Below are positions 1 to 64,000 of a stretch of DNA of 64,000 nt, in pieces. The notes under the pieces were generated by a model that saw only the letters and a list, made by a program, of their open reading frames with translations, did no database searches and was not told the DNA's origin. The stretch comes from Methanomicrobium antiquum. GTDB lineage: Archaea; Halobacteriota; Methanomicrobia; Methanomicrobiales; Methanomicrobiaceae. How positions within the stretch are numbered: the first letter of the stretch is position 1; the number at the start of each line of letters is the position of its first letter. The DNA lies in assembly GCF_029633915.1 (NCBI RefSeq), contig NZ_CP091092.1, positions 2,170,001 through 2,234,000 of the forward strand, read 5' to 3'. Made by a program: the position numbers and the translations under genes.

Positions 1-346
1 CTTTTATGGTTGTAATGCTCACCTGGCTTTTTACAGGTGAATCCTGTATCATTTTGAAAAGCGAAACTCCCTTTGGAAGATATAACTCTGTAGTTTTATT
101 GCCTGTTCCACTGATATTCTTATATTTTGCTTCATCAAATCTCTCCGGCGTCTCATCAGGAGTTATTTCTATTGTTTTTTCATCTTTTATCTCCTGTTCT
201 TCTGTTTGTAATGGTGTAGGTAAAGGGGTTTTATTGTCTTCACCTGAGTTGCCTGTGCATCCGGCGGTAATTACTGCTCCAAGAATTAAAAGAAATACAA
301 TTGCAGAAGAAAAAAGGATTGATTTAAGGGCTTTATTTTTTATCAT
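1..346 (-). CDS. Secreted lipoprotein, C-terminus cut by window edge
   Basis: Reading leftward from an ATG at 346 gives 115 codons without a stop before the window ends. The product starts with a short positive stretch (MIKNKALK), a hydrophobic core and the lipobox-like ITAGC at about residues 26-30, then a Thr/Pro/Glu-rich linker. This is the layout of an archaeal lipid-anchored surface protein exposed outside the membrane. No domain is recognisable in the visible part. It lies 69 bp upstream of nothing obvious on its own strand; the next leftward genes to its right form an ABC exporter operon that may read into it. Function unknown. Confidence 0.6.
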   Translation of the reverse strand, partial: MIKNKALKSILFSSAIVFLLILGAVITAGCTGNSGEDNKTPLPTPLQTEEQEIKDEKTIEITPDETPERFDEAKYKNISGTGNKTTELYLPKGVSLFKMIQDSPVKSQVSITTIK

Positions 347-415
347 AACATTTTTTTGTCGGTTTAGTATATTTAACTTTACAATTGAAATTCAAATTTG
401 ATTGAGCTTTTTTAT

Positions 416-1165
416 CTAGATAGTTGTCTTTTTAAAAAGCCATGCTCCTGCAATTATTGTTGCCACTGAAAACATGCAAAGAACAATAAGACAGACAAAA
501 GGATCGATCTGTGATGCGCCTGAAAGTCCGAATCTTATTCCTTCAACCCCGTATGTTAAAGGATCAAACATAGTCAGCGTCTTAAAAACCGGCGGAAGGC
601 TTGATATTGGAAACATCGCACCTGAAAGTCCGAAGAGAGGGAATATTAAAAAACTCATTATAAGCTGAAATCCGTTCATATCCTCCATTCTTGACGCAAT
701 GGCAATACCAAGAGCTGTGAATGCAATTCCTATGAGGATCATAAAGCCTGCGGCGATTAAAATCCCCAAAATTCCCGGAAAGGACAGACCTATGAAAAGC
801 GAGATAAAAAGAATGATCCCCCCCTGAATGATTGCGGTTGTTGCACCGCCGAATGTCTGGCCAAGCATTATTTCAATTCTTGATACAGGTGCAACAAGGG
901 TTTCTTTTAGAAATCCAAACTGTTTATCCCATATTATTTGGATTCCGGCGAAAATTGATGTGAACAAAACACTCATTGATACAATTCCAGGAGCCAGAAA
1001 TTCGGTGTAGTTTTCACCTGCACCCGGTATTGTCACAACAGAATTAAGTCCGAATCCTAAAAATATCAGGAAAAAAACAGGCATTCCAAGACTTCCGACA
1101 ATCCGGCTTTTTGATCTTATATAACGCTTTATGCTTCTAAGCCATATTGTATAGATTACATCCAT
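416..1165 (-). CDS. ABC-2 type permease (daunorubicin-resistance/DrrB-like)
   Basis: 249 residues with about six hydrophobic membrane segments, in the usual size range of ABC-2 permeases. The stretch around residues 38-75 (PGAGENYTEFLAPGIVSMSV) is typical of the DrrB/NodJ export family: a periplasm-side loop followed by FLAPGI. It should form a homodimeric channel driven by the ATPase encoded 3 bp upstream (1169-2158), exporting a small hydrophobic compound or lipid. The third gene of the operon is a PadR repressor, which commonly controls such drug exporters. Substrate cannot be told from sequence. Confidence 0.85.
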   Translation of the reverse strand: MDVIYTIWLRSIKRYIRSKSRIVGSLGMPVFFLIFLGFGLNSVVTIPGAGENYTEFLAPGIVSMSVLFTSIFAGIQIIWDKQFGFLKETLVAPVSRIEIMLGQTFGGATTAIIQGGIILFISLFIGLSFPGILGILIAAGFMILIGIAFTALGIAIASRMEDMNGFQLIMSFLIFPLFGLSGAMFPISSLPPVFKTLTMFDPLTYGVEGIRFGLSGASQIDPFVCLIVLCMFSVATIIAGAWLFKKTTI

Positions 1166-1168
1166 TTT

Positions 1169-2158
1169 CTAGTGCCTCCCCGGTCTTTTATGCATTGTCA
1201 TTCTCATTCTGTCTTTGAAATCTGCCTCTTCATCGCGAATTCTTCTTCCTGTATAGTGAAGAAAAACATCCTCAAGAGTGGGCCTGTGCATAGAAACTGA
1301 GGTTATTGTTACTTTTAGTTTTGTTAGTTGTGAGATTATTTCTGTTAAATGCTCTTCGGCATTTGAAAGAGTAATTGTAAAAAAACCGTTGGAAAACTCC
1401 TGTTTATCTGACCACCAAAATCTGTTTGAAGATAATTTTTCCCTGTAGTCAGGCGATTTTATGGTAATTATATCTCCGCCGATTTTACTTTTGAGGTTCT
1501 CAGGAGTATCCATTGCTACAATTTTTCCTTTATCGATTATTCCTATTCTGTCGCAGAGCCTGTCTGCCTCTTCCATGTAATGTGTTGTGATGATAATGGA
1601 AATTTTGTAGTCCTGGTTTAATTTTTCAATATATTCCCAGAGGTAGTTTCTTGTCTGGGGATCGAGGCCGAGTGTCGGTTCATCTAAAAAAAGCACTTTT
1701 GGCCTGTGCAAAAGTCCTCTTGCAATCTCAAGCCGGCGTCTCATTCCGCCGGAAAATGTCTTTACAAGATCATCTTTTCGTTCGAAAAGCCCGACCAGCT
1801 TTAAAAGTTCCTCTGTTCTTTCATTGCGGGTTTCTTTATCAATTCTGTAAAGCCTTCCGTGAAAGTCCATGTTTTCCCATGCAGTAAGTTCCTCATCAAG
1901 ACTCTGGTCCTGAAAGACAATTCCAATTGATTTTCTAACACCGTCTTGTGATTTTAAGATGTCATGTCCGAAAATCAAAGCCTTTCCTGATGTAGGGTTT
2001 TTCATTGTTGCAAGCATAGAAATTGTTGTTGTTTTTCCGGCGCCGTTTGGGCCTAAAAGTCCGAAAATTTCTCCTTTTTCTATATCAAATGAGATGGAGT
2101 CAACCGCTTTTAAATCCCCGAACTTTTTTGTTAAGTTTTTGACTGTGACAGCTTTCAT
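1169..2158 (-). CDS. ABC transporter ATP-binding protein (DrrA-like)
   Basis: 329 residues. Walker A GPNGAGKT at about residue 37, ABC signature FSGGMRRRLEIARG near 135-150, Walker B VLFLDEPTLGLDP just after, and the switch His in IIIITTHYMEEADRLCDRI. The C-terminal ~100 residues after the nucleotide-binding domain, including HRPTLEDVFLHYTGRRIRDEE, are the hallmark of the DrrA subfamily. It energises the permease encoded directly downstream (3 bp gap). Its ATG overlaps the stop of the PadR gene (ATGA), so the three genes are translationally coupled. Role: ATP-driven export, substrate unknown. Confidence 0.9.
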   Translation of the reverse strand: MKAVTVKNLTKKFGDLKAVDSISFDIEKGEIFGLLGPNGAGKTTTISMLATMKNPTSGKALIFGHDILKSQDGVRKSIGIVFQDQSLDEELTAWENMDFHGRLYRIDKETRNERTEELLKLVGLFERKDDLVKTFSGGMRRRLEIARGLLHRPKVLFLDEPTLGLDPQTRNYLWEYIEKLNQDYKISIIITTHYMEEADRLCDRIGIIDKGKIVAMDTPENLKSKIGGDIITIKSPDYREKLSSNRFWWSDKQEFSNGFFTITLSNAEEHLTEIISQLTKLKVTITSVSMHRPTLEDVFLHYTGRRIRDEEADFKDRMRMTMHKRPGRH

Positions 2159-2700
2159 TTATCCAAAATCCCCCTTAATTTTTCTAAGTATTCATCTGTA
2201 AGATTAAGAGCTTCAGCTTTTTTTTCAGGCGGAATTTTTTCAAGTGTAAATATTATTTCATGTATTTTATCCGTCTTTATGCCTGAATTTTCATGGAATA
2301 TTTCAAAAAATATTTTTCTGAATACCTGCATCTTTTCTTCAGCGCTTTTTCTGTGTTCTATTGCGCTTTTTAAAAATTCTCTTCCTTCATCTGTTATTTC
2401 ATAGATATTTTTTGAACGCTCTGCCGTTTTTAATAATTTTATCAACTTTTCTTCTTCCATTTTTTTAAGAGCAGGATAAAGTGTACCCTTGCTTGGAATC
2501 CATACCTCTTCTGTTTTATCAGAGATTTCTTTTATGAGATCATATCCTGACTTAGGCCCTTTTAGTAGTGAATGCAGTATATATATTCTTAAGAAACCAC
2601 CGCGTCTTTCATGCCTTTCATATCTTTTGTGCACATCTCCTCTGCCTTCCTGCATTATATGCCTGTGAAACCAGGGAAATTCATCTTTGTCATTTTTCAT
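2155..2700 (-). CDS. PadR-family winged-helix transcriptional regulator
   Basis: 181 residues. After a charged N-terminal tail (about 35 residues with several His and Arg) comes a PadR winged helix: FLRIYILHSLLKGPKSGYDL ... WIPSKGTLYPALKKMEEEKLI, with the diagnostic GTLYPALKKMEEEGLI-type wing. The C-terminal half is a helical dimerisation region. It is first in an operon with the ABC exporter (4 bp overlap) and probably represses it until a ligand binds. The upstream region has a perfect palindrome just downstream of a TATA box, a good autoregulatory operator candidate. Confidence 0.88.
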   Translation of the reverse strand: MKNDKDEFPWFHRHIMQEGRGDVHKRYERHERRGGFLRIYILHSLLKGPKSGYDLIKEISDKTEEVWIPSKGTLYPALKKMEEEKLIKLLKTAERSKNIYEITDEGREFLKSAIEHRKSAEEKMQVFRKIFFEIFHENSGIKTDKIHEIIFTLEKIPPEKKAEALNLTDEYLEKLRGILDK

Positions 2701-2772
2701 CTGGACAATCTCCTTTTTTGATCTTTTTTGAAGCTCTTTTTGGTTCTTCTCTTATGTGTACTTTAACGCACA

Positions 2773-2872
2773 GTGCGCAATAGTACTATTAAAAGAAGTT
2801 TTATATAAATATTTGTTAAATTTGGTAAAATACTTCATGAAATGAATATTTCGTGCAATAGTATCAGTTAAA
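2773..2872 (-). promoter_or_regulatory. Promoter of the PadR-ABC operon with two operator-like sites
   Basis: On the minus strand an archaeal TATA box (ATTTATATAA) lies at about 2801-2811. The perfect 12 bp palindrome AATAGTACTATT at 2779-2790 sits where transcription would start. A second, imperfect copy of the same element (GTGCAATAGTATCAGTTAAA) is at 2853-2872, upstream of the TATA box. Both copies begin GTGC(GC)AATAGTA. The pair fits binding of the PadR dimer; binding itself is inferred. Confidence 0.55.
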
Positions 2873-3038
2873 AAAATTCAAAAAAAATACTAAAAAAAGT
2901 CAGGAAAATCAAATTAGTCAGAATAGGAGATAATAATCAAAATCCGATTTAATAACCAGAATAGGAGTTAATAATCAAATAAAACTCAAAAAATATGTTA
3001 TTTATAATCAGGACAGTTACATAATTAGAGCAATAGCA

Positions 3039-3177
3039 AAAGAAGGGAAAAATGATTATGAAAGTCCCTTCTTTTATTGGTAATTTCTGGTGTTTTGGGA
3101 CAATTTCATTTTTTTGTCCTCACTTTTATTTTTAAGTGGTCCTATAAACATTTTCTGTGACAAAACTCGTTACGTTT
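3039..3177 (-). repeat. Degenerate third copy of the secreted-protein leader/promoter region
   Basis: This stretch matches in order the divergent regions at 5527-5676 and 9957-10106. It has an AAAGAAGGG / CCCTTCTTT inverted repeat (3039-3047, 3066-3074), a variant of the following text, a TATA-like TGTTTATA on the minus strand (3143-3150) and the box CAAAACTCGTTACG (3161-3174). No secreted-protein gene follows it on the left, so it looks like an orphan leader left after deletion. Otherwise the 2873-3595 gap has only the MITE at 3201-3445 and AT-rich sequence. Confidence 0.5.
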
Positions 3178-3200
3178 CGGAATATAATTTTATGATACTG

Positions 3201-3445
3201 CCTAAGTTTGCCACCTCACTCAAATTCATTGTATTGTACAAGAATTAAATTTGACAGTTCCAGGAATTTTAGAAAAAGTTACAAAAAAAGCATCATTCCG
3301 GGCTTAAATTCTAAATGACTTTGGCATTATAAAAATAAAATTGATGTTTTGCATGCAAATATGTCCCAACTGTCAAATTCAATAACGATTATTTTTGATA
3401 TTTTTGGGAATAATGCACTTTGAAAGACCAACTGGCAAAGTCAGG
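3201..3445. mobile_element. MITE-like non-autonomous element related to the IS1634-family element
   Basis: 245 bp bounded by inverted ends CCTAAGTTTGCCA (left) and CCTGACTTTGCCAG (right, reverse complement). These match the ends of the intact IS at 20339-21999 (CCTAAGTTTGCCA / CCTAACTTTGCCAG). It is flanked by a perfect 6 bp direct repeat ATACTG (3195-3200 and 3446-3451), the same duplication length as the IS. It has no ORF. A subterminal inverted pair, AATTTGACAGTT near 3266 and AACTGTCAAATT near 3369, also echoes the IS right end (CCAACTGTCAAATTC at ~21898). Confidence 0.75.
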
Positions 3446-3595
3446 ATACTGGCTTTCAAAGTGATTAATTAAATGATTGATAATGCGTTTTCTTCGGTAG
3501 AAGTTTAAATCCTGCCGGTTTACTTAATTTAATCAGATTATGAATAATATTTTTTTAATTAGAAAAAAAATAAATATCCTGTATTCTTATCAGAA

Positions 3596-4057
3596 CTAAT
3601 TTTTAAAGCCGTCAATGACGTAATTATGATCTTTGTATCTGAAAGTGACTCCATAAAATTTCTCAAAAAAAATCTCTTTTTCTTTCTCATCTGTAAGAGC
3701 CTTTGTCGTTCGATATTTTGGTTTGAGAATTTCTTTGATGAACGGGTAATCCTCAAAAGTTTTATCTGTAACATTAATTTCTTTATATCCCTCGCTGACA
3801 AGCTCTTCAATTGTACTGTTTGAAGGATACATCCATACAGTGCTCTCACTTACATTTATCAGCACCATGTGAAACCCATGGAATGCAGGGGTAGATTCTG
3901 TAGTTTGTATCACAGCTGCTGTTTTTTCAGGACTGGGTGTATTGATAATCTCACTTTCAGAGTCATTACTGCTGTTTAAGTCAGAAATTAGCATAAAAGC
4001 AGCTGCAATTATTATAAATGCCGCAATTATGGCAGGTATTAGTTGATTTCTTTTCAT
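3596..4057 (-). CDS. Small membrane-anchored extracytoplasmic protein, partner of the protease gene
   Basis: 153 residues. The N-terminus has Lys-Arg then one hydrophobic helix (residues 7-25) acting as an uncleaved anchor or signal, a Ser/Thr/Glu linker, then a compact alpha/beta domain of about 90 residues ending YKDHNYVIDGFKN. No family recognised. It starts 31 bp downstream of the secreted metalloprotease stop, so the two are co-transcribed. A secreted enzyme followed by a membrane-bound outward-facing partner suggests an inhibitor, processing factor or receptor, but that is only inference from position. Confidence 0.65.
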   Translation of the reverse strand: MKRNQLIPAIIAAFIIIAAAFMLISDLNSSNDSESEIINTPSPEKTAAVIQTTESTPAFHGFHMVLINVSESTVWMYPSNSTIEELVSEGYKEINVTDKTFEDYPFIKEILKPKYRTTKALTDEKEKEIFFEKFYGVTFRYKDHNYVIDGFKN

Positions 4058-4088
4058 AATATCACCAAAAAAATTGAATTTAATTTAT

Positions 4089-5423
4089 TCAGGCATATGA
4101 TGCCACAACATTTCTGGTATTATATATTCTCAGCGCATTGTTATGGTAATAATTTCCATTGTAATCATTTGATGAATATTCATAACTTGTACTTCTTAAT
4201 ATTGGCGCCCATACAACTGACTGTGTTGTTGATCCCCAGTTCCACTGGTATGCCCTGTTATAATTTTCCTGATTTGGACCCTGCATTCCATCCTGATGAT
4301 CAGCATCAAAAAGGTGCCCTATTTCGTGCAGAGTTGTTACAGTCCTGTCATGAATAATTGCATCATATGGAGAAGGATCATCAGCCATCTGTACCCATGC
4401 GTACCTCCTATCTTTTAGAGTATCTGCATCATATCCCCACGTTGCACCTACACCGGAACCTGGATCAGTACAGTCATACCCCCCCAGATAAATAGCAATG
4501 TCTGCAGATTTTGAGTTCAGATAACTAACCGGAACATGATTAATAAATGTACCTAATGGATCTTGTATGAGATTCTGGGCATCGGCAGCAAGTTCACTTG
4601 CTTTGGATGTATCATATGTGGCAATCAGATGTACATTAATATCTGATCTTCCCAACTGCTGGTTTGCCTGAAAGATAATTTCTTCAGCTGTATTCTGCCA
4701 GTCAGGTTCGTCATAGATCCATTTTGCATCTGTCATAACAAGCACTCTCACATAAGTCTTGCTTTTTGATGCTTTTTGCTCTTCCTCTATTTTAGCCTCT
4801 TCGCTTCTAATTTTCAACTCCTCATCAGACATTATAGAATGTGCAAGATAATCTTCAATGCCGTAGAGATATTCTCCTTCGACTCTAAGATCACTAACCC
4901 TGTATTCAATCTCGTACCTGTTTCCTAATAGATCTTTATCAGAAAGACTCTCAATGCAGTATTCCTCTCCGTTTAATATAATACTTGCAATTAATCCACA
5001 ATCACTAATTGTCATTACAATTTTACTATTGTCAACATTTTTGAGGTGGCCGGAGTATGGAAGTGTTTTTGAATTTCCCCCTTTTTCTTCAACAATATAC
5101 TCCTCTAATATCATTGTGTACTTTTTGCCGTCAATAATAACCGGCAATTCACTTTTTTTTGAAAGTTCATCTCTAAATCCCAAAATGTCAAATGATACCA
5201 GACTATATCTTCCTGCCTTTTGCTGAAATTGCTGTAATTGTAAATCCTGTTTAATCTGACCGGCATCTGCTTTTTTTGTAAATCCTTCAAAACAAACCAA
5301 CGGAGTTGATAAATTTTCTTTTTCAGTCTCTTCTACAGCACTAACCGCCGGAACAAAAATTGCTCCGAGAAGTGCCATGACCATAAGCAGGCTCAAAGCC
5401 CGCATGCCTTTTTTCAGTTTCAT
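4089..5423 (-). CDS. Secreted metzincin-type zinc metalloprotease
   Basis: 444 residues. Sec signal peptide MRALSLLMVMALLGA...PAVSA, then a ~190-residue N-terminal region that resembles a propeptide, then a catalytic domain starting around YVRVLVMTDAKW. The zinc site is TTLHEIGHLFDADHQDG (about residues 365-381), which fits HExxHxxxxxH with Asp replacing the usual Gly at position 8; a Met (DGMQGPN) follows but its role as Met-turn is unproven. This resembles M12/reprolysin-like and M72 peptidases. Ribosome site GAGGAG 6 bases before ATG. Shares its signal peptide and leader DNA with the genes at 6884 and 8993. Acts outside the cell. Confidence 0.85.
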   Translation of the reverse strand: MKLKKGMRALSLLMVMALLGAIFVPAVSAVEETEKENLSTPLVCFEGFTKKADAGQIKQDLQLQQFQQKAGRYSLVSFDILGFRDELSKKSELPVIIDGKKYTMILEEYIVEEKGGNSKTLPYSGHLKNVDNSKIVMTISDCGLIASIILNGEEYCIESLSDKDLLGNRYEIEYRVSDLRVEGEYLYGIEDYLAHSIMSDEELKIRSEEAKIEEEQKASKSKTYVRVLVMTDAKWIYDEPDWQNTAEEIIFQANQQLGRSDINVHLIATYDTSKASELAADAQNLIQDPLGTFINHVPVSYLNSKSADIAIYLGGYDCTDPGSGVGATWGYDADTLKDRRYAWVQMADDPSPYDAIIHDRTVTTLHEIGHLFDADHQDGMQGPNQENYNRAYQWNWGSTTQSVVWAPILRSTSYEYSSNDYNGNYYHNNALRIYNTRNVVASYA

Positions 5424-5526
5424 TGTTTCTCCTCACTTTGCTTTAAAACCGGCATGCAAACCTTAATCTGCGATAATGCTGACATAGGAGATACCGGTTG
5501 TATCGCCGGTGAATGATTCAAAAGGA

Positions 5527-5565
5527 AAAGAAGGGGAATAGACTTGTCAAATCAGTCCCTTCTTT
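5527..5565 (-). promoter_or_regulatory. Leader hairpin of the protease gene
   Basis: Inverted repeat AAAGAAGGG (5527-5535) and CCCTTCTTT (5557-5565) with a 21-base loop. It lies in the presumed ~195-base untranslated leader, between the TATA box at ~5641-5648 (minus strand) and the ATG at 5423. The same hairpin recurs at 9957-9995 and 3039-3074. It could be an RNA control element or a processing site; function not visible. Confidence 0.45.
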
Positions 5566-5640
5566 CTCCTGAAATTTCACTGGATTCTTTTTTTGGACAA
5601 AACTCCCCTGAGCTGTCCACATTGATGTTTTTGTAATGAG

Positions 5641-5676
5641 AATATAAACTAATTCTGTGTCAAAACTCGTCACGTT
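5641..5676 (-). promoter_or_regulatory. TATA box plus TGACGAGTTTTG box for the leftward protease gene
   Basis: Read leftward: AACGTGACGAGTTTTG (5676-5661), 12 bases, then TTTATATT (5648-5641), a good archaeal TATA box. The box sits where an activator or the BRE contact would lie. The identical arrangement occurs at 10071-10106, and a variant at 3143-3174. The core TGACGAGTTTTG is also half of the palindrome before the rightward gene at 5979, so both directions may answer to one regulator. Confidence 0.5.
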
Positions 5677-5772
5677 GTTAGAAGATCGAACTTCCTTAAT
5701 ATATGGGTTAATTAAAAAAGGAATGGAAGATTATATCGTTGGTTTCAGTGAATTTCTGATGCTTTTTAGTAA

Positions 5773-5832
5773 TATTTATAATCTGTAAAGAATCCGGGGA
5801 GAATGACTGTGATACCATGATCCCCGGATTCT
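5773..5832 (+). promoter_or_regulatory. TATA box and perfect inverted repeat before the 21-codon small ORF
   Basis: A TATA-like ATTTATAAT is at 5774-5782. Right after it is AGAATCCGGGGA (5789-5800), whose exact reverse complement TCCCCGGATTCT lies at 5821-5832. The second arm overlaps codons 2-5 of the small ORF, and the loop holds its ribosome site GTGAT and ATG. The same 12 bp arms recur in the second copy (10222-10233 and 10254-10265 approximately). Either an operator or, if transcription starts upstream, an RNA hairpin hiding the start codon. Confidence 0.4.
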
Positions 5833-5882
5833 GCGGTATTTTCTCGAACAACCGCCTTCTTATGTTTAATGTCTGGTTATAA
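5817..5882 (+). CDS. Conserved 21-residue small protein or leader peptide, copy 1
   Basis: ATG at 5817, stop TAA at 5880-5882. The product begins MIPGFCGIFSNN and ends LLMFNVWL. A GTGAT ribosome site lies 5 bases upstream, inside the 14-base string CTGTGATACCATGA, which is also found exactly at the start of the gene at 5979. The second copy at 10250-10315 encodes the identical peptide, with one synonymous change (TCG to TCA). It precedes a palindromic operator and the secreted-protein gene, so a regulatory leader or a short secreted/signal peptide are both possible. Confidence 0.45.
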   Translation: MIPGFCGIFSNNRLLMFNVWL

Positions 5883-5895
5883 ATTTTTTCTATAT

Positions 5896-5940
5896 CAAAA
5901 CTCGTCAGGTAAAAAACGTGACGAGTTTTGTCATATAAAA
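5896..5940 (+). promoter_or_regulatory. Palindromic box and TATA box before the gene at 5979
   Basis: CAAAACTCGTCA (5896-5907) and its exact reverse complement TGACGAGTTTTG (5919-5930), spaced 11 bases, sit directly upstream of CATATAAAAAG (5932-5942), a TATA box about 40 bases before the ATG. Position immediately upstream of TATA/BRE suggests an activator site. In the second copy (10329-10363) the palindrome is intact but the TATA has become CATAGAAAAAG. Confidence 0.55.
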
Positions 5941-5978
5941 AGTATTAATGATTAATCTGAATTCTTATCTGTGATACC

Positions 5979-6146
5979 ATGAAGTATTACTGGTTAGTAT
6001 TATTATTTATTATCGGGGCGGCACTGACCGTTCCGGCAGTTTCTGCTAAGATAATTGAAGAAAAAGACGGGTATATCGTAACATCTGTGGATAATGCCTT
6101 TAATTTGTCTGACATTTTCATATTTCTCAGAGTCTATCTGAAATAA
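5979..6146 (+). pseudogene. Truncated small secreted protein gene (copy 1)
   Basis: ATG 5979 with GTGAT ribosome site. Signal peptide (MKYYWLVLLFIIGAAL...PAVSA) then KIIEEKDGYIVTSVDNAFNLSDIF, which matches the N-terminus of the gene split by the IS at 10438. After DIF the frame runs into foreign sequence and stops after 7 residues, because at ~6118 the DNA joins a fragment of a different gene on the other strand. The ~115-residue mature domain seen in copy 2 is lost, so this is a deletion remnant. Confidence 0.7.
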
Positions 6147-6276
6147 CATCTGACTTAGTCAAAGAAAGAGTTCTATTTCCAATTTTGACTAATTCCTCAC
6201 ATCCAGTTGTACAATTTGATGAACATTTCATACTTTCATCCTCAGCACTAACCGCCGGAACTAACATCGCTCCGAG
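6118..6276 (-). pseudogene. Fragment of the CHYE-type secreted protein gene
   Basis: Leftward frame reads LGAMLVPAVSAEDESMKCS ... CEELVKIGNRTLSLTKSD, closely matching the signal-peptide end and first ~45 mature residues of the 6884-7765 gene. The true start and first part of the signal peptide are missing on the right and the mature domain is missing on the left, where it abuts the truncated gene at 5979. A third, dead member of the family and evidence for recombination within the island. Confidence 0.65.
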
Positions 6277-6295
6277 TTGTACCTTTCTAAATATT

Positions 6296-6844
6296 TTATA
6301 AGAAATTTGGTATTGATTCAAGAATTGTAATATCACCAGTTATACTGTATAAAAATACAGGAATTAAATTCATCTCAGCTAATATAAAGATCAATATTCC
6401 ACATGAAAGAGAGATTGCTGATACAATGCGATCATGTTTTAGATAATAACTACCAAATCCAATTAAAGAAAGCCCAAATCCTCCTACAATAAATTTAATC
6501 ATATATATTGGATAAATTAGGAGTGATAATGAACCTAATAAAGCTGAATCAATAAAGGGATACAAAATTGCATAAATCAGGAAAGGGACAATTAAACTTA
6601 GCATTGTATCATTCTCATCTTTAAAATAAATATAGGTCATAAAAACCGGAATTATATAATTTAAAACAATTATAGCCAGGAGTATTAATCTTAATGGCAA
6701 TATTTTTTCAAGTTGGAATGAAAAAAATTCTATTATAATACGCACAATTAACAATGAAAATAGAACTAATACACTGTATATAAACAGATTATGGCTCAAT
6801 CTGCCAGAAACGGATTTGATATTCTCAATTATTTTATTTTTCAT
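6296..6844 (-). CDS. 5-TM membrane protein, partner of the upstream secreted protein
   Basis: 182 residues, almost all hydrophobic: about five membrane helices, with a conserved loop motif GGFGLSLIGFGSYYLKHDR followed by a last helix pair. Clearly homologous by eye to 8495-8977 (GIGLSFIGMGSSFYKEN at the same place, and PVFMTYIYFKDENDT vs PVMVTIICNKDTIHT). It starts 39 bp after the stop of the secreted protein at 6884, so they form one operon. No known family recognised. The constant pairing hints at export, immunity or anchoring for the secreted partner; this is inference. Confidence 0.7.
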   Translation of the reverse strand: MKNKIIENIKSVSGRLSHNLFIYSVLVLFSLLIVRIIIEFFSFQLEKILPLRLILLAIIVLNYIIPVFMTYIYFKDENDTMLSLIVPFLIYAILYPFIDSALLGSLSLLIYPIYMIKFIVGGFGLSLIGFGSYYLKHDRIVSAISLSCGILIFILAEMNLIPVFLYSITGDITILESIPNFL

Positions 6845-6883
6845 ATTTCTGTCTCCAAAAAAAGGAATTGAGATAGATAAAGA

Positions 6884-7765
6884 TCAGAAATCAAAAATAT
6901 AGCCCCATCCATCAAAGAAACCATCCCATGGATTTTGTAAGTATATCCATGATGCTGAAGCCTCATTTAATAAATCACTGTAAAGATGATCTCTGCCTGT
7001 ATTTTCAGAATCAGGCATAGGTTCATGACCTAGTCCTGTAAATATTTCATAATGACAGTCGCCATAGCACCAATCATCATTAATACTTGAAGAATGATGA
7101 CCATCAATCAAAACAAGGTGATAACGGTTTCCAAAATAGCTTCCATCTTCAACCTGATCACTTCCTATTGCGTCTTCTCCAACCGATTTAGTCCAGATCA
7201 TATTATTTAGATTAGAACCATGCAAACCCCATCTGCTCCAGCCAAGTGCATTTCCCCAGCCTTTTTGAGAAAGTATTGACTTTACTTCATCAACAGTTTT
7301 ATCAAAGAAGATTACATTTATTTGTCCTTCACTTGCGGATGTGCTTGTCTGTGCATTTATACATGGCCAGAGGTACATATCATTTGAACCAATGTGGATA
7401 ATTGATGTTGTTGTACTGACCTTTGTTAAATCACCAACAGAAGAACTATATTTGTGATCTATCATCTTTTTAGCCTGATCACCAAATTGGCTGTAAAGAA
7501 ACTTAATATATTCTGCATTTTCTTCTTCAAATTGCGCTTTTGTCATTGGTTTGTCATATTTCTTAGAGTCTATCTGAAAAATATCTGATTTAGTCAGAGG
7601 AAGATTAATATTTCCAATTTTAACAAATTCATCACATCCAGTTTTAGAATATAATGGACATTCCATAGTCTCATTCTCCGCACTAACCGCCGGAACAAAA
7701 ATCGCTCCGAGAAGTGCCATGACCATAAGCAGGCTCAAAGCCCGCATGCCTTTTTTCAGTTTCAT
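6884..7765 (-). CDS. Secreted protein with W-C-x-G-x-C-H-Y-E motif
   Basis: 293 residues. Same signal peptide and GAGGAG ribosome site as the protease gene. Mature region: a helical N-terminal ~90 residues, then MYLWPCINA, GWGNALGWSRWGL, YFGNRYHLVLIDG, DDWCYGDCHYEIF and a final TGRDHLYSDLL. The two Cys flanking Gly-Asp could form a disulfide, and His/Glu of CHYE could bind metal. The order RYHLVL...W.G..HYE...RDHLYSDLL recalls LssY C-terminal domains, a weak resemblance by eye. Paralogue of 8993-9850. Downstream is a 5-TM protein. Function unknown; extracellular. Confidence 0.72.
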   Translation of the reverse strand: MKLKKGMRALSLLMVMALLGAIFVPAVSAENETMECPLYSKTGCDEFVKIGNINLPLTKSDIFQIDSKKYDKPMTKAQFEEENAEYIKFLYSQFGDQAKKMIDHKYSSSVGDLTKVSTTTSIIHIGSNDMYLWPCINAQTSTSASEGQINVIFFDKTVDEVKSILSQKGWGNALGWSRWGLHGSNLNNMIWTKSVGEDAIGSDQVEDGSYFGNRYHLVLIDGHHSSSINDDWCYGDCHYEIFTGLGHEPMPDSENTGRDHLYSDLLNEASASWIYLQNPWDGFFDGWGYIFDF

Positions 7766-7946
7766 TGTTTCTCCTCACTTTGCTTTAAAACCGGCATGCA
7801 AACTTTAATCTGCAATAATGTAATTAAGTTAATTGCCAGTTGTATCAAATAGCAAACCAATCCTCCCCACATTATCAGAAGAATCAGATTCACTAAATTC
7901 CAGTTTCACTTCATGAAAAAAGACATTTTAACCCTGATAAACCGCT

Positions 7947-8498
7947 TCATAAAGAACCTGCTGTATTCAAGAGACTAATAAACGGACTGACGACTAGACA
8001 CAGCAGAGAAAGTGGAATGGATTTTGTCCTCAACAGACCTCCAATACCTGCAATACCAAGACCCAAAGATGGAAGTAGGTGAGACCTCACAGAATTAAAA
8101 TAGGCAGCAGTTATTTCATAAAATGATTGAACACTCATTTCTTCAGAAATTATAATTTGAATAAGCGGGATTAGCAAGGCAAAAATAATAAAAGGCACAA
8201 CAAATACAATTATAAGCGCCAAATATTTTTTTGGAACAAAATACCTCTTTTTTCCAAGGGAACATATAATATCGGATTTTTCACCACCTGTACCAATATA
8301 TACAATCAGAATTGGAACAATAAAAACCAGCAGATTAAGACCTGAGTCATAAATACCAATAATATTAATCAGCACTGATGCAAATGACATAAATAGGACT
8401 AATATTAATCCTGTAATCATAACGCGAAGAAATAAGCTCTTACTAATTTGACCAGAACTGATTCTAAATATCATCATATCGATTCCTTGATATTTCAT
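7947..8498 (-). CDS. Multi-spanning membrane protein of the secreted-protein operon
   Basis: 183 residues with about five membrane helices. The N-terminus carries a soluble stretch (IFRISSGQISKS) before the first helix. The later part LGLGIAGIGGLLRTKSIPLS aligns with the GxGLSxIGxGS loop of the other 5-TM proteins in the island, so it is probably a diverged third member. Its start overlaps the stop of 8495-8977 (ATGA), giving tight coupling. Last gene of the operon that begins with the secreted protein at 9850. No known function. Confidence 0.65.
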   Translation of the reverse strand: MKYQGIDMMIFRISSGQISKSLFLRVMITGLILVLFMSFASVLINIIGIYDSGLNLLVFIVPILIVYIGTGGEKSDIICSLGKKRYFVPKKYLALIIVFVVPFIIFALLIPLIQIIISEEMSVQSFYEITAAYFNSVRSHLLPSLGLGIAGIGGLLRTKSIPLSLLCLVVSPFISLLNTAGSL

Positions 8499-8977
8499 TT
8501 GATTGAGTTAGTATCACTTAGAATATTACTGATTTTATCAACTAAATTTAATGGAAGAATTATCATTCCAATACCAATCGCTATTAGTACAATTGTTAAT
8601 AATTTATTCTCTTTATAAAAACTCGATCCCATTCCTATAAAACTTAATCCAATTCCTTTTAATAAGATATATACAGTAAATAATTGAATAATCCCGCCAT
8701 AGATGATCAACATAATTGTTGCATCAATTATTTTATATATTAATAATCCAAGAATAGGAAGCACAAAGGCTACTGTGTGAATGGTATCTTTATTGCATAT
8801 TATAGTAACCATTACAGGAGAAATTATTCCAAAAATTAATGTAATACTAATAATAAGCATAGATGAAGGAATAAACGAAAAAAAGCTGCATATAACAATT
8901 ATGAATCTTGGTATTAAAAGAAGTAAAACCAAAGAAAAAATAAAAATATAATTTTGTTTATTTAATTTTGCAATCAT
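8495..8977 (-). CDS. 5-TM membrane protein, partner of the secreted protein at 8993
   Basis: 160 residues, about five hydrophobic helices, the loop LLKGIGLSFIGMGSSFYKEN between helices four and five, and a short polar tail. Homologous to 6296-6844. It starts 15 bp after the secreted-protein stop and overlaps the next membrane-protein gene by 4 bp. The repeated secreted protein plus 5-TM order in two independent operons argues for a functional pair, such as a toxin with its protector, or a surface protein with its anchor. Unproven. Confidence 0.7.
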   Translation of the reverse strand: MIAKLNKQNYIFIFSLVLLLLIPRFIIVICSFFSFIPSSMLIISITLIFGIISPVMVTIICNKDTIHTVAFVLPILGLLIYKIIDATIMLIIYGGIIQLFTVYILLKGIGLSFIGMGSSFYKENKLLTIVLIAIGIGMIILPLNLVDKISNILSDTNSIK

Positions 8978-8992
8978 ATTATCTCTTCTGGA

Positions 8993-9850
8993 TTACTCCA
9001 TCTTGAATAAATAACCAATACCCGAAGCTCCAGTTGAAGGATAAGCATTGTTAAGATTAACATTATATTTGCTCTCTAAAGGTAAATTGTTACTTAAAAT
9101 AGAGCTATATAAATGATTTCTAGCTGTATCACAACTGTTTGAATACAAATAATGGTTCAAATCATCAGTGTCCCAATACTCATAATGACAGTTGCCAAAA
9201 CACCATGCACCTTCATTAGAATCAGTATAACCCTCAAATAAAACAAGATGATACCTTGAACCAAAGTAATCTCCATCTTGCAATTGTGCATATCCGTGTG
9301 CATCCGAACCTGCACTCTGCACCCATGACATTGTATTTTGGTCAGAACCCCTTATACTATACTCTGTCCAACCATATGCACGCTCCCAATCTCCGGTGTT
9401 TTTTAGTTCAGTCGCGATTTCTGATCTCTCACGATTATAAAAAATTACATTATTAGGTCCTTTTATATCATTTGTATTGGTTCCACCACTAATCCATTTC
9501 CAAATATAAACATTATCATTGTCTATTTGGACCATTTCTGTAGATTTTTGGCTTTTGACAGCATCAACCGAATTGATTCTGTTATACTCTTGCTCTATTA
9601 CTTTTTTGGCACTTGCTTCTCCTAGATTTTTAACCAAAAATTTATAATGAGCTTCATTCTCCTTATAAAATTCATCAATGTTATTGTTTGCATTAAAGGA
9701 ATCTTTTACAGAGTTCAAATTAAGCACAACTTCTTTTATATCTAAACTTTTTTCATTCTCTAACGCACTAACCGCCGGAACAAACATCGCTCCTAATAGT
9801 GCCATTACCAATAGCAGGCTTAAAGCCCGCATACCGTTTTTCAGTTTCAT
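8993..9850 (-). CDS. Secreted protein with W-C-x-G-x-C-H-Y-E motif, second copy
   Basis: 285 residues from the ATG at 9850, chosen over an in-frame upstream codon because GAGGT lies just before it and the signal peptide then starts as in its paralogues. Mature part shares with 6884-7765 the landmarks VYIWKWI, YFGSRYHLVLFEG, GAWCFGNCHYEYW and TARNHLYSSIL, but overall identity is modest. An extra Cys lies in SNSCDTARNH. First gene of an operon with two membrane proteins. Its upstream DNA is a near duplicate of the protease upstream region. Extracellular, function unknown. Confidence 0.72.
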   Translation of the reverse strand: MKLKNGMRALSLLLVMALLGAMFVPAVSALENEKSLDIKEVVLNLNSVKDSFNANNNIDEFYKENEAHYKFLVKNLGEASAKKVIEQEYNRINSVDAVKSQKSTEMVQIDNDNVYIWKWISGGTNTNDIKGPNNVIFYNRERSEIATELKNTGDWERAYGWTEYSIRGSDQNTMSWVQSAGSDAHGYAQLQDGDYFGSRYHLVLFEGYTDSNEGAWCFGNCHYEYWDTDDLNHYLYSNSCDTARNHLYSSILSNNLPLESKYNVNLNNAYPSTGASGIGYLFKME

Positions 9851-9956
9851 ATTTTTTACCTCGTTTAATTTCAAAAACCGGCATGCAAACCTTAATCTAC
9901 GATAATGCGTCTAAGATAAAATGCCAGTTGTATCGCCGGTGAATGATTCAAAAGGA

Positions 9957-10106
9957 AAAGAAGGGTAATAGACTTGTCAAATCAGTCCCTTCTTTCTCCT
10001 GAAATTTCACTGGATTCTCTTTTGGGACAAAACTCCCCTGAGCTGTCCATATTGATGTTTTTGTAATGAGAATATAAACTAATTCTGTGTCAAAACTCGT
10101 CACGTT
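9957..10106 (-). promoter_or_regulatory. Leader hairpin, TATA box and TGACGAGTTTTG box, second copy
   Basis: AAAGAAGGG (9957-9965) / CCCTTCTTT (9987-9995) hairpin, TATA on the minus strand at 10071-10078 and CAAAACTCGTCACGTT at 10091-10106. Near-identical in sequence and spacing to 5527-5676. Expected to drive the operon 9850 to 7947 leftward, again with a leader of about 200 bases. The whole 9851-10411 gap is a duplicate of 5424-5978. Confidence 0.5.
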
Positions 10107-10249
10107 ATCAGAAGATCGAACTTTCTTAATTTATGGGTTAATTTAAAAAAATGAAATTAAGGATTATATCTTTGGTTTTATTGAATTTCTGGTGCTTTTT
10201 AGTAATATTTATAATCTGTAAAGAATCCGGGGAGAATGACTGTGATACC

Positions 10250-10315
10250 ATGATCCCCGGATTCTGCGGTATTTTCTCAAACAACCGCCTTCTTATGTTT
10301 AATGTCTGGTTATAA
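10250..10315 (+). CDS. Conserved 21-residue small protein or leader peptide, copy 2
   Basis: ATG 10250, TAA 10313-10315. Encodes the same peptide as 5817-5882, with a TCA instead of TCG serine codon. The same ribosome site CTGTGATACC and the same flanking 12 bp inverted repeat are kept. The neighbouring non-coding DNA between the two copies has more differences, for example around 10140-10190, which is mild support for coding constraint. Confidence 0.45.
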   Translation: MIPGFCGIFSNNRLLMFNVWL

Positions 10316-10328
10316 ATTTTTTCTATGT

Positions 10329-10374
10329 CAAAACTCGTCAGGTAAAAAACGTGACGAGTTTTGTCATAGAAAAA
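10329..10374 (+). promoter_or_regulatory. Palindromic box before the split secreted gene, TATA altered
   Basis: CAAAACTCGTCA (10329-10340) and TGACGAGTTTTG (10352-10363) as in copy 1. The following TATA is CATAGAAAAAG rather than CATATAAAAAG, which probably weakens it. The decay fits with the gene downstream being broken by an IS. Confidence 0.45.
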
Positions 10375-10411
10375 GTATTAATGATTAATCTGAATGCTTA
10401 TCTGTGATACC

Positions 10412-10437
10412 ATGAAGTATTACTGGCTAGTATTATT
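10412..10437 (+). pseudogene. 5' fragment of small secreted protein gene cut by IS5-family element
   Basis: ATG 10412 followed by codons for KYYWLVLL, then the IS begins at 10438. Compared with the unbroken DNA at 5979-6010, the gene resumes at 11578 after the IS, with TATT duplicated. Reading into the IS gives a stop after about eleven more codons. Confidence 0.75.
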
Positions 10438-11577
10438 GAGGATAACTAAAATCCCTACATTTTCCCAATAATGTTTGTAAATGGATGGAATGATCTACAA
10501 AATACAAAATTCAATCTAAAATTTTCTCAATCTGGTCATTTTTTGTAATATTTTTCTATAGCTACAGCTAGAGGCTCATCATTGTTGCAATCCTTTTAGT
10601 CGATACAAATTGTAAGCCAAACACGAAAATAAATTCTTGACATGTACCCTTTTGGCCGTTGTTTGCAAAACATGACCTCCATGGAAAGTACGCTTAATCA
10701 CTGCATAAGGTAATTCAACCAAAGACCTAGTTCGGGATATTGCCCTGTTTCTCCGATTGTCTTTCTCTTTCAATGGGTTGTTTCTTGTTGCCCTTTTCAT
10801 AGTTTTATCCATTGAAGCCTTTGGCTTAACCCCAAAATATCCCTTATCGCGGTACACTGTCTCACCCTTTTTTGAAAGATCGATTTTACTATCATGAACA
10901 TTAGCAGGAGTTGTAGTAAATCGACGAATCATTAGATATTCCTTATCAATCAGAGTGTGAATTTTATAGCCAAAATATGATTTATTTCCCTTTTTACTCC
11001 ATTTTCCATCTTTTGACCTTCTTGTTTGGGCTTCCTCTCCTCGTGGTTTATCTTTCTTGGCATGACCTGGATCTGACGTAATAAATGAAGCATCCTGGAT
11101 AACTCCGCGAGTAATTGATATTCCCTTTTCTTCAATCTGTCTCTGTAATTCGTTCCAGATTTTATCTGAGATCTCAGCTGTTACTAATCTCTCTCTAAAA
11201 AACCAAATTGTCGAGTGATCTGGAATTTTTAATGGGTAGTTCAGAAAGTTTCGAAAAGAGATTCTATCGTTGGCTTGTCTTTCCAATTCGGGATCTGAAA
11301 GGCTATACCATTGTTGCAAAAGAAGCAATTTGAGCATCAATATTTCGTCGTAGTTGGGCCTTCCACCAAGTCCTGTTTTGTTCAGGAATAAAGGGTACAG
11401 GATTGGTCTAAAACATTCCCAGTCAATTATTTTTTCAACTTCACCTAACTTATCTCCTTTTGAGACAATCCGCGCATATTCATCTTTAAAAGCAAAATTA
11501 GCAAAGTTACTCATAATAATTCAGAGATCGGCGACTATAAAGTACTATCGGTAAGTGGGGGGTTTTTCGAAATTCTC
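10438..11577 (-). mobile_element. IS5-family insertion sequence, 1140 bp
   Basis: Boundaries come from comparison with the uninterrupted paralogue at 5979. Left flank ends at 10437 and right flank resumes at 11578, with a 4 bp direct repeat TATT (10434-10437, 11578-11581). Ends are imperfect inverted repeats, GAGGATAACTAAAATCCC on the left and GAGAATTTCGAAAAACCCC on the right (reverse complement). It holds one leftward transposase gene and looks intact. The insertion point is eight residues into the signal peptide of a secreted protein. Confidence 0.85.
10579..11514 (-). CDS. IS5-family transposase
   Basis: 311 residues, full length for the family. The N-terminal DUF772-like region (GGRPNYDEILMLKLLLLQQW ... 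PELERQANDRISFRNFLNY ... IPDHSTIWFFRERL) is diagnostic of the IS5 group. Catalytic DDE: Asp in QDASFITSD, Asp in VYRDKGYFG (YRDKGY motif) and the Glu in the LVELPYAVIKRTFH block. A basic KPRGEEAQTRRSKDGKWSKK stretch precedes GNKSYFGYKIHTLID. Uninterrupted, so probably active. Confidence 0.92.
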   Translation of the reverse strand: MSNFANFAFKDEYARIVSKGDKLGEVEKIIDWECFRPILYPLFLNKTGLGGRPNYDEILMLKLLLLQQWYSLSDPELERQANDRISFRNFLNYPLKIPDHSTIWFFRERLVTAEISDKIWNELQRQIEEKGISITRGVIQDASFITSDPGHAKKDKPRGEEAQTRRSKDGKWSKKGNKSYFGYKIHTLIDKEYLMIRRFTTTPANVHDSKIDLSKKGETVYRDKGYFGVKPKASMDKTMKRATRNNPLKEKDNRRNRAISRTRSLVELPYAVIKRTFHGGHVLQTTAKRVHVKNLFSCLAYNLYRLKGLQQ

Positions 11578-12005
11578 TATTATTTATTATCGGGGCGGCA
11601 CTGACCGTTCCGGCAGTTTCTGCTAAGATAATTGAAGAAAAAGATGGGTATATCATAACATCTGTGGATAATGCCTTTAATTTGCCTGATATTTTTAGAT
11701 CCGGTTCATCATCAGTCTCACAGGGTCAGACAAAATGGTACTCAACGTCAGTTCCTACCGGGAAAACTGCTTTTTATGCAGATTTGAACTGGGGCGATTC
11801 ATCAGATTCACTTGCTCTTACTGTTGTGGCTCCTGACAGAACATTTGGTCCGTATTATGATTCGGCAGACGGGCGAACAGACGGCCGGATTGATATAAAG
11901 ATTTCAAAATCCGGCGGGATTTCTTCCGGCACGTGGCGGTCAAAGGTATATGGATACAGTGTAAATGGTGGTCAGAGTTACACATATTCAGCATCTGCGA
12001 GATAG
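11578..12005 (+). pseudogene. 3' part of the IS-split small secreted protein (PPC-like domain)
   Basis: Continues the frame started at 10412: signal peptide end (FIIGAALTVPAVSA), KIIEEKDGYI, then a beta-rich domain with GQTKWYSTSV, ADLNWGDSSDSLALTVVAPD and TFGPYYDSADGRTDGRIDIKI, ending SYTYSASAR. This looks like a PPC-type pre-peptidase domain (LxWxxxxxxLxLxVxxP pattern) and resembles the C-terminal half of 26634-27197. An internal GTG at 11664 could start a signal-less product, but secretion would be lost. The regulator gene follows 24 bp later. Confidence 0.7.
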
Positions 12006-12029
12006 ATCATAACCCTTTTTTTATAGAAC

Positions 12030-12833
12030 ATGATATATTTACAAATGAAAAGAATGATCAAATGCTCTTTGTTACTGGTCATTTTTGTTATATGTTCTTG
12101 TATTTATTGTTCAGCGGCTGCTCCATTTATTGATGATTACGTTGTTGAGCCTGTCACGCCTGATATGGATACCGGCACGCCTCTTGAAACTGTTCAGGTC
12201 GATTTCTGGGATCTTCCTCCGGGAATTATCCTGCTTGCATTTGCCCTTTCTTTATCGTCATTTCTTGGTCTCCCTCTTGAATTGATTTTATCTATTAAAC
12301 TTTGTCTTTATTTTGGATATCACAAACTATCAAAAAGCGAAGTTTTCTCTAATGATGCACGAGACCGGATTCATGACTGTATCAGGGAAAATCCCGGGAT
12401 TATTTTTTGTGATCTTGTCAGGATGACCGGAATAAACCGTGGATGTATCAGTTATCATCTCTTAATCCTAAAGCAGATGCATAAAATTACTGCTTTGGAA
12501 TCTTTTGGCAATCCGGGATACTTTGAAAATTCGGGAATGTATACTGAGGCTGAAAAAATTTTATTGAAGTATATCCGAAATGATAAACACTACAGGATTT
12601 TCAGGTTACTTATGAAAGAGCCAAATCTGAATCGAAATTCTCTTGGAAAACATCTTGGTATATCTCCATCAACAGTCAGCTGGCACATTAAAAGGCTATG
12701 TGATGAAAATTTAATTTTAAATAAAAAAACAGGTAGAACTGTTTTTTATGAGATAAACCCGGAAATCTACCAGTACCTGGAAAAATATATTGTACTAAAT
12801 GAGGATACAAAATCATCACTGACATCTGAGTAA
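12030..12833 (+). CDS. Membrane-tethered double winged-helix regulator
   Basis: 267 residues. N-terminal signal or first helix (KCSLLLVIFVICSCIYC), a ~45-residue outside segment, a second helix (GIILLAFALSLSSFLGLPLE), then cytoplasmic DNA-binding part with two winged helices: IHDCIRENPGIIFCDLVRMTGINRGCISYHL and IFRLLMKEPNLNRNSLGKHLGISPSTVSWHIKRL. Paralogue of 27172-27903. An ATG at 12045 is an alternative start. Preceded by the split secreted-protein gene, so the IS may have cut its normal transcription. Likely senses something at the cell surface and binds DNA directly. Confidence 0.78.
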   Translation: MIYLQMKRMIKCSLLLVIFVICSCIYCSAAAPFIDDYVVEPVTPDMDTGTPLETVQVDFWDLPPGIILLAFALSLSSFLGLPLELILSIKLCLYFGYHKLSKSEVFSNDARDRIHDCIRENPGIIFCDLVRMTGINRGCISYHLLILKQMHKITALESFGNPGYFENSGMYTEAEKILLKYIRNDKHYRIFRLLMKEPNLNRNSLGKHLGISPSTVSWHIKRLCDENLILNKKTGRTVFYEINPEIYQYLEKYIVLNEDTKSSLTSE

Positions 12834-12905
12834 ATTTCCGGGTTTTGATCTTTTCTCTCACTATTGCCCCAGAACTGTTTCAAAATTAATTAAATAATTG
12901 TTGAA

Positions 12906-13112
12906 TTATTCCGAAACTTTCTCCAGAATATGCTCAATATTGTCGATCTTTTTTTCCATCCTCTCAATAGTCTGCCTGAGCAGTGATATCTCAGTTTTAA
13001 TATCCGGAATTTCGTTATTCCTGTCTGATGCAGATTTGAGCTGTTTATCCAGCCATTCCTTAAAATCACGGGTGTCTCCCTCCGTAAATATTCCTGTAAG
13101 TTTTGTGTTCAT
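12906..13112 (-). CDS. Small coiled-coil protein
   Basis: 68 residues, soluble. N-terminal half charged (KEWLDKQLKSASDRN); C-terminal half is a heptad-like coiled coil, IERMEKKIDNIEHILEKVSE. Its last 15 residues closely match the C-terminus of the neighbouring 133-residue membrane protein (KKVNNISDLLEKVSE), so the two may pair through that helix. Third gene after the ArsR-like regulator (51 bp gap). No known family. Confidence 0.55.
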   Translation of the reverse strand: MNTKLTGIFTEGDTRDFKEWLDKQLKSASDRNNEIPDIKTEISLLRQTIERMEKKIDNIEHILEKVSE

Positions 13113-13163
13113 CTATTTTCCTCTGTTTTTTTTAATGTAGCAGGATGGTAGCAGGATGTAATG

Positions 13164-13565
13164 TCATTCAGACACCTTCTCCAGAAGGTCAGAAATGTTA
13201 TTTACTTTTTTCTCAATCTCTTCCATCCTGCTGCTCATAACTGCCAGCCCTGCATTGGTATTTTCAACGGTGCTCCTGCTTTCTGCCAGTAAATCCATTT
13301 TTGACAGCATTGCGTCCATGTATTTCTCAATCCATGCCTTTACATGTGCTCCAATTATGCAAAGAACAATAACTATCAGGATAATTGGGAATAATTGCAC
13401 TAATATCGATAAAGAGGAAAACAGTATCATTCCCAAACCATTGATTGATAATCCTAGTATAGATGCAACAATTGCTATTGCCGGTATCACAACCAATACG
13501 AATACTGTAAGCAGAATAACGGTCTTTGTAATCCAGTGAAATTCCCTTACGGTTTTAAAATCCAT
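13164..13565 (-). CDS. Two-TM membrane protein with C-terminal coiled coil
   Basis: 133 residues. Two long hydrophobic helices (residues ~15-40 and ~45-72), then a cytoplasmic amphipathic region with coiled-coil pattern ending RMEEIEKKVNNISDLLEKVSE. Starts 2 bp after the stop of the ArsR-like gene, so it is in the same operon. The shared tail with the 68-residue protein suggests hetero-oligomers at the membrane. Could relay a membrane signal to the regulator; not demonstrated. Confidence 0.6.
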   Translation of the reverse strand: MDFKTVREFHWITKTVILLTVFVLVVIPAIAIVASILGLSINGLGMILFSSLSILVQLFPIILIVIVLCIIGAHVKAWIEKYMDAMLSKMDLLAESRSTVENTNAGLAVMSSRMEEIEKKVNNISDLLEKVSE

Positions 13566-13567
13566 TT

Positions 13568-13870
13568 TTAATCATCTCCAAGTTTTGAAATAAGTTCGAG
13601 ATTTAAAACAAATTCAAAAGGCACGGCCTTGTAATATCGTTTAAGATATGGTGGCTCTTCTCCTACACGATTGGTTCCTGTTACAAGCCCTGCCTTTTCG
13701 AACTGTTTTAGGTAAATGTTTACAAGCGGCCGGGAGATTCCGACCTCTTCTGAGATCTCCCGTGCAAATTTTTCTTCGTGCGTTATCGCTTTGAGTATGT
13801 TGAGCCGCTGTTCATTTCCAAGAAAATTGAGTAGTTTTGCAAGTTCTGTTACTGTGGCGGGTTTCAGCAT
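13568..13870 (-). CDS. ArsR-type winged-helix regulator
   Basis: 100 residues: a single winged helix, LAKLLNFLGNEQRLNILKAI ... FAREISEEVGISRPLVNIYLKQFEKAGLV, followed by a wing (EEPPYLKRYYKAVPFEF). This size and order fit archaeal ArsR-like one-domain repressors. No metal-binding CxC motif is present, so metal sensing is unlikely. First gene of an operon with a membrane protein and a coiled-coil protein. The ATG is close to an AT-rich upstream region with TTTATATATTT (13879-13890 on the plus strand), a likely TATA box. Confidence 0.75.
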   Translation of the reverse strand: MLKPATVTELAKLLNFLGNEQRLNILKAITHEEKFAREISEEVGISRPLVNIYLKQFEKAGLVTGTNRVGEEPPYLKRYYKAVPFEFVLNLELISKLGDD

Positions 13871-14112
13871 GCTTATGTGTTTATATATTTTTACACATGA
13901 TAAACTTTTTTATCAATTTATGATATTGAAATATAACTTTTACAGTGATCTCTAACCTTAAAATCAATGTAAATAAAGATTGTACTTTTTTTAAGTGAAA
14001 ATACAACTAAAAATAACTGCTCTATATACGTTTTTTAGATTCATAGTAGTAAAGCATGAAAAATTTCATACCCGGAGAAAAAAATCAGATTTGATTTATA
14101 AGGGCAGACAAT

Positions 14113-14901
14113 TCACGGCTCCATTCTGTGTTTACCGACAATATCCTTAAAAATCTCCTCTTCATCGCGTGTATCACAAAAGCGGCTGAAATATCTGTTA
14201 ATATTTTTAATATCCCTTACAAGGAACTTAACTGCACCCGGATGTTCGGGTGTTACTGCCTGGCCCATATCTATTATAATGTGTTCTTCTCCATCGTAGA
14301 GGATATTGAATTCGGAAAGATCTGCATGAACAAGGTTTGCCTTGTTAAAAAGAGTATTTATGTCTGCTAAAATTGCGTGATAAAGCCTTTTTCCCTCTTC
14401 ATTATCTATTTTTACCTGTCTTAGTTGCGGGTATGCTTTTTCGTCTTCGCCGCAAAACTCCATAAGAAGTATATTTCTGTCAAAAAATAGTGCCTCAGGA
14501 CACCTTATTCCTGCATCTCGGGCACGAATCAGGTTTGAGTACTCCTTTTTTGTCCAGGCAAAAATCACCTCTTTTTTGGATTTTCTGACAGACGAAAACC
14601 TGGGGTCACCTGCCATATATTCACCCATTGTATTGAAATTTGCAGACTGAATCCTGTATATTTTTATTACTATTGATTTTCCTTCGGCATCCTCGGCATA
14701 AAAGACATTAGCTTCCTTTCCAGTCGAAATCGAACCGCCTATTACTGAAATTTTTCCTTTGTGGACAAGTTTGTAAAGTGCAAGAAGGGTCTGGTCATCA
14801 AAGACGTTTTCCAGGACCTTCATCTGGTCCGCATCCTTTATCCGCACGCCTTTTTTCTCGACCTCGCGGTCAAATTTCTCAATCAGATCAAAATCTCTCA
14901 A
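14113..14901 (-). CDS. rio1: RIO1-type serine protein kinase
   Basis: 262 residues, right for archaeal Rio1. Nucleotide loop GGSISTGKEANVFYA, ATP-binding Lys in IVIKIYRIQSANF, catalytic loop LVHADLSEFNIL with the Asp base, and metal loop IIIDMGQAV. In archaea and eukaryotes Rio1 acts on the small ribosomal subunit during late maturation. Single gene, with an AT-rich promoter region on its right. No unusual feature. Confidence 0.93.
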   Translation of the reverse strand: MRDFDLIEKFDREVEKKGVRIKDADQMKVLENVFDDQTLLALYKLVHKGKISVIGGSISTGKEANVFYAEDAEGKSIVIKIYRIQSANFNTMGEYMAGDPRFSSVRKSKKEVIFAWTKKEYSNLIRARDAGIRCPEALFFDRNILLMEFCGEDEKAYPQLRQVKIDNEEGKRLYHAILADINTLFNKANLVHADLSEFNILYDGEEHIIIDMGQAVTPEHPGAVKFLVRDIKNINRYFSRFCDTRDEEEIFKDIVGKHRMEP

Positions 14902-15091
14902 TTATTCACCATATTTTGCAGTTATTCTATCCAGAAAAATAGCTCTTCTCTTAGATAATCCTAACTCATAAAAGAAGAAAAAGTCAGCCTGAGTAATTAT
15001 AAGAGTTTCTAATCTCATGAATACTTTAAAAAGGCTGTAAATGCCGGAATAATTTTTTTATAATAAATATCAGAAAAAATTATGAAAAATT

Positions 15092-17188
15092 TTATGAATT
15101 ATCTTCTTTTTCCATAAAAAGCGGAATAATTCCTGCAATCGATGTTCTGTCACCAATCACCACTGCTGTATCGCCTTCTTTTAATACTGTATTTTTCTGA
15201 GGCGCTATCTCATCCTTTTCAGCCCCGCCTCTTCTGATTGCAATAACTGAAACTCCGTAATTTGCCCGAAGCATAAGTTCTCCGAGGCTTTTTTTACAGA
15301 CTTCTGAATTTTTGCCGACATGAATCTGTTCGACAGAGTTTCTTCTTTTAGGGAGCTTTTCATCGGCAGACTTTAACCTTGAGCTGAAGTGTCCGAATAA
15401 TCCCGTCTTTGTGTCAAAGTTTATGTCAGGCAGAACCTGTTTTTCGAAGTACTGATCGTATAATTCACATCTTATCTGTCTGACTAACTGATCAAGTTCC
15501 TGCTGGGGCACCTGCTCGTTTGCAAGAATTCTTCTGAAAATCTGAATTGCGGCCTCTCTTTCATCAACAATCACTTCATCAGCACCAAGATGGTAAAGCT
15601 CTGCAATCTCAGAGATGAATCTTGAGCGTGTGATGATTCCAATTTTAGGGTTTTTTCGTCTTATTGTAGTAATAACTGCCTTTACAGCCGCAGTATCAGG
15701 AATTGTAAGAATTATTGCCCTTGCAGTGTCAATTCCGGAATGTTCAAGTACGGATTCATGTCTGGCATCGCCATAAACGACATTCTCACCTTTTTCCCGT
15801 TGGGATTTAATTGTATCAGGGTTTAATTCAATGATAACGTAATCAACACCCATTTTTCTTAAGGCTTTTGCAACGTGTTGACCGACAACACCGTATCCGG
15901 CAATAATGACATGATCGTTTGGTTTATGGAGAATTTTTTCATCGGCCGGAATTTTATCATTCTCCATGTCTGCATCAGCAGATGATGTTGTAGAAACAGA
16001 TGAACTGTCGTGAAAAACACCCCTTCTCCCTGAGAAATAACTATTCAGTTTAGGAGCGAAATCGACAATAAATGGAGTTATTGCCATTGTTATTATAGAT
16101 ACAGCAAGTAATATCTGGTAAAAATCATTAGTTAAAATGCCTGTTGAAAGACCGGTGGAACCAAGAATAAATGAAAATTCTCCAATCTGTGAAACTCCTG
16201 CCGCTGATAAAAACGCTGCACCTGATGCAACCCCGATTGCTTTTATGCTTACATAGTTTATCAGACTCTTTCCAATAATAACAGCTATTGCAAGAAGAAT
16301 TACAGCAAGCAGGTGGTCTGAAAGAAATGAAAGGCTCAGCATCATTCCGATTGATACGAAGAAAAAACTTGTCAGGATATCACGAATAGGCATAATCTGC
16401 CCGACAACCTCATGGCTGTACTCAGACTCGGAAATTGCAATTCCTGCAAGGAATGCTCCAAGTGCAAGTGAAACGCCGTTTAATGACATAAGCCAGGCAA
16501 TGCCGAAGCATATTACAACGATGGTTATTATGAAAAGTTCGTTGCTTCTAATCTCTGCAACTTTATTCAAAAGGCGGGGTACTAAAAATATTGCAGCAAC
16601 AAGGATTATGCAAAGAAGAATCATGCCGAAGATAAGGTTTAGAATCTCCATTGTGATATTTCCTGATGATGTTCCTGCAATAATCGGAACAAGAAGCATC
16701 ATTGGAATAACGCTAATATCCTGAAATATCAGGATGCCAAGCGATGTTTTCCCATGTACTGAGTTTATCTCCCCTTTCTGCTGGTATAGATTCATAATAA
16801 TGGCGGTTGATGACGGAGCAACCATAAATCCGGTTAAAATTGCGACATTAAATTCAAATCCGAGATGAATCATTATTGCAATTACAGAAACTGTTGTAAG
16901 AACAAGCTGAAGACCTCCTGTAACAAGAATTTTCTTTCTCATCGCAAGCAGATTTTTTAAGGACATTTCAAGTCCTATGGTAAACATTAAAAGAATTACT
17001 CCAAGTTCTGCGAGAAGAGATACATGCTCGTCTGTTACAAGACCAAGAAGAGAGGGGCCGACAATGATCCCGGTCAGGAAATATCCGATAATCATTGGAA
17101 GATTAAAATGCCTTCCAATAAAAAGGACAACAAGTGCACAGGCAAGTATTATAAATACCGCCATTATAAGTTCAGTTTCCACATCCAT
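15092..17188 (-). CDS. Kef-type K+/H+ (CPA2) antiporter with TrkA domains
   Basis: 698 residues. About 12-13 membrane helices make up residues 1-390 (CPA2 family; the QDISVIPMMLL and GAFLAGIAISES motifs are typical). An RCK/TrkA-N Rossmann domain follows (VIIAGYGVVGQHVAKALRKMG ... VIIELNPDTI ... VVYGDARHESVLEHSGID), then a linker and a TrkA-C domain in the last ~85 residues. Exchanges monovalent cations for protons, gated by nucleotide on the RCK domain. Stands alone between rio1 and tyrS. Confidence 0.92.
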   Translation of the reverse strand: MDVETELIMAVFIILACALVVLFIGRHFNLPMIIGYFLTGIIVGPSLLGLVTDEHVSLLAELGVILLMFTIGLEMSLKNLLAMRKKILVTGGLQLVLTTVSVIAIMIHLGFEFNVAILTGFMVAPSSTAIIMNLYQQKGEINSVHGKTSLGILIFQDISVIPMMLLVPIIAGTSSGNITMEILNLIFGMILLCIILVAAIFLVPRLLNKVAEIRSNELFIITIVVICFGIAWLMSLNGVSLALGAFLAGIAISESEYSHEVVGQIMPIRDILTSFFFVSIGMMLSLSFLSDHLLAVILLAIAVIIGKSLINYVSIKAIGVASGAAFLSAAGVSQIGEFSFILGSTGLSTGILTNDFYQILLAVSIITMAITPFIVDFAPKLNSYFSGRRGVFHDSSSVSTTSSADADMENDKIPADEKILHKPNDHVIIAGYGVVGQHVAKALRKMGVDYVIIELNPDTIKSQREKGENVVYGDARHESVLEHSGIDTARAIILTIPDTAAVKAVITTIRRKNPKIGIITRSRFISEIAELYHLGADEVIVDEREAAIQIFRRILANEQVPQQELDQLVRQIRCELYDQYFEKQVLPDINFDTKTGLFGHFSSRLKSADEKLPKRRNSVEQIHVGKNSEVCKKSLGELMLRANYGVSVIAIRRGGAEKDEIAPQKNTVLKEGDTAVVIGDRTSIAGIIPLFMEKEDNS

Positions 17189-17384
17189 ATGATAGTTCTC
17201 TTTGTTTTTTTCAGGTAATTTTCATGGATTAATTTATTCACTTTTTTTTATTCGGCTTTTAAAGCAGAGATGTTCTCCTCTCTAAATTTCATTAGAAAAA
17301 TAATGATTTTTTAGTATTTACCGGTTGTGAGAATAAATGTTTTAACAAATATAATCATGTATTTAAAAAAAAGATATTTCGATT

Positions 17385-18335
17385 TTAAAGCCCGAGATAA
17401 TCCCTTGCCGGCGATAAAACTTCAATCAGACCTTCGGTGCACGCAGCTTTTAAGTCAGCAGGATGGATTTCGCCATTTGCATATGCACCTTCGCACTCTT
17501 CATATGAGGAGAGTTCGCGGTTGCCTCCGAATTTTTCTGAACGCTTCAGGGTTATTGTTTCAAGCCTTGGGAATACATGATATTTTAAAACCTGAAGAAC
17601 CGGATTTTCCTCTGTCTCCGGCGGGCAAAATGCCTTTTTCATCTTCTTTCTTATGCTCTCTTCAGTTTCTGCAACTGAGATGAAGTTTCCTTCAGATGAT
17701 GACATCTTCCTGCCGTTAAGTCCGTTTATGATTGGGGTGTGCATGCAAAGCGGTGCTTTTGCGCCGATTGAGGGGAGATACTCACGTGCAAGCATGTGAA
17801 TCTTTCTCTGATCGATTCCGCCAAGAGCCATGTCAACACCTAAGGTGTGGATGTCCACCATCTGCATGATTGGATATACCATCTGTGATACATGTGGTGC
17901 GTCCATGTTTCGCCCGACCTCGTCCATGCTCCTTGTTGCACGGTTAAGGGTTATCTGCTGTGCAAGACGGAGAACATTTATCTGGTAGTCAGGATTTAGC
18001 TGAACGTCAGTTCCTAAAATAAACTCTACGTTTTTCCCCTTTAATCCTACTGCCTCAAAACAGCGGCGGTTGTAGTCTGCAAGCTCTGCAACCTTCTCCA
18101 TATCGCCTTTCTGGTTTAAAAATGCGTGAAGGTCTGCCAGCAAGACTTTAATTTTAAATCCTGCATCACGAAGATCCATTAATTTATTTATTGTGACGAG
18201 ATGTCCGAGGTGAATCTCTCCTGAAGGTTCATATCCTGTATATACTGATTTTTCAGGTTTTTGCATGAGAGCCTTTAGTTCATCCTCTGTTACGATCTCG
18301 ACTGTATTTCTTGTTGCAAGTTCGTATGAATCCAT
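17385..18335 (-). CDS. tyrS: Tyrosyl-tRNA synthetase, archaeal type
   Basis: 316 residues, the short archaeal/eukaryotic form without the bacterial S4 tail. HIGH motif as YEPSGEIHLGHLVT (about residue 40), KMSKS motif as GRKMSSSEGNF, and the Tyr-binding TDVQLNPDYQINVL/MVYPIMQMVDI region with GGIDQRKIHMLAREYLP. Charges tRNA-Tyr in the cytoplasm. Faces a rightward gene at 18560 across a 224 bp AT-rich gap. Confidence 0.95.
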   Translation of the reverse strand: MDSYELATRNTVEIVTEDELKALMQKPEKSVYTGYEPSGEIHLGHLVTINKLMDLRDAGFKIKVLLADLHAFLNQKGDMEKVAELADYNRRCFEAVGLKGKNVEFILGTDVQLNPDYQINVLRLAQQITLNRATRSMDEVGRNMDAPHVSQMVYPIMQMVDIHTLGVDMALGGIDQRKIHMLAREYLPSIGAKAPLCMHTPIINGLNGRKMSSSEGNFISVAETEESIRKKMKKAFCPPETEENPVLQVLKYHVFPRLETITLKRSEKFGGNRELSSYEECEGAYANGEIHPADLKAACTEGLIEVLSPARDYLGL

Positions 18336-18559
18336 TCGTTATATTTTGGATGGGAAGGAGGATTAAATTATTTGTGAGTGTTGAATTATTGCCAAAAAAT
18401 TTTGAAAATTTTTGTTTAACCTTGGTTTAAATTTGTTTTCAATGAAGTGATTTTTTTGCTTATTTAGTATTTTTTAATAGCTTTTTAAATAGGTTTTTAA
18501 CAGGTTTTAGTAGTATTTTTAGGATATTTTTTTAATATCCGCCTGATAATTTAATCCTA

Positions 18560-19078
18560 ATGAAAATTCCGGATAAAAAAACTGCGAAATCTGCCGCTGA
18601 AAGAAAGGAGTATGCCATTTCTAAGTTTCCGTCTGATTACAACTGCGCACAGTCGGTGCTTCGTGCATTTGCAGGCGATTTTGGTGCTGAAGAAGATGAA
18701 ATTGTAAAAATCGCATCAGGGTTTGGAAGCGGCATTGCAACAGGACAGATTTGCGGTGCGGTAACAGGCGCTGTTATGGCAATCGGCCTTTATACCTCAG
18801 AAATTTCTGACAGGACTGAGAAAAAGAATAAAACATATGGCCTTGTAAGAGATTTTTTAAAGCGTTTTGAAGAAAAAAACGGTTCAACCGATTGCAAAAC
18901 ACTTCTTGGATATACAGTTACAAATCCTGAAATAGTAAAGTGCCTGCCTGAGGATATGCAACCTAAAATTGCATGCAGACCCTTTGTTGAGAGTGCAGTT
19001 TTAATTCTTTCAGACATTCTGGATGAGGATAAGAAAGGTAATAGAAAGGTAATTAAAAATAATAATTTGAAGGTTTAG
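18560..19078 (+). CDS. C_GCAxxG_C_C family protein (possible redox protein)
   Basis: 172 residues. Matches the family signature: YNCAQSVLRAFAGDFG, then ASGFGSGIATGQICGAVTGAVMAIG, then later conserved Cys in GSTDCKTLLGYT and ACRPFVESA. The Cys positions give the family its name. Members are often fused to or near redox enzymes, but no role is proven. Starts ATG 18560 after a long AT-rich stretch. Single gene. Confidence 0.88.
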   Translation: MKIPDKKTAKSAAERKEYAISKFPSDYNCAQSVLRAFAGDFGAEEDEIVKIASGFGSGIATGQICGAVTGAVMAIGLYTSEISDRTEKKNKTYGLVRDFLKRFEEKNGSTDCKTLLGYTVTNPEIVKCLPEDMQPKIACRPFVESAVLILSDILDEDKKGNRKVIKNNNLKV

Positions 19079-19111
19079 AAAATAAGAGATATTTCTAAGT
19101 TTCTGCCTCAT

Positions 19112-20374
19112 CTATCTGTTTTTATCTGTGACTTGCTTTTTTTTCACAGCAAAAAAGCACAAACAAAAAATCACTGCGGCAACCGTAAGTCCTGAAGAAA
19201 GATTTGCGGCCTGTGTCGGGCTTTTTTTATTTTCAGTCTCGCTATTGATATCTTCGGTGTTTTGTGGTGTTTCTGTTACAGTGACGGAAATTTCAGGTAG
19301 ATCCAGTTTTATCAATTTCAGGACATTTCGTCCGTTCACCGAATCTTTCCAGATAACAGAATCGCCGGATATCTCAACCGAAACCCCATATTCCCCATTG
19401 GTATCCGAAATAAGAATCTCATTCTCTTCATTGATATTATAAATCCATACCGAATAGTGAATCCCGTTTCTCTTATCGCTCCACACGATGTTGTCCCCAT
19501 CAATCTTCGGGCTTGCAACTTGTGCATCCGGTGATGTGATAACGATTGTTTCGTTCGTGGAAATATCTGTCATAAGTAGCTTTTGTGGAGGGTTATCTTT
19601 AAGAAAGGACCCGAAATCGTCATCGAATTTGTAGACTATTTTATCGCCGGATATATCGGGAAAAGAATAAACTCCCTTCTCTTCATCACCAATCTGCCAG
19701 GTATCTCCTGTTTCAAGATTCATTAAATGTACCATGGCTGTTAGCTGTCCATATCTATTATCGCGAAAAGCAAGATTTTTTCCAGAAATAGCAACTGTTG
19801 ACTGAAGACCCGACAGTTCATGTTTGGTAAGACTTTCATCTTCCAGATTATATACAAATATGTCTCCGTGATCATAATCGGAAGATTCTGCAATTGAATT
19901 CCTTCCTGTAATTACTATTTCATCTTCATATATTGCTATATCGTTGACAGAATTGAATTTCTCTGCTATTATTTTGGGGGCATTTCTTTCATCTAAATTA
20001 TATGCATATATATCAAACTGTCCTTCAATCCAGTCTCTTTCCTTGGATTTTGTCTTCCAAACGGCAATATTTCCGTAAATATCCAGGTGGCTGGAATCAG
20101 GAGGGTTGTCAACGGGTAGTTCTTCGAGTCCTGATCCGCCTGTTTTGTACAGGAATAATTTAGACCAGCCCGGTATATCATCCATCTCCGGATATATTTC
20201 ACAGATTAAAACGTTCCCTGAATCGATCGCAGCATAGATGTAGGCTCCATCTTCCGCTGTAAAAATTGTCTTTTCTTCGCCGGAAATATCTATTGCCGAG
20301 GTGGCCGGAATAAGGATGCAGAGAGATAATAGTAGTACCCTAAGTTTGCCACTTACGTATAAAGTACCAATCAA
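19112..20374 (-). CDS. Surface beta-propeller protein, 5' end replaced by IS sequence
   Basis: 420 residues as read, but the first ~12 codons come from the IS1634-family element inserted at 20339. The native signal peptide start lies beyond the IS at 22050. An in-frame TTG at 20374 would give a hybrid N-terminus (MIGTLYVSGKLRVLLLSLCI) that still looks like a signal peptide. Mature part: propeller repeats of the type ISGDKIVYKFDDDF and IDGDNIVWSDKRNG (like Methanosarcina surface proteins), a Thr/Glu linker and a C-terminal membrane helix with KKK tail. Paralogue of 22983 and 25169. May be silent without a promoter. Confidence 0.7.
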   Translation of the reverse strand: MIGTLYVSGKLRVLLLSLCILIPATSAIDISGEEKTIFTAEDGAYIYAAIDSGNVLICEIYPEMDDIPGWSKLFLYKTGGSGLEELPVDNPPDSSHLDIYGNIAVWKTKSKERDWIEGQFDIYAYNLDERNAPKIIAEKFNSVNDIAIYEDEIVITGRNSIAESSDYDHGDIFVYNLEDESLTKHELSGLQSTVAISGKNLAFRDNRYGQLTAMVHLMNLETGDTWQIGDEEKGVYSFPDISGDKIVYKFDDDFGSFLKDNPPQKLLMTDISTNETIVITSPDAQVASPKIDGDNIVWSDKRNGIHYSVWIYNINEENEILISDTNGEYGVSVEISGDSVIWKDSVNGRNVLKLIKLDLPEISVTVTETPQNTEDINSETENKKSPTQAANLSSGLTVAAVIFCLCFFAVKKKQVTDKNR

Positions 20375-21999
20375 ATGATTTGAATAAATAGCTCAAAAAT
20401 CCAATTAAAAAGAAATAAGACTGTTCTTAGTGATGTTACAAATGATCAAACATGCAAACAAAACTAAGAACCTATGTAGTTGAGCCTAATGACAATATAT
20501 CCTTTCCTATTGGCATCATCCTGCTTGTCAAAACACTATATGAAATACTTAATTTTTCAGAAATTTTTGGCAAGCATAAGAAAAAAGGAATAAGTATCGA
20601 TGATTTACTTATCGCGCTTATCAGTTACAAGCTGACTGATAATTTCAGCATCAAGCGCTCACATGGATGGATAAATCGCTTAGAGGTTTTGCAGATATTT
20701 AACCTGATTTCTTTCAGTGAAAGAACGATTTATCGTCTTCTTGAAACAATCGGAGCAAACAGAGAAGAAATCATCTCAGATATTCAGGATAGAATCTTTG
20801 ATAGGTATGATTTTGATCTCACCGACATCAACATGGACTGGACCAGTATAGTTCTTCACGGAAATAAAGCAGAACTTGGTAAATATGGATATAGTCGGGA
20901 TCACAGACCTGACAAAAAACAGATAACTATTGGATTGGCTGAACTGGCTAATCCAATCAATATTCCGATAGGAATGACTGTTGAACCCGGAAATCTCAAC
21001 GATCAGAAACATTTCAAAAAGACGTATCTTCAGGTAAAAGATAGATTAAAAGAAGATTCTCTAGTAATATTTGACAAAGGTGCAAACAGCATTGATAATA
21101 CTCAGATGATTCGCTCCGATAACCTGCAGTATATCACAGGAAAGAAGCTTAACAAAAGTGATGATAAGATAATTGCAAAATTCGAAGAATATAGTCCTGA
21201 AATTATTGATGATGAAGCCGGCATTCGCGGCATTAAAATTGTGAAACCAAACAGCATCAATTACTTCTATTTTTCAAAGAAACTTCAGAAAGAACAACTT
21301 GAATCCAGGGCGAGAAAAGTTGTGAAACAGATTAAGGAAGCAAAAACGATTCAGGAATGTATTGAAAAAAATAAAAAACTCCCTAAGAAGTTTCGTATAA
21401 ATAATTTGCTTGTTGATGTTGATTATTCCATCCAGACAAAACTTGTTCAAATTTCAGAGGATGAAGCTGTAAAACTCCTTGAAGATAAATTAATCACTGG
21501 CAGAGAAGGATTTTTCTGTCTGAAATCAAGTAAGAATTTGACACTTGTTGAGGCCCTAAATACATATCGAAAAAAAGACTCGATTGAGAAGATATTCCAC
21601 TCTTTAAAGAATGAAATTGAAATTAAACCATTGAGAGTCTGGACAGATAACAGCATTTATGGTGCGTTAATCATCGGATTTATTGCACAGCTTTTTATTT
21701 CACTGATTCGATTTGAAATCCCGGAAATGAAGCATACATCTACAAAATTCATAAAAAAATCATTATCGAATTTGACAGTTACCATTGATTTGTGGAAAAG
21801 AAAGACAAAAAAGTACATTCACTCGAATTTTGACTCCATAAATACGAAGATTTTACTCTATGACTGGGGCATTTCATGATTTTAAAGTAGTAAAATAGCC
21901 AACTGTCAAATTCTATTTCCTGACAAAAATTTGAAAAAATCGAATAGAGATAGTGGACAGTATCTTGAGGGGGATTGAACTCTAACTGGCAAAGTTAGG
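20339..21999 (+). mobile_element. IS1634-family insertion sequence, 1661 bp
   Basis: Ends are inverted repeats CCTAAGTTTGCCACTTA (left) and CCTAACTTTGCCAGTTA (right, reverse complement). The flanks carry the 6 bp direct repeat TAGTAC (20333-20338 and 22000-22005). The paralogous genes at ~24195 and ~26373 have the single uninterrupted site, so the boundaries are directly visible. One rightward transposase gene. Inserted in the signal-peptide codons of a beta-propeller gene. Confidence 0.9.
20452..21879 (+). CDS. IS1634-family (IS4-type DDE) transposase
   Basis: 475 residues, full length. Family landmarks: MDWTSIVLHGNKAELGKYGYSR with first catalytic Asp, DHRPDKKQITIGLAEL, GMTVEPGNLNDQKHF, SLVIFDKGANS with second Asp, FCLKSSKNLTLVEALNTYRKKDSIEKIFHSLKNE with the Glu (YRKKDSIEKIFHSLK is the YREK-like motif). 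No frameshift or stop, so potentially active. It is the likely source of mobilising enzyme for the MITE at 3201. Confidence 0.93.
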   Translation: MQTKLRTYVVEPNDNISFPIGIILLVKTLYEILNFSEIFGKHKKKGISIDDLLIALISYKLTDNFSIKRSHGWINRLEVLQIFNLISFSERTIYRLLETIGANREEIISDIQDRIFDRYDFDLTDINMDWTSIVLHGNKAELGKYGYSRDHRPDKKQITIGLAELANPINIPIGMTVEPGNLNDQKHFKKTYLQVKDRLKEDSLVIFDKGANSIDNTQMIRSDNLQYITGKKLNKSDDKIIAKFEEYSPEIIDDEAGIRGIKIVKPNSINYFYFSKKLQKEQLESRARKVVKQIKEAKTIQECIEKNKKLPKKFRINNLLVDVDYSIQTKLVQISEDEAVKLLEDKLITGREGFFCLKSSKNLTLVEALNTYRKKDSIEKIFHSLKNEIEIKPLRVWTDNSIYGALIIGFIAQLFISLIRFEIPEMKHTSTKFIKKSLSNLTVTIDLWKRKTKKYIHSNFDSINTKILLYDWGIS

Positions 22000-22050
22000 T
22001 AGTACTAAAATTTGTAAAACTGTTTTTTTGTATTTTTCTATAAGATTCAT
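21982..22050 (-). pseudogene. N-terminal fragment of the IS-split beta-propeller gene
   Basis: ATG at 22050 reads MNLIEKYKKTVLQILVL, the native signal-peptide start seen in both paralogues, then runs into the IS end and stops at 21982-21984. The native promoter and start are thus separated from the rest of the gene (19112-20338) by the 1661 bp element. Confidence 0.75.
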
Positions 22051-22084
22051 TGGATAACAGCTATCGGTGTAACCTGATATATTT

Positions 22085-22170
22085 TTTATCTGACTTTCGT
22101 CCAACGATTGTATAAATAATTACAAAAGCCCTCTGTTTGTTGGACAGTTGTCAGAGAGATTGTATTTATT
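22085..22170. promoter_or_regulatory. Divergent promoter region, unit 1
   Basis: Contains GTCCAACGATTGTATAAATAATTAC, given here only by its parts: TTGTATAAATAA at ~22107-22118 reads as a TATA box on the plus strand, and its complement TTATTTATACAA as one on the minus strand. GTTGGACAGTTGTCAGAGA follows at ~22138-22156. Same region as 24279-24365 in unit 2 and 26473-26532 in unit 3. Confidence 0.5.
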
Positions 22171-22227
22171 ATGAAGAATATATCCTCAGAATGTGCCGGT
22201 ATAAATAAAAGGCACAGGAAAAAACCA

Positions 22228-22818
22228 ATGAAAGGATATAAAAAATATGCACTGATCGGAGTTTTTCTGATCTTTGCATTTGTAGTTTGCTCCCCTGCAA
22301 GTGCACTTAAGGCAGATGCGACCGATGAGCAACTAAAGATAATGAACGAAATAGAAGGAACAGATATCACCATTGGAGAATATCTCCAGAAGGTATGGCC
22401 GCAGTTCTATGACGAATTGACAGACGAACAGAAGAAGAAAGTTGACAACTGGAAGAAGAGCTGGCTGGAATCAGCGGCAACTGAAGATAAAAATCTAAAG
22501 ACATCAGGTTCAAAAGCTTCGATGACTACAAATGCATATATTAGCAGTGGACCGAACAGGGTTATTTATGAAGGGGAATCCAATATTGATCAACCAGTAG
22601 CTGAATATCATTACATTGAAGTAAAACTAAAAAATAATGCAAATCAGGTTGTCAGTTCAACTGCTTTTAGCGAATTTGATGGTGATGGATATGTCAATGC
22701 AGAAAACATGAAATTCTGGCTGCCGTCAGGCTACTACACCTCAAATGCATGGAGCTACTCATTAGATCCTGATACTGAAGATTCAGATACCGCAGGTCCG
22801 ATGTATTATTCAGCCTGA
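22228..22818 (+). CDS. Secreted protein of the divergent pair, unit 1
   Basis: 196 residues from the ATG at 22228; an in-frame ATG at 22171 would add a polar 19-residue extension before the signal peptide and is less likely. Signal peptide MKGYKKYALIGVFLIFAFVV...SALKA. Then a conserved N-terminal module, ATDEQLKIMNEIEGTDITIGEYLQKVWPQFYDEL, rich in acidic and aromatic residues, and a C-terminal beta-rich region ending DTEDSDTAGPMYYSA. Nearly identical to unit 2 over the first two thirds. No family recognised. Divergent from a propeller gene; both products act outside the membrane. Confidence 0.68.
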   Translation: MKGYKKYALIGVFLIFAFVVCSPASALKADATDEQLKIMNEIEGTDITIGEYLQKVWPQFYDELTDEQKKKVDNWKKSWLESAATEDKNLKTSGSKASMTTNAYISSGPNRVIYEGESNIDQPVAEYHYIEVKLKNNANQVVSSTAFSEFDGDGYVNAENMKFWLPSGYYTSNAWSYSLDPDTEDSDTAGPMYYSA

Positions 22819-22982
22819 TTCAAAACAAAACCACTATCATTTTTTTTGTTGGATGGTTCTCAGAGAAAAGATCTATTGTTTGATTTCCGTTCAAATATTT
22901 GATGTTTGATATTTGATTAAATTCGTGTTCAAAAAGAAGCTTTTTATGAAAAAGGAAAAAGTTTCTCCAAAAGATTTCCTGT

Positions 22983-24245
22983 TCATTTTTTATAATTGAT
23001 AGTTCTCATAGCAAAAATGCATAATCCGAAAATTATGGCAGCAAATGTTATCTCGGAATACAGACCTGCAGGCTTTATTGTGCTTTCACCGGGATCATTT
23101 TCAGTCGTGCTTTTTTCAAGTTCAGGTGTCTGCTGTGCTCCTGTAACATAAGCAGAATTTTCAGGTATGTCCAGCCTTATTAATTTCAAGACATCCTTCC
23201 CGTCAACAATGTCAGTCCAGATAACGGTATCACCTGAGATGTCAACTTCAGTTCCGTATTCTTCATTGGTATCTGCTATAAAAACCTCTTTTCCTTCATT
23301 GACATTATAAAACCATACTGAGTAATAAATCCCGTTTCTCTTATCACCCCATACGATATTGTCGCTGTCAATCTTCGGACCACCTTTAATTCGTTCCCCA
23401 GGTGATGCAATAATGGTTGTTTCGTTCGAAGAAATATCTGTCATAAGTAGCAGTTGGGGAGCACTGTCTTTCAAAAATGATCCAAAATCCTCGTCAAATT
23501 TATAGACTATTTTGTCACCTGAGATATCGGGAGATAAATATACACCCTTCTCTTCATCCCCGATCTGCCAGGTTTCTCCTGTTTCAATATTCATTAAATG
23601 TACCATGGCTGTCAGCTGTCCGTACCTGTTATCGCGAAAAAAAATATTTTTTCCAGAAATAGCAACTTCTGACTGAAAACCTGGCAATTCATACCTGTTC
23701 ATATCTCCGTCTTCCAGATTATATACAAAAATATCTCCATGGTCATAATCGGAAGATTCTGCAATTGAATTCCTTCCTGTAATTATAATCATATTTTCTC
23801 CTACTGTCAGATCATCGACAGAATTAAATTTATCCACTATTATTTTCGGTGTATTTCTCTCATCCAAATTATATACATAGACGTCATATTTCCCTTCAAC
23901 CCAGTCTCTTTCTTCGGATTTTCCCTGCCATACAGCAATATTCTTATTAATAGCAAGATTGTGAGAATAAAAGGAATAATCTGCTATCTTTTCAAGCTTT
24001 TCTTCGCTGATGTTGTATATATAAAATTTTGACCAGCTGGAAACCTTGTCAAGAAGTGCTTCCCTGATTAGTATATTCCCCGAATCGATCGCGGCATATA
24101 TGCCTGCATCTTCTTCCGCTGTAAAAATTGTCTTTTCTTCGCCGGAAATATCTATTGCCGAGGTGGCCGGAATAAGGATGCAGAGAGATAATAGTAGTAC
24201 TAAAATTTGTAGAACTTTTTTTTTGTATTTTTCTATAAGATTCAT
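22983..24245 (-). CDS. Membrane-anchored surface beta-propeller protein, unit 2
   Basis: 420 residues from ATG 24245 (the longer reading from a TTG at 24299 lacks a ribosome site and would precede the signal peptide). Signal peptide ...LVLLLSLCILIPATSA, then repeats of about 45 residues with the motifs AISGKNIFFRDNRYG, ISGDKIVYKFDEDFG, IDSDNIVWGDKRNG, ISGDTVIWTDIVDG that suggest a TolB/Methanosarcina-type propeller. A Thr/Glu linker and a C-terminal helix (TFAAIIFGLCIFAMRTINYKK) anchor it, outward-facing. Residues before ~195 are nearly identical to unit 3, later ones resemble unit 1. Confidence 0.78.
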   Translation of the reverse strand: MNLIEKYKKKVLQILVLLLSLCILIPATSAIDISGEEKTIFTAEEDAGIYAAIDSGNILIREALLDKVSSWSKFYIYNISEEKLEKIADYSFYSHNLAINKNIAVWQGKSEERDWVEGKYDVYVYNLDERNTPKIIVDKFNSVDDLTVGENMIIITGRNSIAESSDYDHGDIFVYNLEDGDMNRYELPGFQSEVAISGKNIFFRDNRYGQLTAMVHLMNIETGETWQIGDEEKGVYLSPDISGDKIVYKFDEDFGSFLKDSAPQLLLMTDISSNETTIIASPGERIKGGPKIDSDNIVWGDKRNGIYYSVWFYNVNEGKEVFIADTNEEYGTEVDISGDTVIWTDIVDGKDVLKLIRLDIPENSAYVTGAQQTPELEKSTTENDPGESTIKPAGLYSEITFAAIIFGLCIFAMRTINYKK

Positions 24246-24278
24246 TGGATAACAGCTATCGGTGTAACCTGATATATT

Positions 24279-24365
24279 TTTTATCTGACTTCCGTCCAAC
24301 GATTGTATAAATAATTACAAAAGCCCTCTGTTTGTTGGACAGTTGTCAGAGAGATTGTATTTATT
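24279..24365. promoter_or_regulatory. Divergent promoter region, unit 2
   Basis: TTGTATAAATAA at ~24302-24313 can serve as TATA in both directions: about 60 bases from the minus-strand ATG (24245) and ~55 from the plus-strand 24366 ATG. TTGGACAG sites flank it (GTCCAAC at ~24293, GTTGGACAG at ~24333). A second AT-rich GTATTTATTATG at 24357 is less convincing. Confidence 0.5.
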
Positions 24366-24422
24366 ATGAAGAATATATCCTCAGAATGTGCCGGTATAAA
24401 TAAAAGGCACAGGAAAAAACCA

Positions 24423-25007
24423 ATGAAAGGATATAAAAAATATGCACTGATCGGAGTTTTTCTGATCTTTGCATTTGTAGTTTGCTCCCCTGCAAGTGCA
24501 CTTAAGGCAGATGCGACCGATGAGCAACTAAAGGTAATGAACGAAATAGAAGGAACAGATATCACCATTGGAGAATATCTCCAGAAGGTATGGCCGCAGT
24601 TCTATGACGAATTGACAGACGAACAGAAGAAGAAAGTTGACAACTGGAAGAAGAGCTGGCCGGAATCAGCGGCAACTGAAGATAAAAATCTAAAGACATC
24701 AGGTTCAAAAGCTTCGATGACTACAACTGCTTCCATAAGCAGTGGACCGAACAGGATTATTTATGGAGGAGAATCCAGTATTGATCAACCAGTAGTTGAA
24801 TATCATTATATTGAAATAAAACTGGAAAACAGTGCAAATCAGGTTGTCAGTTCAACTGCTTTTAGCAATCATGCTAATTACATCAATGCGGACAACATGA
24901 AATTCTGGCTGCCGTCAGGCTACTACACCTCAAATGCATGGAGCTACTCATTAGATCCTGATACTGAAGATTCAGATACCGCAGGTCCGATGTATTATTC
25001 AGCCTGA
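24423..25007 (+). CDS. Secreted protein of the divergent pair, unit 2
   Basis: 194 residues from ATG 24423, same start reasoning as for unit 1. Identical to unit 1 for signal peptide and the EQLKVMNEIEGTDITIGEYL module, with a cluster of changes in the middle (SNHANYINADN against SEFDGDGYVNAEN, including a two-residue deletion) and an identical tail. The patchy pattern indicates duplication followed by local conversion or selection on one loop. Function unknown. Confidence 0.68.
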   Translation: MKGYKKYALIGVFLIFAFVVCSPASALKADATDEQLKVMNEIEGTDITIGEYLQKVWPQFYDELTDEQKKKVDNWKKSWPESAATEDKNLKTSGSKASMTTTASISSGPNRIIYGGESSIDQPVVEYHYIEIKLENSANQVVSSTAFSNHANYINADNMKFWLPSGYYTSNAWSYSLDPDTEDSDTAGPMYYSA

Positions 25008-25168
25008 TTCAAAACAAAACCACTATCATTTTTTTTGTTGGACAGTTAAGTAAAATGATAGATTATTTGATTTTAGTTTAAATATTAGATGTCTAATTAA
25101 ATCCGGGTTCAAAAAGAAGTTTTATGAAAAAGGAAAAAGTCTCTCCAAAAGATTTCCTGCTCATTTTT

Positions 25169-26422
25169 TTATTTTTTATAATTGATAGTTCTCATGACAA
25201 AAAAACACAAACCAAAAATTACTGCGGCAACCGTAAGTCCTGAAGAAAGATTTGCAACCTGTGTCGGGTTTTCTTCGAGATCATTTTCTGCCGTGCTTTT
25301 TTCAAGTGACTGCGGTGTTTCAGTCAGGACTGTGGAAGTTTCAGGTATGTCCAGCTTTATTAATTTCAAGACATCCTTCCCGTCAACAATGTCAGTCCAG
25401 ATAACGGTATCACCTGAGATGTCAACTGCACCTCCATACTCTTCATCTGTAACGGAGATCAAAATCTCACTTTCTTCTTTGAGATTGTAAAGCCATACTG
25501 AATACTTACCATTTCTTTTATCGGTCCAGACAATATTATCCCCGCCAATCTTCGGATGGCTTTTGATTCTTACACCGGGTGATGCAATAAATGTTGTATC
25601 GTTCGTGTAAATGTCTGTCATAATGAGTTGTTGAGGAGCACTGTCTTTCAAAAATGACCCAAAATCCTCATCAAATTTATAGACTATTTTATCACCGGAT
25701 ATGTCGGGATTAGAATAAACTCCTTTTTTTTCATCACCGATTTGTCGGGTTTTGCCTGTATCGAAGTTCATTAAATGGACAGTATCTTTCATTTGTCCGT
25801 ATCTGTCATCATAGAATACAAGACAATCCTCTGAAATAGCGACTCCATACTGGCAACCCGGAAATTCATGTTTGGTAAGGCTTTCATCTTCCAGATTATA
25901 TACAAAAATATCTCCATGGTCATAATCGGAAGATTCTGCAATTGAATTCCTTCCTGTAATTATAATCATATTTTCTCCTACTGTCAGATCATCGACAGAA
26001 TTAAATTTATCCACTATTATTTTCGGTGTATTTCTCTCATCCAAATTATATAAATAGACATCATATTTCCCTTCGACAAAGTCTCTTTCTTCGGATTTTC
26101 CCTGCCATACAGCAATGTTCTTATTAATAGCAAGATTGTGAGAATAAAAGGAATAATCTGCTATCTTTTCAAGCTTTTCTTCGCTGATGTTGTATATATA
26201 AAATTTTGACCAGCTGGAAACCTTGTCAAGAAGTGCTTCCCTGATTAGTATATTCCCCGAATCGATCGCGGCATATATGCCTGCATCTTCTTCCGCTGTA
26301 AAAATTGTCTTTTCTTCGCCGGAAATATCTATTGCCGAGGTGGCCGGAATAAGGATGCAGAGAGATAATAGTAGTACTAAAATTTGTAAAACTTTTTTTT
26401 TGTATTTTTCTATAAGATTCAT
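25169..26422 (-). CDS. Membrane-anchored surface beta-propeller protein, unit 3
   Basis: 417 residues from ATG 26422. Signal peptide and first ~190 residues almost identical to unit 2. From AISEDCLVFYDDRYGQMKDTVHLMN onward it differs clearly, and the C-terminal anchor segment (NLSSGLTVAAVIFGLCFFVMRT) resembles unit 1 rather than unit 2. Propeller-like repeats ISGDKIVYKFDEDFG, IGGDNIVWTDKRNG, ISGDTVIWTDIVDG. A mosaic member of the three-gene family, divergent from 26634. Confidence 0.78.
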   Translation of the reverse strand: MNLIEKYKKKVLQILVLLLSLCILIPATSAIDISGEEKTIFTAEEDAGIYAAIDSGNILIREALLDKVSSWSKFYIYNISEEKLEKIADYSFYSHNLAINKNIAVWQGKSEERDFVEGKYDVYLYNLDERNTPKIIVDKFNSVDDLTVGENMIIITGRNSIAESSDYDHGDIFVYNLEDESLTKHEFPGCQYGVAISEDCLVFYDDRYGQMKDTVHLMNFDTGKTRQIGDEKKGVYSNPDISGDKIVYKFDEDFGSFLKDSAPQQLIMTDIYTNDTTFIASPGVRIKSHPKIGGDNIVWTDKRNGKYSVWLYNLKEESEILISVTDEEYGGAVDISGDTVIWTDIVDGKDVLKLIKLDIPETSTVLTETPQSLEKSTAENDLEENPTQVANLSSGLTVAAVIFGLCFFVMRTINYKK

Positions 26423-26633
26423 TGGATAACAGCTATCGGTGTAACCTGATATATTTTTTATCTGACTTCCGTCCAACGATTGTATAAATAATTACAAAAG
26501 CCCTCTGTTTGTTGGACAGTTGTCAGAGAAATGCTATATATGGATACTTTCTAAAGTAACTCTAAGTTAATCCTGCAATTAATTTCAGGAAATATGAGAT
26601 AATACAATAATTCATTCTTTGAGGCGGGGGTAT

Positions 26634-27197
26634 ATGAACGAAAATAAATGTAAAATAGGAGAAAATAAATCTTTTCTTAGGTTTTTGACAGCACTCTTGA
26701 TCTTTCTTATCGTCATAATTACTGAAATACCTGTACAGGCAATCTCCGCAGAAGCGACCGAAGAACAGCTAAAGGTAATGAATGAGCTTGAAGGATCTGA
26801 TATCACCATTGGAGAATATCTTAAGAAGACATGGCCGCAGTTCTATGATGAACTTACAGAAGAGCAGAAAGAAAGAGTAAACAGGTGGAACAGGAGCTGG
26901 CCAAAAGACCCTGTTTCAATTGAAGAGAAAGACGTAAACTGGCACAGCCAGAATATTTCGTCAAATATCACTGCACTTAATATCAATCTGAAATGGAAAA
27001 ATCCGGCATCAAACCTGAGTCTAAAGATCTATTCGCCTGACGGGAAATCTTTTGGGCCATTTTATGATGGTTTTGATAACATTACAAATGGACAGATCTA
27101 CTTTTTTATCAGGAAGGATAGCGGGCTTTCTACTGGTGAGTGGTGGTATGCTGTAAAGGGGGAGACTGTTAATGGAACAGAAAAATATACTCTCTGA
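26634..27197 (+). CDS. Secreted protein with EQLKVMNE module and PPC-like domain, unit 3
   Basis: 187 residues from ATG 26634, preceded by GAGGCGGGG. Signal peptide (FLTALLIFLIVIITEIPVQAISA), then ATEEQLKVMNELEGSDITIGEYLKKTWPQFYDEL, the same module as units 1 and 2. The C-terminal half differs from those: LNINLKWKNPASNLSLKIYSPDGKSF and GQIYFFIRKDSGLSTGEWW resemble a PPC-like domain and the split gene at 11578. So it links the two secreted families. Its end overlaps the regulator gene at 27172 by 26 bp. Confidence 0.7.
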   Translation: MNENKCKIGENKSFLRFLTALLIFLIVIITEIPVQAISAEATEEQLKVMNELEGSDITIGEYLKKTWPQFYDELTEEQKERVNRWNRSWPKDPVSIEEKDVNWHSQNISSNITALNINLKWKNPASNLSLKIYSPDGKSFGPFYDGFDNITNGQIYFFIRKDSGLSTGEWWYAVKGETVNGTEKYTL

Positions 27198-27903
27198 AAT
27201 TAATTATCACAGTTTTAGAGTTGTTTATTTATTTCTTATTTTAATATCAATCATCGGCCTTTCTCAAATTGTTTCGGCTGAAAATCCGGATGATTACATA
27301 ATTACAGATTCAACCATACCTGGTGATTACATAGATTCATCAGGAAGTGATAATTTAAGAGATTACGCTGATTTACCAGTCTGGATAAAAATTTCTATGG
27401 TTTCCGGAGCAATAATCTCCGTCTTCTGTGCTTTAAAATACATCCCGGTTATTCTGGCAGGACAATCTCAGGCAAATAAGAAAGGAAACCGGGATAAAAT
27501 ATACGAATGCATATGTGCCAATCCGGGATTAATATCAGTAGAAATTAGTGAACTTACAAAAATTAACACGGGAACTGCAAGATATCACTTATATCTGCTA
27601 GAAAAAAACCATGAGATAGTATCAGTTAAAACAGGTCATAAAATTTTTTATTTTCAGAACAGATCTTTATTTACCAAAGAACAGATTGCGGGGATTATTC
27701 TCTGCCGCAATGAAACGACAAAAGAGATTCTTGATGTAATCAGAAAAAAGCCCGGTGCATCCAATAAGCTGATATCTGATATTGTCGGAATCGATAAAAG
27801 CACTGTTCACTGGCATATAAAGCGTCTTTTACGGGCAGGTATGGTTAAGATAAAAAGGAGGGGAAATTCTGTTAAATATTTTTTTGTGGAAGTTTTATCC
27901 TGA
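27172..27903 (+). CDS. Membrane-tethered double winged-helix regulator
   Basis: 243 residues; GGGGGAG lies just upstream of the ATG, inside the previous gene. N-terminal helix (YLFLILISIIGLSQIVSA), a ~55-residue outside part rich in Asp/Ser, a second helix (WIKISMVSGAIISVFCALKYI), then two winged helices: IYECICANPGLISVEISELTKINTGTARYHL and ILDVIRKKPGASNKLISDIVGIDKSTVHWHIKRL. Paralogue of 12030-12833. Overlap with the secreted-protein gene shows co-expression, which suggests the secreted domain may be what it senses. Candidate controller of the surface island. Confidence 0.8.
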   Translation: MEQKNILSEINYHSFRVVYLFLILISIIGLSQIVSAENPDDYIITDSTIPGDYIDSSGSDNLRDYADLPVWIKISMVSGAIISVFCALKYIPVILAGQSQANKKGNRDKIYECICANPGLISVEISELTKINTGTARYHLYLLEKNHEIVSVKTGHKIFYFQNRSLFTKEQIAGIILCRNETTKEILDVIRKKPGASNKLISDIVGIDKSTVHWHIKRLLRAGMVKIKRRGNSVKYFFVEVLS

Positions 27904-27951
27904 TTCTCTCTCCAAAACATTCATTATGTTATCGTCCAATATATCAGTCAT

Positions 27952-28536
27952 ATGTCCAAAATTTTAGACATAACAGAAAACCACTTAAAAATTCTCTCGC
28001 TGTTTACAAAAGGCTATGACTGCGAGTATTATATCAGGGAAATATGCCGTCATGTCCCGGTATCACACGGTGCGGCCCAAAACATCCTTAATTCACTTGA
28101 GGAGAAGGGTGTTTTGGAATCTGTGATGAAGGGGAGAAACAGGATTTTTTCGCTTCGAAAAACAGGACTGTGCGTAAACTATATTCTTCTTGCCGAAAGC
28201 TACAAACGACTTAAGTTCTCAGAAAAATATCCTCTCACATATGAGATAATATATAAGATTCTTCCGGCATTTACCGGACCTCTGGCTCTATTTGGAAGCT
28301 ATTCATCAGAGCTTGCGACCGAATTTTCTGATATTGATCTTTTAAGTGCAGGCGGGTTTGACAAAAGACAGGTAGATGAAGTTTCAAGAAAATTTAAGGT
28401 TGATATAAATATAAAACAATACACAAAAGAGATTGTTCTCTTGGGAATAGGAAATGATCATCTGATAAAAGAAGTTTATAAGAATCATATCTGGCTTTGC
28501 TGTCCGGAATTTTTTGTAGAAGGTTACATAAAATGA
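27952..28536 (+). CDS. HTH plus MNT-type nucleotidyltransferase (putative antitoxin)
   Basis: 194 residues. Residues 1-70 form a winged helix (CEYYIREICRHVPVSHGAAQNILNSLEEKGVLE). From ~105 on: PLALFGSYSSELATEFSDIDLL, the GSx10DxD nucleotidyltransferase motif, and VDINIKQYT giving the third acidic residue. Such MNT proteins in archaea pair with HEPN proteins and can adenylylate or otherwise neutralise them. Overlaps the HEPN gene by 4 bp (ATGA). The HTH fusion suggests self-regulation. Confidence 0.8.
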   Translation: MSKILDITENHLKILSLFTKGYDCEYYIREICRHVPVSHGAAQNILNSLEEKGVLESVMKGRNRIFSLRKTGLCVNYILLAESYKRLKFSEKYPLTYEIIYKILPAFTGPLALFGSYSSELATEFSDIDLLSAGGFDKRQVDEVSRKFKVDINIKQYTKEIVLLGIGNDHLIKEVYKNHIWLCCPEFFVEGYIK

Positions 28537-28994
28537 GCGAGATTGAATGGTGCAAAGATCAAAGAAAAGGGCTTCATCTGATTGAACCAAACGACAATCT
28601 CTCAGATGCATATCTAAAAAAGGCAGAAGAAGCTCTTGAAACGATGAACTCGATAGACTCGCCGGACTGGATTATATCAATCGGCTATTACTGCATGTAC
28701 TATTCGATGTACGCCGTTTTGATGAAGGCCGGAATTAAAAGCGAGATTCATACATGTACAACAGAATGCATAAAAGAATATTTTGGGAAATTTTTCTCGC
28801 AGGCGGATTTGGACACTGTAGAAGATGCAAGGGTGATGCGTGTTGAATCACAGTACTCTATAGCACGTGAATCAGCACAAAGACAGGCATCAGAGATTGT
28901 GGCAAATGCGCCGGTCTTTCTTTTAAAGTGCAAATATGTCTGCTCAAAAATAACAAAAAAAGATATTAAACAAATCCGCAGTAATTTTTATTAA
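28533..28994 (+). CDS. HEPN-domain protein (putative RNase toxin)
   Basis: 153 residues from ATG 28533, which overlaps the MNT stop. Helical HEPN core: SPDWIISIGYYCMYYSMYAVLMKAGIKSE, then CIKEYF and ARVMRVESQYSIARESAQRQA. The pattern YYxMYYxxxAxLxxxGIKSExH is that of HEPN proteins next to MNT genes. A clean Rx4-6H catalytic motif is not seen, so RNase activity is uncertain. The pair is probably a toxin-antitoxin or nucleotide-regulated module at the edge of the accessory island. Confidence 0.75.
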   Translation: MSEIEWCKDQRKGLHLIEPNDNLSDAYLKKAEEALETMNSIDSPDWIISIGYYCMYYSMYAVLMKAGIKSEIHTCTTECIKEYFGKFFSQADLDTVEDARVMRVESQYSIARESAQRQASEIVANAPVFLLKCKYVCSKITKKDIKQIRSNFY

Positions 28995-29201
28995 CTAAAA
29001 AAGGTTCATGAAACCAAATTTTCATGCAACATTTTTATGGAAAAATTTGATTTCAGGGATAAATTGTCTGAAACCGGTATTTAAATTTTAAATTCTGTTT
29101 AATATTCAAACCTGATTTAAAAATTACTAGCAGATTCAACCAGATTCAGGTTTTTAAATCCTGTTCTATGTCTATTAATTGTTTTTAGAAATTTACCATT
29201 A

Positions 29202-29268
29202 ACAATTTTTCATTAACAATTTACCTTTTTACAATTTTTCATTAACAATTTACCTTTTTACAATTTTT
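29202..29268. repeat. 29 bp AT-rich tandem repeat, two copies plus a partial
   Basis: The unit starts ACAATTTTTCATTAAC and ends TTTACCTTTTT. Copies run 29202-29230 and 29231-29259, with the third started at 29260. It lies just past the stop of the Feo operon's last gene. The rest of 28995-29277 is AT-rich with one REP-like fragment (about 29005-29040). No gene seen. Confidence 0.6.
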
Positions 29269-29277
29269 GATTATTAT

Positions 29278-29781
29278 TTAGTTCTCCTTTGCAAATCCCC
29301 ATGAATAGTAAAGATATACTATCACAAGAGTGAAGGGAAGAAGTATCACTGCCGGCGCATATGGTGGCATAAAACCTTCAATGAATCCTGAAAGTGAGTT
29401 TAAAAACTCAGGTGCATCTTCAGGTGCGGGAATACCCTCGCATATCATTGCAAAGATATCACACCCGGCAATTATCCATATCATAATTGAGCCTAAAAGG
29501 ACTTTTGAAAAATTATGAATCTCTCTTAAACCCTTAAATCCGCTGAGAATAAAAAGGCCGCCGAATATTACAATAAATCCTCCCCAGAAGTGCCTGAAGA
29601 AATCATCGCCTGAGATTTCCATAATCCCAAGTTCAAATCCGCCTGAGATACCAAGATAGACAAGAATGTCAACAATCCCGAATATTACTGCAAAAAGTCC
29701 TATAGCGGCAAAATAAACAGATGTTAATTCAAATCCGCTATCTTTTTTACTTTCTGTCCTGTTAATTTTTGTATTTTCCAT
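29278..29781 (-). CDS. Membrane protein of the feo operon, function unknown
   Basis: 167 residues with four clear hydrophobic helices and a charged N-terminus (residues 1-17). Loops include GGFELGIMEISGDDFFRHFWG. It follows the FeoB membrane-part gene (2 bp between that stop and this start), so it is the last gene of the iron-uptake operon. No known family recognised. May be an accessory subunit of the ferrous iron channel; inference from position only. Confidence 0.65.
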   Translation of the reverse strand: MENTKINRTESKKDSGFELTSVYFAAIGLFAVIFGIVDILVYLGISGGFELGIMEISGDDFFRHFWGGFIVIFGGLFILSGFKGLREIHNFSKVLLGSIMIWIIAGCDIFAMICEGIPAPEDAPEFLNSLSGFIEGFMPPYAPAVILLPFTLVIVYLYYSWGFAKEN

Positions 29782-29783
29782 TT

Positions 29784-30998
29784 TTATGCCACCCCAAGTA
29801 TTATTCCTATTGCGTGGATGATTCCGCCGTATATGAAGGCAACCGATAATAAAACTGCAACTGCTGCCAAAAGTTCTTTCCAGCCTTCCTTTAGCATCAC
29901 GACAAATGTTGCAACACAGGGGAAATAAATTGATATTAAAACGATTGCAGAGATCATCTGGTACTGTGTCATTTCAATTACTGAAAGCTGTGCGACTGCC
30001 AGGTCTTTTCTTAAGAATGCCGAAACCAAAGGTCCTGCTGTTTCTTTTGGAAGTCCAAACCAATTCACAAATAAAGGTGCTAAAATATCTGAGAGCCACT
30101 GGATAAATCCGACAAGATACATAACATTTACGACTAAAACACCGAAAAGAACGAATGGAACAGCGTTTAGCAAGAATCCACCTGTTCTCATCTTAAGCTT
30201 CTTAAAAACATTTGACCTTTGCGGCATGTGATACGGGGGAACATCAATTAAAATTTCAGGGTTTTCTCCCGGAACTATTTTACTTAATACGTAGCCAAAG
30301 ACGAAGTAACCGATTATCAGAAACAGCATTACATATCCGACACTTTCCGGAATAACCTCGAGCATAACACCAAGCTGTGCACCGCACGGTATGAAGATTG
30401 CAATTAAGGTCATCATCATGAATCTCTGCTTCTTTGTTTCAAGAATGCGTGTTGCGGTTACTGCCGGAACATTGCATCCAAGTCCGAGAATTGTCGGAAC
30501 GATTGCGTATCCGTGAAGACCAATTTTGTGCAGGAATGTGTCAACAAGAACTGCCAGACGCGGCAGATACCCTGAATCCTCAAGAAGTGCCATCATAAGA
30601 TAGAATATGAAGACTGCCGGAAGAACAACTCCTATTGCAACAAAAAGACCTGATGATAGCACACCAAAAGCCTCAAAACAATTAGTTGCAGTAGGATCAC
30701 CGACAAACAGGAAATATAAAATGCTGTTCGGGTCAGGCCATGACGACTGCAACCATGGCAGGAAATAATTGTCAAAGAATTTCACAAAAAATCCGTCTGT
30801 ACAGAGTGCTCCTGCAAATGAGCCAAAGACGCTCCAGAATGCGTATAATACACCAAGTGCCACAGGAATTCCTGTAAGAGGCTTTACTGTAAGTTCTCCT
30901 AAAATATCTCCTACTCTTTGTGTGTATGTTCCGCTTTTGATAACCTGTGATGAGATGCTGTCAACAAGTGCCCATCTTTCATTTTCTGAAAAGACCAT
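29784..30998 (-). CDS. feoB: FeoB membrane (gate) part of ferrous iron transporter
   Basis: 404 residues from ATG 30998, preceded by GGAGGTG with a 6-base gap; a start at 31037 inside the previous gene is possible but has no such site. Contains the two Gate domains: LPAVFIFYLMMALLEDSGYLPR and IVPTILGLGCNVPAVTATRI (the GxGCxxP motif), then IFIPCGAQLGVM and later FPCVATFVVM with conserved Cys. It lacks the GTPase domain, which is encoded separately just upstream. Together they make a normal-length FeoB. Transports Fe2+ into the cell. Confidence 0.9.
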   Translation of the reverse strand: MVFSENERWALVDSISSQVIKSGTYTQRVGDILGELTVKPLTGIPVALGVLYAFWSVFGSFAGALCTDGFFVKFFDNYFLPWLQSSWPDPNSILYFLFVGDPTATNCFEAFGVLSSGLFVAIGVVLPAVFIFYLMMALLEDSGYLPRLAVLVDTFLHKIGLHGYAIVPTILGLGCNVPAVTATRILETKKQRFMMMTLIAIFIPCGAQLGVMLEVIPESVGYVMLFLIIGYFVFGYVLSKIVPGENPEILIDVPPYHMPQRSNVFKKLKMRTGGFLLNAVPFVLFGVLVVNVMYLVGFIQWLSDILAPLFVNWFGLPKETAGPLVSAFLRKDLAVAQLSVIEMTQYQMISAIVLISIYFPCVATFVVMLKEGWKELLAAVAVLLSVAFIYGGIIHAIGIILGVA

Positions 30999-30999
30999 T

Positions 31000-31605
31000 T
31001 CAGACACCTCCACAGCCACCACAGCCGCCGCATCCAAAGCATCCCTGCGGTGTTTTCTGAGCAGTTTCTTTTCCGTCAGCTCTTAGCTGAATATCAGAAA
31101 TTTCTGCAGGAAGAGCTTTTCTTATCATATCACCAAGGTTCTTTATTCCCTCTCCTGATATGGCGCTTGTTTCAACGACAGGAACTCCAAGAATTTTTTG
31201 AAGTTTTGCAGTATCTACCAAAATCTCTCTTTCACGTGCCGAATCAATCATATTCAAAACAACAATTGAAGAGATACCTGTCTCGATTGTTTCGAGTGCA
31301 ATATAAAGTCCCCGCTCAATTCTTGTTGCATCAAGGACAATCACTGCTATTGCATCTTTATTTTTTTCAAGCATTTCGACACAGACTTCTTCTGCTTTAT
31401 CTCTGGCATTCAGAGAATAAGCACCCGGAACGTCTATTACAGTATAGGTTTTTTTGTCGATTATAAGCGTTCCTTTTGTGTAATCAACAGTTGTTCCCGG
31501 ATAGTTTGAAACAACGGCATCTCCGCCTGTCAGCCTGTTAAAAAGTACACTTTTGCCAACATTTGGATTGCCTATTAAAAGAATTGTCTCATTTTTTTCT
31601 GTCAT
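31000..31605 (-). CDS. feoB: FeoB GTPase part, separate gene with Gly-Cys tail
   Basis: 201 residues. G1 GNPNVGKSVLFN, G2/G3 YPGTTVDYTKG and DVPGAYSL, G4 as VLNMIDSA (N-M-I-D in place of NKxD, usual in FeoB), G5 TSAISG. The C-terminus is an unusual GCFGCGGCGGCGGV with four Cys spaced two or three apart. The stop TGA is one base from the membrane-part ATG, so FeoB is split with tight coupling. The Cys tail may bind metal, as in FeoC-like or Cys-rich tails of other FeoB proteins. Confidence 0.9.
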   Translation of the reverse strand: MTEKNETILLIGNPNVGKSVLFNRLTGGDAVVSNYPGTTVDYTKGTLIIDKKTYTVIDVPGAYSLNARDKAEEVCVEMLEKNKDAIAVIVLDATRIERGLYIALETIETGISSIVVLNMIDSAREREILVDTAKLQKILGVPVVETSAISGEGIKNLGDMIRKALPAEISDIQLRADGKETAQKTPQGCFGCGGCGGCGGV

Positions 31606-31637
31606 TTCTTTTGTTCTCCATTAATCAGTATAAAATA

Positions 31638-31892
31638 TTACCTGAGCCGGTTTTTTGGCTCATTTTGTCCATTTGTAACATCAACAATTATTTCTTTGGC
31701 CTGCTCAATTCCAAGAGCAACCTCCACTTCTCCTGCCATTACAACAACCGGCCCTTTTATTGGCTGTTTTGTAATCATTTTTACACTTTTTCCAACTCTG
31801 ATCCCAATTGGGCTTAGATTTTGTGATGAGGCTTTTATCTCTTTTATCAGGCCTGTTTCTCCATATTCCAGATTGGTAAGTCTTTTCTCCAT
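31638..31892 (-). CDS. feoA: FeoA-domain protein
   Basis: 84 residues, SH3-like beta-barrel of FeoA: GETGLIKEIKASSQNLSPIGIRVGKSVKMITKQPIKGPVVV ... VEVALGIEQAKEIIVDV. FeoA is a small cytoplasmic partner that modulates FeoB. It lies 32 bp upstream of the GTPase gene. One of three FeoA-like genes here. Closely related to 32142-32384 (TKQPIKGPVVVM is shared exactly). Confidence 0.87.
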   Translation of the reverse strand: MEKRLTNLEYGETGLIKEIKASSQNLSPIGIRVGKSVKMITKQPIKGPVVVMAGEVEVALGIEQAKEIIVDVTNGQNEPKNRLR

Positions 31893-32141
31893 AAATGCAC
31901 CTTAAACAGTGTATGATTGCTGAATGATGCAAAATGATTGTGCTAAATTACAACATTTCAGCCTTCCTTTATAATGTTGATGGTTAGGAATGGATTAACT
32001 CGACCCGAAATTTGTTTTGCCGAAAAGGGTTAGCCAAATAATATTTGGGAGTGTTTGAAAAACCAAAAAATCCGGCCTTTAATAAGGTCTTTATACAGTA
32101 TATTTTCAAATAATTTCTTTTTTTCCGGATATTTCTGTTAT

Positions 32142-32384
32142 TCAGGCAGAACCTGGCGGCACAATACCTGTGTTTACTGTAATACAGGAAGCCATCTCAA
32201 TTCCTATTGCCACAACAACTTCTCCGCTCATCACAACAACCGGCCCTTTTATTGGCTGTTTTGTAACCATTTTTACAATTTTGCCAACTCTTATACCAAG
32301 AGCGTTTAATTCACGTGAATATTTTGATATTTCTGTTATAACTCCGGTCTGCCCGTATTCAAGGACTGATAGTGAGGATATCAT
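32142..32384 (-). CDS. feoA: FeoA-domain protein, second copy
   Basis: 80 residues: VLEYGQTGVITEISKYSRELNALGIRVGKIVKMVTKQPIKGPVVV then VVVAIGIEMASCITVNTG. A recent paralogue of the 31638 gene. A 249 bp gap with AT-rich sequence and GGTTAGCCAAATAATATTTGG separates them, so a second promoter for the feoA-feoB part is possible. Starts 3 bp after the stop of the next gene upstream. Confidence 0.85.
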   Translation of the reverse strand: MISSLSVLEYGQTGVITEISKYSRELNALGIRVGKIVKMVTKQPIKGPVVVMSGEVVVAIGIEMASCITVNTGIVPPGSA

Positions 32385-32387
32385 TTT

Positions 32388-32612
32388 TTAGCACCTGTCA
32401 ACAATTATTTTTCCGGCAATTCCTCTTCCAAGGGCAAGTGTTGAGCCGTTTATGTCAAGAACCACAGGACCGCATGTACAGTCGATCATTCTGATTTTAA
32501 CACCCTCACAAAGACCTCTGAGTGAGAGCTGTTGTTTTACACCTGCTCCTCCTTCGACTTTTTTGACAATTGCTGTTTCGTTTTTTAAAAGGCCTGTAAG
32601 AATAGTTTGCAT
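32388..32612 (-). CDS. FeoA-like protein, third copy
   Basis: 74 residues from ATG 32612 (an upstream GTG/TTG-type extension at 32690 is rejected because it spans the likely promoter). Beta-rich FeoA-type fold: LKNETAIVKKVEGGAGVKQQLSLRGLCEGVKIRMIDCTCGPVVLDINGSTLALGRGIAGKIIVD. More diverged than the other two and with a Cys pair (DCTCG). First gene of the operon, downstream of a possible iron box. Confidence 0.8.
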   Translation of the reverse strand: MQTILTGLLKNETAIVKKVEGGAGVKQQLSLRGLCEGVKIRMIDCTCGPVVLDINGSTLALGRGIAGKIIVDRC

Positions 32613-32716
32613 AATACTGTAGTTACTGTTTATTTTTAGGTTCAATTGAATATAAGCCGAAAATTGTTTGGATGAGGAAAAACTTCCCAAAAGAATTTAG
32701 GCGATACTGTAAAAAC

Positions 32717-32730
32717 CTAAAATTTAGTTT
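32717..32730 (-). promoter_or_regulatory. Putative feo promoter with DtxR-like inverted repeat
   Basis: On the minus strand CTTATAAACT (about 32733-32724) is a TATA box. It is followed at once by CTAA-AAT-TTAG (32717-32727 inverted repeat), about 100 bases before the feoA ATG. A related CCTAA-N5-TTAGG repeat lies before the dtxR-type gene (56760). Position after TATA suits repression when iron is plentiful. The half-site spacing differs, so the link is tentative. Confidence 0.4.
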
Positions 32731-32840
32731 ATAAGATGAACATTATATTTATTGTTTCTTTAAAAACGTTCATGAAACAAACAATTCAGGTATTGTTTCA
32801 TGTAAATAAAATGCGATTATCCTGTAAAAACAGATTGATT

Positions 32841-33062
32841 TGCAATGAAAGTCAAAATTCCTGATAAACTTATCATCACTTTTTTGTGTGATGAAAAAAG
32901 CTCATCATGTGCGTTTGCTATAAAAGTCAAAATTCCTGAATAAACTTATCATCACTTTTTTGTGTGATGAAAAAAGCTCATCATGTGCGTTTTAGATGAA
33001 AGTTACTCTGTAACTTACATGAAACCGGTGCATGAAATATAATTTCATGGACGTTTTCATGG
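32841..33062. repeat. REP-like intergenic repeat, two A units and one B unit
   Basis: The A unit (TGAAAGTCAAAATTCCTGA...TCATGTGCGTTT, about 76 bp with a CATCAC/GTGATG hairpin) occurs twice in tandem (32844-32917, 32920-32993). The B unit follows: GTTACTCTGTAAC, then CATGAAATATAATTTCATG and GGACGTTTTCATG. Together with similar stretches at 39981, 42964, 45486 and 58902 it is a dispersed family. It fills most of the 32731-33185 gap; a TATA-like TTTATAAATAC at ~33148 probably serves the gene at 33186. Confidence 0.75.
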
Positions 33063-33185
33063 TAAAAGGCTCATTTCAATTGTTTTTTTCAACACCAAAT
33101 AATAAAACCATTTAAGGAACAAAAATATAATTGAGAATTAAAGCAATTTATAAATACAGGTTTTAAAATACCGGCGGTACAAATA

Positions 33186-33947
33186 ATGGATTTTCGTGAG
33201 ATAGTCTCCATATCACAGGGCCCTTTAAGCATATTAAATCCTTTAAGCTTTGAAAAGGCGATATACATAGGAGAGATTGCAGGCATGTCTGAAGAGACAT
33301 CTGTAATTGATTTTGGCTGTGGGAATGCTACTCTTCTCGGACTCTGGGGAGAGAATTTTGGCATATCCGGAAGAGGCGTGGAAATAAGAGAAGATGCCTG
33401 CCGGACTGCCGGAATGACAATTGAAGAACTTGGTCTTTCAGATAAAATTTCAATCTTCTTTGCCGATGCCTCATCCTATGAAAAAGAAGAGGATGAATTA
33501 TACGACTTTGCAGTTGCTCTTGGTGCATCACAAATTTGGGGCGGAATTGAAGAGACATTAACTGCTCTTTCAGAATTTATCAAAGATACAGGCTCAATAA
33601 TAATCGGCGACAGATACTGGAAGAAAGATTCAGTATCACCTGAATTTTGCAGGCAGTGGCCTGAAATTCTTACCGAATATGAAATTCTGCAAATTATTAG
33701 AGATAAAGGTTTTAATCTAAAATCGGTTGTCAGGGCAGGCGATGACGACTGGGACATATATGAATCAGGAATCTGGAGAAACTGCTTAGAATGGCTTTCA
33801 GACGATGATAACAGGCAAAATCCCGGATATGACGATCTTTTAAATTATTACAGACGAATCCAGGAAGAATATATGGCTTACGGACGGGAAAATACCGGAT
33901 GGGCAATGTATCTGATTGTACCTTCGTTAACTGAACCTTCATCTTAA
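33186..33947 (+). CDS. SAM-dependent methyltransferase, class I
   Basis: 253 residues. Motif I VIDFGCGNATLLGLWGENFG, motif II RGVEIREDAC, then LGLSDKISIFFADASSYE and FAVALGASQIWGG as motif IV region. Substrate not evident. 14 bases separate its stop from the next gene's start, so they are likely co-transcribed. Expected cytoplasmic. The neighbour has a metallo-beta-lactamase fold. Confidence 0.82.
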   Translation: MDFREIVSISQGPLSILNPLSFEKAIYIGEIAGMSEETSVIDFGCGNATLLGLWGENFGISGRGVEIREDACRTAGMTIEELGLSDKISIFFADASSYEKEEDELYDFAVALGASQIWGGIEETLTALSEFIKDTGSIIIGDRYWKKDSVSPEFCRQWPEILTEYEILQIIRDKGFNLKSVVRAGDDDWDIYESGIWRNCLEWLSDDDNRQNPGYDDLLNYYRRIQEEYMAYGRENTGWAMYLIVPSLTEPSS

Positions 33948-33961
33948 AACAGGTGATTCTT

Positions 33962-35482
33962 TTGAACATTTTAAATAAATATTCATTTGTTGCATACATT
34001 CCAAACAGACCTGAGGCACTAAACCTTGCGGCCGGCATTATAACAGAGCTTGACGGAAACATAAACAGAATTCACTATGACAGGCAGATAGATTCACAGA
34101 CTGCCTTTTTTGAGGTTACCTGCACTGAGGATGCTTACATAAGGATAAAAGAGAAACTCTCTAAAATTGGATTTCTCAGAAATTCCCTAAAGAGCCTGCC
34201 TTTTTTGAAGTTCAGCGTGAATCTTTTAAACAGGTCAGGTGCACTTCTTGAATTTTTAAATATTGTTTCAGATGCCGGTGCATATATTGGCTCAATTGAC
34301 TTTGATGATACCGGAAGCTTTCCGGAGACAGTTTATGTAAGTATGAATCTTGAAGAGGAGCACCGGGCAGAAGAGCTTCTAAACGCCTTAAAAAATCATT
34401 ATAAGATTGAAATAATTGACTATGACACAACCGGTACAAAGCTTGACAAAACAATTTTTTATGTCAGATTTGCTCAACAGCTTCGCCGGTATCTTCAAAA
34501 CGCAGATGATACTGCACTTATGGATTTTTTAAAAGACATCAACCATACAGTCCAGGAGCTTACAAGGCTTGGAGAAAATCCTGACGAGATTTTTGAAAAT
34601 TATATTCTCTGCGGTGAATTTTTAAATAAAACGACAGGAGACGGATTTTACGCCGATGTGCAGGAGATAAGAATTATTGATAATCTTACACTCTTTTGCT
34701 TTCAGATGCCGGGAGGCGGCAGTATATTCATCTTCGATGCACCTGATGAGATTGTGATGATTGACACAGGCTACGGGATTTATGCAGAGGATGCTAAGAA
34801 AATGTTTGCCTATTATGGTCTTGATGTTGAGAAAAAATTAAAGTCAGTTATTATAACCCACGGTGATGCCGATCACTGTGGTGCAGGAGGAGCATACAAT
34901 GTAGCGGCATATATGCATCCGGCAACACTTGAGATTATTAAATGCGGCAACCGTGCATGGGGCTCTAAGAGTGAAAAATCAATTCTTGAGAAGGTGTACA
35001 CAACAATGATAGCGCTTTTTTCGCACTGGAATCCTTCTTCAGAAGAAAATATCAGGCTCTTTCCGGAATCATCAGCAGAAAGAGTAAAAGGTTTTCCGGT
35101 GCTTGCAAAAATTCCGATTGGAGGACTTTCATTTGACGTCCTTTTAAGCCTTGGCGGACACCAGTTCGGTCAGCTTTTAATATTCTGCAGGGAAAAAGGG
35201 CTGATTTTTACAGCAGACAGTCTTATGAATTTCTCAAGTTTTACTGATGAACGCAAAAGATATAATTCAATTGCAGATTTTCTTGTTACATCTGTCAATG
35301 TTGACAGTTCACTTGCCCGCGAGGAGAGAAAAGGGATTTTAGAGATTGTTAAGGATTACGAAGAAGAATCAGGTGAAAAATGTCTTATCTGCGGGGGTCA
35401 CGGTGCTGTTTCTGTAATAAACAGCGAAGGTAAGCTTGAATCTTTTATTGAGCCTGAACACTATGTTCATTCTCTAAATTAA
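33962..35482 (+). CDS. ACT-like plus metallo-beta-lactamase fold protein
   Basis: 506 residues from TTG 33962, chosen because AGGTGAT lies 4 bases before it. Residues 1-150 look like two tandem ACT-like units (FVAYIPNRPEALNLAAGIITEL; VNLLNRSGALLEFLNIVSDAGAYIGSIDF), usual small-molecule sensors. The rest is a metallo-beta-lactamase fold: VIITHGDADHCGAGG, LGGHQFGQLLIFC, FTADSLM and ICGGHGAV. The metal motif reads HGDADH, not HxHxDH, so one ligand is changed. Fusion of ACT regulation with a hydrolase is notable. Substrate unknown. Confidence 0.75.
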   Translation: MNILNKYSFVAYIPNRPEALNLAAGIITELDGNINRIHYDRQIDSQTAFFEVTCTEDAYIRIKEKLSKIGFLRNSLKSLPFLKFSVNLLNRSGALLEFLNIVSDAGAYIGSIDFDDTGSFPETVYVSMNLEEEHRAEELLNALKNHYKIEIIDYDTTGTKLDKTIFYVRFAQQLRRYLQNADDTALMDFLKDINHTVQELTRLGENPDEIFENYILCGEFLNKTTGDGFYADVQEIRIIDNLTLFCFQMPGGGSIFIFDAPDEIVMIDTGYGIYAEDAKKMFAYYGLDVEKKLKSVIITHGDADHCGAGGAYNVAAYMHPATLEIIKCGNRAWGSKSEKSILEKVYTTMIALFSHWNPSSEENIRLFPESSAERVKGFPVLAKIPIGGLSFDVLLSLGGHQFGQLLIFCREKGLIFTADSLMNFSSFTDERKRYNSIADFLVTSVNVDSSLAREERKGILEIVKDYEEESGEKCLICGGHGAVSVINSEGKLESFIEPEHYVHSLN

Positions 35483-35545
35483 AAGATTAAATATCTTACA
35501 TCTGCCAAAAGCAGTTTTTTATATTAAAAATCCGTATTAAAAGAT

Positions 35546-36706
35546 ATGGAAAGCAAAGGCGACATATATAAATTAATATTTGACAATGCAGGAACGGGAA
35601 TCCTGCTTTCAGACAACAAAGGAGTTATTCTTGCCGCAAACAAAGCCTTTTGCGAGAGAACAGGATTTTTTGAAGATGAGATTGCCGGCAAACATAAATT
35701 CTGCTCATTTATTCATCCTGATGATAAAAAGAGAGTTGAAGAAATTTATAAAAATCAGACAGAAAAACAGACATCAGAAAATTTAATAACCGAATTCAGA
35801 TTTCTAAGAAAGGACGGAGAAGTAATTAATGTCGCATCAACATTTGCTTTTGATGAGAAGACCGGAAACATCATAATAACTCTTTTAAATATCACAGAAA
35901 AAATTGAAATATTAAAGGCGCTTAAAAGACGCGATGCTATTCTTTATGCAATTAATCATGGGATTAACCTGTTTTTAAAGGAAAATTCATGGAAAAAAGT
36001 AATGCCTGATGTTTTAAAGGCTATTGGTGAGGCGGCAGAGGTTGCAAGGATTTACTGTTTTGAAAATTCTACAGATGAAAAAACCGGACTTTTACTGATG
36101 AATGAAAGATTTGAATGGGCATATGATAAAAAAGCATCACAGATAAATAATCCTAAAATGCAGGGACTTTCCTACAAAGATGCCGGTGTTTTAAGATGGC
36201 AGGAAAAGCTCAAAAAAGGCGAGGTGGTCTTTGCAGATATCAACTCCGTTGACGAAGACGAGAGAAAAAACATGGAAGTTTTAGGCGTCAAAACCTCTGT
36301 TATCGCACCAATATTTATCAATGACAGATGGTGGGGTTTTGCAGGCCTTGATGAAACAAGAAAAGAGAGGGTCTGGAGTGAAGGTGAAATTGAAACTATC
36401 GGTGTTGCCGCCGGAATGATTGGAAGTGCGATATACAGGCAGGAGAGTTATGAAACACTTATTGCATACATAACTGAAGCCGCCCTAAGAATTAAAGAGC
36501 CGGGATTTGTAATAAAGGAAAATCTTGTCCAGATAAAAAAGGATGTTTTGGATGATATTGTATCAAAGCAGAGCATTGCAACTAAAATTGAGATTCAGAT
36601 TAAAAATATAGAGCAGGTCAACAGAAACATAAAAGATCTTAACAGATTGATTGTTGAGAGAAACAAAGATATTCCAGAGGCCTACAGGCATTTTATTTCA
36701 GGCTAA
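35546..36706 (+). CDS. PAS-GAF sensor protein without kinase domain
   Basis: 386 residues. PAS domain at 1-120 (IFDNAGTGILLSDNKGVILAANKAFCERTGF ... FIHPDDKKRVEEIY ... FLRKDGEVINV), GAF-like domain at ~130-290 (MEVLGVKTSVIAPIFINDRWWGFAGLDE), then a helical C-terminus with coiled-coil content. No histidine kinase catalytic part, so it probably signals by partner binding. Followed 14 bp later by a RecA/KaiC-like gene, likely its partner. Confidence 0.8.
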   Translation: MESKGDIYKLIFDNAGTGILLSDNKGVILAANKAFCERTGFFEDEIAGKHKFCSFIHPDDKKRVEEIYKNQTEKQTSENLITEFRFLRKDGEVINVASTFAFDEKTGNIIITLLNITEKIEILKALKRRDAILYAINHGINLFLKENSWKKVMPDVLKAIGEAAEVARIYCFENSTDEKTGLLLMNERFEWAYDKKASQINNPKMQGLSYKDAGVLRWQEKLKKGEVVFADINSVDEDERKNMEVLGVKTSVIAPIFINDRWWGFAGLDETRKERVWSEGEIETIGVAAGMIGSAIYRQESYETLIAYITEAALRIKEPGFVIKENLVQIKKDVLDDIVSKQSIATKIEIQIKNIEQVNRNIKDLNRLIVERNKDIPEAYRHFISG

Positions 36707-36720
36707 GAGGACTAAAAAAA

Positions 36721-37317
36721 ATGGATTCTTCAAAAGACTGTCTTGAAAATGTTGAGATATTGCTTGTAATATCTCCTCCGGAAAGACTAAAAGACAACAA
36801 TGTAGAACTAATCAGAAGACTGACAGAAAACGACCGCGAAATACTAATTATCACATCAAGCCAGCCGTCACAATATCTACATGAATTATACGAAGCAAAG
36901 GGAATAGACTCCGGAAAGATTTCTTTTATAGACACTATAACAAAATTTGCAATGGGAACAGTGCCTGATGGTGTACAACGTTGCAGATTCCTGAGCAGTC
37001 CGTCTGATCTTACCTCTCTTTCTATCGCAATCAGTGAAAGTTTAAAGGAGATAAAAGAGAAAAAACCCGCATTGCTTATAGATTCGTTAAATGCAATGCT
37101 TATTTATCTCCCGTCATCCGACATTACAAAGTTCATGCATTTTCTTACAAGCAAGCTTAGAATTATGTTTCTTTCCGGAATCTATCTTGCCGCTGAAGAC
37201 AGTCTGGACCCTAAGATAATGTCTCAGATTATGACTTTTACAGACAGGGTTATCAACATGGATTCTGAGTCCTATTCGGACTCTGAAGCCGATTCCAAAG
37301 AAAAGGACATAAATTAG
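36721..37317 (+). CDS. KaiC/RecA-like protein lacking the Walker A motif
   Basis: 198 residues. Fold pattern of small archaeal KaiC-like proteins: VEILLVISPPERLKDNNVELIRRL where Walker A should be, ISFIDTITKFAMG, PALLIDSLNAMLIYLP (Walker-B-like hydrophobic-Asp-Ser) and IMFLSGIYLAAED. No GxxGxGKT is present, so ATP hydrolysis is doubtful. Co-operonic with the PAS-GAF gene (14 bp gap). Likely a signalling adaptor; family assignment by eye only. Confidence 0.55.
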   Translation: MDSSKDCLENVEILLVISPPERLKDNNVELIRRLTENDREILIITSSQPSQYLHELYEAKGIDSGKISFIDTITKFAMGTVPDGVQRCRFLSSPSDLTSLSIAISESLKEIKEKKPALLIDSLNAMLIYLPSSDITKFMHFLTSKLRIMFLSGIYLAAEDSLDPKIMSQIMTFTDRVINMDSESYSDSEADSKEKDIN

Positions 37318-37436
37318 AGGAAAAATTGCCGGAAAATCGCCTGTGCGGATATGAAAGGTGAGGTTTTGTTTATCGTAAATGTCATATCCGCTGCCAATAC
37401 CTCCCCCGGATGAAGACCGGTATGTAAAAATAATAA

Positions 37437-37985
37437 TCAGGCGTCTTCTTTTTGATAATATTCAATTCTCTGAAGGACATATCCCAAAACCTGTTCTTCA
37501 AGAGGTCTTTGGTCTTCGATTGAGAAAAGATAAGCAGTGGAATAGGCAAAAATCAGTGCATTATCGCGTTTGAACTCTAATGGCACCTTTATTTCATCCT
37601 TAGATAACTTAATTGCATAAAATTTCTCATCTTCAGGTTTGAATGTGCAGTCCTTTTCTTCAGGAAGTTTTACACCAAATGTCTTTGTCGGATCATGACC
37701 TTCCCAGTTGAACTCAGATCTGATGGACTTCTGGGAGGGCAGAAGTTCTATTGAATGTGCCCTGATAATTGATACAGCACATTTAAGAGCGCTTTTGCTC
37801 TCGTCTTTTTCAATCTTTCCAAGAATTTTGTCAGCACGTCCTATTGCCCTGTCATAAAGGCCTGTTCTGTATCCTATAAGCATTGATGCTATCATATGGG
37901 CAACATTTCCGGAGATTTTTGGCATATCTTTTTTTATACCTGCCATATAATCCTCTAAATCCTTTTTTGCAATTTCCAGACTCAT
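37437..37985 (-). CDS. Conserved-looking archaeal hypothetical protein
   Basis: 182 residues, soluble, mostly helical in the first half (ISGNVAHMIASMLIGYRTGLYDRAIGRADKILGKIEKDES) and mixed later. No motif recognised. Codon use and composition match the core genes around it, so it is probably real. Single gene, convergent with 36721-37317, with a REP-like repeat just upstream of its start. Function unknown. Confidence 0.6.
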   Translation of the reverse strand: MSLEIAKKDLEDYMAGIKKDMPKISGNVAHMIASMLIGYRTGLYDRAIGRADKILGKIEKDESKSALKCAVSIIRAHSIELLPSQKSIRSEFNWEGHDPTKTFGVKLPEEKDCTFKPEDEKFYAIKLSKDEIKVPLEFKRDNALIFAYSTAYLFSIEDQRPLEEQVLGYVLQRIEYYQKEDA

Positions 37986-38010
37986 TTATAAGCACCTCTT
38001 TTTGTATTCA

Positions 38011-38250
38011 AAACGTTCATGATATTTTTTTTCGCAAAACGGTGATGAAATTTTTGTTTCATTCAACAGTTTTATGTAAGTTACGAAGTAACTTCATGCA
38101 AAATCAAAAAAATAATAATTTTTGACTTTTACTTCAATGATACAAATAGCCCTTAATAATTAAAGAGTATTTCCTAAAAAACATCCATGAAATTTATATT
38201 TCATACAACTTTTCATGTAAGTTACGAAATAAAATTCATGTGTAATTCCT
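38011..38250. repeat. Two partial REP-like repeats
   Basis: Copy one at about 38011-38100 has GATGAAATTTTTGTTTCATTC, GTAAGTTACGAAGTAACTTCATG; copy two at about 38183-38250 has CATGAAATTTATATTTCAT and CATGTAAGTTACGAAAT. Both are B-type units with the GTTAC/GTAAC and ATGAAA/TTTCAT stems. They fill the 37986-38315 gap; no gene seen there. Confidence 0.6.
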
Positions 38251-38315
38251 GTGTAATTCATAAAACAACTGCTTCATGCGGAATTTTCATATGGTATTTA
38301 ATGCCCCAAAAAAAA

Positions 38316-39254
38316 TTATTCTCTTTTTTCAAATTCCAAAATTATGTTTTGCATCTTTTCTGCATTTCGAAAGACTTCCTCACTTTCAACGCCTCCAAAA
38401 AGACCTGAAATTGCAATTATTTCTGACAGGGGCTGTTTTAACGATGAAATCAGCTCATCAGTCTCCTGTGAAATGTTTCCTGACACTTTTTCAGCATTTT
38501 CTGTTTTGGATTCCAAATATTCCTGAAATAAAACCACAAGGTATGTTTTGCCTTCAAATGCAGCTGCTTTCACATAAATTTTTCCGGGAATATTTCCTCT
38601 GTCAGAAGTTTTTAATGATGTCTCACACTCAAAACATGTTTTTTTCTTCTCTTTTGAAAGATTTTTTGAAAATTCAAATCCTAAAAGTATCCCTGGACTA
38701 ATTGAGGAGAGTTTTTCTGCATCCATCTTTGTTTTTGCAATAAGAAGTCTGTTTGAATAAGAAATCTTCGGACCGTTTTCAAAGTCGCCTTCAGAGACAA
38801 TGCAGAGGGGAAAAGGCAGGGAGTCCATTACAAACCTGAATTTGTCCTCACCGGATTTAAGTGCTTTTTCTGCTTTTATTGCCCGGTGCTTTTGCAAAAC
38901 AGTCTCAATTGTAGTATAAATTTCTCTTGGGCGTGCCGGCTTTGTAAGATAACCGTAAGGATTTGTCCTTATTGCACGAGAAAGAGTTTCATCGCCTGTG
39001 TAGGAGGTCAGGTACACAACCGGAATATCCCAGTTATTTCCAATTTTTTCAGCAACATCAATCCCGTCTATGTTGTCTTCAAGATTTATGTCAATTAAAG
39101 CAAGATCAGGCATAAGTTCGCCTGCCATCCTTATGGCATCCTCACCTTTTGTTGCAAGACCTACTACATCGTAGCCAAAAGATCCAAGCGATCTTTCAAG
39201 GCCCATTGCGACAATCACCTCATCTTCAACAATCAAAACCTTAGCGTCAGCCAT
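38316..39254 (-). CDS. Response regulator receiver with PAS-like C-terminal part
   Basis: 312 residues from ATG 39254, preceded by GGGGGGAGG. Receiver domain 1-120: VLIVEDEVIVAMGLERSL, phospho-acceptor Asp in LALIDINLEDNIDG, Thr/Ser in VYLTSYTG, Lys in GYLTKPARP. Residues ~140-260 resemble a PAS domain (FRFVMDSLPFPLCIVSEGDF), then a helical tail (SQETDELISSLKQPLSEIIAISGLFGG) like a kinase dimerisation helix without catalytic part. Typical of methanogen phosphorelay proteins lacking a DNA-binding output. Confidence 0.85.
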   Translation of the reverse strand: MADAKVLIVEDEVIVAMGLERSLGSFGYDVVGLATKGEDAIRMAGELMPDLALIDINLEDNIDGIDVAEKIGNNWDIPVVYLTSYTGDETLSRAIRTNPYGYLTKPARPREIYTTIETVLQKHRAIKAEKALKSGEDKFRFVMDSLPFPLCIVSEGDFENGPKISYSNRLLIAKTKMDAEKLSSISPGILLGFEFSKNLSKEKKKTCFECETSLKTSDRGNIPGKIYVKAAAFEGKTYLVVLFQEYLESKTENAEKVSGNISQETDELISSLKQPLSEIIAISGLFGGVESEEVFRNAEKMQNIILEFEKRE

Positions 39255-39509
39255 TAAAATCCTCCCCCCCTTGAGAATAAGAAAATTTAAATGCCGTTTT
39301 TTTCTGATTTCCTGCATTTCAGGTCATTATTCCTGACATATTTAACAATCAGGAGAAAAAAATACCGGAACAGAAATTCTCTTATATTCAATCATATTTT
39401 TAAAGTGGTATATATTACTTATTAAATTCATTTCTGAGCCGTTTTACAAATTTAACTAAATATCCGGACAAAACACTAATATGAGATTAAAACAACTGAT
39501 TAAAATTGT

Positions 39510-39923
39510 ATGGACAGTATGAAAAAGCCTGATATTGAGATAACCAAAATTTCGCCTGTAGGAATCGGTAAAGACAAAATAGAACTCATTGTCACTATAA
39601 AAGTCAAAAACCCCTCTTTTTTGGATGCACCAATAAAAAGGATAGAATTTGAGCTATTCAGGCATTTAAATAATGGTGAAGATTACCTTGGAAGAGGAGA
39701 AAAAGAGGGTGTGATTTTAAAGGCAGACTCTGAGAATCTTATTGATATTAAAGTTTTGATTGAAAATCTGTCATTTATTTCCGCCGCCGCTGAATACATA
39801 AAAGACGGAGTCAGCATTATTGTAAGGGGAAGCATATTCTTCGATCTGAAAATTTTTGCACCTGAAATTAAATTTGAGGAGATAAAAAGGCTTAAAAGTC
39901 CGCTGGAAGATTTTTTTAAGTAA
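39510..39923 (+). CDS. LEA14/WHy-like beta-sandwich protein
   Basis: 137 residues. Pattern of the water-stress (WHy/LEA_2) domain: LIVTIKVKNPSFLDAPIKRIEFELF, then GVILKADSENLIDIKVLIEN and IIVRGSIFFDLKIFAPEIKFE. No signal peptide, so cytoplasmic. In archaea these are thought to be stress-related binding proteins. TATA-like region upstream is AT-rich. Single gene. Confidence 0.7.
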   Translation: MDSMKKPDIEITKISPVGIGKDKIELIVTIKVKNPSFLDAPIKRIEFELFRHLNNGEDYLGRGEKEGVILKADSENLIDIKVLIENLSFISAAAEYIKDGVSIIVRGSIFFDLKIFAPEIKFEEIKRLKSPLEDFFK

Positions 39924-39980
39924 CTTGCCGGGGAAAAAATCTTCCTTCATGGACATATACTATGTAAATCAGAATTGAGT

Positions 39981-40096
39981 TGCTATGAAAGTCAAAAATC
40001 CCTGATAAACTTTCATCACTTTTTTGTGTGATGAAAAAAGCTCATCATGTGCGTTTGCTATGAAAGTCACTTTGTGAACTACATGAAACTGTTGCG
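39981..40096. repeat. REP-like repeat, A plus partial B unit
   Basis: TTGCTATGAAAGTCAAAAATC, then TCATCACTTTTTTGTGTGATGA, AGCTCATCATGTGCGTTTGC and a B part with GTCACTTTGTGAACTACATGAAAC. Lies between convergent genes (39923 and 40160), so not promoter-linked here. Same order and orientation as 32841-33062. Confidence 0.7.
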
Positions 40097-40159
40097 TTAA
40101 AAAAAATTATCATGATTTTTTTTTAAAAGTAATATAATTTTTAAAATTTTAAATGCAGA

Positions 40160-41818
40160 TCAATACTTCTTTTTATCAGAAGAATCTACAAATAAAATCT
40201 TAATTATTGCCGCAAGACCGATTACAAACGCTGTGAAGTAAATTGCGATTGTGAAATACAAAAGCCAGCCGGAGTATTCAAAATCAGCAGAGTACATAAC
40301 AATTGATGCCCCAATAACAAGTGCTGATGCAACAAGACCCATAAGAAGCTTGTCTGTTGCCTTTTCAATTGTATATGAAAGTCTCTCAACATCCTTTGCA
40401 ACAATATCAATCTGGAATTTTCCTGCCGCCCACTTATTCATCGTCCTGTTAAAGATTTTTGGAAGCTTCATTATACTGTCTATACTTTCAATAAGAGTAT
40501 GTGAGGTCTTTTTAAAAGATTGCGGTGAGAAATATTGCATTTTTACAACTTCGGAAAGATAAGGCCTTGTTTTGTCATAGAAGTTGAATTTTGGATTTAA
40601 TGTCTGTCCAAGACCAATTACCATCATTATGACCTTTAAAAGAGACATCAGTGTCCCCGGAATCTGAATATGATAACGGTTTAATACATCAGGAATGCTC
40701 TTTAAGGAACCTGCCGCATCAACTGATGAAATTTCAAACCCTTCAGCATCAAAAAGGGCATAATAGAGGTTATCCTTAATATCATCCAGATCATCATCAT
40801 CAATTCTGACACCTAATTTTTTAAAGGTCTCGACTATCATATCAACGTCGGTATCAACGATTGACAAAAGCAGTTTTATGAAAGTATGACGTCTTTCAGG
40901 CCGGATTACTGCAATTGCACCAAGATCAATGAAGGCAAGCTTTCCGTCAATTGTTACAAATATATTTCCGGGGTGGGGATCGATATGGAAAAAGCCGTCT
41001 TCGAATATCATCTTAAGATATGTCTCAAATCCAAGATCTGCGTATTTTTTCGGATCATATCCGTATATTTTTATTCCTTCCACATTATCTGCACGAACGC
41101 CCTCAATGTATTCCATCATTAAAAGTTTAGAGCCGGAATACTCCCAGTATATCTTTGGAAATTTTATATCAGGTTTATTTTTAAAATTTCGTCTGAAAAT
41201 ATCTGCATTTTTCCCTTCTGCTATGTAGTCAAGCTCCCTTTTCATCATCTTTGAAAAGTCATCTACAAGTCCTGTCAGATTATATGCCTTAAGCGCCGGA
41301 TTTACTTTCTCAAATCTCCGGGCCATATTTTCAATAATTATTGTGTCCATCTCAATTGTTTCAGAGATATCAGGACGTTGAATTTTTATTGCAACGACAG
41401 TTCCGTCCTTTAAAATCGCCCTGTGAACCTGGCCTATTGATGCCGCGGCAACAGGAATCCTTTCAAAAAATTCAAAAGTTTCATCAATCTTACCGCAGTA
41501 TTCCTCAATAACCGGCAGTAGATCTTCGAAAGGAACAGGGGTCACACTGTCATGGAGCTTTTTAAGCTCCTCTATTAATTCCGGTGGAAGCGCCTCGCTT
41601 CTTGAAGCCGCCATCTGACCGAATTTAACAGCTGTTGGACCAAGTTCTTCCAAACCAAGTCTCATTCGCTCATATATCGAACGGTTGTCTTTTACTGTCT
41701 TTTTAAAAAGTTTTTTTCTTCTGGTCGAGTCTGGATCGATCTGGTCTAAGAAAATACCAAATCCGTATTTTACCATTACATCGGCAATCTGACCATATCT
41801 TTTCAGCCTGTGAACCAT
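40160..41818 (-). CDS. ABC1/UbiB-type atypical kinase
   Basis: 552 residues. KxGQ motif LGPTAVKFGQMAASRSEALP, nucleotide loop AAASIGQVHRAILKDG (A-rich loop), Lys in VAIKIQRPD, catalytic DPHPGNIFVTIDG and FIDLGAIAVI as the DFG-like loop. Two C-terminal membrane helices (VASALVIGASIVMYS and TIAIYFTAFVIGLAAIIKILF). In bacteria UbiB supports quinone synthesis; a methanogen lacks ubiquinone, so here it may act on lipid or methanophenazine-like isoprenoids. The latter is speculation. Confidence 0.88.
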   Translation of the reverse strand: MVHRLKRYGQIADVMVKYGFGIFLDQIDPDSTRRKKLFKKTVKDNRSIYERMRLGLEELGPTAVKFGQMAASRSEALPPELIEELKKLHDSVTPVPFEDLLPVIEEYCGKIDETFEFFERIPVAAASIGQVHRAILKDGTVVAIKIQRPDISETIEMDTIIIENMARRFEKVNPALKAYNLTGLVDDFSKMMKRELDYIAEGKNADIFRRNFKNKPDIKFPKIYWEYSGSKLLMMEYIEGVRADNVEGIKIYGYDPKKYADLGFETYLKMIFEDGFFHIDPHPGNIFVTIDGKLAFIDLGAIAVIRPERRHTFIKLLLSIVDTDVDMIVETFKKLGVRIDDDDLDDIKDNLYYALFDAEGFEISSVDAAGSLKSIPDVLNRYHIQIPGTLMSLLKVIMMVIGLGQTLNPKFNFYDKTRPYLSEVVKMQYFSPQSFKKTSHTLIESIDSIMKLPKIFNRTMNKWAAGKFQIDIVAKDVERLSYTIEKATDKLLMGLVASALVIGASIVMYSADFEYSGWLLYFTIAIYFTAFVIGLAAIIKILFVDSSDKKKY

Positions 41819-41921
41819 ATCAGGAAAATTGGTTCTTCTTGGTAATAAAATTCTCTTAAAAACAAGAAAAAAAAAGACAAGAAAAGAGATATAAAAAAAC
41901 TGATGATTTTGGATTTAAAGG

Positions 41922-42941
41922 TTAGGAACGCCTTCTAATAAGAGATACTACAAATAAAATTGAGAGCAGAGCAATGAAGATAAAATAACCACTTCCTAAA
42001 GCAGGTGTCTGTGATGTGGTTTTTAAGTCATCACCTTCATTTTCTGCAGTCGCTTCTGTTGCAGGCGGCATTGTCCGGAAAGGAGTGACTTCTGCCTCTT
42101 CCTGTGTCTCTGCCGGTTTCTCTGTCACTGCCTCTGCAAGTGTAAATTCGGCTGTATATTCAGCAGATCCGTCATCCTTAGAGATTTTAAAGATATAAAA
42201 ATCTGGTTTTAGATTTGATGTATCCACAGGAACTTCCCATGAATTTTCGTCACCGCCCGGTATGACTGTGACTGTTCCTGACTGGCCTGTAAACTCTGAT
42301 GATGTGGTCTTTGATGTCGGCTCAAAAGAGGCTGAATAAAGCTCATAAATTAATTTTTCACCATCGGCGATATTGGTCTGGCCTGATATCATAAGGTTGT
42401 CGCCGATGAAATAGGTCTCCTTTGGAGTAAACCTAATCCATGGTTCAGAGATGTAAAATTCAGTTGAGGTGTAGGTATCATCTATATCAGGTGATGTAAG
42501 CATCCTCATAAGTGCATTTGCAGCAGCGCTTCCCTGTAATTTTCCGGAGCCATCTATTATGAATGAATTTCCGGCCGATGAGACAACAGAGGTCTGACCT
42601 GTCTCAGGAGTATCATAAGATACGTCTGCGTCAAAGACGCCGTTGTACATAGGGTGCTGGACTATGCAGAAATACTGGCCTGATGCCATGTTCTGAGTTG
42701 TGCTTTTGGATATTTCATATGTGTATGTATTTCCGGTCACTGACTGCGTCTCGCGTGTCCAGTAATTAGGGCCAAATACCCAGAATGCAAGACCTTCCTG
42801 TGGACTTCCTGTAACCCCGCCTTTTATATAGACAATATCGCCTTTTGCAACATTGTCTGATGCACAGACTGTCTGTGAAAAAAGCATTAAAGATACAATA
42901 ACAGACAGCAGAACAATTTTTTTTATTAGATTTTTTTTCAT
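41922..42941 (-). CDS. DUF3821-type S-layer/surface protein with C-terminal anchor
   Basis: 339 residues. Signal peptide (LLSVIVSLMLFSQTVCA), DUF3821-like domain (GDIVYIKGGVTGSPQEGLAFWVFGPNYW ... GQYFCIVQHPMYNGVFD ... LMRMLTSPDIDDTY), a beta-sandwich (FTPKETYFIGDNLMISGQTNI), a Thr/Glu/Pro linker and the anchor GYFIFIALLSILFVVSLIRRRS. This domain is typical of Methanomicrobiales surface proteins. Outward-facing; likely part of or attached to the S-layer. Confidence 0.85.
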   Translation of the reverse strand: MKKNLIKKIVLLSVIVSLMLFSQTVCASDNVAKGDIVYIKGGVTGSPQEGLAFWVFGPNYWTRETQSVTGNTYTYEISKSTTQNMASGQYFCIVQHPMYNGVFDADVSYDTPETGQTSVVSSAGNSFIIDGSGKLQGSAAANALMRMLTSPDIDDTYTSTEFYISEPWIRFTPKETYFIGDNLMISGQTNIADGEKLIYELYSASFEPTSKTTSSEFTGQSGTVTVIPGGDENSWEVPVDTSNLKPDFYIFKISKDDGSAEYTAEFTLAEAVTEKPAETQEEAEVTPFRTMPPATEATAENEGDDLKTTSQTPALGSGYFIFIALLSILFVVSLIRRRS

Positions 42942-42963
42942 TCGATTAATCCCCTCATTAATT

Positions 42964-43067
42964 TGCTATAAAAATCAAAATACCTGATAAACTTATCATC
43001 ACTTTTTGTGTGATGAAAAAAGCTCATCATGTACGTTTTACATGTAAGTTACGAAGTAACTTTCATA
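42964..43067. repeat. REP-like repeat, A plus B part
   Basis: TTGCTATAAAAATCAAAATACC, CATCACTTTTTGTGTGATG, AGCTCATCATGTACGTTT and CATGTAAGTTACGAAGTAAC. Fills the gap between two leftward genes (42941 and 43110), directly upstream of the DUF3821 gene, so it could affect its promoter or end the previous transcript. Confidence 0.7.
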
Positions 43068-43109
43068 TAAAATTATTTATATTCTTAAATGATTTCTCAA
43101 TTAAGGGCA

Positions 43110-44840
43110 TCAGGATAATTCAGGCTTTTCGGAGGCTGATGAGACCATAGCAGATATCTCTCCTTTTGCATTTTTAAGGAATGTGTTGTGCCACACAACC
43201 TCTGCTTCTGTTCCGTCCTTTCTTAAAATCCGCCCCTTCTGGCCTGATTTAGGAATGCAATCACCGTTTATCGCCTGTTCAAAGCCGGTTTTAAGATCAG
43301 CTCTTAAACTCTGCGGAACAACGGTTGAGAACCAGTCTGCACCTAAAATTTCATCCTCCGTGTAGCCTAAAATGAAACAGCCTTTTTTATTGAGGCTTTC
43401 AATCATCCCGTCTTTGTTTACAACCGCAATCATAACGCCTGCAACGTCAAGATAGCTCTGGGACTGATCACGCTGTGCAATAATCTCCTCTTTTGCACGG
43501 TTCTGCTCGGTTACATCCTCTGCTATTGTCATAATGTATTCAAGCTTTTCATCAGGCCCTGATATCGGTACTTTTCTCACACTTAAATCCCTCCTTTCAC
43601 CTGAACCTGATTTTGCAGTTATCGGCGGCAGGAATGCAGGCTTTAGTGTTGACAAGACCTCTCTGTCTCCCGATACGAAATATTCTGTAATTTTATCCGG
43701 GAAAAGCTCACAGCCCATTTTTCCTATGCATATATTATTGTCCAAATCAAAAAATTCCTCCGCAGCTTTGTTAAAAAAGATATATGTTCCGAATTTGACC
43801 TCTTTTACAAGAACCATGGATGGAATGTTCTGAACGATTGAATTTAAAAAAGATTTCCATTTAAAGAGGCTTTTCATCGCATTATCCCTTACAGAGATAT
43901 CACGACATACAACCCTGTATCCTGTCAGGTCTCCAATATTATCAAATTTTGGACAGATACTCAGCTCAAGTTTTACCCGGCTTTCAGGACTGTTCTTTCT
44001 AATTAATGTGCATTCTGTAAGTTCAGCTGTTCTTTTTGTCTTTGCTTCTCTCATCGATTCCAAAAAATTCTCTGATGACACATCATCAAGATAATCAAGA
44101 AGAGAAAGGCCTATAAGCTCATCTGCCGGTTTTTTTATTATATCAGCACTTTTCGGGCTTGCGTAGAGAAAAACTCCTTTTGTATCGATATTCCATATTG
44201 CATCGTTTATCTCTTCTACAAGAGATCTGAAGTTATGCTCACTCTCTAAAAGTGCTTCTCTTGCACGGTGCTGTTCGGTTGTATCCTCAAGCATCAGAGT
44301 GATTCCAGGAGATGAGTCATTTAGTACAGTCGGGATTATTCTTATTCTGTAATAGCGCTCATCATCAATCCGGACAATTTTTATTTCATCAACTGTCTCT
44401 TCGCCTTCGAGTGCAACTCTTATCCTGTCATTTATTACCGGATGATCAAAACCTACAAGGGGGGAGTCTCTGAGCTCTTTTCCGATAATATCACTGCGCT
44501 CTACATTCAAAAGGCTACAGAGAGAATCGTTTACCTGAACAACTTTTAATTCATTGTCAATCACAGCAACCATATCAGATGAGAAGTTAAGCATCGCAGA
44601 TACCGGCGCACGCTGGGATATAAAGAAAACCTTGGCTTTTCCATAGGTTTTCATGTCAACCTGACCTGATATTCGGAGCATATCAAGATATCGTGATACA
44701 GTGTTTCTGTTTACGCCAATCTTTGCCGCAATGTCGGATACAGAGAGGCCGCGTGGGTTTTCCTTTAATGTGCTTAGAATTCCTGACAGTTCATCTGCGT
44801 AGTTGTCCATACTATACAGATTTAGGTTATTATGAAGCAT
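43110..44840 (-). CDS. HTH-PAS one-component regulator with multiple PAS domains
   Basis: 576 residues. N-terminal winged helix at 12-70 (GILSTLKENPRGLSVSDIAAKIGVNRNTVSRYLDMLRISGQV), then four PAS-like units: MLNFSSDMVAVIDNELKVVQVN; FRSLVEEINDAIWNIDTKGVFLYA; SIVQNIPSMVLVKEVKFGTYIFF; VAGVMIAVVNKDGMIESLNKKG. PAC tails such as LTGYRVVCRDIS and LEYIMTIAEDVTEQ link them. No kinase domain. DNA binding directly controlled by the PAS sensors. Start could instead be the ATG ten codons later. Target genes unknown. Confidence 0.85.
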   Translation of the reverse strand: MLHNNLNLYSMDNYADELSGILSTLKENPRGLSVSDIAAKIGVNRNTVSRYLDMLRISGQVDMKTYGKAKVFFISQRAPVSAMLNFSSDMVAVIDNELKVVQVNDSLCSLLNVERSDIIGKELRDSPLVGFDHPVINDRIRVALEGEETVDEIKIVRIDDERYYRIRIIPTVLNDSSPGITLMLEDTTEQHRAREALLESEHNFRSLVEEINDAIWNIDTKGVFLYASPKSADIIKKPADELIGLSLLDYLDDVSSENFLESMREAKTKRTAELTECTLIRKNSPESRVKLELSICPKFDNIGDLTGYRVVCRDISVRDNAMKSLFKWKSFLNSIVQNIPSMVLVKEVKFGTYIFFNKAAEEFFDLDNNICIGKMGCELFPDKITEYFVSGDREVLSTLKPAFLPPITAKSGSGERRDLSVRKVPISGPDEKLEYIMTIAEDVTEQNRAKEEIIAQRDQSQSYLDVAGVMIAVVNKDGMIESLNKKGCFILGYTEDEILGADWFSTVVPQSLRADLKTGFEQAINGDCIPKSGQKGRILRKDGTEAEVVWHNTFLKNAKGEISAMVSSASEKPELS

Positions 44841-44914
44841 TACTTATTGCTTTCGTTATTGCTCTGTTCAATGATTCTTTCAATGCAAGATTCAATGCAA
44901 GGCGTTAGACAGAA

Positions 44915-45289
44915 GATTTAAATATTGTTACCAACACATATTATTTGCAATACCAGACCTGATATTTAATGGCTCTGGGAAAAAACCTCTACGACCGTCT
45001 TTGGATTTATAAATTCAAAGACAAGATGAAGCCCGATTACCCCCCCAAGGGTCTTCATCCCGTCTGCTAATATCAGGCAGACGGATAATCTTAAATGCAG
45101 AAGTTGATTGCGCCTCCGAAACATCGTGATTTAAGGCACACATATTCCGTAACTCAAAACGAATTCAAAAAACATCCATAATTTCCTCCAGTAACCCGCA
45201 GAATGCAACACTACCATAAATGGGTTCATAAATGACAGTAAAGCTATACCTCTCTACTGTCTTATCAAAAAAAGGGATGTTTCGGAGGC
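44915..45289 (+). ncRNA. Candidate structured non-coding RNA (or folded mobile element)
   Basis: A TATA-like GATTTAAATATT (44915-44926) precedes a chain of perfect or near-perfect stems: CCAGACC/GGcTCTGG (44953-44978), GTCTTTG/CAAAGAC (44997-45022), GATGAAG/CTTCATC (45025-45059), CCGTCTGC/GCAGACGG (45060-45084), GACAGTA/TACTGTC (45234-45261). A 14 bp inverted pair GCCTCCGAAACATC (45112-45125) / GATGTTTCGGAGGC (45276-45289) encloses the last part. No ORF. A run of CCCCCCC sits in one loop. The 5' start ~25 bases after TATA fits a transcript. RNase P and SRP RNA motifs were not found. Confidence 0.4.
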
Positions 45290-45403
45290 ATATACCCCCT
45301 TATGTCAATAAAAGATACATAAATTGCTAAACCAGCAAAAATTGCAAAACCAATAAACAACACACGTATCTGATAAAACTGAAATTTCACCTTAAAAAAA
45401 ATA

Positions 45404-45452
45404 GTCAGGTTAGCACCACAAACCTGACCTTTCCCGGATTTTATCCGGTTTT
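45404..45452 (+). terminator. Two hairpins with T-run, possible terminator
   Basis: GTCAGGTT/AACCTGAC (45404-45411, 45421-45428) followed by CCGGAT-TTT-ATCCGG (45434-45448) and TTTT. It could end a rightward transcript from the folded region at 44950. Archaea mostly use T-runs, so the stems may have another purpose. Confidence 0.35.
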
Positions 45453-45485
45453 AACACTCCTTAAAATTTAAGCAAATTTTGGTTT

Positions 45486-45550
45486 TACATGAAAGTTACT
45501 TCGTAACTTACATGAAACTGTTGCATGAAATATAATTTCATGGACGTTTT
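45486..45550. repeat. REP-like repeat, B unit
   Basis: TACATGAAAGTTACTTCGTAAC, TTACATGAAACTGTTGC, CATGAAATATAATTTCATG and GACGTTTT. Same as the B part at 33000-33062. Upstream is the candidate ncRNA region; 45551-45661 is T-rich with no gene. Confidence 0.7.
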
Positions 45551-45661
45551 TATTCAATTTTGAACTGATTTTTTTTGGCTTTAATTTATTCTCAGTTTTT
45601 ATTCATTTTTAATTGATTTATTTTTAGGCTTTATTCAGTCCCGGTTTTGATTAATTTTTTG

Positions 45662-46963
45662 TCAATTTTTTGTCTGAGTTATTTTTATTTTTTTCTGCTG
45701 AGTTTTTCCGGCTGAATAAAGAACAAAGCAGAATCCTGCAAATATGGCTGTGATAACTCCAAATCCACAAGATTTTTGTTCTCCTGCCGTGTCAGGAGAT
45801 GTTTTTATAATCATACACTCGTTTGTTATCTGATCTGTTCCTGAAATCAAAAGACCATTATCGGATGTTATCTGAAGGGATGAGATTCTTACATCTCCAT
45901 AATTTTTCGTCCAGAGTTTTGAGCCTTTATTATCAAGCCTTATTATCAGATATTCAGTTTTGTCAGTTATTTTATCATATCTGTCTGCAAGGAGATAGTA
46001 TCCGCCATCAACGGCGGCTTTTATATGGTAGATTACATCAGCTGTTGGTACACGAATTTTTGACAGTTCTTCCCCGTCATTTCCAATAATAAAAACAGAT
46101 GCCTGATATATGCTGTTATCTTCTGATAATGCAATCCGGTCTTCTTTTTCTTCCACAAGTGCAGCGGCATAATTGTTATTTTCAAGCGGAATTATCGAGA
46201 TTATCATGCCGGAGTCGTCAAAGCTGTACTGGGCAGACCAGATTATCTCTCCATTTTCATCGGTTTTCATCATAAAACTGCGGTAATTTTCAGTATAGAT
46301 TATCGGGTTTATGTATCCGCCGATTATAAAATTACCATCAGGTGTTTTTTGAACTGATGTCAGCCTGTACTGGCCGCCGCCTTTTGGAGTTCCCAATGTT
46401 TTATTCCAGAGTTCTTCTCCTTTTACACTTATCATTGTAAGAAAAGACTGGAAAAAATCACCGGTCATTAAGACATTGCCATTATCAGAAACCTCAATAG
46501 AGCTTATGACACCAACAGGCTGATGATATGTCCATTCAATGTTGCCCAAAAGATCTGTTTTTATAAGATTCTCACCATCTGTAAAAAGATACAAACCGCC
46601 GGTGGGGGATTCTTCAACAAATTTTATTGAACCATTCTCATCTCCGCCAGGAATACTTGTTTTTGATACAATATCGCCTGTATTTGAGATAAAAATAAGC
46701 TCCCTTCCTTTAACACCATGTCCGCCGGCGACATAACTTCCATCGGAAAGTTCCCATACAGAATTTATTTTTTCATCCCCTGAGAAGGACTTCATCCATT
46801 CATATGAAGGACCGTTCTGGTTGTCCGGAGACGCACAAAGGCCTGCAGGAATAAGCATACAAATGGCTGATAAAATCAAAACTGACAAAAAAATCCTCTT
46901 AAAGGCAGAATCCCCTAAAAAAGAATCTTTTAAGAATATTAGATCGAAATTTGCATATTTCAT
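45662..46963 (-). CDS. Secreted PQQ/beta-propeller-like surface protein with anchor
   Basis: 433 residues. Signal peptide near residues 20-45 (IFLSVLILSAICMLIPAGLCA), a long repeat region with motifs such as VWELSDGSYVAGGHG, VQKTPDGNFIIGGYI, QITSDNGLLISGTDQ and FMMKTDENGEIIWSAQY, typical of seven-bladed propellers, and a C-terminal helix (FGVITAIFAGFCFVLYSAGK) with Lys tail. Outward-facing surface protein of unknown partner. An alternative start nearer the signal peptide (for instance at KRIFLS) lacks an ATG, so the first ATG is kept. Confidence 0.75.
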   Translation of the reverse strand: MKYANFDLIFLKDSFLGDSAFKRIFLSVLILSAICMLIPAGLCASPDNQNGPSYEWMKSFSGDEKINSVWELSDGSYVAGGHGVKGRELIFISNTGDIVSKTSIPGGDENGSIKFVEESPTGGLYLFTDGENLIKTDLLGNIEWTYHQPVGVISSIEVSDNGNVLMTGDFFQSFLTMISVKGEELWNKTLGTPKGGGQYRLTSVQKTPDGNFIIGGYINPIIYTENYRSFMMKTDENGEIIWSAQYSFDDSGMIISIIPLENNNYAAALVEEKEDRIALSEDNSIYQASVFIIGNDGEELSKIRVPTADVIYHIKAAVDGGYYLLADRYDKITDKTEYLIIRLDNKGSKLWTKNYGDVRISSLQITSDNGLLISGTDQITNECMIIKTSPDTAGEQKSCGFGVITAIFAGFCFVLYSAGKTQQKKIKITQTKN

Positions 46964-47067
46964 ATAGTCCCCATCCTAACTATCCACATAAGTCTGTTTT
47001 TTAAATATTTTTTAGATCTTTTAATTTTTTTGAGTTTAATTTTTAGATTTTTTGGACTCTTAGATTT

Positions 47068-47130
47068 ACCATGAAAACGTTCATGAAACACAACATGAAA
47101 AATTAGTTTCATGAATGTTTTTTGAATTTT
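47068..47130. repeat. REP-like fragment in the 46964-47493 gap
   Basis: CATGAAAACGTTCATGAAAC, then CATGAAAAATTAGTTTCATG and AATGTTTTTTG, matching the B-unit stems. The rest of the gap is AT-rich. No gene seen. Confidence 0.5.
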
Positions 47131-47439
47131 TAATTTTAGAGGTTTGGAGGTTTGAAATTTTGGATATTCTGGATTTTTTAATTTTTTTGATTATTTACGA
47201 ATATTTCATGTAGATTTAGGCGAAAAGATATATTATTACTTCTCCCGCCGCCTGATTATCTGATAGTTTAGTAATTTTGATAATATATAATTATAGAGTT
47301 GAAATAATCATTTTTGATTTAAAAAATTAGTCTCCTGATAAAAATATGACGCAATATAGAAATAATCGGGATTAAATTCTAAAATAAATACAAATCTTCC
47401 TGAAAACGATAATCGGATAGTTATCCTGTACACCCGGGT

Positions 47440-47477
47440 TTATAAACTCCCGTCCACAGAATTAATGATATTTAAGA
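47440..47477 (+). promoter_or_regulatory. Promoter elements of the GAPDH gene
   Basis: Two TATA-like sites: GTTTATAAACT at about 47438-47448 and ATATTTAAG at 47468-47476. The second is ~22 bases before the ATG at 47494 and no purine-rich ribosome site precedes that ATG, so a leaderless transcript is likely. Confidence 0.45.
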
Positions 47478-47493
47478 CCCATACAGATATGCA

Positions 47494-48516
47494 ATGATAA
47501 AGGTTGCAGTCAACGGGTACGGAACCATCGGAAAGAGGGTTGCAGATGCTGTCTTTGCGCAAAAAGACATGGAGTTAATCGGAGTTTCCAAGACAAGACC
47601 AAGCAGTGAGGCACTTGTTGCCAACATTAAGGGTTATCCCCTGTACATAGCAGACATTTCAAAAAAGGAAGCATTTTCAAATGCCGGAATAGAAGTAGCC
47701 GGAACGGTTGAAGAGATGATAGCCGCATGCGATGTTGTTGTGGATGCAACACCGGGCGGAATCGGTGCAAAAAATAAAGAACTGTACCAGAAATACGGGA
47801 AAAAGGCCATCTGGGAAGGCGGAGAAGCACACGAATTAGCAGGATTTTCGTTTAACTCTTCCTGCAACTACAAAGACGCTTTAAACCGGCAGTTTACAAG
47901 GGTTGTATCATGCAACACTACCGGACTATGCAGAATAATACAGGCAATAAATGCCGAGTACGGAGTTAAAAAAGTTCGTGCAACAATGGTTCGGAGAGGC
48001 GCTGACCCGGGAGATCCAAAAAGAGGCCCGGTTGACGCAATTGTCCTAAATCCGGTCACAATACCTTCACATCACGGACCTGACTTACAGACTGTTCTTC
48101 CGGAAATTGACATTGTTACAACTGCTCTTGTTGTGCCGACAACATTCATGCACATGCACATAATCCAGATGGATCTTATGAAAAATGCATCAGTAGAGAG
48201 AGTCCTTGAGATAATTAAAAATCATCCAAGAATGGGCCTTGTAAAAAAAGGTCTTGGAATCACAAGCACTGCCGAACTTAAGGAATATGCATCAGATCTT
48301 GGAAGGCCGCGTTCTGATCTTTGGGAATCCTGTATATTTGAGGAATCTGTATCAGCAACAGACAACGGCGAACTATATCTCTTCCAGGCGATTCACCAGG
48401 AGGCAGATGTCGTAGTCGAAACAGTGGATGCAATAAGGGCAATGATTGGAGAGGTCTGCGATGCTGAAACATCAATCAAAATTACAAATGAATCACTTGG
48501 ATTTAGTCCGATTTAA
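47494..48516 (+). CDS. gap: Type 2 (archaeal) glyceraldehyde-3-phosphate dehydrogenase
   Basis: 340 residues, full length. N-terminal nucleotide fold KVAVNGYGTIGKRVADAV, then DVVVDATPGGIGAKNKELY, catalytic Cys in RVVSCNTTGLCRII (about residue 140), and RRGADPGDPKRGPVDAIVLNP, HHGPDLQTVLP typical of the archaeal NAD(P)-dependent form. Acts in the cytoplasm in sugar synthesis or breakdown, interconverting glyceraldehyde-3-phosphate and 1,3-bisphosphoglycerate. Single gene, high-quality codons. Confidence 0.96.
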   Translation: MIKVAVNGYGTIGKRVADAVFAQKDMELIGVSKTRPSSEALVANIKGYPLYIADISKKEAFSNAGIEVAGTVEEMIAACDVVVDATPGGIGAKNKELYQKYGKKAIWEGGEAHELAGFSFNSSCNYKDALNRQFTRVVSCNTTGLCRIIQAINAEYGVKKVRATMVRRGADPGDPKRGPVDAIVLNPVTIPSHHGPDLQTVLPEIDIVTTALVVPTTFMHMHIIQMDLMKNASVERVLEIIKNHPRMGLVKKGLGITSTAELKEYASDLGRPRSDLWESCIFEESVSATDNGELYLFQAIHQEADVVVETVDAIRAMIGEVCDAETSIKITNESLGFSPI

Positions 48517-48853
48517 ATCACGAGGGTTTAAATTCAAAAACCACAGGATTTAATAATGATGAATTTCCCGGCAATTTGAATCTTATATATGAAACAAATT
48601 TAAATAAACCCTTTTTTGTTCAGCAAAATCTAAATAAAAACAAAATATGCATTAATACCAAAATACAATGAAAAATTTTTAAAAATGCAACAACATACAA
48701 AAGAAATTCTTTATCTGAAAAGATAAATTGTATTCCTTTTTATTGAATTATTTCAGGTTCCCCTGATGGCTGAAATTGAGAAATTTCTTCTCTTATGGCA
48801 CGGAAGTATCATTTACCCCTAAATCCGAATCTGATTTTTCATATCAATTGTTG

Positions 48854-48873
48854 CATGAAGCAAATGCTTCATG
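48854..48873. repeat. Palindrome in the 48517-49098 gap
   Basis: CATGAAGCA-AA-TGCTTCATG, perfect 9 bp arms, with AACGTACTTTCAT after it, resembling the end of REP-like B units. The remaining ~580 bp between gap and the methyltransferase stop shows no ORF or other signal I can support. Confidence 0.5.
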
Positions 48874-49098
48874 AACGTACTTTCATTTAACCCCCCATTG
48901 ATTAAAATGAAGATCAGATGTGGTTTAATAAACATTTTTTATGATGATTCTATTAGCACAACCATCCTGTTTATGTGAGCTTAAAATCCATATAAAGATT
49001 TGCATAACAAATCTGAAATGCAGAGTTTGTTAAAGATTAGTCTTTTACAGATAAAAAAAACAAAAAATTCTTTTAGATTTGGTTTTACATGGTAAATA

Positions 49099-49956
49099 TC
49101 AGACAAAGTTGCTTATATAATCCTGGCCTTCATGATCCCAGTGAATCAGGGCCTGGCGAATCCTTGATTTAAGAACAAAGCGGCCGTTATTGTCAGGGAT
49201 TAAATTCTCCCTGAAATATTCATATGCACACTCTCTCTCCTCATGGGTTATTCTTCTGTTCAAAAGCGCTTTTGAAACGGCATCTTCTGTTCCCATGAAG
49301 GTCTCCTTCCAGTCATATTCAACAATTTTGACATCTGCAAATATGCCCATATCATGCAGAATATTTAAAAGGCAGATATAATCAGGATAATGAGGTTTTT
49401 TTACATATTTTTTGCCCATAGACTCTGCAACATACCTCAAAAGGTTGTCCTCATGCCTTTTTTTTGCAAACCAGAATATATAGATGTCTCTTTTTGATGC
49501 ACGATGAAGTTTGTCAAGCGCCCATGCGGCATCATAAAAACCCATGGAAAAAGCTGACAATACAACATCATGCGGAGACATATCCTTTTTTAAACAGACA
49601 TCCTCCCATTTTTTCTGGACATAACGGCAGTTTGACAGATTTGCCTCTGCCATATTGTCGCGAAGATACATGAGCATCCTTGCAGAAGAGTCAACTGCAG
49701 TTACATACTTTACTTTTTTTGCAATCGGAACTGCCAGCCTGCCTGTTCCTGCACCGACATCCAAAACAGTATCATCAGGCCGTAAATCAAGAAGTTCAGT
49801 GTCCAAAAGTGCGATTTTGTAATTTTCATGGACGGAACTGTCATAATAATCCGCTCTTTTATCCCAGATACACCCTGCATCCTCCTGAAACTCCATAGAA
49901 TAGCGTTTTCTAACAGCAAGCTTCCATAGTTCGTTGTAATCAATAATCCTCCCCAT
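49099..49956 (-). CDS. SAM-dependent methyltransferase
   Basis: 285 residues from ATG 49956 (a TTG 21 bases upstream is also in frame). Motif I TVLDVGAGTGRLAVPIAKKV, motif II VTAVDSSARMLMYLRDNM, motif III/IV HDVVLSAFSMGFYDAAWALDKLHRA and WFAKKRHEDNL. The N-terminal FQEDAGCIWDKRADYYDSSVH is common in small-molecule methyltransferases that, in methanogens, sit near corrinoid or metal-related genes. Substrate unknown. Same strand as the radical-SAM-like gene next door (124 bp gap). Confidence 0.82.
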   Translation of the reverse strand: MGRIIDYNELWKLAVRKRYSMEFQEDAGCIWDKRADYYDSSVHENYKIALLDTELLDLRPDDTVLDVGAGTGRLAVPIAKKVKYVTAVDSSARMLMYLRDNMAEANLSNCRYVQKKWEDVCLKKDMSPHDVVLSAFSMGFYDAAWALDKLHRASKRDIYIFWFAKKRHEDNLLRYVAESMGKKYVKKPHYPDYICLLNILHDMGIFADVKIVEYDWKETFMGTEDAVSKALLNRRITHEERECAYEYFRENLIPDNNGRFVLKSRIRQALIHWDHEGQDYISNFV

Positions 49957-50100
49957 AAACACATTCCCAAATCGCAAAAAACCAAAACCGGTAAAAACAT
50001 CCGGTTAAATTATTCATTACTTTTATTGTTAATAAGACTAATTGAGCCGGGAGAAATTTTATTTTTTTAAAAAAGAGATTTATTATAAATTTAAAGAGTC

Positions 50101-51048
50101 TTATCGTTCGAAATTTTCAGAAAAGGCCAAATCGTCGTTGAAATTCTCTGATGGCAGATGCAATGTGAAAAAATTTGAATCTTTATAATTATTGATATAT
50201 TCGGGTTTTAAAGACTTAAAAGGTGTTTTTATATTTTTTCCATTAATTGGGCAGATTGTTGAATAACCTGAAATCTCTGAAGCAATATCTCTGAAAAGCT
50301 CATTTGCACCGGATTTTTTTCCTTCAATCTCCGGATTTTTTATTAAAAGGCCTTTTTTTGCGATACCCTGCCTGTCAAGTACAAGATCTCCTGTCTGTCT
50401 GTACATCTCCCTTAAAGAGTTGCAGACAGCATCAGGAAAATCAGGCATATCACTTAAATTTTCATAAATAAGACCATTTGGTCTTTGATAAAACATACCA
50501 AAATCAACAATATAAATATCTGCAATTCTGTCGAGAAGATGAAGGGTTTCGGGCCGCTCATATCCGGAGGTTGTGTATACAATCGGTATTTTAAGGCCCA
50601 TTGCCACAGCCTCCTTAACAGCGCCGATAATCTGCGGAATGAAATGTGTCGGAGAGATAAGATTTATATTATGACAAAGACTGTCCTGAAACATCATCAT
50701 AATTGCAGCAAGTTCTGATTCGGTGCACAAAACCCTTTCTCCCGATGATTTGTGCATAAATTTTTCAGCCACGGCTTCTGATGAACCATAATCCAAAAAT
50801 TCAATTGCGCCTGAACCGCGATTTCCAAAAATAGCACGCGAATCTCCGTACAATACTCTGTAGGAAGCAATAGATGGCAAAATGCCGTTTTTACAGTGCC
50901 CGACCTTTCCCTCCACCCTGTCTGCACCGCACTTTTGCGGACACAAATGACAGCAGTGAAGGTTAAGCCGCGCCTCCCATTCCCGCTCCGTTAAGACACC
51001 GGATTCAAATAATCTTATATAAGATGCAATATTTTTGTTTCTCTGCAA
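50101..51048 (-). CDS. COG1313-like radical SAM homologue lacking the CX3CX2C site
   Basis: 315 residues. N-terminus LNLHCCHLCPQKCGADRVEGKVGHCKNG is the Cys-rich lead of the COG1313 / PflA-related radical SAM family, followed by the expected GxRGSGAIEF. Where the family has SGCNLxCxFCQN, this protein has LDYGSSEAVAEKF, with no cluster-binding Cys triad. Later parts (IPIVYTTSGYERPETLHLL, ADIYIVDFGMFYQRP) fit the family barrel. So it is probably not a radical enzyme but may keep a substrate- or metal-binding role through the N-terminal Cys. Might be a regulator or scaffold. Confidence 0.65.
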   Translation of the reverse strand: MQRNKNIASYIRLFESGVLTEREWEARLNLHCCHLCPQKCGADRVEGKVGHCKNGILPSIASYRVLYGDSRAIFGNRGSGAIEFLDYGSSEAVAEKFMHKSSGERVLCTESELAAIMMMFQDSLCHNINLISPTHFIPQIIGAVKEAVAMGLKIPIVYTTSGYERPETLHLLDRIADIYIVDFGMFYQRPNGLIYENLSDMPDFPDAVCNSLREMYRQTGDLVLDRQGIAKKGLLIKNPEIEGKKSGANELFRDIASEISGYSTICPINGKNIKTPFKSLKPEYINNYKDSNFFTLHLPSENFNDDLAFSENFER

Positions 51049-51194
51049 AATATCCCCCCTCCCTTTGATTTGCAGATACGCATTTCAGTTTGTGAACTTT
51101 ACCTATGCTCTAATGCTAAAAAAAATTATCGCATCTTATTTTTAACAGTTCTCTATGGATAAATTTAAAGCTCATAAATTCTTTCTTTATTCTA

Positions 51195-52052
51195 ATGGAC
51201 TTTAAAAAAAGTCTTTCAGGAAAAATTTCAAAGAGTGCTCAAAAAGCTCTTCCAGGCCGTTTTTATGTAATAGGCGACATCGCTGTTGTAAATATCCCCT
51301 CCGAATGCCAACCCTTCAGAGAGGGGATAGCTGATGCCATTTTTTCTGTCAGAAAAGATGTAAAAACAGTGCTTGAAAAAAATTCAAAGATTTTTGGCGA
51401 GAGAAGAACAGGGGGATTTTCGTTTGTAAAAGGAGAAAACAGGACAACAACAGTTCATAAAGAAGACGGATATTTATACAAAATTGATTTAACCTCGGTT
51501 TTTTTCAGCCCGAAACTGGCCTTTGAGAGGATGCGGATTGCATCGCTTATAACACCTCAAGAGAGAATTATCATTCCCTTCTGTGGTTCAGGGCCGTTTG
51601 CAATTCCCTCTGCAGACAGAGGAGAAGAAATAATTGGTGTTGAAAAAAATCCGGATGCATGCCGCTATTTTATGGAAAACCTAAAATTAAACGGACTCCG
51701 GGAAAAAGGAGATATCATATGCGCCGATGCTCTTTTCATTCAGGATATAATAAAAGGAAAAAACCAATTTGACAGAGCAATAATCCCGACAGCCTACGGG
51801 CTTGATGAGGCACTTTTCAAAACATCACCGCTTGTAAAAAAAGAAGGTAAGATCCATTTCTACACATTTAAGACAAAAGAGGAGATAAGGCCATATTCGC
51901 TTTATCTTGAGAAGAATGACCTGAAAATATTATCTTTCAGGCGCTGTGGAAATATTGCTCCGGGAGTATTCAGATATGTTTTTGACCTCCAGAAAAAAGG
52001 TTTAACACAAAAGAGGGATGATAAAAAGCAAAGACGGCCTATTAATTTTTAA
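51195..52052 (+). CDS. Trm5/TYW2-like methyltransferase
   Basis: 285 residues. Family landmarks: IAVVNIP near the start, YKIDLTSVFFSPKLAFERMRIASLI, PFCGSGPFAIPSADRGEEIIGVEKNPDACRYFMENLKLNGL. These match archaeal Trm5 (tRNA G37-N1) and TYW2. The usual FAGVGPF motif is CGSGPF, and the NPP-like motif is IIPTAYG, so it may be a diverged paralogue. Cytoplasmic, SAM-dependent. No operon partner. Confidence 0.72.
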   Translation: MDFKKSLSGKISKSAQKALPGRFYVIGDIAVVNIPSECQPFREGIADAIFSVRKDVKTVLEKNSKIFGERRTGGFSFVKGENRTTTVHKEDGYLYKIDLTSVFFSPKLAFERMRIASLITPQERIIIPFCGSGPFAIPSADRGEEIIGVEKNPDACRYFMENLKLNGLREKGDIICADALFIQDIIKGKNQFDRAIIPTAYGLDEALFKTSPLVKKEGKIHFYTFKTKEEIRPYSLYLEKNDLKILSFRRCGNIAPGVFRYVFDLQKKGLTQKRDDKKQRRPINF

Positions 52053-52055
52053 TTA

Positions 52056-53543
52056 TCATGCACGGGTTGCTTCATTGGCAATATCTTCGTTTTCCAAGAC
52101 TTCGGGAGCTCCTTTTTTCAGAGTTAGATAAATTGTGGTTCCTGACCAGGGTTCTCCTTTTACACGCTCACGTGCCGATACAGATCCTCCATACCGGCTT
52201 ACAAGCGAGGATATAATAAAAAGCCCAAGACCATCATGTCCGCATGGTTTGTCACGTACATATTTTCCTTCAGAGAAGTCTTTTATTATTTCAGGAGGCA
52301 TTCCTGATGAGTTATCCTCAACTGCTATCAGAACACTATCACCCAAATCTCTTGTTATTACGTTTATCTTCGTTTCAAAATTGCCATATTTAACAGCGTT
52401 TCCAAATATATTTTCAAAAACAGAGCCTAAAAGACTGTCTGCCATTACATAAGCACCGCACCTATTGTAGTTTATTGTGTTGTTTGTATAACATGAAATT
52501 TCCTCATCCATTATTTCATCAAGAGATACGGATTTTGGGGAGAAATCAACACTATTAATTGATTTAAGACACTTAACGCAGTTTAATGTTCTTTCTATCC
52601 GTTTAAAACAACCAAGTGTCTTTTCCAGATATTTTTCTCCTTCTGTATCATAATTTTTGATCTCTGAGAGCACCTCACAGTACCCAAATCCGGTGCAAAT
52701 TGCATTTTTAATATCATGCATTATAAGATCCATGTAAAAATCAGTACTAAATTTTGTCTTTCCGGATTTTTTGGCATCAGGGTTATCTCCGGCATAATGA
52801 AGCTCGGCAAAAATACCTTTTACTTTTGAATTTCCTTTGAGGGAGGATTGTCCTGTGTGATAAAGGGTTGCAAAAAGTAAAACCGGAATTGCAGGACCAT
52901 CTTCTGATTTTAAGTAAAGGGGATAGTCACTTAACTCCTCGTTGTTCAAAACAAGATTTAAAGCTTCTCTTACCTCTGCCGGTTTTGTAAAAAGGTCACA
53001 AAACGGTTTTCCAATAAGGCTGCTTCTTCCACAAAGAGCCATATCCTCCATTGAATTATTGACATCGTCAATAATACCATCGCAGTCAATTGTCACAAGC
53101 GGATCAACATGTGCTTCTATAAGACATTTATTGTATTCGTTTGCAAAAATAAGTTCATTTTCAGCTCTTTTCTTCTCAACCGATGTGATGATTCTGTGAG
53201 TAAGTTCAGCAAACTGGGATTTTAAATCTCCTCCCTTTTGGATATATGAGTCAACACCGCAGTTTAGTGCTTCAATTACAACATCCTCGCGGCTTCTTCC
53301 GGTGAAGATAATAAACGGAATATTATTCCCGCTTTTTCTGACTGTCTTTAAAAATTCAATTCCGTTTAATCCCGGCATTTCATAATCTGAGACCACTGCA
53401 TCAAAAATATTTGTTTTAAGCATCTCAATTGCATTTTTTGCTGATATTTCACATGTGGCATTGAAAAGTCCGGTTTTTTCAAGGAAAATTTTTGTTATTT
53501 CTGAAACAGACTCCTCATCATCTACAATTAATATGTTAATCAT
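52056..53543 (-). CDS. Hybrid response regulator-PAS-histidine kinase
   Basis: 495 residues from ATG 53543 (a longer TTG reading adds 25 residues without support). Receiver at 1-120: ILIVDDEESVSEI, Asp in AVVSDYEMPGLNG, FIIFTGRS, Lys in YIQKGGD. PAS at ~140-260. Kinase core: LIMHDIKNAICTGFGYCEVL with phospho-His, N box SVFENIFGNAVKYG, G boxes VEDNSSGMP and GLGLFIISSLVSRYGG. Ends with a short acidic tail. Methanogen-type soluble kinase; partner unknown. Confidence 0.88.
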   Translation of the reverse strand: MINILIVDDEESVSEITKIFLEKTGLFNATCEISAKNAIEMLKTNIFDAVVSDYEMPGLNGIEFLKTVRKSGNNIPFIIFTGRSREDVVIEALNCGVDSYIQKGGDLKSQFAELTHRIITSVEKKRAENELIFANEYNKCLIEAHVDPLVTIDCDGIIDDVNNSMEDMALCGRSSLIGKPFCDLFTKPAEVREALNLVLNNEELSDYPLYLKSEDGPAIPVLLFATLYHTGQSSLKGNSKVKGIFAELHYAGDNPDAKKSGKTKFSTDFYMDLIMHDIKNAICTGFGYCEVLSEIKNYDTEGEKYLEKTLGCFKRIERTLNCVKCLKSINSVDFSPKSVSLDEIMDEEISCYTNNTINYNRCGAYVMADSLLGSVFENIFGNAVKYGNFETKINVITRDLGDSVLIAVEDNSSGMPPEIIKDFSEGKYVRDKPCGHDGLGLFIISSLVSRYGGSVSARERVKGEPWSGTTIYLTLKKGAPEVLENEDIANEATRA

Positions 53544-53755
53544 TCGATAATCAGGTACCTTTTTTGGTCTGGAAAAAATATGACCTAATTTTTTTAGGTT
53601 TTCCTTAATATACCACAATTAACTGTAAATTGCGCTTTATTGGCAATTTTCTTTCGGTTTAAAATTTTTTTCTAAATTTATTAGACATACAAAACGAATC
53701 CGCTTATGTTTTGGGTCGTCTTTATGCAAACCTAAATCTCTATTTATGTATTGAC

Positions 53756-53791
53756 GCAGACAAAATGCCAGTTCAAACCAGGCAGGTCTGC
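53756..53791. promoter_or_regulatory. Inverted repeat upstream of two small ORFs
   Basis: GCAGAC-AAAA-TGCC-(11)-GGCA-G-GTCTGC, a stable 10 bp stem with small bulges. TATA-like TCTATTTATG lies at ~53738-53747, so it falls at the expected transcription start of the small ORFs at 53854. It could be an operator or a leader hairpin. The rest of 53544-53853 shows no gene. Confidence 0.4.
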
Positions 53792-53853
53792 TAGTTTAAG
53801 ATCGGAGATTAAAATTCCGGCAATTAGGAAAAAATCTCAAACGGAGATGAGAA

Positions 53854-53970
53854 ATGAACAGGAAAATGAAAAGAAAATCAAAAGAAAGTTACAATTCTTC
53901 CCAGGGAGAAACCGGAAATACTGATATTTCCATAGTAACGCTGGAGAATTTCCTTAAAAGGTGCTATTAA
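53854..53970 (+). CDS. Small basic protein, 38 residues
   Basis: ATG 53854 with GGAGATGAGAA as ribosome site. Begins MNRKMKRKSKESYNSSQGE and ends ENFLKRCY. Positively charged at the start. Its TAA overlaps the ATG of the next small ORF by one base (TAATG). No family recognised. Good ribosome site plus coupling makes it a plausible real gene. Confidence 0.45.
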   Translation: MNRKMKRKSKESYNSSQGETGNTDISIVTLENFLKRCY

Positions 53971-54098
53971 TGAGCTTTAAGGCATCAGTCAGAGGAATCA
54001 GAAATGAGAACGAACTGCCCTCGGAGCTTCTTTTGATGCTCGGACTAACGAAAAAAGATATCAGGGAGGATTTTTTAAAATCAGAAAGGACAAAATAG
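53970..54098 (+). CDS. Small protein, 42 residues, coupled to the previous one
   Basis: ATG 53970, TAG 54096-54098. AAGGTG lies 8 bases upstream. Reads MSFKASVRGIRNENELPSEL and ends REDFLKSERTK, amphipathic helical. Overlaps the 38-residue ORF stop, so they form a two-gene unit. Unknown function; size and pairing recall small antitoxin/toxin or regulator pairs but nothing specific. Confidence 0.45.
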   Translation: MSFKASVRGIRNENELPSELLLMLGLTKKDIREDFLKSERTK

Positions 54099-54664
54099 AC
54101 TAAAGCTAAAATCAGATAAATTGCTTAATTGTTGACAGATTATATCTTTCACAGACGTAAATACTAAAACCAAACTGGAAAAAGTGATAAATTAAAAAGC
54201 AATAAATTAAAAATCAAAAAATGGCAGATTAAAAATTGGGATATTAATTCCAGAAAAAATTCAAAAAAATCCGGGCCAATAAAATACATACACCGCTAAA
54301 AACCCTGGAATTTCGGATTAAAAAAAATCTGTCCTTAATACATGCGTTCACGAAGCATCTGCTTCAATCACAAAAAACATGTAAATCAAAATCTGATTTC
54401 CATGCGAAAACCTCTAAAAAATTTCAATCCAACAGTAAAAAAACCTCTAACAAAATATCTCTACAACAAAAAAGAAAAAACAAATTAAAAAATGCAACAT
54501 ATAACACACGTACCGGCCAGTGCCGAACGGGAAAAACTATTTTTAAAATGTTAATTTTGTGCTATTTTTTTTATGTACTACTGAATTAATGCTTTTATCA
54601 TTTTGCTACTGCTGATTTTGTTGCGGTATCTGCTGTATTTTTGCCTTTATCAATATATCGTTTA
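54099..54664. other. AT-rich non-coding gap
   Basis: 566 bp, Lys/Ile-codon-like A-rich sequence without a supported ORF. A REP-like fragment lies at about 54340-54420 (GCGTTCACGAAGCATCTGCTTC, ATGTAAATCAAAATCTGATTTCCATG). Nothing else seen. Confidence 0.5.
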
Positions 54665-56440
54665 TCAATACATCGGCCAGAAATACAAAAGCAACGGAAA
54701 TGACACAATTACAATTAATATTTCAAGCAAAATTCCCATCCTCCAGTAATCTGTAAAAAGGTATCCTCCGGGACCCATAACCAGAGTATTTGACTGATGG
54801 CCAATCGGTGTTAAAAAAGCACACGAAGCTCCGATTGCAACCGCCATTAGGAACGGATCTGCTGATGCACCCAAATCAGATGCTATTGTAATTCCAATCG
54901 GCGCCATCAAAACCGCTGAAGCGGCGTTGTTTACGAGATCTGATAAGAACATCGTTATTATAATAAGGAACAGTAGTGTAGCCTGAGGCGGAAAAACTGA
55001 TGCAGCCGAGACGATACTTCCGGCAATAAGGCCTGCACCGCCACTTGACTCAAGAGCACCTCCTACAGGAATCATAGCGCCAAGAAGGATTATAACCGGC
55101 CATTCAATGCTCTCATATGCCTCACGAAGAGAGACAATAGAGGTTAATATCATCAAAACAACAGCGGCTGTAAAAGCCACCTGTATTGGCAAAAGACCAA
55201 AAGCAGATATTAAAAGTGCAGATCCAAAGATTAAAACTGCAAGGATAATTAATTTCTGCTTCCCAAGCCGGATTCCTCTTTCAGCAAGAGGCAGACAGCC
55301 TATTTTGGAAAGAGCCTCCTGTAAGGATTCTTTTTTGCCCTGAAGAAGAAGGATATCTCCGGGCTGAAACCGGACCTGCTTTAGCCTGTCTTTTATACGG
55401 CCTCCTTCTCTTGCAACCGCAAGCAGATTTATCCCGTAAATCCACCGGAGATTTGCTGAATATGCAGTTTTATTAAGAATAGATGAGTCGGGCTTTACAA
55501 CTGCCTCAATTACCTCTACGGTATCAGAGCCTATCATCTCCTCAGTGACATCAATTTTTTCTGTCAGTTCAAATCCTCCGGAATCAAGGAGAGCCTGAAG
55601 ATCGTTTGAGTTGGCTTTAATTACAAGGGTATCGCCTTCACGGATAATTTCATAAATGGATGGTGCGACTATCTTTTTCCCGTCTCTTATAATTCCGACA
55701 ATTAAAATCTCGCCTCCAGTTGCACTGCCGACATCCATAATCATTTTTCCTGAAAATTTTGATTTTTCAGAGACTTTTACTTCGGTCAGATACTCACTAA
55801 CCGCAAAAAGATCTTCTTTTGATGCCGGACTCTTTCTTGTTGGAATCAGTCTCCAGCCAATAAATGATATGAATAAAATTCCAATAAGAGCAACAAAAAA
55901 TCCTACATATGCAAAATCAAAGATAAGAAACGGCCCGGAACCGTTTTGTGCACGATATGTCGCAATAATTATATTTGGAGGTGTACCGATAAGAGTCACC
56001 ATTCCGCCAAGCAGTGAGGCGAACGCAATCGGCATTAAAAGATATGATGGCGATCTTTTACTCTTTCTTGCTGTTTTTATCGCAACCGGAAGCATCAGTG
56101 CAAGTGCTCCGATATTATTCATCATAGATGAAAGAATGCCGACAATTCCTGTAAGCGACAAAACCTGTTTTACCTCATCATCTCCGACTTTTGAAACCCA
56201 GCGGGTCATCATACCGGCAAGCCCTGAGTTTTCAAGACCCCTGCTCAGTATTAAGACAGCCGCAACAGTTACAACCGCAGGATGTCCGAATCCTAAAAAA
56301 GCGTCAGCAGGATTAACAATCCCTGTAACAGTGACAATAAGAAGTGTTATCAGTGCAACTATGTCATAGCGGATTTTTCCGGTCGCAAAAAGAACAAGCG
56401 CTATAATTAATGCCATGAAAACAATCAGCATGTCAGACAT
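54665..56440 (-). CDS. SLC13/ArsB-type permease with two TrkA-C domains
   Basis: 591 residues. About 11 membrane helices in two halves (1-195 and 400-591), with GTPPNIIIATYRAQNG in the first half and LVNNAASAVLMAPIGI ... PIGHQSNTLVMGPGGY in the second, as in DASS/SLC13 and NhaD-like carriers. Between them two RCK_C/TrkA-C units (VKVSEKSKFSGKMIMDVGSATGG ... GDTLVIKANSNDLQALL; VEAVVKPDSSILNKTAYSANL ... GDILLLQGKKESL). Transports an anion such as sulfate or carboxylate, possibly with Na+. Single gene. Confidence 0.87.
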   Translation of the reverse strand: MSDMLIVFMALIIALVLFATGKIRYDIVALITLLIVTVTGIVNPADAFLGFGHPAVVTVAAVLILSRGLENSGLAGMMTRWVSKVGDDEVKQVLSLTGIVGILSSMMNNIGALALMLPVAIKTARKSKRSPSYLLMPIAFASLLGGMVTLIGTPPNIIIATYRAQNGSGPFLIFDFAYVGFFVALIGILFISFIGWRLIPTRKSPASKEDLFAVSEYLTEVKVSEKSKFSGKMIMDVGSATGGEILIVGIIRDGKKIVAPSIYEIIREGDTLVIKANSNDLQALLDSGGFELTEKIDVTEEMIGSDTVEVIEAVVKPDSSILNKTAYSANLRWIYGINLLAVAREGGRIKDRLKQVRFQPGDILLLQGKKESLQEALSKIGCLPLAERGIRLGKQKLIILAVLIFGSALLISAFGLLPIQVAFTAAVVLMILTSIVSLREAYESIEWPVIILLGAMIPVGGALESSGGAGLIAGSIVSAASVFPPQATLLFLIIITMFLSDLVNNAASAVLMAPIGITIASDLGASADPFLMAVAIGASCAFLTPIGHQSNTLVMGPGGYLFTDYWRMGILLEILIVIVSFPLLLYFWPMY

Positions 56441-56759
56441 TGGCTCTTCAAATCCCCTGATTTAGAAACATTCATGAAATTAGATCAAACAATTGTTTCA
56501 TATAAACTGGATGTCGATAAAAGAGATATAATTTACTAATGTATAAAAAGAATTAATGTATAAAGAGAATTTGCTGACATATGAAGAAAGATTAGAAGAA
56601 AGATTACTGATATAGAGATAAAACCGGATGAAAATGAAAAATGTAAATTTGGTTAATATATGGCAGATTATGAGATTAAAAAAGTTATCAGGGAAAAAAA
56701 TATTCTGAATAAAATTTCGCAACCAAAATTTCATATCTGTTTTGGTTTTGTTAAGGAAA

Positions 56760-56774
56760 CCTAAAAATATTAGG
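56760..56774 (+). promoter_or_regulatory. DtxR-like inverted repeat before the metalloregulator gene
   Basis: CCTAA-AAATA-TTAGG is a perfect 5 bp inverted repeat, ~85 bases before the ATG at 56861. GTTCCTAAGAAC (56788-56799) is a second, near-palindromic CCTAA site. A TATA-like GATAAATAAG follows at about 56830-56839. Suggests self-control by the DtxR-type protein. The rest of 56441-56760 is AT-rich with a REP-like fragment at ~56467-56506. Confidence 0.45.
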
Positions 56775-56860
56775 AGCTTAGATAAAAGTTCCTAAGAACT
56801 AAAATTAATAATACAAAGAAAAAAATTTGATAAATAAGCCTTAGAGGAGGATATTTTAAT

Positions 56861-57325
56861 ATGAGCACACAAAACTGCAATTTAAGCAGAAAAGCAGAGG
56901 ACTACCTTGAGGCAATACTTAATGTAAGCTTAGAGAAAGGATACGCAAAAACCCGTGATATCGCAAAAGAGCTTAATGTAAGCCCGCCTTCTGTCGTAGA
57001 GATGTTTATAAAACTTGATAGGTTGGGGCTTATTGAATATAGAAAATACGAAGGCGTTATACTAAAGCCAAAAGGAAGGGAGATAGCAAGTGTCATAAAA
57101 TACAGGCATGAAACGCTGATGTCGTTTTTAAAGCTCATATCCGTCCCTGACAAAATAGCAGATGAAGATGCCTGTTTAATGGAGCATGAACTTAATCCAA
57201 AGACAATTGAACAGATTCATCTCTTTGTTGATTTTCTAAATGAACGCGGCTCAAAAACGCATACACTTCAGGACTTTGATGAATATTGTGCTGTTAGAAG
57301 AAATGCTGAAACTGCAGATAAATAA
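56861..57325 (+). CDS. DtxR/MntR-family metal-dependent repressor
   Basis: 154 residues; GAGGAGG ribosome site. Winged helix: EDYLEAILNVSLEKGYAKTRDIAKELNVSPPSVVEMFIKLDRLGLIEYRKYEGVILKPKG, then a helical dimer/metal domain (RHETLMSFLKLISVPDKIADEDACLMEHEL, with Cys, Glu and His ligands at the expected CxxEH position: ACLMEHE). Lacks the SH3-like third domain, as in MntR. Binds DNA when Fe2+ or Mn2+ is loaded. Could control the feo operon at 29-33 kb. Confidence 0.9.
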   Translation: MSTQNCNLSRKAEDYLEAILNVSLEKGYAKTRDIAKELNVSPPSVVEMFIKLDRLGLIEYRKYEGVILKPKGREIASVIKYRHETLMSFLKLISVPDKIADEDACLMEHELNPKTIEQIHLFVDFLNERGSKTHTLQDFDEYCAVRRNAETADK

Positions 57326-57439
57326 AACAGAACAATTCTGTGCATATAAAATTCAGACAGAATAAAATCAAAGCAGAATATTCAAATCAAAAAAAAGCAA
57401 TAAAAGTTAATACAGATACTAAAAGGAATGTGAAATAGT

Positions 57440-58009
57440 ATGGAAAAAAATCTTAATAATGATATTGAAGATTTTGATTTTAAGGATTTTAAAATTGAAA
57501 TTAAACCAATAGGAATAATCAAAAACACAATTTCAAATCCGGCACTTGTTGCTGACAAAACAGGTCTCTTCCAAAACAAAGACAAAGATGCCGTACAAAA
57601 AGGTTTTGATGAAACAGAAGAGGAAATATCAGAAATTATATTAAGAGATGACTTAAAAGACGCAATCTGTGGAATTGAAGATTATTCAAATCTGGTGATA
57701 CTTTACTGGGGGCATGGAATCTCAAAAGAAGCAAGAACCCTTTCAAAAGTTCACCCTATGGGAGATACAAATTATCCTCTCACAGGACTTTTTTGTACAT
57801 GCAGTCCTGCAAGACCAAACCCTGTCCTGATGACAGTTGTAAAATTGCTTAAGACAGAGAAAAACACTCTTTTTGTAAAAGGTCTTGATGCCATAAACAA
57901 CAGTCCTGTAATTGACATAAAACCATATGTAAGCGAATTCTTCCCGAAAGACAATATATCAGTTCCCGGCTGGATGGAAACAATTGCAAAGCGGCACAAC
58001 TCTGAATAA
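57440..58009 (+). CDS. trmO: TrmO-type tRNA N6-threonylcarbamoyladenosine methyltransferase
   Basis: 189 residues. TsaA/YaeB domain: IKPIGIIKNTISNP, then GIEDYSNLVILYWGHG, FCTCSPARPNPVLMTVVKLL (the TxSPxRPNPIG signature) and VKGLDAINNSPVIDIKPYV. Members methylate N6-threonylcarbamoyladenosine in tRNA using SAM; archaeal members are less studied. N-terminal ~20 residues (DIEDFDFKDFK) are acidic and specific to this protein. Single gene. Confidence 0.85.
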   Translation: MEKNLNNDIEDFDFKDFKIEIKPIGIIKNTISNPALVADKTGLFQNKDKDAVQKGFDETEEEISEIILRDDLKDAICGIEDYSNLVILYWGHGISKEARTLSKVHPMGDTNYPLTGLFCTCSPARPNPVLMTVVKLLKTEKNTLFVKGLDAINNSPVIDIKPYVSEFFPKDNISVPGWMETIAKRHNSE

Positions 58010-58275
58010 ATCATAATTTCTATCAATTTTTTTAAGTTTTTACTAAGTTTCAACCAATTTTATAATTATATCTGTTTCTCTAATTTTTATCATTTCATCA
58101 TTTTATATCGGTTGATTCTGGTAGATATCCGGTTCATAAATATTTTTCAGGATTTTAATTTTTTTATAGCTTTAATTTTTGATATTTACAATCTTTCCAA
58201 AACATTTTCGGCTTTGTTTAATCAGAACCTAAAGAAATAATTTAATCAGAACAGACAATTAAAGGAGCATTCAGC

Positions 58276-58893
58276 TTGTTAAAACATATATTATCAAACA
58301 CAAGAAAACCAGATAGTTCACTTTCAGGAAGCATAATCCTCTGGTCAATGAACAAAGGGCATGAAAAACTTGCCCGATGGGGACTTTCAAAGTATGACTT
58401 AAGCAATAAAAAATTTATTCTTGATGCCGGATGCGGAGGCGGAAAAAACATATCAAATCTTTTGTCGATTACACAAAATGCATGTGTTTACGGCATTGAC
58501 TACTCCTCTGCAAGCGTTAAAAAATCAACTGAATTCAACAAAAAAGAAATCAAAGAAGGGCGTGTCAAAATTTTTCAGGCAGATGTATCAGATCTTTTCT
58601 TTGAAAATGAAAGTTTTGATGCAGTAACAGCATTTGAAACCATTTATTTCTGGCCGTCTCTTTGCGAAAACTTCAAAGAAATATATAGAATACTACAAAA
58701 AGGCGGAGTTTTTCTGGTCTGCAACGAAATTTCGTCAGAGAAGGATGCAGAAAAATGGAAGAAGTATATTGACATGTCAGTCTATACAAAAAGCATGATT
58801 GCCGACTTTATGAAAACAGCAGGATTTTCTGATATAAACATCCATTCTCAGCCAAAAAATGGCTGGATATGTGTTACCGGAATAAAAAACTGA
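58276..58893 (+). CDS. Class I SAM-dependent methyltransferase
   Basis: 205 residues from TTG or ATG near 58276 (the codon is TTG; GGAG lies 8 bases upstream, AAAGGAGCATTCAGC). Motif I ILDAGCGGGKNISNLLSI, motif II VYGIDYSSASVKKSTE, FQADVSDLFFENESFDAVTAFETIYFWPS as motif IV and LQKGGVFLVCNEISS as post-motif. Looks like a general small-molecule methyltransferase (UbiE-like). No partner gene. Confidence 0.83.
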   Translation: MLKHILSNTRKPDSSLSGSIILWSMNKGHEKLARWGLSKYDLSNKKFILDAGCGGGKNISNLLSITQNACVYGIDYSSASVKKSTEFNKKEIKEGRVKIFQADVSDLFFENESFDAVTAFETIYFWPSLCENFKEIYRILQKGGVFLVCNEISSEKDAEKWKKYIDMSVYTKSMIADFMKTAGFSDINIHSQPKNGWICVTGIKN

Positions 58894-58901
58894 TTTTCCT
58901 T

Positions 58902-59044
58902 TGAAAACGTCCATGAAATTATATTTCATGCACCGGTTTCATGTAAGTTACAGAGTAACTTTCATTTAAAACGCACATAATGAGCTTTTTTCATCACACA
59001 AAAAAGTGATGATAAGTTTATCAGGAATTTTGACTTTCATTGCA
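58902..59044. repeat. REP-like repeat in reverse orientation
   Basis: Reverse complement of the 32841-33062 type: AACGTCCATGAAATTATATTTCATG, CACCGGTTTCATGTAAGTTACAGAGTAAC, AACGCACATAATGAGC, CATCACACAAAAAAGTGATG and TCAGGAATTTTGACTTTCAT. One B and one A unit. Fills much of the 58894-59206 gap; no gene there. Confidence 0.75.
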
Positions 59045-59206
59045 AATTGAATCTTATTATGTTTTTGATTTATCTGATTTGTCCTCTTTTAATCTTAACT
59101 TTTAAAATAACAATTAAATTAACAATATTATCTGTTTTTAACTGCTATTTGGTCTGATTTTCAAAAAGGAATTTAATTATATTAAAAAAACGAAAGTGTA
59201 GTAATT

Positions 59207-60733
59207 ATGAAGAAAACTCTTGGCCGCTATATCGGAATTATAGTATTTCTTCTCATATTGCTATATCCTATAGACCCTTCGGTCTTTCCGACAGGGGCAA
59301 AATATGTCGCCGCCGCAACCATGCTGATGGTTATATGGTGGATAACAGAGGCAATTCCTATACAGGCGACAGCACTTTTGCCAATTGTTCTGTTCCCGCT
59401 TCTGGGTGTTTTATCCCCGGCTGAGGCATGTGCTCCCTATGCCGATAAAATAATTTTCCTTTTTATGGGGGGTTTTTTGATTGCAATGTCAATGCAGAGA
59501 TGGGGTCTTCATGAAAGAATAGCGCTTCATATCATAAAAAAAGTGGGGACGTCTCCGAGAATGCTTATTCTAGGATTTATGGTCGCAACTGCCTTTCTTT
59601 CAATGTGGATTTCAAACACTGCAACAGCAATGATGATGATTCCGATTGCAATTGCAATTATTGCAACAATTCTTCCAAAAACAGGTATTACTCTTGATGA
59701 TATGACAGATACTCAAAGAGCATTTTCAGAGTGTCTTGTAATATCAATTGCCTATGCCGCCTCAATCGGAGGTCTTGCAACAATCATCGGTACGCCTCCA
59801 AACGGAATTTTTGTAGCCCAGATGGAGACTATTTTTCCACATGCCCCATCTATTGACTTTTTCACATGGATGAAGTTTGCATTCCCGTTATCATGCATAT
59901 TCCTGCCTATTGCATGGGTCTGGCTCACATATGGTCCTTACAGGCATATGCCGGAGAAGATTTCAGCCGGAAAGGAGATAATAAACGAAAGGCTTGCTTC
60001 TCTTGGCGATATGACAAAGGGTGAGAAATGGACTCTTTTGGTATTTGTCGGAACTGCGGTTGCATGGATTATGAGGTCTGAGAAGACAATCGGAGATTTT
60101 GTAATTCCCGGCATTACAACATATCTGCCGTTTGTTGATGACTCAACAATTGCAATTGCAGGTGCTGTTTTGCTTTTCCTTCTTCCGGTCAGCAGAAGTG
60201 AAGGGATTTATACAATGAACTGGGAATGGGCAAAAAAGATTCCCTGGGGCATTTTGATTCTCTTCGGCGGTGGTATATGCCTCTCAACAGCATTTATCAA
60301 GAGCGGACTTGCGGCTGAAATTATGGAAGCGATGTCTTTCATGCATGTTCTTCCAATAGTAGTTGCAATAATAATAATTGCAATTCTGGTCTCTTTGCTT
60401 ACAGAAGTGACCTCAAATACTGCAATCGCGTCTGTTATGATGCCAGTTATGGCTGTAACTGCTGTGAGTATGGAAGTTCATCCTTATCTTCTGATGATTC
60501 CTGCCGCTTTTGCATGTTCAATGGCATTTATGCTTCCTGTTGCAACTCCGCCAAACGCCGTTGCATTCAGTTCGGGATATGTATCAATGCGTGATATGAT
60601 GAGAACAGGCTGGGCTCTTAACATTATTGGAGTTATAATTCTTACAGTCTTCATGTTCACAATTATAACGTGGGTATTAGGATTTTCATATGAAATTCCG
60701 GTATGGGCGCTTGATCCATCAACCGGCCTTTAA
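59207..60733 (+). CDS. DASS/SLC13 family sodium-dependent anion transporter
   Basis: 508 residues, about 12 membrane helices. Two SNT motifs as in the family: MWISNTATAMMMIPIA and TEVTSNTAIASVMMPV, with the paired TIIGTPPNGIFVA and PVATPPNAVAFSSGYVS. These bind Na+ and a carboxylate. No TrkA domain, unlike 54665. Likely imports dicarboxylates or similar. ATG 59207 with GTAGTAATT upstream and no strong ribosome site. Single gene. Confidence 0.9.
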   Translation: MKKTLGRYIGIIVFLLILLYPIDPSVFPTGAKYVAAATMLMVIWWITEAIPIQATALLPIVLFPLLGVLSPAEACAPYADKIIFLFMGGFLIAMSMQRWGLHERIALHIIKKVGTSPRMLILGFMVATAFLSMWISNTATAMMMIPIAIAIIATILPKTGITLDDMTDTQRAFSECLVISIAYAASIGGLATIIGTPPNGIFVAQMETIFPHAPSIDFFTWMKFAFPLSCIFLPIAWVWLTYGPYRHMPEKISAGKEIINERLASLGDMTKGEKWTLLVFVGTAVAWIMRSEKTIGDFVIPGITTYLPFVDDSTIAIAGAVLLFLLPVSRSEGIYTMNWEWAKKIPWGILILFGGGICLSTAFIKSGLAAEIMEAMSFMHVLPIVVAIIIIAILVSLLTEVTSNTAIASVMMPVMAVTAVSMEVHPYLLMIPAAFACSMAFMLPVATPPNAVAFSSGYVSMRDMMRTGWALNIIGVIILTVFMFTIITWVLGFSYEIPVWALDPSTGL

Positions 60734-60858
60734 ATTTTCACCTTTAATTTTTTAATATCTGTTTTATAATTAAGGACTAATTTTTTTATCTTTGATGCCC
60801 GGGTTTTTTCAGATCATGCCTCAAGGTTAATATGATTACAGTGTCATAAATCTACAAC

Positions 60859-61560
60859 ATGCCCAGAGAAAAGATAATAGCCGGAGGTCTTGAAGGTGAC
60901 GGGATTGAGGGGCATAAAAAGAGATCAGGTGAGAAAAGCTCTGTTTATGATTCTCTACAGTCCCGTGATACAGAAAAACACAGCGAGGATATGGATAGTC
61001 CTTCTGCTGAGTTTGAATCTTCAAAGACAAAAAAGCGATCATCAAAAACAGTCTCTGATGAAAAGACTGATATATTTGAGAGTGATTTCGGATCTGTCAG
61101 ATCTAAAAGCGGATATAAGGCAGATTCATCTATTGGGAGCAGTTCAGATATTTTTTCAAACGGATTTGGATCAAAAGATGCAGGGTGGATGTCAGGGCGA
61201 AAGGCAAAGACACCTGAAAACCGTCCGGGAGCACCATTTGAAGAAAAAGCCGGGAAAGAATCTGATAAAAATAAATCTGCTGATATATTTGAGACTAAAA
61301 TTGCAAAAAATCCTCTTGAACCGGATAGCGAGGGTTTTAGCGTTCCGGAGAAATCTGAGAGAGCTTCACCTGAGAAAAATTCTGATCCCTTCTATACCGG
61401 ATTTGGATATTCAAATCAAAGAGAGAAAAAAGAAGAGATGTCTAAAAAATCTCCAAAATCTCAATTAGGGATGGAGCCTGATAGAAATGCACAGTCCTCT
61501 AAGAAAAAGGAGAAGAAAAATGCTGACGGCATAGATGATGAGGATGATCTCTTCAGCTGA
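60859..61560 (+). CDS. Disordered charged protein with repeated DxF...FG motifs
   Basis: 233 residues, almost wholly Ser/Lys/Glu/Asp with no predicted fold. Four spaced repeats of a short motif: DIFESDFGS, DIFSNGFGS, DIFETKIA, DPFYTGFGY, so D-(I/P)-F-x3-(D/G)-F-G in most. Ends GIDDEDDLFS. No signal peptide. Motif-bearing disordered proteins usually bind several copies of a partner. Start ATG 60859; no strong ribosome site. Unknown family. Confidence 0.6.
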   Translation: MPREKIIAGGLEGDGIEGHKKRSGEKSSVYDSLQSRDTEKHSEDMDSPSAEFESSKTKKRSSKTVSDEKTDIFESDFGSVRSKSGYKADSSIGSSSDIFSNGFGSKDAGWMSGRKAKTPENRPGAPFEEKAGKESDKNKSADIFETKIAKNPLEPDSEGFSVPEKSERASPEKNSDPFYTGFGYSNQREKKEEMSKKSPKSQLGMEPDRNAQSSKKKEKKNADGIDDEDDLFS

Positions 61561-61566
61561 ATAGGA

Positions 61567-61581
61567 GGGGAAATTTTCCCC
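61567..61581 (+). terminator. Inverted repeat after the disordered-protein gene
   Basis: GGGGAAA-T-TTTCCCC, 7 bp arms with a single central base, 6 bases past the TGA. A plausible 3' end or processing signal, though no long T-run follows. Confidence 0.3.
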
Positions 61582-61644
61582 TTAAATCCGGGTTTAGGGC
61601 GGTTTATGATTTTGATAATCTCTCTACCTGTCCCTGAACAGCTC

Positions 61645-62040
61645 TTAACAAACTTCTGACTCTAAAAATTCAATATCTTTTAAATCACTGACTATTATCT
61701 CAGCGTTGCCGTTGTATACTGAAACAAGACCTGTTGCTTTGATAATCTTCTTATCTGAAAGGAAATTATCTGAAAATAAATCCTCGTAATCTGCACCAAG
61801 CCTGAAAAATATATCAGGCCCGCTGGTTTTAATTATTAAGTGCCCGCCGGTGTTTGTTTTATAAATTTCTGATACATTTGCGGTTAAAACAACAAGTTCG
61901 CCTTCTGCTGATGAATTTGTATATGTTTTTGCAAACGAGGATTTGTCTGCTGTTGAGAGTATGAGGTGAGATGCCAAAACAGCAAAGAAAACTATTATCA
62001 AAAGCATTAATGCAAATTTTTCTTCCTTTTCAAAATTCAT
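61645..62040 (-). CDS. Membrane-anchored OB-fold protein
   Basis: 131 residues from ATG 62040 (a TTG two codons upstream is also in frame). One N-terminal helix (FALMLLIIVFFAVLASHLIL) then an outward or periplasm-side OB-fold-like barrel: GELVVLTANVSEIYKTNTGGHLIIKTSG, KIIKATGLVSVYNGNAEIIVSDLKDIEFL. OB folds bind nucleic acid or sugars; here anchored at the membrane. Its upstream region is the 10 bp repeat array. Not clearly in an operon. Confidence 0.65.
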   Translation of the reverse strand: MNFEKEEKFALMLLIIVFFAVLASHLILSTADKSSFAKTYTNSSAEGELVVLTANVSEIYKTNTGGHLIIKTSGPDIFFRLGADYEDLFSDNFLSDKKIIKATGLVSVYNGNAEIIVSDLKDIEFLESEVC

Positions 62041-62110
62041 GCACAATTCCTGAATTAGATTTTTAACATTTTAAATGCTGTTAATTTATTGTTTTTTTAT
62101 TGATTATATA

Positions 62111-62220
62111 TTGTTTATTTTTGTTTATTTTTGTTTATTTTTGTTTATTTTTGTTTATTTTTGTTTATTTTTGTTTATTTTTGTTTATTTTTGTTTATTT
62201 TTGTTTATTTTTGTTTATTT
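62111..62220. repeat. 10 bp tandem repeat, eleven perfect copies
   Basis: TTGTTTATTT repeated eleven times without a mismatch. It lies ~70 bases upstream of the OB-fold gene and between two leftward genes. One helical turn per unit implies all copies face the same side of the DNA. Its short, perfect nature suggests slippage, so copy number probably varies. Confidence 0.9.
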
Positions 62221-62268
62221 TTGTTTTTTACTGTTATTACTAAACTGCCTTTTTGGTGTGTAATTTAG

Positions 62269-62328
62269 ACAAATTAGCATAAATTTAAACAAATTAACTC
62301 AAATTTACGCAAATTAACACAAATTTAA
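62269..62328. repeat. 20 bp degenerate tandem repeat, three copies
   Basis: Units ACAAATTAGCATAAATTTAA, ACAAATTAACTCAAATTTAC and GCAAATTAACACAAATTTAA (62269-62288, 62289-62308, 62309-62328). Two helical turns per unit, next to the 10 bp array. AT-rich; probably bent DNA downstream of the archaellin-like gene. Confidence 0.7.
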
Positions 62329-62349
62329 AGAAATTTAGATATGTTTACA

Positions 62350-63030
62350 TTACATGTTCAGCTCCACAATTCTCTGGCTGATTATCTGTGGAGGGACTGT
62401 GAAGGCAATATTAAGAGGATTTAGTGATTTTGGCGTAAAATCTACAGAAAACTTCTGATAAGGCGCTACATTGAATTTTGGATATACGAGAATTGTAAAA
62501 ATTTCGTTTGGTTCGAGGATATTATCAGAATCTGCTGATGCAAGCGGAATCAGGCCTGACTTATCAGCAATTGTCCATGATGATTTAGGAAGAGGCCTTA
62601 AATCAGAATATTTTAGTTCTTCTGTATTTTGAGAATCTGAATTCAGTCTGAAGAGAATCACTGTATCTTCAAGATTAATGGAGATCTGTTTTCCGAAAGA
62701 TAGCCTGAGAGGTATTGTGCAGGCTCCAAGATTTGCACTTACAGGCTCTTTTGGTATTAGTTCAACACCTTCAAAGACTCCGCCTTTATTTTGTGCACCG
62801 TAACATGTACCGTCTCTTATTAGTATTTCCGCGGTCTCGTCTGTCGCAAATCCGATAATTCCACCGGGTGATTCAGCACTGTTTTGGGCGTTTTTGTTTT
62901 TAGAAAAAATATCCGGCATTACTGCTCCAAATACGATACTGGCGCAAAGGTATATGAAGATGCACAGAAATGCGGTTAAAATTATTATTTCAAGACCGGT
63001 TAATGCCTCATTTCCGGGTTCATTTTTCAT
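62350..63030 (-). CDS. Archaellin-like or pilin-like secreted protein
   Basis: 226 residues. N-terminus EALTGLEIIILTAFLCIFIYLCASIVF matches the class III signal of archaellins (TGLEAAIVLIAF), though the charged residue before the cut is Glu/Asn rather than Lys/Arg. The rest is beta-rich with GGIIGFATDETAEILIRDG and WTIADKSGLIPLASADSDNILEPNEIFTI, as in archaellin outer domains. Probably a filament or pilus subunit, or a solitary archaellin homologue; no fla/arl motor genes are in the window. TATA not clear. Confidence 0.7.
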   Translation of the reverse strand: MKNEPGNEALTGLEIIILTAFLCIFIYLCASIVFGAVMPDIFSKNKNAQNSAESPGGIIGFATDETAEILIRDGTCYGAQNKGGVFEGVELIPKEPVSANLGACTIPLRLSFGKQISINLEDTVILFRLNSDSQNTEELKYSDLRPLPKSSWTIADKSGLIPLASADSDNILEPNEIFTILVYPKFNVAPYQKFSVDFTPKSLNPLNIAFTVPPQIISQRIVELNM

Positions 63031-63169
63031 TATACAAAATATTGTCTTCTGATATTATTTATATCACCTCTGTCTTTTTTTTGAAGTTTTGTTTGTAATG
63101 ATTAGTCTGTAATAAATCTCAAAACTCAAAAGAGACATAATAATTAATTTTGTGCGATGAAAAACGCAC

Positions 63170-63310
63170 TTCTCATGCCGGATTTATATGATACTATTAT
63201 CCAAAAAATTGGTTTTATCAAATATAACTACATGCGGGTTTACCATGAAAATTACTTTGTATTTTTACATGAAATATGATATAAGACATAATTTCATGAA
63301 TTTTTTATAT
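63170..63310. repeat. REP-like fragments upstream of the TPR gene
   Basis: CATGAAAATTACTTTGTA...TTACATGAAATATGA and ATAATTTCATGAA, matching parts of the B unit; GTGCGATGAAAAACGCAC near 63151-63170 resembles the A-unit end. The 63031-63357 gap holds no gene I can support besides this. Confidence 0.4.
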
Positions 63311-63357
63311 CCAAATGTTCATATTCAGGAATAGCAAATTTTTAGACAGGTCTTTTA

Positions 63358-64000
63358 ATGAAAGTTAAATCTGTCATTTATCTTACATTCATCTTATTTT
63401 TGATATTTTTTGGTATATTTGTTATTGTATCTTCCAATAACGAATTAAGAGCAGGGACTGGAATATATATCGCAGACTACGGTCTTGAAAACAACAGGTA
63501 CGAATGGGGCATTTCCGCATGCGACTGGGCTTTGGAGGATAATCCTGAGAATAATGAAATACTGATTAGGAAAGTAAAACTTCTGGCAGCCCTTGAAAGA
63601 TATGATGAAGCATACATGCTTCAAAAGAAGGTTATATCCGGCGATGCTTCAAAAGCAGTATCTGACTGGGAGAGGCTTGGATATCTGGGAGTAAAGACCG
63701 GGGATTATAAAGGAGCAGTTTTAGCGTATGAGTCTGCTCTGTCCTGTACAATTGAAGAAGAAAAGTCAGGTAAAATGGATATTAGTGACAATGAGAAAAA
63801 AGCCGATCTTTTGATAAAACTTCAGCGTTATGATGAAGCGATTTTGATATATCAGTCGCTTGTTGAAAAAGAACCTGAAAATCCGTCCATCTGGATAGGT
63901 CTTGGAGATGCATATCTTTACAAGTCGCTTCTTGCAAGCGGACAGCTAAAAGACATGTACAGCACGCTTAGTCTTGAGAGACCGGAAGAGAAAAAATCCG
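63358..64000 (+). CDS. TPR-repeat protein, C-terminus cut by window end
   Basis: At least 214 residues, still open at the window end. N-terminal membrane helix (VIYLTFILFLIFFGIFVIV), then TPR-like repeats: YEWGISACDWALEDNPENNEILIRKVKLLAALERYDEAYML, WERLGYLGVKTGDYKGAVLAYESAL, KADLLIKLQRYDEAILIYQSLVEKEPENPSIWIGLGDAYL. TPRs are protein-binding helices; with the anchor it may be a membrane scaffold. Start ATG 63358 with ACAGGTC upstream. Confidence 0.75.
   Translation, partial: MKVKSVIYLTFILFLIFFGIFVIVSSNNELRAGTGIYIADYGLENNRYEWGISACDWALEDNPENNEILIRKVKLLAALERYDEAYMLQKKVISGDASKAVSDWERLGYLGVKTGDYKGAVLAYESALSCTIEEEKSGKMDISDNEKKADLLIKLQRYDEAILIYQSLVEKEPENPSIWIGLGDAYLYKSLLASGQLKDMYSTLSLERPEEKKS

Follow-up and report, generated by a model that had tools for sequence, protein, structure and literature searches.

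An operator-like box upstream of secreted-protein genes in Methanomicrobium antiquum and its candidate membrane-anchored regulator

A short sequence box recurs directly upstream of TATA elements near secreted-protein genes of Methanomicrobium antiquum. This raises the question of whether the box is an operator and, if so, which protein binds it. The window analyzed here is the whole 64,000-nucleotide stretch of contig NZ_CP091092.1 (assembly GCF_029633915.1) from position 2,170,001 to 2,234,000, and positions refer to this window unless the genome is named. The original prediction held that five sites of one geometry serve a single activator controlling a secretome, and it named the winged-helix proteins at 12030, 13568, and 27172 as candidates. 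The explanation favored here, which we consider probable as a whole, is that the box is the operator of the regulator at 12030, which would activate secreted-protein genes, its own operon, and a small RNA (sRNA) that feeds back on the operon.

Box sites, promoters, and the duplicated segment

The candidate operator box AACGTGACGAGTTTTG is located on the minus strand at 5661–5676, ahead of the leftward gene of a secreted reprolysin-like metallopeptidase (4089–5423, minus strand) whose family matches are slightly below the Pfam cut-off. The TATA element TTTATA is at 5642–5647 (minus strand), 13 nucleotides past the box. A second candidate copy of AACGTGACGAGTTTTG (10091–10106, minus strand) precedes the gene of a secreted protein of unknown family (8993–9874, minus strand). 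Both genes are putative members of the regulon, and a search of genome contigs with the peptidase as query found no relatives. A variant of the box, AACGTAACGAGTTTTG, with one mismatch, lies at 3161–3176 (minus strand) with a TATA element at 12–13 nucleotides and a leader like those of the other boxes. The next ORF beyond this variant and its leader is a PadR-like gene (2155–2700) 455 nucleotides away, the variant also precedes an ABC transporter, and no secreted gene lies between. Every minus-strand box has a TATA element 12–13 nucleotides downstream.

Two further sites, at 5896–5930 and 10329–10363, are inverted pairs that occupy both strands and consist of CAAAACTCGTCA, 11 nucleotides, and TGACGAGTTTTG. 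They had been described as perfect palindromes. The 12-bp arms are indeed perfect, but an 11-bp spacer separates them. The left half is a separate leftward box with its own minus-strand TATA element at the usual spacing, at about 5877–5882 in copy 1 and about 10310–10315 in copy 2; these leftward elements had been overlooked. In copy 1, the left arm faces the promoter of a predicted leftward sRNA and the right arm faces the rightward operon. All five sites were found at the positions first given for them. The segments 5401–6004 and 9841–10437 are duplicates with 95% identity, however, so the five sites amount to about three independent ones; duplication accounts for two of the sites and does not account for the motif itself.

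Exact copies of the 12-mer TGACGAGTTTTG number six in the genome of 2,438,126 bases, each of them within the window. The original prediction called for a genome-wide scan, and the extended pattern TGACRARTTTTGWCAYA, with up to one mismatch, gave nine genome sites against none in a reversed control. When the 16-mer was searched with up to three mismatches, the close matches beyond the exact copies were the variant at 3161 and a site at genome position 1963135 (AACGTGACGAATTTTG), with one mismatch each, and weaker matches were no commoner than in the reversed control. The genome site, at about 1963130–1963135, is unlinked to those of the window and precedes a peptidase gene. Within the window, the core with two mismatches allowed matched 11 times against 6.4 expected, which is not clearly beyond chance. 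The significance of the box comes from its exactness, extension, and conservation. One full box of the same type at genome position 1166082–1166098 (L063; L059 at 10082) has a weak TATA element, is aimed antisense into the end of a neighboring gene, and has no ORF behind it.

Both rightward genes are located downstream of the inverted pairs, as first proposed, but both are broken. The first operon gene of copy 1 (MKYYWLVLLFIIGAALTVPAVSAKIIEEKDGYIV..., 5979–6123, plus strand) is truncated, and its match to copy 2 is lost after 6123. In copy 2, the first codons of the small secreted gene (10412–10437, plus strand) stand directly ahead of an IS5-family element at 10438–11577, whose transposase is at 10579–11514 on the minus strand. 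The match resumes with the remainder of the gene at 11578–12005 (plus strand), the gene being split at 10437/11578. The junctions of the element show a 4-bp overlap of the flanking matches (6001–6004) that resembles a target-site duplication. In this genome the IS5 element lies between the operon promoter and the regulator gene, and the regulatory circuit may therefore be broken here.

The leaders of most regulon genes open with a short hairpin, GGACA..TGTCC, which is varied and has paired changes across genomes. The leaders of this genome (5542–5630, 9972–10060, and 3061–3130) add a longer stem, AGAAGGG..CCCTTCTTTT. These hairpins are possibly a further RNA element.

A predicted small RNA from the inverted pair

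The sRNA predicted to arise from the left arm is about 70 nucleotides long and has two hairpins. Its two copies are at 5786–5856 and, in the duplicated segment, at 10219–10289 (both minus strand). The loop, AUGGUAUCAC, is antisense to the operon start. Both the start codon and the ribosome site of the small secreted gene fall within the putative target, TGTGATACCATGA, which is located at 5970–5982 in copy 1 and 10403–10415 in copy 2 (plus strand). Within this genome the 13-mer is confined to four places, the start of each operon copy and the loop of each sRNA copy, and it is therefore not a generic ribosome site. A T-rich stretch is present at the end of most copies of the RNA.

Of 232 genomes of the order, 11 had matches to a covariance model of the two-hairpin RNA (E 0.01). 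Strong matches were the two copies described above, G007, G019, G170 (at the L172 locus), and several each in G160 and G187. In all operon-linked copies the loop is antisense over 11–14 nucleotides to the operon start on the opposite strand, with GTGATACCATG always covered. The stems show G-C/A-U exchanges among copies, and a formal pair count over five related sequences contained only two double changes. No Rfam family matched the RNA at its gathering score. In a simple scan of duplex energies the operon start ranked no higher than other gene starts, and no duplex formed when the sRNA was cofolded with it. Orphan copies in Methanoregula-like genomes (L211, L212, L214, L215, and L205) keep the loop and have no adjoining operon. 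Retention of the loop away from a neighboring target suggests that the RNA may act in trans.

The candidate regulator and its box types

The candidate box binder is encoded at 12030–12833 (plus strand) and is referred to here as 12030. Its 267 residues comprise a signal or membrane segment at the N-terminus, an HTH_HVO_0163_N domain, and, at the C-terminus, a winged helix of the ArsR/HTH_24 type. HTH_24 and HTH_HVO_0163_N both score above their cut-offs in the same protein that carries the N-terminal hydrophobic helices, and NF033788 scores 64 bits against a cut-off of 55. The AlphaFold model has a pLDDT of about 90 across both winged helices and a low-confidence linker. Its Foldseek neighbors are ArsR-type repressors, among them CadC, SmtB, and NolR, aligned over about 90 residues, and the modeled protein thus has the predicted fold of an ArsR-type winged helix. 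A search for a virus link to 12030 found none.

In orthologs, the regulator gene forms a two-gene operon with the gene of a small secreted protein directly upstream. The AlphaFold model of the small protein has a pLDDT of 51 and is too poor for use. The secreted partner and the outer segment of the regulator have a common motif, (IIEEK)xGYIV (L173, L053), which is perhaps a ligand or interaction segment of both.

Close orthologs of 12030 (55–56% identity) exist in G007 and G019, which belong to a different genus of the same family. Both genomes keep the entire divergent region, including the leftward secreted gene with its box and TATA element, the hairpin, the inverted pair, the small secreted gene, and the regulator. 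The inverted pair there measures 23 nucleotides from arm to arm, and the left arm of G007 is degenerate. Two additional boxes in G019 are ahead of other secreted or membrane genes. One regulon gene of G007 (L053, 7246–8538) encodes a secreted transglutaminase-like protein (Pfam PF01841). Other relatives of 12030 were found at 60% in Methanoregula sp. fen_80, at 45% and 48% in two loci of Methanoregula sp. STB_131, and at 47% in an unclassified Methanomicrobiales MAG. The layout is kept in Methanoregula fen_80 and an unclassified Methanomicrobiales. Across genera it consists of the box, about 13 nucleotides, the TATA element, a long leader, and a secreted-protein gene, with an inverted pair before the two-gene operon.

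The boxes can be sorted into four types. Type A, TGACGAATTTTGnCACA, is found in this genome, G007, and G019. Type B, GTAAAYGATTGGRCCATAA, is found in G008, G021, G026, and others. Type C, GTTTGAGAGTTTACACA, belongs to Methanosarcina, and type D, GTnAAGTTTTGRCCGAC, belongs to Methanoregula. In all four types the TATA-like element mostly begins 12–13 nucleotides after the box, as scored with a lenient TATA filter. At least four lineages thus keep the geometry while using differing box sequences. In the family scan, convincing type A boxes were confined to the genomes with a close ortholog of 12030 (G000, G007, and G019). The box was absent from the other family genomes searched, and G013, which is of the genus of G007 and has no close ortholog, gave unrelated matches only. 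The exact palindrome is absent from relatives and present in this genome only, because the core reads GAATT elsewhere instead of GAGTT. For type B, G021 has 11 sites and G008 eight, with none in reversed controls and none in the genome of M. antiquum. At nearly all of these sites a gene whose product has a signal or membrane segment at its N-terminus follows within 60–210 nucleotides; in the rest of the window, by comparison, 16 of 44 ORFs encode such a segment. Because regulon genes and regulators alike are paralogous and frequently clustered, the site counts are not independent trials. In other genera, too, boxes precede secreted or membrane genes.

Box type can be compared with the recognition helix of the linked regulator. 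Type A-linked regulators have the helix (P/V)STVSW(R/H)(M/I)(K/R)RL, type B-linked regulators SGS(A/S)VTWQ(M/I)xRL, and type D-linked regulators SG(P/L)(L/M)VTWY(M/T)(K/R)RL. The relative at L175, with 45% overall identity to 12030, has the same helix and box as 12030, whereas that at L196, with 48%, has neither in common. Box type therefore goes with the recognition helix and not with overall relatedness. From this correlation, which is the best evidence at hand, we infer that the linked regulator binds the box.

The genome of M. antiquum encodes about 11 related regulators. At least four paralogous operons (L109, L111, L112, and L121) have inverted operators that differ from one another. Those of L109, L111, and L112 are long inverted repeats just before the operon, with none of 20 shuffles as good, while that of L121 is weaker. 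One of these boxes is also ahead of two peptidase genes. A loose superfamily pattern, searched in the same genome, gave chiefly chance matches apart from the paralog operons and the two peptidase promoters. A paralog of 12030, preceded by a small gene of its own, is encoded at 27283–27882 (G000f, L110), and no strong inverted operator was found for it. Given this set of regulators and operators, it seems that each related regulator has a regulon with its own box, and the proposal of one activator for the whole secretome is not supported in that form. Two of the three candidates, 13568 and 27172, have no link to the box. The gene of the third, 12030, belongs to the operon that follows the inverted pair, and the box type goes with the recognition helix of 12030.

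In the proposed mechanism, the N-terminal part of 12030 would sense something extracellular, perhaps together with the secreted partner, making it a membrane-tethered one-component regulator with the box as its operator. Its winged helices would bind the roughly 15-bp box TGACGA(A/G)TTTTGnCACA. Binding just upstream of the promoter core would activate the secreted-protein genes, the regulator's own operon, and the leftward sRNA. The sRNA would mask the ribosome site and start codon of the operon, limiting it by negative feedback. Binding, membrane sensing, activation, and feedback are each inferred from sequence.

Four other explanations bear on this proposal. The original prediction had itself allowed that the sites might be mere by-products of segmental duplication with no regulatory role, and the 95% identity of the two segments agrees with this. 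Orthologous sites in Methanoregula and other Methanomicrobiales speak against it, with boxes, spacing, and the inverted pair kept in place in other genera despite diverged flanks, as does the unlinked copy ahead of the peptidase gene; the explanation is scarcely credible. It is rather less improbable, though still quite unlikely, that another factor (for example, the cytoplasmic winged-helix protein 13568) binds the box and that the 12030 operon is simply one member of its regulon. The box and operon could travel together as one locus, but in types A, B, and D the box varies in step with the helix of the regulator linked to it, and paralogous operons within one genome have differing inverted operators.

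The strongest competitor, although an unlikely one, is that 12030 is the right protein and acts as a repressor relieved by an outside signal. ArsR-like winged helices in bacteria are mostly repressors, and the right arm is near an A-rich TATA-like stretch of the operon promoter. At the secreted genes, however, the box ends about 13 nucleotides upstream of the TATA element, outside the core promoter. Archaeal activators usually sit in this position, upstream of TATA, and the placement of the box suggests activation. The hairpin could also be read rightward, as a leader peptide or a ribosome-site decoy, since in this genome that strand has a ribosome site, an ATG, and a 21-codon frame. This mini-ORF was rejected; G007 has ATA in place of the ATG, and the frame lacks conservation. 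The promoter box, TATA element, and T-run are all leftward and the loop is kept in orphan copies, which makes the rightward reading very unlikely in comparison with a leftward antisense RNA.

Relation to known systems and significance

The closest published system to 12030 and its operon is the MM2440–MM2441 operon of Methanosarcina mazei, together with sRNA162/sRNA171 and MM2442. There, sRNA162 masks the ribosome site of MM2441, the ArsR-type regulator of the operon. It also overlaps the MM2442 leader, and the start site of MM2442 was mapped 184 nucleotides upstream of the start codon (PMC3510493). The same paper assigns MM2441 to methyltransferase control and reports deletion and overexpression strains (PMC3510493). 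One Methanosarcina genome in the present set has two copies of sRNA162 4.3 kb apart and, judged by this layout, is taken to be M. mazei or a close relative. Its MM2441-like protein is homologous to 12030 (BLASTP 30%, E 9e-31), and the gene just ahead of it encodes the MM2440-like protein, a member of the small secreted family found here that carries its motifs. The box GTTTGAGAGTTTACACA is present at L249 positions 2104, 3907, and 8251, 13 nucleotides from TATA, and is ahead of both MM2440 and MM2442. The published MM2442 start is about 25 nucleotides past the TATA element predicted from the box geometry. Inverted box pairs about 51 nucleotides apart are located at L249 3839–3923 and 8180–8271, near both sRNA162-type genes, and their left arms imply an unreported leftward promoter.

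MM2441 is a likely membrane-bound member of the 12030 family. Each of the two operons encodes a small secreted protein and a regulator that is membrane-anchored and has an ArsR-like double winged helix (30% identity between the regulators, same Pfam domains). They also have in common a secreted-type neighbor with a long leader, an sRNA that masks, or here would mask, a ribosome site of the operon, a duplicated locus with transposases, and a box 13 nucleotides from TATA before the operon and the neighbor. The RNAs differ. The published sRNA162 is 190 nucleotides long, differs in structure and location, and is directed at the second cistron (the regulator), whereas the RNA predicted here is about 70 nucleotides long, arises from the inverted pair, and matches the first cistron. 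Compared with the sRNA162 family RF02792, the two-hairpin RNA scored 18.1 bits against a gathering score of 78, on the other strand, and the family had no match in G000. The box and the membrane anchor are not described in the accessible part of PMC3510493.

Other systems have single features in common with 12030. Transmembrane regulators of the TTR class, which are enriched in Methanomicrobia (PMC10269533), ArnR of Sulfolobus, and ToxR/ToxS likewise place a DNA-binding domain and a membrane segment in one protein. An adjoining gene for an extracytoplasmic partner, as in the ToxR/ToxS co-component system, has its counterpart in the small secreted protein upstream in orthologs. These systems differ from 12030, whose DNA-binding part is double and located at the C-terminus, whose partner is small and secreted with a GYIV-like motif in common with it, and whose family has many regulator-operator pairs per genome. 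EarA of Methanococcus maripaludis is also an archaeal winged-helix activator that acts just upstream of the core promoter (BRE/TATA) of surface-protein genes, in its case the archaellum operon only, and no membrane anchor, inverted self-operator, or sRNA is noted for it in the accessible part of that report (PMC13286277). No description of the present operators or of the secreted-partner pairing was found in the literature.

A broader reading, to which we give an even chance, is that Methanomicrobiales and Methanosarcina have an expanded family of distinct membrane-tethered regulators, each with its operator, secreted partner, and clustered secretome. In one branch the regulator, acting at its own inverted operator, would drive sRNAs of a new class, which would block the start of the regulator's operon and could act in trans from orphan copies. 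Outside sensing and control of secretion are poorly known in archaea, and few membrane-tethered archaeal regulators have been studied. For this expanded family the locus offers a predicted binding site, a target set, and a helix-to-box correspondence. It also offers a candidate new family of sRNA, whose predicted target is precise, and connects with the M. mazei locus.

Follow-up and report, generated by a model that had tools for sequence, protein, structure and literature searches.

A conserved structured RNA gene beside an HTH-PAS gene in Methanomicrobiales, with predicted pairing to the mtd ribosome-binding site

Introduction

In their mode of action, the closest described counterparts of the locus reported here appear to be sRNA162 of Methanosarcina mazei and RNAIII of S. 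aureus. A single-stranded region of sRNA162 is reported to pair over a ribosome-binding site (RBS) and to affect the use of C1 substrates (PMC3510493). RNAIII is described as a large regulatory RNA, built of multiple helices, by which Shine-Dalgarno (SD) sequences are masked (PMC2837412). Two further kinds of RNA are relevant: M. mazei sRNA154, a conserved regulatory RNA tied to nitrogen fixation (PMC3600222), and the archaeal ribosomal-protein leader motifs, structured RNAs found computationally in groups that include Methanomicrobia (PMC7247131). According to the same review that covers sRNA154, the supply of H2 or formate often regulates the steps in which Mtd acts (PMC3600222), an observation that fits the two targets predicted below.

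The locus described here resembles sRNA162 in being a methanogen RNA with a link to C1 metabolism and with RBS pairing, which is predicted in our case. It differs in the order in which it occurs and in its size and architecture (several hundred nucleotides and multi-helical), and we saw no Rfam or BLASTN link between the two. The mRNA reported to be masked by sRNA162 is that of a regulator, MM2441; the targets predicted here are instead an enzyme of the core pathway and a transporter. RNAIII is about 514 nt long, lies divergent from its regulatory genes and carries C-rich loops. Unlike RNAIII, which is bacterial and made by quorum sensing, the present RNA adjoins a PAS-HTH gene, and no peptide ORF is evident in it; no Rfam match to RNAIII was obtained in any locus scanned, the two have no sequence relation, and the resemblance is functional only. 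The likeness to sRNA154 is that of a conserved methanogen RNA with a metabolic role, the differences being nitrogen fixation and another archaeal group. The ribosomal-protein motifs are cis-acting leaders, whereas the gene downstream of the present RNA lies on the opposite strand. A literature search in one open library brought up no account of this RNA.

In sediments, digesters and ruminants, Methanomicrobiales rank among the principal methanogens that consume hydrogen and formate. If the pairing proposed below is correct, the RNA would offer a direct RNA handle on methane formation, conserved in four families, and would give archaea, across a whole order, an equivalent of RNAIII-like regulators. 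With one island and one or two targets, this is a sharp prediction.

Results and discussion

A free-standing structured RNA gene

We analysed a 64,000-nt stretch of the Methanomicrobium antiquum genome (the window), in which the RNA gene is placed at 44945–45465 on the plus strand. Both ends are predicted, the start ~22–25 nt past the TATA box and the end at the AACACUCCUU element. On one side lies a divergent gene (43110–44840, minus strand) whose 576-aa product, presumably a regulator, combines a winged HTH at its N terminus with PAS domains. The neighbour on the 3' side (45662–46963) is on the minus strand in this genome, an arrangement that does not fit a cis-acting leader or riboswitch. 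The RNA gene has its own promoter and 3'-end signals (a TATA box with an operator, and a T-rich 3' element), all conserved, and occurs once in its genome, where the next match spans 27 nt (E 0.1).

The preferred proposal of the first-pass annotation, a long, structured, plus-strand non-coding RNA, is supported by the homologues in related methanogens and the compensatory stem changes that it had asked for, and by a conserved promoter. At least five short stems, including two terminal hairpins, are present in both sequence and fold, and the raised GC content that it had pointed out was recovered (0.395–0.415 across 44900–45300 vs 0.235–0.30 in the next gap). Its description of the stretch as free of ORFs is true for gene-sized ORFs only, since small ORFs occur on both strands, the longest being 71 aa at 44693–44908 (plus strand) and 52 aa at 44966–45124 (minus strand). 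The gene appears to extend slightly past the 3' end first noted, and the promoter repeat starts at 44894. All things considered, the stretch is almost certainly a real, free-standing structured RNA gene that had not been catalogued before.

Rfam release 15 gave no match at the gathering score in the window or in 20 homologous loci, and sub-threshold hits to rli52, mir-5595 and ceN80 (best E 0.72) were taken as chance. No tRNA or tmRNA was found in the window. A coding reading was rejected, as the longest plus-strand ATG ORFs match those of shuffled sequences (mean 24.9 vs 25.2 aa over 61 loci; 35.1 aa on the minus strand). Separately, the minus strand at 45265–45390 of the window, antisense to the RNA gene, carries a GTG-initiated ORF for a hydrophobic 41-aa peptide.

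From its 5' end, the plus-strand RNA is predicted to begin with hairpin H1 (CCAGA...TCTGG, 44953–44978), whose stem sequence differs between genera and whose equivalent in family f3 covaries. Conserved island 1 (44985–44992) lies inside AACCTCTAC and precedes a hairpin whose sequence is not conserved (GTCTTTGGATTT...CAAAGAC, 44997–45022) and two hairpins of a variable region (GATGAAGCCC...GGGTCTTCATC, 45025–45059; CCGTCTGC...GCAGACGG, 45060–45084). A long-range helix then closes a domain that holds islands 2–4; its 5' arm (45112–45125) and 3' arm (45276–45289), first noted as a 14-bp pairing, are indeed 100% complementary. Within this domain, island 2 (TTCCGTAACTC, 45145–45155) reads CCATAACTC in relatives and ATCACCTAACTC in f3, and island 3 (AACATCCATAATTTCCTCCA, 45171–45190) is complementary to a generic SD plus AUG. 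The main island (CTATACCTCTC, 45244–45254), an 11-nt perfect complement of the mtd RBS of the same genome, occupies the loop of a GACAGTA/TACTGTC hairpin (45234–45261). The 3' part carries conserved islands ACACACGTA (45360–45368) and ATTTCACC (45384–45391), a 3' hairpin (GTCAGGTT/AACCTGAC, 45404–45428), a last hairpin (CCGGAT/ATCCGG, 45434–45448) followed by TTTT, and the 3' element AACACTCCTT (45453–45462), the presumed end of the RNA, which reads AACACTCCTTTT in several relatives.

Homologous loci across the order

BLASTN of the locus against 60 relatives gave full-length-like matches in two congeneric genomes only (G001 and G004); two other hits were short and marginal. A scan of genome contigs matched one relative, G004 (Methanomicrobiaceae archaeon MAG). 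The divergent HTH-PAS protein was then used as a landmark to locate homologues of the RNA. A match to the protein is present in 27 of 28 genomes of the family and 98 of 149 genomes of the order, which we take, in part from one named relative, to be Methanomicrobiales. Upstream DNA was read for 63 regions (25 in family f1, 19 in f4, nine in f3, nine in f6 and one in f5), and the same kind of locus lies next to the HTH-PAS gene in 62 of them, in four families of one archaeal order; the exception (G081, f5) has a weak protein match. A viral collection gave no match to the main-island pattern, and two of its contigs match 18 nt of island 3.

Conserved islands resemble the anti-Shine-Dalgarno sequence

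The helices vary and short islands are kept: AACCUCUACAA, CCAUAACUC, ACCUCUC, ACACACGUACC, AUUUCACC and AACACUCCUU. ACCTCTC is the most shared 7-mer over the four families, exact in 53 of 61 RNAs and missing in eight, including those of G005, G018 and G047, whose mtd leaders keep TGAGAGG. A[C/U]ACCUCUC, the island kept best, is similar to the anti-SD of 16S rRNA, for which we assumed the tail AUCACCUCCU in this genome. Anti-SD 6-mers exceed shuffled expectation from 2-fold (f1, f4) to about 5-fold (f3), with per-RNA mean z of 1.2–1.7. The main island has a predicted unpaired fraction of 0.89 in f1, 0.87 in f6, 0.58 in f4 and 0.59 in f3, and the accessibility of anti-SD 5-mers is about equal to that of other G-free 5-mers.

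A search with the TAGAGAGGTATAGC pattern at two mismatches returned fewer hits than its backward control, so there is no general enrichment of such sites; the mtd site emerged from this hit list and was then tested independently. Island 3 is identical over 19 nt in G000 (the genome of the window), G001 and G004, and the 19-nt pattern matched no mRNA start of its own genome at up to three mismatches. Its use as a key to targets was rejected: hits at membrane-protein gene starts in G002, G003 and G005 were set aside because the RNAs of these genomes lack the exact island. Apart from this, an SD plus AUG resembling the island 3 complement is found at related membrane-protein genes, by eye presumably DUF4013-like, in G002 and G003, where they lie in tandem, and in G000 (L244, ~7583, minus strand).

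The main island is complementary to the mtd ribosome-binding site

We propose, at a probability of roughly 0.65, that the RNA is a trans-acting sRNA that masks the RBS of mtd and, in some lineages, of fdhC. Transcription would run rightward from the TATA promoter under the AATGC-N3-GCATT repeat, probably controlled by the divergently encoded HTH-PAS sensor, and the RNA would fold into variable helices, including the long-range helix, that leave pyrimidine-rich conserved islands unpaired or in loops. A[C/U]ACCUCUC would then pair with the SD region of the mRNA of mtd (F420-dependent methylene-H4MPT dehydrogenase); in family f4, the same island would pair even better with the SD region of the formate transporter mRNA. 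Such pairing would mask ribosome binding and lower translation. Because the best-kept unpaired segment of a conserved RNA matches the RBSs of mtd and of a formate-uptake gene, the RNA probably tunes methane production.

The site complementary to the main island in the same genome is the RBS of mtd (NCBIfam equivalog PRK00994). TGAGAGG is present in the mtd leaders of all 30 RNA-bearing genomes, from four families, vs 0 of 23 from f2 and f5. The 30 leaders follow the pattern ...[UUCUCA]...UGAGAGGU..., and neither GAGAGG nor UUCUCA occurs in any of the 23 f2/f5 mtd leaders. The longest perfect run between an RNA and the mtd leader of its own genome is at least 9 nt in 25 of 30 genomes, vs 9% of f2/f5 leaders and 4.2% of shuffles. 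The base after GAGAGGU in mtd matches the base before ACCUCUC in the RNA in 23 of the 27 island-bearing genomes (8 A-U and 15 G-C), the mismatches being U-C in G010, G020 and G021 and G-A in G062; this flanking-base switch probably reflects few independent events. These counts are per genome, irrespective of phylogeny, and both the contrast of 30 with 0 and the A/U–G/C switch may each amount to one or two evolutionary events. Genome-wide, TTGAGAGGTRT-N2-9-TGG occurs at 34 sites in 30 genomes, of which 20 are mtd, six are the RNA gene itself and eight lie elsewhere.

We also ranked gene starts by their best contiguous helix with the RNA (accessibility filter 0.5), using ORF starts in sampled stretches, sets that include spurious ORFs. 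In these scans mtd ranked 1/483 in its own genome, 1/363 in G007, 5/606 in G039 and 9/273 in G016; in G030 mtd went unscored, its ORF having been assigned a start further upstream. The top start in G030 was that of a formate/nitrite-family transporter (1/486; −29.3 vs −22.2 for the next), with a 15-nt perfect match. These ranks bear on the possibility, in our judgement an unlikely one, that other mRNAs or the ribosome are the real targets and that the mtd and transporter matches arise from general SD/anti-SD similarity. The 2- to 5-fold excess of anti-SD 6-mers in all families means that any SD pairs somewhat with the RNA. GAGG-type SDs match any anti-SD-like segment to a degree. Other gene starts of the same genome score close behind mtd, which is 4th of 483 by plain longest run, and co-folding does not single out mtd: the gain for the whole RNA in G000 is −7.6 kcal/mol with mtd vs −11.7 and −7.9 with two f5 leaders, the own mtd is likewise not preferred over f5 leaders in G007 and G064, and RNAduplex energies in several genomes fail to tell own leaders from those of f2/f5. 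General SD affinity does not account, however, for matches that exceed the SD core in most genomes and are nearly specific genome-wide, for first rank in three of five start scans (mtd in its own genome and in G007, the transporter in G030), or for the distinct mtd leader of the two families that lack the regulator.

The formate transporter and other candidate targets

Among 30 formate transporter leaders, 16 pair with the RNA over at least 9 nt (6% of shuffles), and in all seven f4 genomes with a transporter gene the leader pairs over 10–14 nt. In G030, CUCUGAA in the RNA faces UUCAGAG in the mRNA, vs CUCUAAA and UUUAGAG in f4 relatives (e.g. G045 and G064); the A-to-G change in the G030 RNA is thus met by a U-to-C change in the mRNA, which is, as read from the two sequences, a compensatory change. 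The RNAs of four further f4 genomes (G080, G146, G068 and G119) carry CUCUGAA or CUCUAGAA, and if the pairing is real, the matching fdhC leaders are predicted to read UUCAGAG or UUCUAGAG. Among the pairs co-folded, only fdhC of G064 stands out (−22.0). In the genome of the window, the formate transporter leader pairs over no more than 7 nt, and in no island.

A small hairpin in the mtd leader itself occludes part of the SD. This element, GUUCUCA-N(3-9)-UGAGAG (G000:C1:622363–622382 in the genome of the window), is strongly conserved in four families and different in two, and may itself have a regulatory role. It opens the way to a different role for the RNA, less likely than general SD pairing: that of a sponge whose islands CUCUCAA, AACUCAA and ACACACGUACC mimic mtd and titrate a protein that also recognises UUCUCAA, the 5' arm of the mtd hairpin. 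UUCUCA, in the same sense as CUCUCAA of the RNA, is intact in 27 of the 30 mtd leaders of RNA-bearing genomes vs 0 of 23 others, several islands are repeated along the RNA, and the islands are no more accessible than other G-free segments, all of which would suit a sponge. Mimicry does not, however, explain perfect antisense matches of 14–15 nt. The base that follows GAGAGGU and covaries is not part of the mtd hairpin, and in the formate transporter leader the antisense sequence is present with no predicted hairpin (−0.7 kcal/mol).

Three other observations concern candidate partners of the RNA. The f4 formate transporter leaders share a conserved sequence, GGTATAGGTAGGACGTTTAGAGAGGTGT, upstream of the start, of which one part precedes the SD. 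In G007, the mcrG RBS (L291:17285–18049, minus strand) has a 12-nt match, start codon included, to the UUUCAUUUCACC island of the RNA and ranks second of 363 ORF starts, a match observed in one genome. TTGAGAGGTATTCATG is found at the start of a 263-aa ATPase gene, by eye presumably MinD/ParA-like, in G010 and G021, which belong to one genus; this gene is a possible further target.

Promoter, operator and the divergent HTH-PAS gene

The TATA-like site reported by the first-pass annotation is TTTAAATA at 44917–44924 (plus strand), conserved in relatives. Just 5' of it lies the inverted repeat AATGCAAGGCGTT (44894–44906; AATGC-N3-GC[AG][TA]T), a presumed operator. Scored as AATGC-N3-GC[AG]TT or GCAAT with at least 9 of 10 positions, the operator precedes a TATA-like box at a near-fixed distance in all 61 RNA loci scored. 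The combined operator and TATA pattern has exactly one site in the 2.44-Mb genome of the window, at the RNA locus. Over 149 genomes, it has 90 distinct sites. Of the 95 genomes with tallied protein coordinates, 68 have a single such site in the divergent region; 11 more sites fall elsewhere in tallied genomes, and 11 in eight genomes outside the tally.

The divergent protein has Pfam domains PAS_4/PAS/PAS_9 and HTH_IclR. The protein may be the binder of the repeat, and regulation of the RNA gene by its HTH-PAS neighbour is plausible. A broader scheme, which we advance tentatively and hold to be somewhat less probable than not, is an order-wide sensor-RNA switch in which a PAS factor would set transcription of the divergent RNA, and the RNA in turn translation of core CO2-reduction and formate-uptake genes (mtd, the formate transporter and perhaps mcrG), which would move methanogens from one electron donor to another; the several anti-SD-like islands would be retuned lineage by lineage to the preferred target.

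Translated matches to the HTH-PAS protein were flagged with in-frame stops in G001 (TGA, TAG), G004 (TAA) and G005 (TGA); the ORF lists of G001 and G004 nonetheless show long open frames, and the stops may sit at match ends. Adjoining the HTH-PAS gene in the window is a gene for a 339-aa protein (41922–42941, minus strand), and a similar gene follows the HTH-PAS gene in G007, G013 and G016. The 339-aa protein matches the C-terminal part of the S-layer glycoprotein model NF041431, below the cut-off.

Folding and covariation

The plus strand of 44935–45455 folds to −128.3 kcal/mol vs a shuffled mean of −88.2 (z −7.1; 0 of 100 shuffles). The minus strand of the region also folds well (z −5.1), so that the strand is not fixed by folding alone. 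Across 61 loci (40 shuffles each), z is below −2 for the plus strand in 48 and for the minus strand in 28, and the plus strand has the lower z in 47. RNAalifold covariation is above every shuffle in both f3 (nine RNAs; 0.256 vs 0.168, 0/500) and f4 (14 RNAs; 0.145 vs 0.114, 0/500) and far above slid controls, with the qualification that the structures come from the same alignments as were scored and that kinship of the sequences inflates covariation scores.

These results weigh on the reading, very improbable in our estimate, that the locus is a DNA element only, its islands serving as protein-binding sites in the HTH-PAS regulatory region and the RNA being unmade or functionless. In its favour are the inverted repeat next to the TATA box, the position ahead of a gene for a transcription factor, and the better-than-shuffled folding of both strands, but the conservation runs ~250–500 bp past the promoter, with covarying helices, a fold that favours the plus strand in most of the loci and a conserved T-rich element at the 3' end.

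An equivalent of the 14-bp long-range helix is present, with wholly different sequences, in all 12 near genomes tested, from four genera, and its position is constant, with one arm between islands 1 and 2 and the other past the main island. The probability of such a helix by chance is 0/300 in eight of these genomes, at most 0.01 in three and 0.13 in G002. The suggestion that the perfect 14-nt inverted arms, 150 nt apart, bound a MITE or other mobile element is thereby left with next to no probability, since the locus has a single copy in its genome, which excludes a MITE, and the sequences of the two arms vary in concert while their place in the locus stays fixed.
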